Positions 1 to 27,642 of a stretch of DNA of 27,642 bases are shown in pieces. Source of the DNA: a virus. Each line of letters begins with the position of its first letter. The stretch's first letter is position 1. Position numbers and translations under genes: made by a program. The DNA lies in IMG/VR virus record IMGVR_UViG_3300012936_000128, positions 1-27,642 of that record; one strand, written 5' to 3'. The notes beneath the pieces are model-generated. The model was not told where the DNA came from. It saw only the letters and a list, made by a program, of their open reading frames with translations, and did no database searches.

Positions 1-636
1 ACTGAAGAAGCGATTGAGGATAACTTGTATGACAGACTTGCTAGTAGATATACAAAAGCATTAGCTAGATCTATGGCGAATACTAAACAAGTTAAAGCTG
101 TTAATCCATTAATCAATGGATTCGGTTCTTTCACTTCAGGTGATGGTTCGGCGTTGTTTGCAACAAACCACCCAACTATCTCTGGTACTGTATCTAATAC
201 ATTAGCTACAGCTGCTGACTTGAATGAAACTTCATTAGAGCAATCATTAATTGACATTGCTGCATTTACAGACGAAAGAGGTCTGAAAGTTGCTGCAAGA
301 GGTGTTAAAATGATTATTCCTTCTGAGTTACAATTCACTGCAGAGAGATTAATGAAATCTCAAGGTAGAACTGGAACAGCAGACAATGATGTAAACGCAA
401 TCGTATCTATGGGTATGATTCCACAAGGTTACAGAGTTAATAACTTTTTAACTGACCCGGATGCGTTCTACATTATCACTGATGTACCTAATGGTATGAA
501 GATGTTTGACAGAGCCCCAATTAAAACGGCTATGGAAGGCGACTTCGATACTGGTAACGTAAGATACAAAGCTAGAGAAAGATACTCATTTGGTGTATCT
601 GACTTTAGAGGTATTTACGCATCACCAGGTGCATAA
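1..636 (+). CDS. Major capsid protein, C-terminal part (5' truncated by window)
   Basis: The reading frame is open from base 1, so the true start lies upstream and about 211 residues of the C-terminal part are visible. A TTG at 25 is in frame but is internal. The text resembles HK97-fold / Mu gpT-like major head subunits: a helical segment with many Ala and Arg, a segment beginning NPLINGFGSF, and a C-terminus with the motifs FDTGNVRYKARERYSFG and GIYASPGA that is typical of such capsid proteins. The protein would form the icosahedral shell. Tandem TAA stops (634-639) and a strong hairpin 12 nt downstream suit a highly expressed gene. The fold assignment is from family resemblance, not a search. 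Confidence 0.75.
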   Translation, partial: TEEAIEDNLYDRLASRYTKALARSMANTKQVKAVNPLINGFGSFTSGDGSALFATNHPTISGTVSNTLATAADLNETSLEQSLIDIAAFTDERGLKVAARGVKMIIPSELQFTAERLMKSQGRTGTADNDVNAIVSMGMIPQGYRVNNFLTDPDAFYIITDVPNGMKMFDRAPIKTAMEGDFDTGNVRYKARERYSFGVSDFRGIYASPGA

Positions 637-647
637 TAATTAATTTG

Positions 648-676
648 AATGAGGCGAGACACAATCTCGCCTCATT
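648..676 (+). terminator. 12-bp perfect hairpin after the capsid gene, likely terminator
   Basis: The arm AATGAGGCGAGA (648-659) pairs perfectly with TCTCGCCTCATT (665-676) around a 5-nt loop. It is the most GC-rich block nearby and directly follows the capsid gene. The T-run after the stem is short, so it may act as a partial terminator or as a 3'-end stabiliser. Confidence 0.7.
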
Positions 677-698
677 TAGAAAGTAAAAAGAAATAATC

Positions 699-971
699 AT
701 GAAAAAATTTATAGTTACAATAAACGCATACGATTACTACGCAAAATTTGAAGTATCATCTAATGATGATCCTATTTCCCTTGAACAAGCAATAGTTGAC
801 AAACTAGGACTAAATGATATAAAATGGGAATATGTTGGAGAAAAAGTATATGACTCCAATAAATACAGAATAACCTATGAGGAGGTTATAAATGACGATG
901 CAACCGCACATCCAGGATCTTTACAAACAAAAGGAGACACTGGACCTAAAATGGAAGCAAGAGCATCTTAA
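699..971 (+). CDS. Small protein of unknown function, overlaps next gene by 80 nt
   Basis: This 90-residue protein starts MKKFIVTINAYDYYAKFEV. I do not recognise it. The first about 65 residues look like a compact alpha/beta domain with alternating hydrophobics, while the last about 27 residues, which share their DNA with the next gene, are rich in Gly, Asp and Thr and look unstructured. There is only a weak purine-rich stretch before the ATG and no clear promoter, so it may depend on readthrough of the capsid hairpin. The long overlap suggests that an earlier stop codon was lost, or that the tail is not functionally important. No membrane segment or signal peptide is visible. Confidence 0.55.
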   Translation: MKKFIVTINAYDYYAKFEVSSNDDPISLEQAIVDKLGLNDIKWEYVGEKVYDSNKYRITYEEVINDDATAHPGSLQTKGDTGPKMEARAS

Positions 972-1116
972 TCAAGGTAAATATACTTTGAATATGGTAA
1001 GGATCGACGACCAAGTTAAAAAGATCGTACAACATATTAAAAAGGCTGAGGCTAAAGAAGCTCACCTTAGAAATAAAGTTGATGCCATTGCTCCACAAGT
1101 TTCTGTAGCTACTTAA
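892..1116 (+). CDS. Small helical, lysine-rich protein of unknown function
   Basis: This 74-residue protein has a strong Shine-Dalgarno, AGGAGG at 880-885, 6 nt before the ATG at 892, which supports translation despite the 80-nt overlap with the preceding gene. An alternative ATG lies at 898. The sequence is mostly predicted helix with charged heptad-like spacing (IDDQVKKIVQHIKKAEAKEA), so a short coiled coil is plausible. The last residues (APQVSVAT) are uncharged. The position just after the capsid gene suggests a head-related role, but no function can be assigned. Confidence 0.65.
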   Translation: MTMQPHIQDLYKQKETLDLKWKQEHLNQGKYTLNMVRIDDQVKKIVQHIKKAEAKEAHLRNKVDAIAPQVSVAT

Positions 1117-1164
1117 ATAAAAAGCTACATCGTTGAATAAATTCAATTCACATTACAGGCTCTC

Positions 1165-1193
1165 TTGCACTCTATTAAAAACTAGTATATAAA
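1165..1193 (+). promoter_or_regulatory. Predicted sigma70-type promoter for the decoration-like gene
   Basis: TTGCAC (1165-1170) and TATAAA (1188-1193) are separated by exactly 17 bp. Each differs from the consensus at one position. It lies in one of the few real gaps between genes. The start point would be near 1200, giving a leader of about 80 nt before the ATG at 1279. Confidence 0.5.
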
Positions 1194-1217
1194 AACTTTA
1201 CTATACAATTAAATTAG

Positions 1218-1270
1218 AACATAGACGCGTATAGTCGACGGCCTAGAGACTATGTTCGGAAACTAGGAGG
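1218..1270 (+). promoter_or_regulatory. Structured 5' leader with hairpin and strong ribosome binding site
   Basis: GAACATAG (1218-1225) can pair with CTATGTTC (1250-1257). An alternative stem, ATAGTC (1231-1236) with GACTAT (1248-1253), uses the same CTAT bases, so the two cannot form together. Eight bases after the outer stem comes AGGAGG (1265-1270), 8 nt before the ATG. The leader may stabilise the message or tune access to the ribosome site. The region 1117-1278 otherwise holds no gene that I can see. Confidence 0.4.
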
Positions 1271-1278
1271 ATATAATT

Positions 1279-1818
1279 ATGGCAAATACTACATTTGACG
1301 GACCGGTAAGATCGAGAAATGGTTTTCAATCAATCGGACCAGGATCAACTGTTGATCTAACCTTAGCAACTGATTTAACTGTTGCTGCTCATGCAGGAAG
1401 AGTTGTAACTATGGATCCAGCTGGAACACCAACTGCGATTACGTTACCAACTATTAATGCTTCAGCAGACGGTGCATCAGCTGGCCCAGGAAGTGATCCA
1501 AATAATCCAAGTACAATTGGAACTACTTTTGAAATTTTTTTCAAAGACAATTTTACTGGATCAATTTCAACTGACGGAACTGACAAATTTGTTGGTTCAG
1601 TTATGGTTGGTGTTAATGATGGTTCAAAAAAAGCTTTTGTACCTGCAGCATCAAACGACGTTGTTAATTTACTTGGAGAAGCTGGATCTGGTAATGCTAC
1701 TAAAGGTGGTTTAGCAGGATCTAGAATCAAGTTTACTGCAATCGCAGACAATCAATACTTGGTTGAAGGTTTGTTAATTGGTGATGGCACAATTGTTACA
1801 CCATTTGCAGACAGTTAA
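1279..1818 (+). CDS. Putative capsid decoration / structural protein
   Basis: This 179-residue protein starts MANTTFDGPVRSRNGFQ, an N-terminus that I associate with small structural proteins next to capsid genes in marine phages. It is rich in Gly, Ala, Thr and Val, has few charges and no transmembrane segment, and looks largely beta, ending IGDGTIVTPFADS. It has its own predicted promoter, a structured leader, an AGGAGG ribosome site, tandem stops (1816-1821) and a terminator, so it is probably made in high amounts, as expected for a capsid decoration protein. That role is inferred from position and expression signals; no catalytic motif is present. Confidence 0.55.
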   Translation: MANTTFDGPVRSRNGFQSIGPGSTVDLTLATDLTVAAHAGRVVTMDPAGTPTAITLPTINASADGASAGPGSDPNNPSTIGTTFEIFFKDNFTGSISTDGTDKFVGSVMVGVNDGSKKAFVPAASNDVVNLLGEAGSGNATKGGLAGSRIKFTAIADNQYLVEGLLIGDGTIVTPFADS

Positions 1819-1830
1819 TAAATAATTAAT

Positions 1831-1848
1831 GTGGGCCTTCGGGCCCAC
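1831..1848 (+). terminator. UUCG-loop terminator hairpin
   Basis: GTGGGCC (1831-1837) pairs with GGCCCAC (1842-1848) around TTCG. C(UUCG)G is an exceptionally stable tetraloop. It is followed by AATTTTAAT and lies 13 nt after the stop of the decoration-like gene. Confidence 0.7.
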
Positions 1849-1872
1849 TAAATTTTAATAGGAGAACAAAAT

Positions 1873-2151
1873 ATGAAGGGTGACGTAAAAGCAGTTAGAG
1901 TTACAGGCACTGGTGCAGTTTTTGCTGGAAGAACTAGATTAAGAGGAATGATTTTAGCCTCTGATGGATCTGGAGCTGGGTCAATAACTTTACAAGACAA
2001 CACAGATAGCACAACTTTATTTCAAGGAGACTGTCCTGAAGGCGATGTTTTTTCATTCAATGTACCTGAAGATGGAATTTTATTTGCAGGTGGAATGAAA
2101 GTTTCTGCAATTGCTAATTTAGTAGGCGCAACATTATTGATAGATAAGTAA
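1873..2151 (+). CDS. Small beta-rich structural protein, unknown
   Basis: The product has 92 residues. GGAG at 1861-1864 precedes the ATG by 8 nt. The sequence alternates hydrophobic and polar residues with many glycines (RLRGMILASDGSGAGSITLQ, then GILFAGGMKVSAI), which suggests a small all-beta domain, perhaps a virion accessory or decoration protein. Similar small proteins sit between capsid and adaptor genes in related marine phages, as far as I recall. It has no catalytic motif and no membrane span. It is separated from the previous gene by a terminator, so it may rely on readthrough or on a promoter I cannot see. Confidence 0.55.
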   Translation: MKGDVKAVRVTGTGAVFAGRTRLRGMILASDGSGAGSITLQDNTDSTTLFQGDCPEGDVFSFNVPEDGILFAGGMKVSAIANLVGATLLIDK

Positions 2152-2160
2152 GAGGTTTAA

Positions 2161-2883
2161 ATGGCAACTTCTGGTACAACAAAATTTGAATCTACATTTA
2201 GTATTGATGATATTATTACTGAAGCGTATGAAAGATTAGGTCGTTTTGATTATTCAGGAAATGATCTAAAATCTGCAAGGCGTTCTTTAAATATTATGTT
2301 TCAAGAATGGGCAAACAGAGGTTTACACTATTGGGAAGTAAAAAATAATTCAATCACATTAGTAAATGGTCAATCTGTTTACACTATGTTTAGATCGTCT
2401 GCTGATGGAACATCAGATGCTACAGCTGTTTTTGGTGTAGATGATATACTAGAAGCAGTATATAGAAACTCTTCATCAGTTGATTTTCCTCTTACAAAAA
2501 TAAATAGATCTGCGTATCAAGGTTTGTCAAACAAAACTCAAACAGGTGTGCCTACACAATACTACGTTCAAAGATTTATTGATAAAGTTACAATTACTTT
2601 GTACCTAACTCCTGGTTCAAGTGAGGCAGGTAATTTTTTAAATTATTATTATGTAAGCAGAATACAAGATGCTGGTAATTATACTAACGAAGCAGATGTG
2701 CCTTATAGATTTGTACCTTGTATGGTTTCAGGTTTAGCTTACTATCTTTCACAAAAAATAAATCCACAACTTACACAACAAATGAAACTATTATATGAAG
2801 ATGAATTAAAAAGAGCACTAGAAGAAGATGGTTCTGCTTCAAGTTCTTTTATAACACCAAAAACTTACTATCCAAATGTCTAA
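2161..2883 (+). CDS. Head-tail adaptor-like protein (P22 gp4 / tail tubular A type)
   Basis: This 240-residue protein begins with a helical module (IDDIITEAYERLGRFDYSG, then a segment SARRSLNIMFQEWANRGLHYWEV) characteristic of phage adaptor / head-completion proteins that sit below the portal. A mid-protein beta region follows, then a C-terminal helix pair (LTQQMKLLYEDELKRALEED). Adaptors of this kind join the portal ring to the tail nozzle in podoviruses. The start is supported by GAGG at 2151-2154. The last 8 nt overlap the next gene. Assignment is by family resemblance; P22 gp4, T7 gp11 and SU10 adaptor relatives cannot be told apart by eye. Confidence 0.65.
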   Translation: MATSGTTKFESTFSIDDIITEAYERLGRFDYSGNDLKSARRSLNIMFQEWANRGLHYWEVKNNSITLVNGQSVYTMFRSSADGTSDATAVFGVDDILEAVYRNSSSVDFPLTKINRSAYQGLSNKTQTGVPTQYYVQRFIDKVTITLYLTPGSSEAGNFLNYYYVSRIQDAGNYTNEADVPYRFVPCMVSGLAYYLSQKINPQLTQQMKLLYEDELKRALEEDGSASSSFITPKTYYPNV

Positions 2884-3373
2884 TTTATCTAGAGGAAAAT
2901 ATGCACAATTTATATCTGATCGTTCCGGTCAAGCGTTTCCATATTCAGAAATGGTTATAGAATGGAATGGATCAAGAGTTCATGTTTCAGAATTTGAAGC
3001 AAAACATCCACAACTAGAACCAAAACCAACTACAGCTGATGGACAAGGTTTAAGAAACGCAAGACCTGCGAGAACTGAACCAGCTACACAAAGTTTATTA
3101 CCAAGTAATCCTTTTAATATTACTTCAGGAAGCACAACTATATCTGTAAATGAACCAAATCATGGAAGAACAACTGGAGACATTGTTGTGTTTAGAAATG
3201 TAGATGGAAGTCCCGGAGGTCTGGCATATACAGTATTTGAAAATACTACAGGATTTAGTATAACTGTGGTAGATACAAATAATTATACTTTTACATTAGG
3301 ATCAACACCTACGGTAACAGGAAAATTTGGAGGAACAACAGTAACTGCAGGACCAGTTACATTAACACCATGA
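2876..3373 (+). CDS. Structural protein with degenerate Zn-ribbon-like N-terminus and beta C-terminal domain
   Basis: The product has 165 residues. Residues 5-48 (GKYAQFISDRSG, then EWNGSRVHVSEFEAKHPQLE) resemble a short phage module that in other phages carries Cys pairs like a zinc ribbon and a conserved RHPQ/KHPQ ending. Here the equivalent positions are Ser (S14, S17, S39), so metal binding is unlikely. Residues 50-75 form a linker. Residues 80-162 form a beta domain with an NHG motif (95-97), similar in layout to the segment at residues 105-188 of the tail nozzle protein. It lies between two adaptor genes, overlapping them by 8 and 4 nt, so it is probably a head-tail connector component. 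The function is inferred. Confidence 0.5.
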   Translation: MSNLSRGKYAQFISDRSGQAFPYSEMVIEWNGSRVHVSEFEAKHPQLEPKPTTADGQGLRNARPARTEPATQSLLPSNPFNITSGSTTISVNEPNHGRTTGDIVVFRNVDGSPGGLAYTVFENTTGFSITVVDTNNYTFTLGSTPTVTGKFGGTTVTAGPVTLTP

Positions 3374-4023
3374 CTTATTCAGAACTATTACAAAAAATTA
3401 GAGACTACACAGAAGTTAGTTCAAACGTTTTAACAGATTCTATTCTTAATGGAATTATAGAAAATGCTGAATGGAGAATATTCAGAGATGTAGATTCTGA
3501 TAATAATAAAAGATATGCAACAGCAAATTTAATTACAAACCAAAGATTTATAGATACTCCATCAGATTTATTAGTTGTGAGGTCAGCTCAAATTGTTGAT
3601 TCTGATGGTGTAGGTCAAGCAAATAATAGAGATTTTTTAGAATTTAGAGATACCAGTTTTATGTCTGAATTTAATCCAGTTGAGTCTACAGGAGTTCCAA
3701 AATACTACGGTATGTGGGATAACGATACTATTGTAATAGCACCTACACCAAATGCTACCTATACAATTCAATTAAATTATATCTTGAAAGATACGGGTTT
3801 ATCTAGTACAAATACAACAACATACATTAGCGAGTATTTTCCCAACGGACTTTTGTATGCATGTTTAGTCGAAGCTTTTAGCTTCTTGAAGGGGCCAAAT
3901 GATCTCTTGCAATTATATGAAGGAAAGTATAAACAAGTGGTAGAAGGCTTCTCAATAGAACAAATGGGAAGACGAAGACGAGATGAATATCAATCAGGTG
4001 TTCCTCGAGTCGGAGGAAAATAA
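3370..4023 (+). CDS. Phage adaptor protein (SU10/T7 gp11-like)
   Basis: This 217-residue protein has the typical N-terminus of phage adaptor proteins (MTYSELLQKIRDYTEV, then ILNGIIENAEWRIFRDVD), the beta-rich core with the segment INQRFIDTPSD-like (here TNQRFIDTPSDLLVV), and a C-terminal helical part ending in basic residues (MGRRRRDEYQSG). Members of this family form the 12-mer ring between the portal and the nozzle of short-tailed phages. It overlaps the previous gene by 4 nt (ATGA) and is followed 11 nt later by the next gene. Together with the 2161-2883 gene it suggests two adaptor-like rings, or an adaptor plus a tail completion protein. Confidence 0.7.
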   Translation: MTYSELLQKIRDYTEVSSNVLTDSILNGIIENAEWRIFRDVDSDNNKRYATANLITNQRFIDTPSDLLVVRSAQIVDSDGVGQANNRDFLEFRDTSFMSEFNPVESTGVPKYYGMWDNDTIVIAPTPNATYTIQLNYILKDTGLSSTNTTTYISEYFPNGLLYACLVEAFSFLKGPNDLLQLYEGKYKQVVEGFSIEQMGRRRRDEYQSGVPRVGGK

Positions 4024-4034
4024 GGAGATAAACT

Positions 4035-4487
4035 ATGGCTATAACACAAGCGATTGCAAATGCGTTTAAAAAACAATTGTTAGAAGGAGATCACAACTTT
4101 AAAGCATCTGGTGGTGATAAATTCAAACTAGCTCTTTTTACTTCTTCAGCTACTCTAAACTCAGCGACTACTGCTTACAGCACATCAAATGAAGTAAGTA
4201 ATAGTGGTCAGTACACAGCAGGTGGTGGTGCATTAACTAATGGTGGAACTTCAATCGGAACAGGAACTGGTAAAGGAGTTGCGATAGTTGATTTTGCTGA
4301 CAGATCATTTACTGGTGTAACGTTGACTGCTAGAGGAGCTTTAATCTATAATACTTCATCTGCAACTACAAATGCAGCTGTTGCAGTTTTAGATTTTGGA
4401 GGAGATAAAACAGCTACATCAGGAACTTTTACAGTACAATTTCCAGCATTTACTACAGCAGCAGCTATATTAAGAATCTCTGGTTAA
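4035..4487 (+). CDS. Virion structural protein, beta-rich, unknown exact role
   Basis: This 150-residue protein has a helical start (AIANAFKKQLLEGDHNF) followed by a beta domain rich in Thr, Ser, Gly and Ala (KFKLALFTSSATLNSATTAY, then FTGVTLTARGALIYNTSS). I associate this pattern with a family found beside tail fibre genes in marine phages and cyanophages, but its function is not known to me. GGAG (4024-4027) precedes the ATG by 7 nt, and tandem stops (TAA TAG) end the gene. It lies at the boundary between the connector and fibre genes, so it may be a fibre-base or decoration protein. Confidence 0.55.
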   Translation: MAITQAIANAFKKQLLEGDHNFKASGGDKFKLALFTSSATLNSATTAYSTSNEVSNSGQYTAGGGALTNGGTSIGTGTGKGVAIVDFADRSFTGVTLTARGALIYNTSSATTNAAVAVLDFGGDKTATSGTFTVQFPAFTTAAAILRISG

Positions 4488-4499
4488 TAGGAGTTTTAA

Positions 4500-6575
4500 A
4501 TGGCATTAGTCGTAAATGACAGGGTTAAAGAAACCTCTACCACTACTGGTACAGGCACCCTTAATCTTGCAGGAGCAGTTTTAGGTTTTGAAACATTTGT
4601 AGCAGGTATTGGTAATTCTAATACAACTTATTACTCTATCGTAAATGAAAATGGTGAGTTTGAGGTTGGTATTGGTACAGTAACTGACGCTTCACCTGAT
4701 ACTCTATCAAGAACTACAATTTTATCATCGTCAAATAGTGATTCTGCAGTAAACTTTTCTGCGGGCACTAAAGATGTTTTCTGTACTCTTCCTGCATCTA
4801 AATCAGTTATACTAGATGCTAGCGGAAACATTGTTGCAAACAATGGATCTAATTTAACAGCTTTAAACGCAAGTAACTTAGCAAGTGGAACCGTTGCAAA
4901 TGCAAGACTAGACGCAGATCTTGCTGCAATTGGAGGTTTAACATCAGCAGCAGATAAAGGTATTCAATTTACAGGATCAGGAACTGCAGCAACATATGAT
5001 TTAACATCTGCAGGTAAAGCACTTCTTGATGATGCAAACGCTGGTGCTCAAAGAACTACTTTAGGATTAGGAACAGCTGCTGTATTAGATACAGGAATAT
5101 CAAATACAAACGTACCTAAATTTACAAGTGGTGTAGCAGACGATGATTTTTTACGTGTAAACGGAACAGATATTGAAGGACGTTCTGCGAGTGAGGTTCT
5201 TTCAGACATAGGTGGTCAAGCTTCTTTAACTTTTGGAATAGCAAATACTAATGCAGTAAAAATAGATAGTTCATCAGTAGCTGATGATGATTTTGCTCGT
5301 TTTACTGCTAGTGGTTTAGAAGGTAGAAGTAATTCTGAAGTTAGATCAGATCTAGGTTTAGCTGCTTCTGCAACAACTGATACAACAAATGCTAGTAATA
5401 TTAGTTCTGGTACTTTACCAAATGCAAGATTAGATGCACAATTACAAGATGTTGCAGGATTAGCAACAACAGCAGGAAAAATTATTCAAGGTGATGGGTC
5501 AAACTTTGCTCTTTCAGCTTATACACTTCCAACATCAGATGGATCTGCAAATCAAGTTTTAACAACTAATGGTTCTGGAGCTGTTACTTTTGAAACTCCT
5601 ACAACTGGAGATATTACAGGTGTAACTGCAGGATCTGGTTTAACTGGTGGAGGAGCATCTGGTTCAGTTACTTTGAATGTTGGTGCAGGAAATTTAATTG
5701 ATGTACAAGCAGATCAAGTAGATGTAGATCTTTCTGAACTTACAACTTCAACATCAAATGGTGATGGTGATTTTTTTGTTGTGGTTGATTCTTCTAATGC
5801 ACAGAAAAAATTAACTAAAGGTAATATTAATAATTCAGGTTTTAATAATGATGCTGGCTTCACTACAAATACAGGAACTGTAACTAGTGTTGGTATTACA
5901 CCAGGCACTGGATTAGATGCTGGTTCAGCTGTTACAAGTTCTGGTACTATTAGCGTTGATTTAGATTTATCTGAACTTACTGACATGACAGCAACAATGG
6001 CTGGTTCAGATGAATTTATTGTTTTAGATTCAGGAGCAGAGAGAAGAAAAGCAGCTAGTGAAATAGGTTTATCAATCTTTGATAATGACGCTGGATTTAC
6101 TACAAACACTGGAGACATCACAGGTGTTACAGCAGGTAACGGTTTAACAGGAGGTGGTACATCTGGAGGAGTTAGTTTAGCCGTAGGAGCCGGAACTGGT
6201 ATTGATGTTGCAGCAGATGCAGTTTCAGTTGATGTGTCAGATTTTATGGCTAATGGTTCTAACAATAGAGTTGTTACTGCAACTGGCGCTGATGCTATGA
6301 ATGCAGAAGCTAACATGACTTTTGATGGATCTACATTAACAGTAACTGGAGACATTGTTCCAGGAGCTAACGATACTCACGACTTAGGTGCATCAGGAAA
6401 CGTTTGGCAAAACGTATTTACTGGAGACTTACATTTATCTAACGAATCAAAATCTGAAGGTAATGCTGTTGATGGCACTAAAGGTAACTGGACTATTCAA
6501 GAGGGTGCAGAAGATCTTTACATACTTAATAATAAATCTGGTAAAAAATATAAGTTCAAACTAGAGGAAGTTTAA
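4500..6575 (+). CDS. Large repetitive tail fibre protein
   Basis: The product has 691 residues. Residues 1-105 (ALVVNDRVKETSTTTGTGT) form a conserved N-terminal domain seen in tail fibre or baseplate-attached proteins of marine phages, probably the virion anchor. The shaft contains paired repeats: 122-158 with 297-333 (NASN, SGT, NARLDA); 212-239 with 260-287 (VADDDF, EGRS, SEV, SD); 369-392 with 538-561 (DITGVTAG, GLTGGG); and NDAGFTTNTG twice (449-458 and 528-538). The last about 73 residues, from IVPGANDTHDLGASGNVW on, recur at the C-terminus of the 7326-8021 fibre. The whole looks like a trimeric beta fibre with a terminal folding or receptor module. AGGAG at 4489-4493 supports the start. 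Confidence 0.8.
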   Translation: MALVVNDRVKETSTTTGTGTLNLAGAVLGFETFVAGIGNSNTTYYSIVNENGEFEVGIGTVTDASPDTLSRTTILSSSNSDSAVNFSAGTKDVFCTLPASKSVILDASGNIVANNGSNLTALNASNLASGTVANARLDADLAAIGGLTSAADKGIQFTGSGTAATYDLTSAGKALLDDANAGAQRTTLGLGTAAVLDTGISNTNVPKFTSGVADDDFLRVNGTDIEGRSASEVLSDIGGQASLTFGIANTNAVKIDSSSVADDDFARFTASGLEGRSNSEVRSDLGLAASATTDTTNASNISSGTLPNARLDAQLQDVAGLATTAGKIIQGDGSNFALSAYTLPTSDGSANQVLTTNGSGAVTFETPTTGDITGVTAGSGLTGGGASGSVTLNVGAGNLIDVQADQVDVDLSELTTSTSNGDGDFFVVVDSSNAQKKLTKGNINNSGFNNDAGFTTNTGTVTSVGITPGTGLDAGSAVTSSGTISVDLDLSELTDMTATMAGSDEFIVLDSGAERRKAASEIGLSIFDNDAGFTTNTGDITGVTAGNGLTGGGTSGGVSLAVGAGTGIDVAADAVSVDVSDFMANGSNNRVVTATGADAMNAEANMTFDGSTLTVTGDIVPGANDTHDLGASGNVWQNVFTGDLHLSNESKSEGNAVDGTKGNWTIQEGAEDLYILNNKSGKKYKFKLEEV

Positions 6576-6581
6576 TAAGCC

Positions 6582-7289
6582 ATGGCCTTTGGTATAACAA
6601 CTTTTGCAGAAAGTCCTTTTGCTGCAACTGGATCACAAAGCATTAATGTTGCAGTAACTGGTCAAGCCCTTACTTGTAATCAAGGTAATGAAGGGATTGT
6701 TATTGATGTAAACTTTTCTGTAACAGGTCAAGCAATAACTGCTACACAAGGTAATGTTAGTATTTTTTCTGGAGTTGAAGTTCCTGTTAGTGGTCAAGCT
6801 TTAACTTCTAATCTAGGTTCTGTGTCAACTGTTGGAACAGCAGATATTGATGTTACAGGTATAGCATTAACTTCAGCATTAGGAACTGCAACTTTAGACG
6901 CAACAAGTTTTATAGACGTTACTGGTGAAACTATAAGTGCAAATTTAGGAAGTGTTTCTATAGCAGCTAATTCAGATGTTTCAGTAACTGGTCAAGCAAT
7001 ATCTATTAATGAAGGTAATGAAGGGGTTGTCATTGATGTAGATGTTTCTTTATCTGGTCAAGCTGCGACAGCTGCCCTCGGAACAGCTACATTAGACGCA
7101 AATAGTTTGATTGACGTTACTGGTCAAGAAACAACTATGGCACTAGGTCAAGTAGATGCTACAGATTCAAGTGCAGAATTGACTGGAATTTCTATGTCAG
7201 TATCTGTGGGTAGTGTTAATATCATTGCTTGGAGCGAAGTAAATACAGGAACAGCCCCTACATGGACAGAAGTTGACACTGCAGCATAA
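6582..7289 (+). CDS. 22-residue-repeat beta-solenoid-like virion protein
   Basis: This 235-residue protein is almost entirely one repeat. A (T/S)-G pair recurs with Gly at residues 27, 49, 71, 93, 115, 137, 159, 181 and 202: seven intervals of exactly 22 residues and one of 21. The typical unit is VTGQALTxxLGxVxxxxxxxVx. The exact period with no charged core residues suggests a beta-solenoid or stacked-turn fibre. The ends are distinct: an N-terminal cap (MAFGITTFAESPFAA) and a Trp-containing C-terminal segment (AWSEVNTGTAPTWTEVDTAA). It lies between two tail fibre genes, so it is probably a fibre or fibre-linker component. It has only a weak ribosome site and starts 7 nt after the previous stop. 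Confidence 0.65.
   Translation: MAFGITTFAESPFAATGSQSINVAVTGQALTCNQGNEGIVIDVNFSVTGQAITATQGNVSIFSGVEVPVSGQALTSNLGSVSTVGTADIDVTGIALTSALGTATLDATSFIDVTGETISANLGSVSIAANSDVSVTGQAISINEGNEGVVIDVDVSLSGQAATAALGTATLDANSLIDVTGQETTMALGQVDATDSSAELTGISMSVSVGSVNIIAWSEVNTGTAPTWTEVDTAA
6642..7229 (+). repeat. Nine 66-bp coding repeat units (22 aa)
   Basis: The DNA encodes nine consecutive units of 66 bp (the last interval 63 bp). Units 1 and 6 resemble each other most (both carry NEG, VIDV), as do units 4 and 7 (both carry ALGTATLDA), which implies block duplications of whole units rather than single-unit slippage. Confidence 0.75.
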
Positions 7290-7301
7290 ATGAAATATTA
7301 T
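7273..7301 (+). promoter_or_regulatory. Predicted sigma70-type promoter for the second tail fibre
   Basis: A perfect TTGACA (7273-7278) within the end of the repeat-protein gene is followed after 17 bp by TATTAT (7296-7301), one mismatch from the consensus. A perfect TATAAT also lies at 7299-7304 but at a 20-bp spacing. Transcription would begin near 7308, just before AAGGA (7311-7315) and the ATG at 7326. In such AT-rich DNA the -10 alone would mean little; the perfect -35 at the ideal distance is what makes it notable. Confidence 0.45.
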
Positions 7302-7325
7302 AATATAACATAAGGAATCTACAAT

Positions 7326-8021
7326 ATGGCTAATAGCACATCAGCAAATTTAAAGTTAACTGTTCAAACAACAGGAGAAAACTCAGGAACTTGGGGACAG
7401 TTTACTAATACAAATTTATTAATTTTGGAACAAGCCATTGGTGGTTACGATTCAATTGGAATTACAGCGGCAGCAACTTTAACTTTTTCAAATGGTGTTT
7501 TATCAAATGGTAAAAATCAAGTTCTAAAATTAACTGGAACTATTTCTGGAAATAAAAATGTAGTAATTCCAGATGGAATAGAAAAAACTTATTTAGTTGA
7601 AAATGCTACAACAGGAGCACACACTGTAACATTTAAAACTAGTTCTGGAACAGGTGCAACTTGGGCAACTACAGACAAAGGTTTTAAAATATTATATTCA
7701 GATGGAACTAATGTTGTAGATGTTACAGCTGACTTAGGTAATATTACTACAGCAGCAATTACTTCAGGTGCTATAACAGCTTCAGGTAATATTTTACCTG
7801 GTTCAAATGATACTTTTGATTTAGGAGCATCTGGAAATGTATGGAGAAACGTATTTACTGGAGATTTACATTTATCTAACGAGTCAAAAGATCAAGGAAA
7901 CATGATAGATGGAACCAAAGGCAACTGGACTTTGCAAGAAGGAAAAAATGATATATTTATGATTAATAATATATCTGGAGAAAAATTTAAAATAAAATTA
8001 GATAAAGTTGGAGATTCATAA
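7326..8021 (+). CDS. Tail fibre protein, short, with shared C-terminal module
   Basis: The product has 231 residues. The N-terminus (TSANLKLTVQTTGENSGTWG, then NTNLLILEQAIGGY) is a recurrent virion-attachment domain of marine phage and cyanophage tail fibres. Residues 50-135 are beta-rich. From about residue 155 (NILPGSNDTFDLGASGNVW) to the end it matches the C-terminal module of the 691-residue fibre. At the DNA level 40 of 42 bases agree between 6411-6452 and 7848-7889, and both differences are silent. This supports recent exchange or duplication of the module. The stop and the next start overlap by one base (TAATG), so the following adhesin is probably translationally coupled. Confidence 0.75.
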   Translation: MANSTSANLKLTVQTTGENSGTWGQFTNTNLLILEQAIGGYDSIGITAAATLTFSNGVLSNGKNQVLKLTGTISGNKNVVIPDGIEKTYLVENATTGAHTVTFKTSSGTGATWATTDKGFKILYSDGTNVVDVTADLGNITTAAITSGAITASGNILPGSNDTFDLGASGNVWRNVFTGDLHLSNESKDQGNMIDGTKGNWTLQEGKNDIFMINNISGEKFKIKLDKVGDS

Positions 8022-9316
8022 TGGGTATAAATTCATGTGGAACTACAATGTTAGACCAAGGAGTCTTTAATAATATTGGTACTGTTACTTGGGACACTAC
8101 AGCTAAAACTTCAAATTTTACGGCTACGTCAGGAAGTGGTTTTTTTGTTAATACTACTTCTGGAGCAATTACAGTAACACTCCCTAGTTCACCCTCGGCT
8201 GGTAATATCGTAGCTATTAAAGATTATGCAAACACAGCTGACACTAATAATATTACAATTGATAGAAATGGATCTAATATCAGAGGATCAGCATCAAATG
8301 CTGTACTTGATACCGAAGGAATATCAATTTTTTTAGTTTATGTTGATGGAACACAAGGTTGGCGACCAACTAATTCTGCGAAAAAAAGTGATCTTGCAGG
8401 TCCTTTTATAGAAGCCACTGGTGGGACAATTACAGAATCTGGAGATTTTAAAATTCATACTTTTACATCTCCAGGAACATTTTGCGTAACAAATGCAGGT
8501 TTACCCTCTGGATCAACTACAGTAGATTACATGGTTGTAGCTGGTGGTGCAGGTGGTGGAGGAGATAATGGTTGTGGATCTGGTGGTAGCGGCGGTGGAG
8601 GAGCTGGTGGATTTAGAGAATCCCATTCTACCCCAGTTTCAGGTTGTTATACAGCAAGTCCTTTAGCAACTCCGACGGCTTTACCTGTTTCTGTACAAGG
8701 TTATCCAATAACTGTTGGCGCTGGTGGAACTGGAGGTTGTGTTTCTAATCCAGGTGGTTCTGGTGCTAACTCTGTATTTTCAACAATTACATCTGCAGGC
8801 GGTGGAGGCGGTGGTAGATTTAATAGAACATCAAACACAGGCGGTTCTGGTGGTGGACAGGGTGCAAATAATGGAAGCGGACAAACAACAGGTTCAGCAG
8901 GTAATACACCACCTGTAAGTCCACCTCAAGGTAACAAAGGTGGTAACAGTATGAGTTTCGGAGGTGGTCCTGGAAGAGGTTCTTCTGGAGGTGGCGGAGC
9001 AACTGCAGCAGGGACGAATAATCCATCGGGAACTGATGGAACTGCTGGAGGAGCAGGAGCAACAACAAATATCACAGCATCACCTGTAGCTTACTCTGGA
9101 GGTGGTGGAGGCGGTGGCTGGAACGGAGCTTCTGCAGGCTCAGGTGGAACTGGTGGTGGTGGAGCTGGTGGATCAACTGCACCTGGTAGTAATGGAACTG
9201 CAAACCGTGGAGGAGGTGGTGGCGGTGCAGGCCCTACAAATGTTGGAGGAACTCCTGCTAGACCAGGTGGAACGGGTGGTTCTGGAATAGTAGTAATAAG
9301 GTATAAATTTAAATAG
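8021..9316 (+). CDS. Glycine-rich tail adhesin, paralog 1 of 3
   Basis: The product has 431 residues. Residues 1-125 form a beta domain shared with the next two genes (MGINSCGTT, TTAKTSNFTA, LPSSPSAG, DYANTADTN, RNGS, LVYVDGTQGW). Residues 130-172 (ATGGTITESGDFKIHTFTSP) lead into a long glycine-rich region (173-418) with runs of Gly and interspersed Ser, Ala and Thr, plus Cys at several positions (C155, C185, C209 and others). The protein ends GGSGIVVIRYKFK. Gly-rich phage adhesins such as S16 gp38 form polyglycine-II lattices that display variable loops to the host receptor; a similar role here is inference. The ribosome site is GGAG at 8010-8013. NTPPVSPPQGN (295-305) is conserved in all three paralogs. 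Confidence 0.75.
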   Translation: MGINSCGTTMLDQGVFNNIGTVTWDTTAKTSNFTATSGSGFFVNTTSGAITVTLPSSPSAGNIVAIKDYANTADTNNITIDRNGSNIRGSASNAVLDTEGISIFLVYVDGTQGWRPTNSAKKSDLAGPFIEATGGTITESGDFKIHTFTSPGTFCVTNAGLPSGSTTVDYMVVAGGAGGGGDNGCGSGGSGGGGAGGFRESHSTPVSGCYTASPLATPTALPVSVQGYPITVGAGGTGGCVSNPGGSGANSVFSTITSAGGGGGGRFNRTSNTGGSGGGQGANNGSGQTTGSAGNTPPVSPPQGNKGGNSMSFGGGPGRGSSGGGGATAAGTNNPSGTDGTAGGAGATTNITASPVAYSGGGGGGGWNGASAGSGGTGGGGAGGSTAPGSNGTANRGGGGGGAGPTNVGGTPARPGGTGGSGIVVIRYKFK

Positions 9317-9324
9317 GTAAAATT

Positions 9325-10578
9325 ATGGGTATAAATTCTTGTGGAACAACATTAATAAGTGATGGTAAATTTGCAAACATAGGTGCAGTTTCTTGGGAAA
9401 CAACAGCTAAGACATCTAATTTTACAGCAGCATCAGGAGAAGGGTATTTTGTAAATACTACATCTGGTGCAATTACAGTGACACTACCTAGTTCACCTTC
9501 TGCAGGAGATATTGTCGGAGTAAAAGATTACGCTAACACAGCAGATACAAACGCTATAACAATTGCTAGAAATGGATCTAATATTGATGGTGCAGCTGCA
9601 GATAAATTATTAATTATAGAAGGAGAAGCTGTATTATTAGTTTATGTAGATGGCACTAAAGGTTGGTTAGTTACAAATGCATCACAAGCAGATGATCTTA
9701 CAAACCCTTTTGTAGCAGCTACTGGTGGAACAATTACTTGTTCAGGAAATTTTAGAATCCATACTTTCACAAGTCCAGGTACTTTTACAGTAACAAATGC
9801 AGGTTCACCCTCTGGATCAAATACAGTTGACTATTTAGTAATCGCTGGTGGAGGTGGTGGCAGTAATGGTGGAGGTGGAGCAGGTGGATATAGAGAATCT
9901 TCTGGTGCAGCCTCTGGCTGTTATTCAAGATCACCTTTAGGTGCCTGTGTTTCAGCTTTACCAGTCTCTGCTCAAGGTTATCCAATAACAGTTGGCGCTG
10001 GTGGTGCTGGAAGTGGTTGTACAAGTAACCCAGGATCAAATTCAATTTTTTCAACTATTACATCTACTGGTGGTGGAGGACAAGATGATACTACCCCTGA
10101 TAGAGAAGGTGACGATGGTGGATCAGGTGGTGGAGGTGGAGGTAATAGAAATAATAGTGGTGGTTCAGGTAACACACCACCTGTAAGCCCTCCACAAGGA
10201 AATAATGGTGGTGCAGGTCAATCACCAGGCCCTTCGTTTGTAGGAGGCGGTGGTGGCGGTGGAGCAACAGCTGCAGGTACTCCAGGAATGCCTGGAAATA
10301 CAGGAAATGGTGGTGCCGGAGCAACATCAAGTATTAATGGAACACCTACTGCAAGAGCAGGTGGAGGTGGTGGAACTGGTGATAACCGTTCTCCAGCAGC
10401 ACCTGGTGGTACAGGTGGAGCTGGTGGTGGTGGAAATGGCGGAACTCCTCCTTCTGGAGGAAACACATCTGGAGCTGCAGGAACAGCTAACACTGGTGGT
10501 GGCGGTGGAGGTAAAGGTGTTGGATCAATCACAAGTGGTGGTAGCGGAATTGTAATAATAAGGTATAAGTTTCAATAG
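9325..10578 (+). CDS. Glycine-rich tail adhesin, paralog 2 of 3
   Basis: This 417-residue protein is collinear with its upstream neighbour: MGINSCGTT start, SPSAGDIVGVKDYANTADTN, VYVDGTKGWLVTN, ATGGTITCSGNFRIHTFTSP, then a glycine-rich region from about residue 173 to 404 and a GGSGIVIIRYKFQ ending. The N-terminal 170 residues are strongly conserved, whereas the Gly-rich region differs in length and in the residues between Gly runs; it contains GNTPPVSPPQGN at 282-293. It starts 8 nt after the previous stop, with the same TAGGTAAAA junction seen before paralog 3, so the intergenic DNA was duplicated with the gene. It is likely a receptor-binding fibre tip. Confidence 0.75.
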   Translation: MGINSCGTTLISDGKFANIGAVSWETTAKTSNFTAASGEGYFVNTTSGAITVTLPSSPSAGDIVGVKDYANTADTNAITIARNGSNIDGAAADKLLIIEGEAVLLVYVDGTKGWLVTNASQADDLTNPFVAATGGTITCSGNFRIHTFTSPGTFTVTNAGSPSGSNTVDYLVIAGGGGGSNGGGGAGGYRESSGAASGCYSRSPLGACVSALPVSAQGYPITVGAGGAGSGCTSNPGSNSIFSTITSTGGGGQDDTTPDREGDDGGSGGGGGGNRNNSGGSGNTPPVSPPQGNNGGAGQSPGPSFVGGGGGGGATAAGTPGMPGNTGNGGAGATSSINGTPTARAGGGGGTGDNRSPAAPGGTGGAGGGGNGGTPPSGGNTSGAAGTANTGGGGGGKGVGSITSGGSGIVIIRYKFQ

Positions 10579-10588
10579 GTAAAAAATT

Positions 10589-11755
10589 ATGGGAATAAAT
10601 TCAAGTGGAACATCAGTAATAGATCAAGGTAAGTTTCAAAACATAGGTGCAATTACTTGGGACACAACCGCAAAAACATCTAATTTTACAGCTACATCAG
10701 GAAATGGTTTTTTTGTAAATACAACTTCAGGAGCTATTACAGTAACTCTACCTTCTTCACCAAGTGCAGGAAGTGTGGTTGGTGTTGCTGATTATGCAAA
10801 TACTGCAGATACAAATAATATTACAATAGCTCGTAACGGTTCTAAAATTCAAGGCTTAACTTCAAATCTTATAATGTCAAAAGAGGGTTTATCTATTTTA
10901 TTAATTTATGTAGATGCAACACAAGGATGGTTATCAATTGATGCTGCAGAAGCAAATGATCTTGATAGAGCAGAATTTGTAGCAGCGACTGGTGGTACAA
11001 TAACTACCTCACCTTGTGGTGATTTTAAATTACATACTTTTACAGGCCCAGGTACTTTTTGTGTATCTAGTGCAGGTAATTCTTTTGGTTCAAATAAAAT
11101 AGATTATTTAGTTGTTGCTGGAGGAGCCTCAGGAGCAGGACCTGGAGGAGTTGCTGGTGGCGGAGGAGCTGGTGGTTTTAGAACTGCTTCTTGTTCTCCA
11201 GTATCAGTTCAAGGATATCCAGTAACTGTAGGTGGAGGTGGTTCAGTAAATCCTAGTAATGCAAGGGGTGGTTCTGGAAGTAATAGTGTTTTTAATTGTA
11301 CTACATCAGCTGGAGGCGGTGGCGGTGGTTTAAACGTACCAGGAGCTTCTGCAGCATCAGGTGGATCTGGTGGAGGTGGTGGTGGAGATAATATAAATAC
11401 TAGTGGAGCCGCTGGAAACACTCCACCTGTTAGCCCATCTCAAGGTAATCCTGGAGGAAACGGAGGAGGACCAAATCAAGGTGCAGGTGGTGGAGGTGGA
11501 GCAGGTGCTACAGGTTCTAATAATTCTGGAGGAAGTGGTGGACCTGGAGGTAATGGATCACCTTGGCCAGGAAACTCAACTACTTATGCAGGCGGTGGTG
11601 GTGGCGGTCGAGTCAGTGGATCTGTAGGAACAGGTGGAACTGGTGGTGGAGGAACTGCAAATTCAACCGCAGGAACAGCCAATACTGGCGGTGGAGGTGG
11701 AGGTAAACGAGCTGGTGGATCAGGAGTAGTTATAATTAAATATAAATTTCAATAG
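10589..11755 (+). CDS. Glycine-rich tail adhesin, paralog 3 of 3
   Basis: The product has 388 residues and is the shortest of the three. It starts MGINSSGTS (the early Cys of the other two is Ser here), keeps TTAKTSNFTA, LPSSPSAG and DYANTADTN, and has FVAATGGTITTSPCGDFKLHTFT before the glycine-rich part. It lacks the SGCY...PLA-type insertion present in the other two before PVSxQGYP. GNTPPVSPSQGN is at 276-287, and the end is VVIIKYKFQ. The Gly-rich region is the most diverged of the three. It is probably a receptor-binding adhesin diversified from a shared ancestor. The terminal stop is followed by a 39-nt gap with a good ribosome site for the next gene. Confidence 0.75.
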   Translation: MGINSSGTSVIDQGKFQNIGAITWDTTAKTSNFTATSGNGFFVNTTSGAITVTLPSSPSAGSVVGVADYANTADTNNITIARNGSKIQGLTSNLIMSKEGLSILLIYVDATQGWLSIDAAEANDLDRAEFVAATGGTITTSPCGDFKLHTFTGPGTFCVSSAGNSFGSNKIDYLVVAGGASGAGPGGVAGGGGAGGFRTASCSPVSVQGYPVTVGGGGSVNPSNARGGSGSNSVFNCTTSAGGGGGGLNVPGASAASGGSGGGGGGDNINTSGAAGNTPPVSPSQGNPGGNGGGPNQGAGGGGGAGATGSNNSGGSGGPGGNGSPWPGNSTTYAGGGGGGRVSGSVGTGGTGGGGTANSTAGTANTGGGGGGKRAGGSGVVIIKYKFQ

Positions 11756-11794
11756 TTGAATGATAATTAAAAATAATATATAAGGAGAAATATT

Positions 11795-12244
11795 ATGGCA
11801 CATTTTGCAAAACTAGGAGCTAACAGTAAAGTTATTCAAGTATTAACTCTTGATAACAAGGACATGTTAAATGCTGATGGTGTTGAAGATGAATTAGTAG
11901 GTCAACAATATTTAGAACAACACAATAATTGGCCTGCACAAATGTGGATTCAAACATCTTACAATACATCTAACAATGAACATAAATTAGGTGGAACACC
12001 TTTAAGAGGTAACTACGCAGGTATTGGTTATATTTGGGATGAAGATAATCAAATTTTTTGGCCAAAACAACCTTATCCTTCATGGGTAAAATTAATTGCA
12101 GAAGCAAGATGGCAGTCTCCAATAGGTGATATGCCAGCATTAACTCAAGAACAACAAGATCAAAACACGGCTGATACTCACTCGTGGGAATATTCTTGGA
12201 ATGAAGATAACACAACCTGGGACTTGACAGATTTAAAAGCATAA
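11795..12244 (+). CDS. Conserved virion-associated protein of marine phages, unknown function
   Basis: This 149-residue protein starts MAHFAKLGANSKVIQVLTL and contains MWIQTSYNT, RGNYAGIGYIWDED, PYPSWVK and a C-terminal Trp-rich stretch (SWEYSWNEDNTTWDLTD). I recognise this layout from small proteins beside fibre genes in cyanophages and other marine phages, without a known biochemical role. The many Trp and Tyr residues and the lack of catalytic motifs suggest a beta-sheet binding or structural protein, possibly carbohydrate-contacting (inference). AAGGAG (11782-11787) lies 7 nt before the ATG. It closes the adhesin block and precedes the oxygenase genes. Confidence 0.6.
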   Translation: MAHFAKLGANSKVIQVLTLDNKDMLNADGVEDELVGQQYLEQHNNWPAQMWIQTSYNTSNNEHKLGGTPLRGNYAGIGYIWDEDNQIFWPKQPYPSWVKLIAEARWQSPIGDMPALTQEQQDQNTADTHSWEYSWNEDNTTWDLTDLKA

Positions 12245-12262
12245 ATTAAAAATAGTGGTGGT

Positions 12263-12766
12263 ATGCAAAAGAAAGTATTAAGCGAACAATCTTTATATTA
12301 TGGTGATGTAGCAATGCCTAAAGATTGGGACATTGACCGAGATAAATTATTACAAGATATTTTAAGTTATTCATTTACAAATAAAGAATTCCCTTTTTCA
12401 AAAACATGGGACATGTTAAATACATATATAAAAGACCATGTTCGTGTTGAGCATGATCTTAGTTTAATTAATAAAAATTCTTGGGGAGATATATACAAAC
12501 CAAGTCAGTTATCAAAACCTTTATTAGATGTAGATCCAGTTGATCTTAGAAATTCACCTGATTTTACAATGCTTTATGGAGTTAATGTAAATAATTGTTG
12601 GATTAAAATATATTATGAAGACAATAGACGTAAAGGCAGAAGTTGGGACATAGAACTTACTAATAACAAATTTATTATTTTTCCTGCTACTAACATGTAT
12701 ACAATATCTAATGAACAGAAAGATAATTTAAATTTTATTCAGACAATAACTTATGAATATATCTAA
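12263..12766 (+). CDS. Conserved protein, possibly a degenerate 2OG/Fe(II)-type beta-helix protein
   Basis: The product has 167 residues. The N-terminal part (EQSLYYGDVAMPKDWDIDRD) and the middle are helical and charged. The C-terminal 60 residues (LYGVNVNNCWIKIYYEDNRR, SWDIELTNNKFIIFPATNMY, FIQTITYEYI) have the strand order and the IIFP turn seen at the end of 2OG/Fe(II) oxygenase barrels. However, the His expected a few residues after FP is absent and no H-x-D pair is visible. Catalysis by that mechanism is therefore unlikely. It overlaps the first clear oxygenase by 14 nt, so the two are translationally linked. It could be a partner, a regulatory paralog or unrelated. Confidence 0.5.
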   Translation: MQKKVLSEQSLYYGDVAMPKDWDIDRDKLLQDILSYSFTNKEFPFSKTWDMLNTYIKDHVRVEHDLSLINKNSWGDIYKPSQLSKPLLDVDPVDLRNSPDFTMLYGVNVNNCWIKIYYEDNRRKGRSWDIELTNNKFIIFPATNMYTISNEQKDNLNFIQTITYEYI

Positions 12767-13391
12767 TTACTATTGGTATTTTACATCTGCAATACCTCCT
12801 AAAATTTGTGACGATATAATTAGATATGGATTATCTAGATCTGAACAAGTAGCTAGAACCGGTGGTTATGAAGATAAAAAACTAACTAATGATCAAATTA
12901 AAAATATGAAAAAGAAAAGAAATTCTAATTTAGTTTGGTTAAATGATCCATGGATATATAAAGAATTACATCCCTATATTCATAAAGCTAATAAAAATGC
13001 AGGTTGGAATTTTGAATGGGATAGATCAGAGTCTATGCAATTTACAAAATATAAATTAAATCAATACTACGATTGGCATTGTGATAGTTGGGACAAACCT
13101 TATGACAGAAAAAATGTAAATCATCCTGAACACAATAAAATTAGAAAACTTTCTATGACTTGTCAATTAACAGATGGATCAGAATATGAAGGTGGAGAAT
13201 TAGAATTTGATTTTAGAAATTATGACCCACACATGAGGGAAGAAATTAAACATTTAAGACAAGCAAAAGAAATATTACCTAAAGGTTCTATTATTGTATT
13301 TCCCTCATTTGTATGGCACAGAGTTAAACCAGTTACGAAAGGAGTAAGATATTCATTGGTTATGTGGAACCTTGGATATCCTTTTAAATAA
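12753..13391 (+). CDS. 2-oxoglutarate/Fe(II)-dependent oxygenase (prolyl-4-hydroxylase-like)
   Basis: This 212-residue protein has the complete facial triad in the right order: H109-x-D111 (YYDWHCDSW), a GGELEF strand at 148-153, then the distal His H189 (IIVFPSFVWHRV) and R199 ten residues on (GVRYSLV) as the likely 2-oxoglutarate anchor. The family couples decarboxylation of 2-oxoglutarate to hydroxylation of a substrate, using Fe(II) and oxygen; the subgroup resembles PKHD/prolyl-hydroxylase-like enzymes. The substrate cannot be read from the sequence. It is the first of three such enzymes directly after the adhesin genes, suggesting action on virion proteins or on host surface molecules (inference). 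It overlaps the previous gene by 14 nt. Confidence 0.85.
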   Translation: MNISNYYWYFTSAIPPKICDDIIRYGLSRSEQVARTGGYEDKKLTNDQIKNMKKKRNSNLVWLNDPWIYKELHPYIHKANKNAGWNFEWDRSESMQFTKYKLNQYYDWHCDSWDKPYDRKNVNHPEHNKIRKLSMTCQLTDGSEYEGGELEFDFRNYDPHMREEIKHLRQAKEILPKGSIIVFPSFVWHRVKPVTKGVRYSLVMWNLGYPFK

Positions 13392-13392
13392 T

Positions 13393-14025
13393 ATGATAAT
13401 AAATGAATATTTTAGAACCCCTATATGGATTGAACAAAAACCAGAGTTTGTAAAATCTTTAAATAAAGCTTCTAATGAATATATAAAAGAAGCTAAAAAA
13501 AGAGAAAAAGATTATATAAAAGAATATGGTGACTTTGGAAGAAGTTACCATTCTACTGCTCTTATTAATGATAATAAATTTTTAGATTTTAGAAATTATA
13601 TAGGTCAAAAATCATGGGAGTTTTTAGATTGGCAGGGTTTTGATATGCATGAATATCAAACTATGTTTAGTGAGATGTGGGTACAAGAGTTTGCTAAAAA
13701 AGGTGGTGGTCATCATTCTGCACATATACATTGGAACCAACACGTATCAGGTTTTTATTTTTTAAAAGCAAGTGATAAAACTTCTTTTCCTATATTTCAC
13801 GAACCAAGAACCGGGGCACGTGCAACTAAATTAAAATTAAAAAATAACAAAGGTATTTTTCATGGAACCGAACTTATACATTTTAAAGTAAAACCTGGAA
13901 TGTTAATTATATTTCCAGGTTATTTAGAACATGAATATGCAGTAGATCATGGTATAGAACCTTTTAGATTTATACATTGGAATATACAAGCTGTACCAAA
14001 ACAAATGGCTAAAGATGTCTTTTAA
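13393..14025 (+). CDS. 2OG/Fe(II) oxygenase of the DUF/PF13759-like type
   Basis: I chose the ATG at 13393, one base after the upstream stop, over the ATG at 13372 because MIINEYFRTPIW is how members of this family usually begin. The product has 210 residues. The motif HSAHIHWNQHVSGFYFL (H111, H113, N115) is the signature of the putative 2OG-Fe(II) oxygenase family with an HxH-type ligand set. A distal His, H180 (IIFPGYLEHEY), and R192 (FRFIHW) follow at the expected spacing. The reaction is presumably hydroxylation; the substrate is unknown. It is a different subfamily from its neighbours, so the three oxygenases are not simple tandem duplicates. Confidence 0.8.
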   Translation: MIINEYFRTPIWIEQKPEFVKSLNKASNEYIKEAKKREKDYIKEYGDFGRSYHSTALINDNKFLDFRNYIGQKSWEFLDWQGFDMHEYQTMFSEMWVQEFAKKGGGHHSAHIHWNQHVSGFYFLKASDKTSFPIFHEPRTGARATKLKLKNNKGIFHGTELIHFKVKPGMLIIFPGYLEHEYAVDHGIEPFRFIHWNIQAVPKQMAKDVF

Positions 14026-14638
14026 AAAAAATAAATACACAGTTATTAGACAAGCTATTTCAAAAGATTTAGCTACGTTTGTTGCAAATTATTTTTGTAT
14101 GCAAAAACAAGTATATGATACTTGTAGACAGGCTAGATACTTTTCACCGTTTGAAAATATAATAGGTCACTACGAAGCACACGATGAGCAAATTCCAGAT
14201 ACATATAGTCAGTATGCAAATATAGCTATGGAAACTTTAATGTTAAAATGTCAACCAGCTATGGAAAAAACAACAGGGTTAAAATTATATCCTGCATATA
14301 CATATGCAAGGATTTATAAAAAAGGTGATGAACTTAAAAGACACAAAGATAGATTCTCTTGCGAGATATCTACTACTATGAATTTAGGTGGTGATGATTG
14401 GCCGATATATCTTGAACCATCTGGAAAAGAAGGTAAGAAGGGTATTAAAGTAGATCTAAAACCTGGAGATATGTTAGTTTATTCTGGTTGTGAATTAGAA
14501 CATTGGAGAAATAAATTTAAAGGCAAAGAATGTGTGCAAGTATTTCTTCATTATAACAACTGTAAAACACCTGGAGCAAAAGAAAATATGTTTGACAAAA
14601 GACCACATTTAGGACTTCCATCTTGGTTTAAAAGGTAG
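14015..14638 (+). CDS. 2OG/Fe(II) oxygenase, third of the cluster
   Basis: The product has 207 residues. Ligands are H110-x-D112 (ELKRHKDRFSCEIS) and H163 (YSGCELEHWRNKF). GDMLVYSG precedes the distal His as in typical double-stranded beta-helix oxygenases. The C-terminal strand VQVFLHYN lacks the usual Arg after the distal His, so the 2-oxoglutarate contact may be made by another residue such as K168 or K171. Similar proteins are frequent in T4-like cyanophages, to my knowledge with unknown substrate. It overlaps the previous gene by 11 nt and is followed directly by a long hairpin, which probably ends the fibre-oxygenase transcript. Confidence 0.8.
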   Translation: MSFKKNKYTVIRQAISKDLATFVANYFCMQKQVYDTCRQARYFSPFENIIGHYEAHDEQIPDTYSQYANIAMETLMLKCQPAMEKTTGLKLYPAYTYARIYKKGDELKRHKDRFSCEISTTMNLGGDDWPIYLEPSGKEGKKGIKVDLKPGDMLVYSGCELEHWRNKFKGKECVQVFLHYNNCKTPGAKENMFDKRPHLGLPSWFKR

Positions 14639-14640
14639 TA

Positions 14641-14695
14641 TATTATGATGGAGACAGTGATCCACCACATACCACTCGCTGTCTCCTTTATAATA
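14641..14695 (+). terminator. 20-bp near-perfect hairpin between oxygenase and nozzle genes
   Basis: Bases 14641-14660 pair with 14676-14695 at 19 of 20 positions (two are G-U, one T-T mismatch), with a GC-rich core GGAGACAG/CTGTCTCC and a 15-nt loop (14661-14675). It begins 3 nt after the oxygenase stop. It is longer than a standard terminator and lacks a clean T-run, so it may be a terminator, an RNase III-type processing site or a message stabiliser. Confidence 0.55.
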
Positions 14696-14706
14696 TTTGG
14701 ATAACT

Positions 14707-16677
14707 ATGTTACAAAAACTTAATTTTAAACCTGGTTTTAATAAACAAGTAACTGACTCGGGAGCTGAATCTCAATGGGTTGATGGTGATTTTGTTAGAT
14801 TTAGATATGGACTACCTGAAAAAATAGGTGGTTGGTCACAACTTACAAATGGTAATAAAACTATACCCGGTGTTGTAAGAGCACAACATGCATTTACATC
14901 TATAGCTGGTGAAAAATATGTAGCAATAGGATCTTCACAAGGTTTATTTTTATATTACGAAGGTAGTTTTTTTGACATATCTCCATTAGATCCAGATGGT
15001 TCTATTACCGGAGCTACATTTAATGCATCATCAGGTTCTGCTACAGTTACAGTTAATAAAACCAGTCATGGGTTATTAGCTGGAAGATACATAACATTTT
15101 CATCTGTTACTGTTCCAACAGGTTCTGGTTATGCAACATCTGATTTTACGGGTAATACATTTGAAGTACAATCATCTAATCTATCAGCAAATAGTTTTGA
15201 AATTATTATGCCATCTAATTCAGCAGGATCTACATCAGGTACTGGTTCAGCACAAATAGATCCATATGAAGTTGTGGGTCCAACTTTTCAAACTGCAGGT
15301 TTAGGTTGGGGTACAGATACATGGAATACTGGAACATGGGGAACTGCAAGTGCAACAAGTAATGTAGTTCTGGATCCAGGAATCTGGTCTCTCGATAATT
15401 TTGGTGAAGTATTAGTTGCAACAATTAGAAATGGTAAAACATTTACATGGAATGCAGGTGCATCTAATGCAAGAACTATTAGGGCCTCTACAACCACAAC
15501 TAATTTTCAAACTACAAATAATCCAACTAAATCTATACTAACGCAAGTATCAGACAGAGATAGACATGTATTTCACTTTGGTACAGAAACAACTATTGGA
15601 AGTGGTGCCTCACAAGATCCAATGTTTATAAGATTTTCAAATCAAGAAGATTTAAATACATATGCGCCTACATCAGTAAATACTGCAGGTACTTTTAGAT
15701 TAGACCAAGGTAATACAATTGTAGCTGCTGTTTCTGGAAAAGATTATACTTTAGTTCTAACAGATACATCTGCGTATGTAATACAATTTGTAGGTCCGCC
15801 TTTTACTTTTTCAGTAAGACAGGTTGGCACAAATTGTGGATGCATCGGACAAAATGCAATAAGTTATTCTGATGGTAAGGTATTTTGGATGTCAGGTGAA
15901 GGTGGTTTTTTTCTATACGATGGTACAGTAAAATCTATCCCTTGTTTAGTTGAAGATTTTGTATTTACAACAAAAGGAGATAATTTAGGTTTAAATTATA
16001 CTTCACCATTATTGGTATACGCAGAACATAATTCTTTATATACTGAGATTAATTGGTTTTATCCTAAATCAGGATCAGATCAAATTGACAGATGTGTTAC
16101 ATATAATTATGCAGAAAATGTTTGGACTACATCTTCTTTAGCTAGAACAAGTTATATTGATCAAGGTGTATACGAATTACCATATGCAACAGAATATAAT
16201 AAAACAGAAACTCCTAATTTTCCAATACAAGGAATCACGTCATTATATGGAGCATCTGTTTACTATGAACACGAAAAAGGCACTGACCAAGTAGAAAACG
16301 GTGTTACAACAGCTATCGCTGCTTTTATTAAATCTGGTGACTATGATATTACAGCACGTACAAGTGCATTAGGAGGCTCAACCGGTCTTGTAGATTATAG
16401 AGGAGATGGTGAATTTTTTATGTCTGTTAAAAGATTTATACCTGATTTTGCAGTGCAATCAGGTAATACTAAGATTACATTATTAATAAATGATTATCCA
16501 AACAACACAGCATCTAGCTCACCATTAGGTCCCTTTACAATTACATCTACAACTGATAAAGTAGATACCCGTGCAAGAGGAAGACTTGTAGCATTAAAAA
16601 TAGAAAACGATGGCACCGGTGAAACTTGGAGATATGGAACTTTAAGAGTTGATGCACAACCTGATGGTAGAAGATAA
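14707..16677 (+). CDS. Tail nozzle / stabilisation protein (P22 gp10 / SU10 nozzle-like)
   Basis: The product has 656 residues. The N-terminus (QKLNFKPGFNKQVTDSGAES, WVDGDFVRFRYGLPEKIGGW) is a strong signature of phage packaged-DNA stabilisation / nozzle proteins that close the tail of podoviruses. The body is all beta with propeller-like repeats (YVAIGSSQGLFLY, EVLVATIRNGKTFTWN, KVFWMSGEGGFFLYDGT). Residues 105-188 are an inserted beta domain with a THG/SHG-type motif (TSHGLLAGRYITFS), similar to the C-terminal domain of the 165-residue protein at 2876-3373. The ending (GTGETWRYGTLRVDAQPDGR) is also family-typical. GGA at 14699-14701 is the only, weak, ribosome site. Confidence 0.75.
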   Translation: MLQKLNFKPGFNKQVTDSGAESQWVDGDFVRFRYGLPEKIGGWSQLTNGNKTIPGVVRAQHAFTSIAGEKYVAIGSSQGLFLYYEGSFFDISPLDPDGSITGATFNASSGSATVTVNKTSHGLLAGRYITFSSVTVPTGSGYATSDFTGNTFEVQSSNLSANSFEIIMPSNSAGSTSGTGSAQIDPYEVVGPTFQTAGLGWGTDTWNTGTWGTASATSNVVLDPGIWSLDNFGEVLVATIRNGKTFTWNAGASNARTIRASTTTTNFQTTNNPTKSILTQVSDRDRHVFHFGTETTIGSGASQDPMFIRFSNQEDLNTYAPTSVNTAGTFRLDQGNTIVAAVSGKDYTLVLTDTSAYVIQFVGPPFTFSVRQVGTNCGCIGQNAISYSDGKVFWMSGEGGFFLYDGTVKSIPCLVEDFVFTTKGDNLGLNYTSPLLVYAEHNSLYTEINWFYPKSGSDQIDRCVTYNYAENVWTTSSLARTSYIDQGVYELPYATEYNKTETPNFPIQGITSLYGASVYYEHEKGTDQVENGVTTAIAAFIKSGDYDITARTSALGGSTGLVDYRGDGEFFMSVKRFIPDFAVQSGNTKITLLINDYPNNTASSSPLGPFTITSTTDKVDTRARGRLVALKIENDGTGETWRYGTLRVDAQPDGRR

Positions 16678-17615
16678 TGACTGTAGATAAGAGAATAAAC
16701 TATGAAATACAAGGTGGTGCAAGAAACTATCTTGGTAAACAAAAAGAAGTTAAAGCTCCTATAAAATGGAAGTCTAGTCCAGATAGTCCAGAAACAGAAT
16801 TAGCATATATTACAAAAGCAGAAAAAGATTTACTTGTTAAAAAGGATTTACATGGTTCATTGAAAGGTGGTGTCAATAGAGGACCATCAGGAATTATGAG
16901 TCTAGATGGTTTTGGATCATTTGATGGTCCAGATCCAAGTAAAGATACAGGTATGTCTGGTGCAGCAACAAGTGCTGCTGAAGCAGGCGGTGGAAGTGGA
17001 GCGGATAGAAGAGAGTTAGATTCAAACATTGATTATGGATCTAATACACAATTACCACCTGGTGTTGATAGAAAATTACCACAAGACATACAAGATTATA
17101 GAAATGCATTTATTGCAGCAGGTGGGGGTCAAAGAGTTAACCCTGGTTTTTTTGATAGTAGATTTACAGTATCACCAACAGAAATAAGAAATGCTAGAGA
17201 CTATGTTAGAAATAGAAGTATATTTAAAAGTCCAAGTTTAAATCCAGGGCTTGCAGGATTTTTTACAGGTGGTGGATTGTTAGGAAATATAATTAGAAGC
17301 CTTGGACAAAGATTTGGTTTAGGAAAAACATTTAATCAACCAACTTACGATATGTCTGGAATTAACAACACTAGAGTATATGAAAATATATTAGGTCCTA
17401 GTACAAATCCAAACAATCTTGATATATATAATGAATTTGTAGAAGAAGATGAAGATGAAGATGAAGATGAAACAAAAAATAAACCATTAATAGGAACACA
17501 ACCTACTATACTAAGTGCTTATCAAAACTATCTAGCAGATTCTCCATCTGATCCTATGTCTCTTCAAGAATATGCAGATTTTCAAAGAAGTAGAGGTATG
17601 AACATAGATATATAA
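16677..17615 (+). CDS. Conserved virion/internal protein of marine podoviruses, unknown function
   Basis: This 312-residue protein starts inside the nozzle stop (TAATGA). The N-terminal 75 residues (DKRINYEIQGGARNYLGKQK, APIKWKSSPDSP, ELAYITKAEKDLLVKKDLHG, GGVNRGPSGIMSLDG) are a highly recognisable block that I associate with marine phage virion genes. A Gly/Ser/Ala-rich linker (92-110) and a middle hydrophobic glycine-rich segment (188-220) follow. Residues 256-265 are a run of Glu and Asp encoded by a GATGAA repeat. No enzymatic motif is seen. Position after the nozzle suggests a tail-tip or internal protein. Confidence 0.55.
   Translation: MTVDKRINYEIQGGARNYLGKQKEVKAPIKWKSSPDSPETELAYITKAEKDLLVKKDLHGSLKGGVNRGPSGIMSLDGFGSFDGPDPSKDTGMSGAATSAAEAGGGSGADRRELDSNIDYGSNTQLPPGVDRKLPQDIQDYRNAFIAAGGGQRVNPGFFDSRFTVSPTEIRNARDYVRNRSIFKSPSLNPGLAGFFTGGGLLGNIIRSLGQRFGLGKTFNQPTYDMSGINNTRVYENILGPSTNPNNLDIYNEFVEEDEDEDEDETKNKPLIGTQPTILSAYQNYLADSPSDPMSLQEYADFQRSRGMNIDI
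17448..17471 (+). repeat. Four tandem GATGAA hexamers
   Basis: A perfect (GATGAA)x4 tract encodes part of the acidic run of the 312-residue protein. Slippage by one unit would keep the frame and change the acidic tract by two residues. Confidence 0.8.
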
Positions 17616-17779
17616 TGGCTAAAGTAACAGTATATATACCTGAACCAAAAGAAGAATATGATGTATCTAATCAAAGACAAGTTTTAGAAGCATTAGATAC
17701 TATAAAAAATCAACTTAACTTTTCTTTTCAAAATGATTTAAAAAATGAACAAGAAGCATTTAATTATTTTATATCATAA
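17615..17779 (+). CDS. 54-residue protein, unknown (coupled small gene)
   Basis: ATG at 17615 shares its A with the previous stop (TAATG), and its own stop shares its last A with the next start (TAATG at 17777-17781). This exact fit at both ends in a packed operon supports a real gene. The protein begins MAKVTVYIPEPKEEYDVSNQ, continues with a helical segment RQVLEALDTIKNQLNF and ends FNYFIS. It is small, acidic-to-neutral and likely helical in the second half, with no membrane span. I do not recognise the function; a small virion accessory or assembly protein is a guess from context. Confidence 0.6.
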   Translation: MAKVTVYIPEPKEEYDVSNQRQVLEALDTIKNQLNFSFQNDLKNEQEAFNYFIS

Positions 17780-18129
17780 TGACCATACAATATAAAAATC
17801 AAGGTTTTAAACAAACAGGTACAAGTAAAACTACTGTATTTACATGTCCTACTGATGCAACTGTAATAGTTAAAAGTATATATTGTGCAAATAATGATGC
17901 CTCATCAGCTATTTTAGTTAATATGAATTTTGTTGATTCATCTGATTCAAGCACTGAATACGAATTTTTTAGAGATGACGTAGCGGCTAAATCTCAAGTA
18001 AATGCTTCACCTCAAGGCTTGAATTTAGAAGCAGGAGATGCTATAACCGTGCAAGCAGCCACAGGTAGTAGTAAAATACAAGGCCTAATAAATTATGCTC
18101 AACTAGATAGATCACAAGAAAACGGATAA
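17779..18129 (+). CDS. Small beta-sandwich-like protein, unknown
   Basis: This 116-residue protein alternates hydrophobic strands and polar turns (SKTTVFTCPTDATVIVKSIY, ILVNMNFVDSS, GLNLEAGDAITVQAATGSSK). The segment LEAGDAITVQA is typical of small phage virion beta-sandwich proteins, such as those decorating heads or binding fibres. No catalytic motif or membrane span is seen. It is translationally coupled to the upstream 54-residue gene (TAATG) and followed 2 nt later by the next gene. The function remains unassigned. Confidence 0.6.
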   Translation: MTIQYKNQGFKQTGTSKTTVFTCPTDATVIVKSIYCANNDASSAILVNMNFVDSSDSSTEYEFFRDDVAAKSQVNASPQGLNLEAGDAITVQAATGSSKIQGLINYAQLDRSQENG

Positions 18130-18131
18130 AT

Positions 18132-18362
18132 ATGAAAGACGAAGATATATTAAAAATAAATTGTACAACTACAGTGACATATAGAAACACTGCAACCAAT
18201 AAAGTTTATAAAGATGAAGCTGAGAAAGATGCGGATATAGCTGATCCAAATACTTCAACAACAGTTGAACAAATTGCATCAGATGTAAAAGTAGAAGTTT
18301 CGCCGAAAGGATTGAACGTACTACAGAAAATACTTGATGATAACAAAAAATCAGACACCTAA
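18132..18362 (+). CDS. Small acidic/lysine-rich protein, unknown
   Basis: The product has 76 residues. It begins MKDEDILKINCTTTVTYRNT, has an acidic middle (DEAEKDADIADPNTS) and ends with a helix (GLNVLQKILDDNKKSDT). I do not recognise it. It starts 2 nt after the previous stop and its last 26 nt overlap the ATG of the glycosyltransferase gene, so it may mainly serve coupled translation; a ribosome site within its 3' end is weak. Confidence 0.5.
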   Translation: MKDEDILKINCTTTVTYRNTATNKVYKDEAEKDADIADPNTSTTVEQIASDVKVEVSPKGLNVLQKILDDNKKSDT

Positions 18363-19284
18363 AGGTGGTACAGAGTTACAGTTTGAATTTTTGAAAAAAA
18401 ACGTTGATTCAAAATTATTGGATCAAGTTCAAATATGTACATCAGTGCCAGAGAAAATTCCTTTGCACCCAACCAAAGTAAATATACTTTGGCAAAAAAA
18501 TTCTTACGACCAACCTAATCTTGCACCATGGTTTGAAGATCAATCTAATCATAACAAATATGATTGGTATGTATTTAATAGCCATTGGACGTATGAAAAG
18601 TTTAGAACATATTTTAAATTACCAACTGAAAAATGTGTAGTTATAAAAAATGGAATAGAAAATATAGAACCCATACAAACAACATATAAAAAAGAACAAC
18701 CTATAAAAATTATACATCAAAATACACCTTGGAGAGGATTAAATGTTTTATTAGGAGCAATGCAATTAATAAAAAATCCATTAATTACATTAGATGTATA
18801 TTCTTCTACAGAAGTATATGGACAAAAATTTTATGAACTAAATGATAAATACTATCAAACACTTTATGAACAAGCAGAATTTTTACCAAATGTAAATTAT
18901 ATAGGTTATAAATCAAATGAATACATAAGAAAAAATTTAAAAAACTATAGAATGTATGCATACCCAAGTACGTTTGAAGAAACATCTTGTATATCTTTAC
19001 TAGAATGCATGGCTGCAGGTTTGTATTGTATAACAACAAATTTAGGTGCATTATTCGAAACAGGCGCAGAATTTCCTATTTATATTCCTTATACAGATAA
19101 CTATAAATTACTTGCTACTAAATTTGCTAAAGCTATAGAAGAAGCTGCAGAATCTTTAGATAGCGATATAGTAAATGAACATTTAAAATTTCAAATAAAA
19201 TATACAAACAAATATTACAATTGGAACAAACAAAGTATAGCTTGGACAAGATTTTTACAGGGAGTAATTAATGAAAGAAAATGA
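18337..19284 (+). CDS. GT-B (GT4-like) glycosyltransferase
   Basis: I chose the ATG at 18337; a TTG one codon upstream is also possible. The product has 315 residues. The N-terminal Rossmann lobe opens with PKGGTELQFEFL, the glycine-rich acceptor-side loop of GT4 enzymes. VVIKNGIE (101-108) marks the lobe junction. The C-terminal lobe carries the nucleotide-sugar motif E-x7-E (E215 to E223) in YPSTFEETSCISLLECMAAG, followed by ITTNLGALFE. Such enzymes transfer a sugar from a nucleotide donor with retention. The N-terminal lobe is shorter than in bacterial homologs of about 370 residues. The acceptor is unknown. It lies inside the virion operon and overlaps the second glycosyltransferase by 14 nt. 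Confidence 0.8.
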   Translation: MITKNQTPKGGTELQFEFLKKNVDSKLLDQVQICTSVPEKIPLHPTKVNILWQKNSYDQPNLAPWFEDQSNHNKYDWYVFNSHWTYEKFRTYFKLPTEKCVVIKNGIENIEPIQTTYKKEQPIKIIHQNTPWRGLNVLLGAMQLIKNPLITLDVYSSTEVYGQKFYELNDKYYQTLYEQAEFLPNVNYIGYKSNEYIRKNLKNYRMYAYPSTFEETSCISLLECMAAGLYCITTNLGALFETGAEFPIYIPYTDNYKLLATKFAKAIEEAAESLDSDIVNEHLKFQIKYTNKYYNWNKQSIAWTRFLQGVINERK

Positions 19285-20173
19285 ACCTATTTGGTTTGAT
19301 AAAAAACAAGAATTAAATAAAGACACTTATCAAACTGTAAAAACTAACACTGTAGTTACAGAGATAAATTTAAGTAATGAACCTAAATATAAAATTATGG
19401 TATGCACACCATGTCACTCTGATGTGTCTATGCATTACGCACAAGCTACATTAAAATTTCAACAAGAATGTTTAAGAAATAATATATTAGTTAGTTTTAC
19501 ATTATTAAAATCATCTTTAGTTACACAAGGTAGAAATTTATGTGTGTCAGAATTTATTAGTCATGAACACAAATATGAACATTTGTTGTTTATAGATTCA
19601 GATATTGATTTTGAATATGAAACAATTATAAAAATGATAGAGGCTGATAAAGATGTTATAGCTTGTCCATATCCAATGAAAACAATTAATGAAGATAAAA
19701 TGTGGACAACGTTAACAGAAAAATATGAAAATATTAGAAATAAAAGTGACGTTATAAAATCATCTTATATGTTTCCTTTAAAGGTAAAAGATAAAAATTG
19801 CATAACAGTAGATAACGGAATTATGGAAGCAACTCACGTGCCTACAGGATGTATGTTAATAAAAAGACATGTCTTAGAAAAAATGATAAAAAATCATCCT
19901 GAACTAGAAATATATCAACCTACTATTATAAATGGAGAAGAAACTAAAAAAGATTATTTTTACAATTTATTTGATACCTTACATGATCCAGATACTAAAA
20001 GATATTATGGAGAAGATTTTGGTTTTTGTCAAAGATGGAGAGACATGGGTGGTCAGGTATTTGCCTATGTATCTGACTATATAACACATGTTGGAGAACA
20101 CTCTTATTGTGCCCGTTTCTTAGATGAATTACAGTCTTTAAAACGTATTGACGATGACGAAAAAATCAAATAA
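19271..20173 (+). CDS. GT-A (GT2-like) glycosyltransferase
   Basis: The product has 300 residues. A GT-A fold is indicated by KIMVCTPCHSDVSMHYAQ (41-58), LVTQGRNLCVSEF (83-95) and the DxD metal/nucleotide site D109-S-D111 in LLFIDSDIDF. THVPTGCMLIKRHVL (188-202) and YGEDFGFCQRWRDMGGQVFA (246-265) supply the acceptor-side acidic pair E248-D249. It resembles phage and cyanophage family-2-type glycosyltransferases. The first about 38 residues are an extra charged N-terminus. GGAG at 19260-19263 gives a ribosome site inside the previous gene. The pairing with a GT-B enzyme suggests two sequential sugar additions (inference). Confidence 0.8.
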   Translation: MKENEPIWFDKKQELNKDTYQTVKTNTVVTEINLSNEPKYKIMVCTPCHSDVSMHYAQATLKFQQECLRNNILVSFTLLKSSLVTQGRNLCVSEFISHEHKYEHLLFIDSDIDFEYETIIKMIEADKDVIACPYPMKTINEDKMWTTLTEKYENIRNKSDVIKSSYMFPLKVKDKNCITVDNGIMEATHVPTGCMLIKRHVLEKMIKNHPELEIYQPTIINGEETKKDYFYNLFDTLHDPDTKRYYGEDFGFCQRWRDMGGQVFAYVSDYITHVGEHSYCARFLDELQSLKRIDDDEKIK

Positions 20174-20216
20174 ACTGCAATACTACAGGAAATATACCTG
20201 CCTTAAACTAGTTTAA
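20148..20216 (+). promoter_or_regulatory. Candidate promoter and palindromes before the ejection-protein genes
   Basis: TTGACG (20148-20153) and TAAACT (20171-20176) are 17 bp apart. Downstream lie CAGG/CCTG arms (20186-20189 and 20197-20200) and a perfect 14-bp palindrome TTAAACTAGTTTAA (20203-20216). This 51-bp gap is one of the larger non-coding stretches in the second half, so it may start a separate transcript. The -10 match is poor. Confidence 0.3.
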
Positions 20217-20224
20217 TTAAATAT

Positions 20225-21076
20225 ATGACAATATCACGAGGACAAATGCCCAGACAATTATATGGCTTAGGAAGCCTGGTAAAATCTGTTACCAAAGCTG
20301 TTAAAGGCGTAGCTAAAGGTGTAAAAAAAGTAGCTAAATCACCTATTGGTAAAGCTGCTTTGTTATATGCTACTGGATTTGGTATACCTGGAACAAATTT
20401 TGGTGGTTTGCTTGGAAGTAGTGCAGGTTCTATGTTTGGAGCAAGAAAAGGTTTATTTGGAACTTTTGGCCCTGTATCCGCTCTTAAAAATTTAGGTATT
20501 ATGAAATCAGTTGGAGATGCCGGTATGGCTGCAACTAGAACTGGACCATTTGCTTCTATTGCTGATAAACTTTCAGGTAATTTATTTAAAACAGCTGCAT
20601 TAACTGTTCCAGCAGTATTAGCTGCATCAGGAGTTCAAGAAGAAGAAGTAGAAGAAATTGGACAAGACAAAGGAAAATTAGCTGTATTATTAGAGAGAGG
20701 ATATAGAAATTTAAATATAAATGCTTCTGATGAAGAAGTGGACGCATTTGTAAGAGCAAATGTAGCAGAGGGTGGTAGAATGATGTATGCTATGGGCAGT
20801 CCAGAAGAGAACGCAATTCAGGCATCAGGCATCATGGGTTTACCATTAAATGAAAACCCTGCAGGAGTTACAGAATTAGACCTTAGAGAAACAGGTGGAT
20901 TTATTCCTCCAGTTGGTGTAAAAGAAAAGGCAGATGACATTCCAGCAATGTTATCAAATAACGAATTTGTATTTACAGCAGATGCTGTAAGAGGAATGGG
21001 TGGCGGAGACGTCGATAAGGGTGCAGAACGTATGTACGCTATGATGAAAACATTAGAAAATGGAGGAAGAGTTTAA
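20225..21076 (+). CDS. Putative internal/ejection virion protein with cationic amphipathic N-terminus
   Basis: The product has 283 residues. Residues 15-41 are a lysine/valine/alanine helix (LVKSVTKAVKGVAKGVKKVA) followed by a hydrophobic glycine-rich segment (43-75), the profile of a membrane-active peptide. The C-terminal part contains EGGRMMYAMGSPEENA and a conserved block (KEKADDIPAMLSNNEFVFTA, DAVRGMGGGDVDKGAERMYA) that I recognise from marine podovirus virion genes. Placed directly upstream of two further virion proteins and the 1294-residue giant, it is likely packaged and ejected with the DNA to form a trans-envelope path, as T7 gp14-16 or P22 gp7/16/20 do. The role is inferred. Confidence 0.55.
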   Translation: MTISRGQMPRQLYGLGSLVKSVTKAVKGVAKGVKKVAKSPIGKAALLYATGFGIPGTNFGGLLGSSAGSMFGARKGLFGTFGPVSALKNLGIMKSVGDAGMAATRTGPFASIADKLSGNLFKTAALTVPAVLAASGVQEEEVEEIGQDKGKLAVLLERGYRNLNINASDEEVDAFVRANVAEGGRMMYAMGSPEENAIQASGIMGLPLNENPAGVTELDLRETGGFIPPVGVKEKADDIPAMLSNNEFVFTADAVRGMGGGDVDKGAERMYAMMKTLENGGRV

Positions 21077-21903
21077 TGGCAGTTCAAGAGAGCAGAGTAT
21101 TACCAGCACCGTTTATAGAAGCGGCAGGTAAAACATTTTTAGACGATTTACAGAAAGCAGTTGGTGGGTTTAAAGCAGCAGATTTATCTAAAGTATTTGG
21201 TTCACAATTTGTAGCTGATCAAGATCAATTACAGAAAGCAGCAGAATCATTAGCTCTTACTGGTATTGGTGGTTATCAACCTTTCTTAAAATCTGCAGCA
21301 GCATCAGCAGGACCTACTGGATATGAACAGTTTATGTCTCCATATCAAAAAGATGTAATTGATACAACTCTTGCAGGGTTTGATGTACAAGCACAAAAAG
21401 GTATACCTAGTTTAGCAGCATCAGCTATTAGTTCAGGTGCATTTGGTGGTGGTAGATCAGGTGTAGAAAGAGCAGTGTATGGAGCTGAGTCTGATAGAAA
21501 CAGAGCTGCATTAGAAGCACAACTAAGACAACAAGGATTTAATCAAGCGCAACAATTAGCATCACAAAATATAGCTAATCAATTAAAATTAGGTAGTGCA
21601 TCACAAGCATTCTTAGGTCAAGATGTTGGAGCTTTATCTACTCTTGGTGGATTAAATCAAGCTCAAACACAAGCAAAACTATCAGCTGATCAACAATTAC
21701 TTCAACAACAATTAAATCAGCCTTTGACAGCTGCACAGCAATATGGTTCTGGAGTTACAAGTTTGATTGCAGGATATCCAGGTCAAACTAAACAAACTAC
21801 CGTACCTACACCAAGTGCTTTACAAACTGGATTAAGTGCAGGTTCTACATTAGCTGGTATCTACAGATTATTACAAGGACCATCTGGAGGATTTTTTAGT
21901 TAA
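21076..21903 (+). CDS. Putative internal/ejection virion protein, Ala/Gln-rich helical
   Basis: The product has 275 residues. The ATG shares one base with the previous stop (TAATG). The centre (FMSPYQKDVIDTTLAGFDVQ, GIPSLAASAISSGAFGGGRS, ALEAQLRQQGFNQAQQLASQ) is a long Ala/Gln/Ser-rich helix, and the segment around FGGGRSGVERA is a recurring motif of marine phage ejection-like proteins. The C-terminus is Gln/Pro-rich with a weakly hydrophobic stretch (SALQTGLSAGSTLAGIYRLL). No enzymatic motif is seen. Composition and position parallel the middle internal core proteins of podoviruses. Confidence 0.55.
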   Translation: MAVQESRVLPAPFIEAAGKTFLDDLQKAVGGFKAADLSKVFGSQFVADQDQLQKAAESLALTGIGGYQPFLKSAAASAGPTGYEQFMSPYQKDVIDTTLAGFDVQAQKGIPSLAASAISSGAFGGGRSGVERAVYGAESDRNRAALEAQLRQQGFNQAQQLASQNIANQLKLGSASQAFLGQDVGALSTLGGLNQAQTQAKLSADQQLLQQQLNQPLTAAQQYGSGVTSLIAGYPGQTKQTTVPTPSALQTGLSAGSTLAGIYRLLQGPSGGFFS

Positions 21904-22754
21904 TGAAAACTTTAAGAAGACCAATGTTTAGAAGAGGAGGTGAAGTCAGTGGTGGCATCACTTCTGGTATGAGATCAAATTTTGCAAACGGCTCTAATAG
22001 AGAGCAGTTTGAAGAAATAATGAAAAAGTATTCAACACCTGCTGTTGATCCTATTGCACAGTTATTAATACAGGGTGGTCTAAGAGGATTATCACAGACA
22101 GGTGGTGGTGGAACTCTAGGTAATTTAGCAATGGCTTTTGAACCTGCAGTTGGTCAAGCATTTAAAAGTATGGAAGGCCGAAGAGGTGCACAAAGAGATA
22201 TTGAATTAGAAGGATTAAAATTTGATATGGCTGAAAAAGAAAGACAAGAAAAAATTGCACGAGAAGAAAGATTTAGAGAAGAAGATAAGGATTTTAATTT
22301 AAAAGTGCTTGGCATAGAACAAACAGGTAAAGAAAAATTACAACTTTTAAAAAATGCAGCTGGTGGAGATAAAACAGCTGTGCAAAAATTAGCAGATCAA
22401 GCTATTAGTTTAGGACAATTTCCTGATACAGATGAAGGCAAAAAACAAGCGTTTGAATATTTTACGTTAAGCTCTGGTGATTTACTTAGATCTTCAATGG
22501 CAGACAGAATAGCTGATTATGCTAAAGCTAATTTTCCTGGTGAAGATATGGTAGGTACAGCAAAAGCAACTTTTGTTTTAGAGATGTTACCACAATTACA
22601 AGAAAAGGGTTATTCAGTTGATATTTTAAAACCATACATAAATACTAAGAAAGAAGTTAAACTTAAAAAATTAACACCTAACAAAGTCTACTTTGACGTA
22701 GCAACACAAAAACCTTTATTTTTTGATGGCACAGGGTTAAAACCAATAGAATAG
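21903..22754 (+). CDS. Putative internal virion protein with coiled-coil centre
   Basis: The product has 283 residues. It starts one base inside the previous stop. The N-terminus is Arg/Gly-rich (MKTLRRPMFRRGGEVSGGIT), a block that I recall from marine phage virion genes. Residues 92-150 form a long charged helix (ELEGLKFDMAEKERQEKIAR, EERFREEDKDFNLKVLG), probably a coiled coil. The C-terminal domain (KKLTPNKVYFDVATQKPLFF) looks like a small beta unit. A role as scaffold or internal core protein next to the giant ejection protein is inferred from order and composition. Confidence 0.5.
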   Translation: MKTLRRPMFRRGGEVSGGITSGMRSNFANGSNREQFEEIMKKYSTPAVDPIAQLLIQGGLRGLSQTGGGGTLGNLAMAFEPAVGQAFKSMEGRRGAQRDIELEGLKFDMAEKERQEKIAREERFREEDKDFNLKVLGIEQTGKEKLQLLKNAAGGDKTAVQKLADQAISLGQFPDTDEGKKQAFEYFTLSSGDLLRSSMADRIADYAKANFPGEDMVGTAKATFVLEMLPQLQEKGYSVDILKPYINTKKEVKLKKLTPNKVYFDVATQKPLFFDGTGLKPIE

Positions 22755-22762
22755 GAGGTTAA

Positions 22763-25700
22763 ATGGCTGAATTTACATCAGAAGGCTATCTTGATCTCTC
22801 AGATGCTGAAAAAGATTCAGAGATAAGTCAATTTGAAGCTGGACTTGCAGGCATTGCATCAGGCCTTATAAAAGTACCAGAAGGTGTAATATCTCTTGGT
22901 GCAGAGCTAATAGACTTAGGTTTAGATACAAACAGTGCAGCACAAGTAGAACAATTTTTTGATAAAATAAATCCATTTGAAGAAATAGCAGCAGAAAAAG
23001 CTGCAGGTAGAATTACAGAAGCGTTAGTGCAAGTTGGTATTCCAGGCGCTATTGGATTCAAAACAGCAACTAAATTAGCTGACAAAGCATTAAAAGCAAA
23101 GAAAGCAAACAATTATGTTAACTTTAAAAATCCAAATTTAATAAAAGCTGCAGGTAAAGCAACTGATTTAAATAGAAAAGCAAAAGTAAAAAGATTTGCA
23201 GCAGGTGTAACAGGTGGTGCAGCTGGAGAAGCATTTGTAGCTGACGTAGAAAGAATAGGTACGTTTGGTGATTTGTTTGGTGGACCCACACAATTAGATA
23301 GAGAAGAAGAGACAAGTTCAGATAGTGCAGATGCGTCTAGAAAATTATTTAACAGATTAAAGTTTGGTAGTGAATCTATACTAGTTACTCCATTTGTATA
23401 TGGAGCTGGTAAAGCAATCAAAGCTGCAGCTACAAGAGGAAAGAATATTGAGTTTAGTAATTCAAAACTAGATAGATATTTTAACAAAGTTTTTTCTGCA
23501 TTAAGAGCTAGAGGTGCAAAGCCACAACAAATCTTTGAAGATAAAATGTTACAAAAAGGTTTAGAGATGGCTGATCTAAATAGAGCTACAGAACTTGTAA
23601 AACAAATAGATACAAATGTAGACAGTATGTTTCCTACAGTAAAAACATTTTTTGATAAATCTGCAAATCAAGAAAAAGTAAAAGTTTTAAAACAAATAAA
23701 TGATGCGATGTTTTCTGGTCAAATAGATAAACCCATGCCAAGTGCTGTTAGTGATGAATTAACTGAAATACTTACAAAGAAAGGTTTAAAATCTGGAGAA
23801 GTAAATCAAATGTTTGGTGCTATAAATGGAGCACGTGAAGTATTTTCTGACTTAATTAATGCATCATCAAATGCACCTAAAGATGTACAAACGTTGAAAG
23901 GTTTGATGGGTGATAGAGTCAAAGATTATTTAGGTAATACGTATGCTATCTTTGAAGACAAATCAATTTTACCTTTTAAATCATATACACCTACAGATGA
24001 GGCTGTACAAAGTGCAAAAGAATTGTTTGTAAGATACGCAGCTAAAAAGAACAATCCTATTACTGCGTTTGAAGCAGAGCAAATGGTAGATGATGTAGTT
24101 AAGTCTGCATTAGAAATGAAAACACCGGGTAAGTTACCTTATTTTAAATACACAGATCTTACACCTTTAGGTAATGCAGATAAAAATAAAAAATTTTTTA
24201 AACAAGTGGTTACAAAAGATATTAATGGTAAAGAAATATCTAAAGTTGTAGGTCAAGGTAGTAAAGTATTTAGAGATTTATTTGGTAAGATAGAAGATCC
24301 AAGATTCTCTGTATATAACGGCATACAAAGATTATCAGCTGTAGCTAGAAAAAATCAATTGTTTGATAAATTAGCAAACGATGATTTAGCTATAAAAAGA
24401 AAAGTAACACCAGAAACACCTGCAGGTGAAAAAGGATTCTTTTTTGACAGTGTTGCTTCTGCAGAAAGAGCTTTACCTTATCAAGACATTGTAAAATTAG
24501 ATGACTATGTAGCACCATTTTTTAGAGACGAGTATGCAGTTAACCCATTAGCAGGTAAATTTACAAGTAAAGATATTGCACAAGCATTAGGGGATTCACA
24601 AAAATCATTACGATTTTTATTTGAGCCAAGACCAGATGCAACAGGTATTGAAAAATTTATTACGTGGGGATACAGAAACTTATTATTATTTCCAAAAGCA
24701 GCGTCACAGGTAGCAAAAACAATTCTTGCACCGGTAACTCACTTTAGAAACTTGTTTTCTGCAACAGGATTTTCTGCAGCCAACGGTATATTTTTTGAAA
24801 ACCCTGCAGTTGTAGCTAAAGCATTTAAAGATGCATTTCCGAAACTACAAGTGGGTACAAGATCTGCAGAAGCAAACGAAGCATATAGAGAACTATTAGA
24901 GCTAGGTGTTGTAAACTCACAAGTACAAATCGGAGATCTTAAAAATCTACTAAGAGATATTAGATTTGGAGAAAACTTGAATATAGAAAAACCTTTACAA
25001 GGTATGATGGCAAAACTTTTTGGTGCTACCAAAAGAGGTGCTAAAAAAGGAATGAAGTTTGCTGAAGACTTATATACAGCTGAGGATGATTTATTTAAGA
25101 TTGCAAACTATGCAGTTGAATTAGGTAGACTTAGAAATGCATACACAAAAGCAGGTAGAGAATTTACTGAAAGACAATTAAAAGAAGAAGCAGCAGACAT
25201 TGTAAGAAATACTGTACCTAACTATGCATACGTTTCTGATTTTGTAAGAGCGCTTAGACGATTACCTTTAGGTAATTTTATGTCTTTCCCATCTGAAATA
25301 TTAAGAACCACAACTAATATTGCACAAAGAGCAATTAGAGAAATAAAAGATCCAACTCTAAGAAACATTGGTATAAAAAGATTAATTGGTATGACTACAG
25401 TTACAACAGCTGCACCGATAGGATTAACAGAAGGATTCAAAGCAATCTACGATGTAACTGACGAACAATTAGAAGCAATAAGGAGATATTTACCTGAATG
25501 GTCTAAAAACTCTACCATACTTCCGATAAGAGATGAAGATACTGGTGAATTAAAATACATAGATTTTAGTCATGGTAATGCGTATGACACTGTTAGTAGA
25601 CCGTTTCAAACTTTGTTAAATAATGTTCAACAAGGAATTACTGATGAAGAAGTTTTGATGAAAGGTTTCTTACGAGGTATTAGTGAAGCTGCTGGTCAAC

Positions 25701-26647
25701 TTGCATCACCGTTTATAGATGAATCTATTTACACAGAGGCCATGGTAGATTTACTTCCTATCTTAGGTAGAGATGGTAGAACTAGGGAAGGTAGACAACT
25801 ATATGATGAAGATACTCCAACAGGAGACAAAATTAGAATAATATCAGGTCATTTAGCTAATGCTATGTTACCATTTTCATATCCACAGTTTCGAAGAATC
25901 TATCAAGCTGCAACAGATAAACCATCAGAGCGTGGAGAGTTCTTTGAATTACCAGATGAGTTATTAGGGTTTGCAGGTTACAGAGCTGTTAAATTAGATC
26001 CTATTAAATCTCTTGGATTTAAACTAAACGAATACAGAGCAAGACAAAGGAAAGCTAGAACACTATTTACTGGTGGTCAGTTCGGTGTGTTAAAAGGTGG
26101 ACCAGTAGATCCAAATGAAATCATAAGAAGATATATTGCTGCTAACAAAGCAAAATTTGAAGCAGAACAAGACATGTTAAAAGATGTTCTTGCAGCAGAA
26201 AATTTAGAAGCAGATATGTCAGAGGTTAGAAAAGAGTTCAGAGATAGAGGACTAGGTAGAGACTACAATGATATACTAAACGAAAAGTTTGATCCATACT
26301 TTCCATCACAAAAAATACAACAAGAGTTTAGAGATATTGAATCAAGAATCGATGTAGATAATCCTTTTGAAGAAGTAAGAGATATCATAAATGAAATAAG
26401 ACAAGATCTTAGATACTTAGATTTATCTGATGAATTTGATATAGATATAGGAGACTATTTGATTGACGAATCAGAACCGGTTGCACAAGCTCCTTTACCA
26501 TTACAACCAATGCCAAGTGCAAACGTGGTGCAAACAGCAGCGATTCAGGCACCAGGCAACATGAATCAGGGATTGACTGCAATAGAAAATGCATTACTTT
26601 CTGATGAAGAAAAACAAATTAGATTAAAACAAAGAGGATTAGCATAA
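22763..26647 (+). CDS. Giant (1294 aa) internal virion / DNA-ejection protein
   Basis: AGGAGG at 22753-22758 overlaps the previous stop and lies 4 nt before the ATG. Of the 1294 residues, most are helical and charged. Amphipathic segments near the N-terminus (GLAGIASGLIKVPEGVISLG, LVQVGIPGAIGFKTATKLAD) could interact with membrane. The middle (LLLFPKAASQVAKTILAPVT, FRNLFSATGFSAANGIFF) is another hydrophobic stretch. The C-terminal half contains FMSFPSEILRTTTNIAQRAI and a Pro/Gln-rich linker before a conserved tail (LTAIENALLSDEEKQIRLKQ). I see no lysozyme or transglycosylase motif that I can name. Size and position match the large ejected protein of podoviruses (T7 gp16, P22 gp16). The start overlaps nothing, and the stop overlaps the next ATG (TAATG). 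Confidence 0.65.
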   Translation: MAEFTSEGYLDLSDAEKDSEISQFEAGLAGIASGLIKVPEGVISLGAELIDLGLDTNSAAQVEQFFDKINPFEEIAAEKAAGRITEALVQVGIPGAIGFKTATKLADKALKAKKANNYVNFKNPNLIKAAGKATDLNRKAKVKRFAAGVTGGAAGEAFVADVERIGTFGDLFGGPTQLDREEETSSDSADASRKLFNRLKFGSESILVTPFVYGAGKAIKAAATRGKNIEFSNSKLDRYFNKVFSALRARGAKPQQIFEDKMLQKGLEMADLNRATELVKQIDTNVDSMFPTVKTFFDKSANQEKVKVLKQINDAMFSGQIDKPMPSAVSDELTEILTKKGLKSGEVNQMFGAINGAREVFSDLINASSNAPKDVQTLKGLMGDRVKDYLGNTYAIFEDKSILPFKSYTPTDEAVQSAKELFVRYAAKKNNPITAFEAEQMVDDVVKSALEMKTPGKLPYFKYTDLTPLGNADKNKKFFKQVVTKDINGKEISKVVGQGSKVFRDLFGKIEDPRFSVYNGIQRLSAVARKNQLFDKLANDDLAIKRKVTPETPAGEKGFFFDSVASAERALPYQDIVKLDDYVAPFFRDEYAVNPLAGKFTSKDIAQALGDSQKSLRFLFEPRPDATGIEKFITWGYRNLLLFPKAASQVAKTILAPVTHFRNLFSATGFSAANGIFFENPAVVAKAFKDAFPKLQVGTRSAEANEAYRELLELGVVNSQVQIGDLKNLLRDIRFGENLNIEKPLQGMMAKLFGATKRGAKKGMKFAEDLYTAEDDLFKIANYAVELGRLRNAYTKAGREFTERQLKEEAADIVRNTVPNYAYVSDFVRALRRLPLGNFMSFPSEILRTTTNIAQRAIREIKDPTLRNIGIKRLIGMTTVTTAAPIGLTEGFKAIYDVTDEQLEAIRRYLPEWSKNSTILPIRDEDTGELKYIDFSHGNAYDTVSRPFQTLLNNVQQGITDEEVLMKGFLRGISEAAGQLASPFIDESIYTEAMVDLLPILGRDGRTREGRQLYDEDTPTGDKIRIISGHLANAMLPFSYPQFRRIYQAATDKPSERGEFFELPDELLGFAGYRAVKLDPIKSLGFKLNEYRARQRKARTLFTGGQFGVLKGGPVDPNEIIRRYIAANKAKFEAEQDMLKDVLAAENLEADMSEVRKEFRDRGLGRDYNDILNEKFDPYFPSQKIQQEFRDIESRIDVDNPFEEVRDIINEIRQDLRYLDLSDEFDIDIGDYLIDESEPVAQAPLPLQPMPSANVVQTAAIQAPGNMNQGLTAIENALLSDEEKQIRLKQRGLA

Positions 26648-26865
26648 TGCCTAACGGCGATAAACTTAGACCAAAAAATACGAGAGAGCATTTAATTGCT
26701 ATCTATGGATATATTACAGGTATCAAAAAAGATATGAAACATATGCATGACGGTATACACGATTTGGGCGGTAAGATAGACAAGATCTATTGGGCATTAT
26801 TGGCGACGGTGGGGGCTGTCGCACTTTTATTATTGGAAAAAATATTTGATAAAGGTTGGTTTTAA
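26647..26865 (+). CDS. Holin/XhlA-like small membrane protein
   Basis: The product has 72 residues. A charged helical N-terminal part (NTREHLIAIYGYITGIKKDM, KHMHDGIHDLGGKIDKIYW) is followed by one transmembrane helix (about residues 48-65, WALLATVGAVALLLLEKIF) and a short basic C-terminus. This coiled-coil-plus-single-span layout is that of XhlA-like proteins and some holins, which help release progeny by permeabilising the cytoplasmic membrane. No endolysin gene is in the window. The gene is coupled to the giant protein's stop (TAATG), and its stop overlaps the stop of the opposing helicase gene. Confidence 0.55.
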   Translation: MPNGDKLRPKNTREHLIAIYGYITGIKKDMKHMHDGIHDLGGKIDKIYWALLATVGAVALLLLEKIFDKGWF

Positions 26866-27642
26866 ATCCATTCTTTTAAATTTTCATCCATAATTGTGTT
26901 AGCTATATTAACTTTGTTACGTAAAGCTTTTACAATTCTTTCATCAATGGTATCTTGACTCATTATATCTATGTAAGTCATTTTTTGTGTTTGACCTATA
27001 CGATCAATTCTTGCTTCTGATTGTTGTCTTTTTTCAAGATCATAACCATTTGAAAAGTAAATCATATTACTACCTGCAGTTAATGTAATACCGTAACCAC
27101 CTGTATGTGTTGTACCTACAAAGAATCTACAGTTAGGATCTGTTTGAAATTTTTTTATATTTTTAGATCTAGAATCTGTATCTGTTGCACCATAATAATC
27201 TACAACAGCATTATCACCATATACTTTTTTAATTTCTGTAATAATTCTTCTAACATCATGTGTATAATGAGACCAGATAATACTTTTACCTTCAACGTTT
27301 TCTAATATGCTCATTAGTTCAGCAAGTCTACTACAAGGCAAATCTTTTATGGTACCATCATCTGCAGTAAAATGTCCACAAGTAATTTGATGTAAACGCA
27401 TTAACTGTGTCATGACTGTAGCTGATGATTGCATCTTACCATCAAGAAAAGCTATTGCTTCTTTTTTCATTTGTTGATAGACTTTTTTTTGTTCTTTTGT
27501 AAGTTCAACATAATGCTTGACATAAGATTTAGAAGGTAGATCTAAACAATCTTCTTTTAATATTCTTCTTGAAAAAGGTTTTATTTTTTCTGATAGTTCA
27601 GCAAGATTTCTATAACCTACAACTATCTCTACCTGACGACCA
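26862..27642 (-). CDS. SNF2-type helicase, C-terminal part (5' truncated by window)
   Basis: The frame is open through the window end on the minus strand, giving 259 visible residues. The text begins GRQVEIVVGYRNLAELSEKI and contains the helicase C-lobe motifs of SNF2/Swi2 ATPases: KSIIWSHYTHDVRRII (motif IV region), VGTTHTGGYGITLTAGSNMI (motif V) and QQSEARIDRIGQ (motif VI, with the arginine fingers). Such phage proteins are dsDNA translocases/helicases linked to replication or DNA remodelling. The opposite orientation marks the edge of the early/replication module. The N-terminal Walker A half lies outside the window. Confidence 0.85.
   Translation of the reverse strand, partial: GRQVEIVVGYRNLAELSEKIKPFSRRILKEDCLDLPSKSYVKHYVELTKEQKKVYQQMKKEAIAFLDGKMQSSATVMTQLMRLHQITCGHFTADDGTIKDLPCSRLAELMSILENVEGKSIIWSHYTHDVRRIITEIKKVYGDNAVVDYYGATDTDSRSKNIKKFQTDPNCRFFVGTTHTGGYGITLTAGSNMIYFSNGYDLEKRQQSEARIDRIGQTQKMTYIDIMSQDTIDERIVKALRNKVNIANTIMDENLKEWI

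Follow-up and report, generated by a model that had tools for sequence, protein, structure and literature searches.

Results

Three tandem adhesin genes

The window, by which we mean the whole stretch of DNA analysed (27,642 nucleotides), is a fragment of a HTVC023P-type pelagiphage genome, recognised by its synteny with HTVC023P around the tail-fibre and 2OG-Fe(II) oxygenase block. The host of this phage would be SAR11, an assignment made through relatedness; the fragment is 27.6 kb long and the replication genes lie outside it. Three intact ORFs follow one another on the plus strand, as do all the features given below: adhesin gene 1 at the first position of the array (8021..9316, 431 aa; phrog_2295/31104/972), gene 2 at the middle position (9325..10578, 417 aa) and gene 3 at the last position (10589..11755, 388 aa). 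They score, in this order, 78.7, 49.9 and 68.8 bits against the family Gly_rich_2 (PF21722; E 8.6e-22, 5.4e-13 and 9.2e-19), each above the cut-off of 24.3, so that a chance likeness of the three adhesins is excluded. Two contigs from the same phage population, assembled independently, repeat the three-gene layout, and the records MN698239 and MW574966 keep the order up_3370, up_4035, stalk, adhesins, phrog_7759, dn_12263, oxygenases.

The first-pass annotation had described three tandem paralogs with conserved ends and diverged cores, and this description is borne out: the proteins have in common an N-terminal domain and a Gly-rich C-terminal domain. Identity is 68-72% over the first ~172 aligned residues, almost without gaps, the block NTPPVSP(P/S)QGN is found in all three, and the termini read RYKFK, RYKFQ and KYKFQ. 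The Gly-rich regions differ both in length and in sequence (56-63% identity with 38-50 gap columns; 41-54% for the C-terminal part when the columns with Gly in either sequence are excluded). Divergence is not uniform along the length, the cores varying far more than the N-termini.

The nearly identical junctions reported before genes 2 and 3, TAGGTAAAATTATGGG and TAGGTAAAAAATTATGGG, are indeed present. In TAGGTAAAATTATG (9314..9327) and TAGGTAAAAAATTATG (10576..10591) one finds a stop, an AGG and the start of gene 2 or of gene 3, the AGG being plausibly a ribosome-binding site. The reading of these junctions as a sign of recent duplication of whole units did not hold. The same junction precedes the later copies in many relatives, the codons at identical residues agree in 48-61% of cases among the three genes, which is near the expectation from codon usage alone, and synonymous sites between the paralogs are near saturation. 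The near-random agreement of codons and the recurrence of the junction rule out a recent origin, and by this sequence evidence the duplications which gave the three adhesin genes are old.

Flanking genes

Directly upstream lies a conserved gene for an adaptor or stalk protein of 231 aa (7326..8021). The protein gp69 of HTVC027P joins the N-terminal 133 residues of the stalk (68% identity) to an XD1 domain (45% identity to gene 1), and both fused parts fall within phrog_31104. This domain fusion makes it likely that the 7326-8021 protein is the mount of the adhesins.

Downstream, a conserved gene of phrog_7759 (11795..12244, 149 aa) is found directly 3' of the complete arrays that we counted. 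The model of its product (pLDDT 73) had no convincing fold match in the PDB and the protein belongs to no Pfam family, so that we did not retain it as a chaperone like gp25 of phage Pam3; a putative role as assembly helper is possible. This gene diverges alongside the last core in some swaps (91% between the arrays L010 and L011, 86% between L031 and L050). The coupling is not general, since L034 and L040 have an identical copy behind differing arrays: these two are 99.8% identical over 3.1 kb starting 30 nt before the last stop, and their arrays differ.

Predicted fold

The protein of gene 1 was modelled as a monomer with AlphaFold2 (45 sequences, pLDDT 85.5), and the model was then submitted to fold comparison. 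Residues 1-18, of very low confidence, are possibly the actual virion contact. Residues 20-126 (8078..8398) match the XD1 domain of CBA120 TSP4 (7REJ, 78-184) with a Z of 16.5 (1.6 A over 105 residues, 28% identity), as well as T4 gp10 (Z 11.7) and T4 gp9 (Z 10.9), and a sequence profile also picks up TSP4 and T4 gp10 (E 5e-13). According to the predicted monomer and to these comparisons, residues 20-126 are an XD1 virion-attachment domain, which alignment to gene 1 places at 9382..9702 in gene 2 and at 10646..10966 in gene 3. It is the single XD domain of the model, without any XD2 or XD3, and the Gly-rich core comes directly after it.

In the same model, residues 141-431 (8441..9313) resemble the receptor-binding part of the cyanophage Pam3 fibre gp24 (7YPX; Z 15.1 over 190 residues, 2.8 A, 26% identity) and the Bxb1 tail tip (9D93; Z 15.5). 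We take this TNF-like and Gly-rich part as the predicted receptor-binding core of gene 1; that of gene 2 is delimited by alignment to it (9745..10575), and that of gene 3 (11018..11752) is the one which differs in a near-clonal relative, by a count of mismatches. The expected likeness to phage adhesins is thus found, although not to the type that had been proposed, S16 gp38: among solved folds, the core comes nearest to Pam3 gp24 and to the Bxb1 tail tip, and the N-terminus to the XD1 domains of TSP4, gp9 and gp10. S16 gp38 (6F45) is absent from the Foldseek and VIA match lists and was rejected as nearest structure, an absence which does not exclude a polyglycine-II sandwich on a central beta-helix in the cores. 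The model has no helical attachment domain like that of gp38; its N-terminus is an all-beta XD1.

N-terminal domains keep their position, cores do not

In the lineage of the window, the tree of the N-terminal domains needs 3 changes of position for 16.5 expected (the minimum of 2000 shuffles being 10), while the tree of the cores needs 16, again for 16.5 expected at random. The positional signal stops at about residue 130-140 of the protein. With IQ-TREE the N-terminal domains form clades of first (15 of 15, UFBoot 97), last (17 of 17, UFBoot 100) and middle position (5 of 6, UFBoot 95); gene 2 falls within the middle clade and gene 3 within the last one. The core tree has five supported clades of mixed position. 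Over 43 arrays of the HTVC023P lineage, we counted 34 position changes for the N-termini versus 61.3 expected (minimum 52) and 57 for the cores versus 61.2. Saturation could explain part of the missing positional signal in the cores, as the core trees are less resolved than the N-terminal ones; three independent position changes are nevertheless well supported.

The dN/dS ratio is 0.22-0.26 for the N-terminal domain at every position and 0.34-0.45 for the core, which indicates that all the copies are under purifying selection.

Exchange of cores and number of copies

The window and its near-clonal relative L086 differ by 10 mismatches in 11.1 kb and then by 144 in 11109-11752, that is, by 22% in the core of gene 3. 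Against contig 3300029309_000588 the recombinant tract spans 11102..12010, with a left break at 11102-11128 and a right end at 12010 at least; the right side of the tract is thinly covered, since this contig reaches only to the position corresponding to 12081. So close to a contig end, it is possible that this swap, the nearest to the window, reflects a chimeric contig. Both flanks of the swap are present in L010 and L011: the nearest flanks are 97-99% identical, the last core 70%, and the identity is 99% again past the next gene. Cores are also found at another position, the middle core of L004 being 99% identical to the first core of L058 behind N-termini which are 81% identical. On a smaller scale, an in-frame segment of 69 bp (8598..8666) is missing from gene 1 of the near-identical contig L003; aligned HSPs and the sequence show this loop-length variant.

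Among 85 distinct complete arrays with the same flanking genes, 20 have one copy, 16 two, 40 three, 7 four and 2 five. Gly-rich proteins were compared with one another by k-mers. Both kinds of variation anticipated among close relatives are therefore seen, in the number of copies (1-5) and in the cores, which are exchanged between near-identical phages and between positions of the array. L021 holds an N-terminal remnant of 128 aa. HTVC027P, which infects the same host strain as HTVC023P (HTCC1062), carries at this locus a gene for a Collar-domain protein; hence the array is not needed for SAR11 infection as such.

Discussion

Proposed explanation

We think it probable that the locus is an ordered multi-adhesin array, in which position-specific mounts carry exchangeable, predicted receptor-binding cassettes varied by homologous recombination. 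The three genes would encode receptor-binding proteins, probably homotrimeric short fibres. The N-terminal XD1-type domain would mount each adhesin on the virion, probably onto the 7326-8021 adaptor, and is specific to the place of its gene in the array, while the distal loops of the TNF-like, Gly-rich C-terminal domain would grip the host surface. The core would be a cassette that co-infecting phages exchange by homologous recombination, whether into the same position or another one, the conserved DNA of the N-terminal part and of the 3' end providing the homology; gain and loss of units would give the 1-5 copies. Such a phage would show an ordered set of specificities, one of which could be changed without disturbing the rest. 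We would give even chances to a stronger form of this reading, an adhesin rack with attachment domains long specific for the first, middle or last place on the virion and interchangeable Gly-rich cassettes drawn from a pool common to phages and places, so that ordinary homologous recombination alters a combinatorial host specificity at a single place each time.

That the paralogs form hetero-trimers or one mixed fibre stacked end to end, the array being a single composite adhesin, seems to us rather unlikely. Paralogous domains could co-assemble, and an ordered stack, for which the branched tailspike complex of CBA120 offers a precedent, would agree with N-termini specific to their position; but the presence of 1-5 copies between the same flanking genes means that a fixed composition is unnecessary, and gp24 of Pam3, a related fibre, is homotrimeric.

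Several specificities displayed at once and a reservoir for recombination had been offered as alternatives; they are unequal. We find it improbable that a single copy is used or relevant at a time, the others being a silent reservoir that gene conversion draws on to rewrite the active copy. The passage of cores between positions, as from middle to first in L004 and L058, and the remnant in L021 would agree with it; against it, the N-termini keep their positional identity under purifying selection at every position, the copies remain intact, most of them with a ribosome-binding-site-like junction of their own, the clear moves across positions involve different phages rather than copies of one genome, and the three cores of the window are just 56-63% identical to each other. 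The long-kept positional identity of the N-termini and the purifying selection on all copies favour the use of all the copies in the virion, the cores doubling as an exchange pool.

Neutral divergence of repetitive Gly-rich DNA by slippage, in place of selected module exchange, is very improbable. Runs of Gly codons are prone to slippage and loop-length changes do occur, such as the 69-bp deletion in L003, but slippage cannot yield cores 70-78% identical between flanks 97-100% identical, nor combine N-termini of 81% identity with a core of 99%; near-clonal variants differ by whole mosaic tracts (window and L086, L010 and L011), and the dN/dS of the cores reveals constraint. Lastly, we give almost no credit to a diversity-generating retroelement or a site-specific inversion, in spite of the concentration of variation in a single domain: neither RVT_1 (in the window, whose genome is incomplete, and in HTVC023P, 023Pt_psg01 and three long related contigs) nor a resolvase (in the window and five related records, including two complete genomes) was found, the adhesin genes are all on one strand, and the mosaic tracts have indels and reach the next gene, unlike substitution from a fixed template.

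The ordered array of adhesins is an apparent way for a phage to vary which cells it grips. HTVC023P-type phages are described as widespread viruses of SAR11, itself among the most abundant marine bacterial groups (PMC9599517). Their receptor-binding proteins have so far been unannotated, and the locus names the likely ones. It gives a domain map in which cores and mounts follow different evolutionary rules, a separation readable from sequence alone, which means that binding cassettes can be catalogued from metagenomes. It also opens to test whether phages with several adhesins are generalists, whether a single core sets the host ranges of near-clonal strains apart, and how marine phages keep up with surface variation in SAR11 with no machinery dedicated to diversification.

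Comparison with known systems

Literature searches on Gly-rich arrays of pelagiphages returned nothing. The same locus, with the same flanking genes, is found in HTVC023P (gp59-gp62) and in 023Pt_psg01. The tandem copies, 4 in the former and 3 in the latter, have no annotation beyond hypothetical or structural; their cores differ from those of the window, and there is no adaptor gene immediately before them. In the metaviromic islands of marine phages, host-recognition genes form the most variable region, with a conserved N-terminus and a variable C-terminus (PMC3909814). They are known from read recruitment, in HTVC010P-like phages and for tail-fibre/C1q genes, and their description does not extend to Gly-rich genes in tandem with mounting domains specific to position. 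Halorubrum HF2 was rejected as a functional anchor: the literature assigns a receptor-binding protein to the HF1-490 group, which includes HrrHF2 _490, but the Gly_rich_2 gene of HF2 is HrrHF2_520.

As in adhesins of the S16 gp38 type, Gly-rich motifs alternate with variable loops (PMC6851490); gp38 differs in being a monomer that sits on the gp37 fibre by a helical attachment domain and has a central beta-helix. Receptor recognition in Pam3 is ascribed to the TNF-like and Gly-rich domains of gp24, a homotrimer (PMC9608196). The core of the window has, in the model, the same distal TNF-like and glycine-rich fold. However, gp24 is the sole fibre protein of Pam3, with an alpha-helical baseplate dock and the dedicated chaperone gp25, whereas the window has an XD1 mount and a multi-copy array.

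The nearest working parallel is the tailspike complex of the Ackermannviridae (CBA120 TSP1-4), where receptor-binding genes lie side by side, the mounts are conserved gp10-like XD domains, and receptor-binding modules are swapped between phages and between TSP types (PMC8825819, PMC8432352, PMC11414711). The N-terminal domain of the window has, as predicted, the fold of the TSP4 XD1, and cores of its type are also exchanged between phages and positions. The modules of CBA120 are beta-helical depolymerases, while those of the window are Gly-rich and TNF-like, with no XD2 or XD3 in the model, and the copies, of which an array has 1-5, belong to a single family of close paralogs, in a podovirus of SAR11.

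Three tandem putative adhesin genes with uneven divergence

All three adhesin genes of the 27.6-kb viral record (8021-9316, 9325-10578 and 10589-11755, + strand) are intact and match Pfam Gly_rich_2, and their N-termini match the phage tail families phrog_972, 958 and 23412, plus phrog_31104. In the tail-fibre region, the window has the gene order of Pelagibacter phage HTVC023P and of a related genome, 023Pt_psg01. The first-pass annotation had described conserved ends around diverged cores. Our protein alignment bears out that the three paralogs share a conserved N-terminus, an NTPPVSP block and an RYKF end, and the divergence is indeed uneven: identity is 68-72% with at most 3 gap columns in the N-terminus, against 56-63% (41-54% at columns without Gly in either protein) with 38-50 gap columns in the C-terminal part. 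At residues shared by the paralogs, codon agreement is 48-61%, close to the expectation from codon usage alone. Hence, the paralogs are old.

Mounts and cores evolve separately

In the window lineage, place in the array coincides with the grouping of the N-terminal domains, the "mounts", and not with that of the Gly-rich cores. By Fitch parsimony, with position labels taken from contig context, the N-terminal tree needs 3 label changes (2000 shuffles: mean 16.5, minimum 10), while the core tree, whose resolution is weaker, needs 16 against a shuffle mean of 16.5. The IQ-TREE N-terminal clades contain 15 of 15 first-position tips (UFBoot 97), 5 of 6 middle tips (UFBoot 95) and all 17 last tips together with one other (UFBoot 100); the odd tip is contig L021, whose second copy resembles the last copy of two-copy relatives. 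Five supported clades of the core tree mix positions; discounting nested clades and the L021 label leaves 2-3 of them as independent events. Scanned in 40-residue windows, the proteins show a strong excess of identity between same-position copies as far as residue ~130 (z up to 10.9), which then becomes weak or absent. Across 43 HTVC023P-lineage arrays, the N-terminal changes number 34 against 61.3 expected (shuffle minimum 52), and the core changes 57 against 61.2. We concluded that mount and core evolve separately.

The exchange of the Gly-rich region that the first-pass annotation had proposed to look for in related contigs is visible between close relatives, some of which may be chimeric contigs. 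Along the first 11.1 kb, the window and 3300029309_000588 differ by 10 mismatches; the 644-bp core of gene 3 then has 144 (22%), and the 329 bp after it have 13. The left break, at 11102-11128, falls at the start of the Gly-rich region. The window's allele of this core is also found in 3300030101_004360 (15 mismatches in 12.2 kb). A two-sided case is given by L010 and L011: identity is 99% in the first gene, 97% in the last N-terminus, 70% in the last core, 91% in the downstream gene and 98-99.5% beyond. The pairs L119/L121, L031/L050 and L224/L282 have the same shape to varying degree. In the reverse case, the middle core of L004 and the first core of L058 are 99% identical and their N-termini 81%. 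The arrays of L034 and L040 differ, yet these contigs are 99.8% identical over a 3.1-kb stretch that begins 30 nt short of the stop codon of the last adhesin.

The engine that we propose for core exchange is homologous recombination between co-infecting phages, which would fit since the tracts are mosaic with breaks near the conserved ends. Searches of the window and of five related records, which include two complete genomes, turned up neither a reverse transcriptase nor a serine recombinase. In same-position comparisons, the median dN/dS of the N-terminus was 0.26 for first, 0.22 for middle and 0.26 for last copies, and that of the cores 0.34-0.45; these figures are approximate because synonymous distances are large (0.7-1.0). 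Every array position is under constraint, which argues against silent copies.

Copy number, which the first reading had proposed to compare, varies too, from one to five within the same flanking genes. Among the loci collected, 128 arrays are complete between these genes; 85 are distinct by length signature, with 1, 2, 3, 4 and 5 copies in 20, 16, 40, 7 and 2 of them, and as the loci were picked by similarity these counts are not population frequencies. In the window's own sublineage, defined by the adaptor gene directly upstream of the array, 1, 2 and 3 copies occur in 17, 12 and 7 arrays. L021 and L177 are 99.6% identical through the second gene and differ in copy number beyond it. Between intact copies, L021 has a 128-aa N-terminal domain without Gly-rich core (5921-6304), which may be either a remnant or a free mounting domain. 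In L064, two adhesin units are joined in frame without intervening stop (938-aa ORF, 3029-5842), either a natural fusion or a sequencing error.

Predicted fold and mounting

The AlphaFold2 model of the gene 1 protein, a monomer computed with 45 relatives, has a pLDDT of 85.5, falling below 50 only at residues 1-18 and 119-122. In this model, the segment 20-126 can be superposed on XD1 of the CBA120 tailspike TSP4 (Z 16.5, 1.6 A, 105 residues), as well as on T4 gp10 and gp9. For residues 141-431, the structures that superpose are the fibre gp24 of Pam3 (Z 15.1) and the tail tip of Bxb1 (Z 15.5). In TSP4, XD1 is flanked by linkers (residues 76-79 and 179-188), its closest relative is named as gp9, and it was suggested to serve as a spacer between interacting modules (PMC8825819). 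From the predicted structure we infer receptor binding and simultaneous display. At the same locus, a single protein of phage HTVC027P combines an adaptor domain, 68% identical to that of the window over 135 residues, and an XD1 domain with 45% identity over 85 residues. This fusion suggests that the adhesin N-termini interact physically with the protein encoded at 7326-8021.

Neighbouring genes and other pelagiphages

The upstream proteins of 691 aa (4500-6575) and 231 aa (7326-8021) have in common a C-terminal module, DLGASGNVW.NVFTGDLHLSNESK...DGTKGNW..QEG...NN.SG.K.K.KL, so the array comes after another set of fibre-like ends that are related to each other. Counterparts of the former range from ~113 to 700 aa in relatives. 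Between these fibre genes, a 235-aa protein (6582-7289) with short repeats VTGQALT...LGSV is variable among relatives and has no family match. The complete arrays examined are closed by a phrog_7759 gene (11795-12244, 149 aa), found in many aquatic phages (cyanophages, roseophages, methylophages), whose product gave no fold match. Adjacent 2OG-Fe(II) oxygenase-like genes (12753-14638) follow the array; in some relatives (L006, L031, L050) they are interspersed with extra DNA. A glycosyltransferase group 1 gene (18334-19284) is followed by a 300-aa gene without Pfam match (pair within 18334-20173), possibly a pair modifying host-surface or virion glycans.

HTVC027P, the other cultured HTVC023P-type phage, was isolated on the same host strain; at its gp68-gp70 (L339 7542-9832), the adaptor-XD1 fusion and a protein with a tail-collar domain take the place of the Gly-rich array. 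The array is thus one solution among several for this locus. Apart from its array, HTVC023P has a fifth Gly_rich_2 gene, gp70 (MN698239 46546-47283, 308 aa). Genes of the array type may also occur outside the HTVC023P group, as three annotated hypothetical proteins of the cultured pelagiphage HTVC033P (MZ892993 32861-34215) have DNA similarity to the array.

Comparison with known systems

The literature searched, which excludes most subscription journals, yielded no paper that describes Gly-rich adhesins in tandem for pelagiphages, and the main text of a large HTVC023P-type survey mentions neither tail fibers nor glycine-rich proteins (PMC9599517). Variable host-recognition C-termini of pelagiphages are already known as metaviromic islands (PMC3909814), and Gly-rich adhesins have been described as host-range determinants in haloarchaeal viruses (PMC8651126). 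By working principle, the nearest system is the Ackermannviridae tailspike complex, which has several receptor-binding proteins next to each other, XD mounts that are conserved, and an exchange of binding modules from one spike type to another (PMC8432352, PMC11414711). The window adhesins lack XD2/XD3, hence the array is not a member of these complexes; what it shares with them is the predicted XD1 fold and the swapping of modules.
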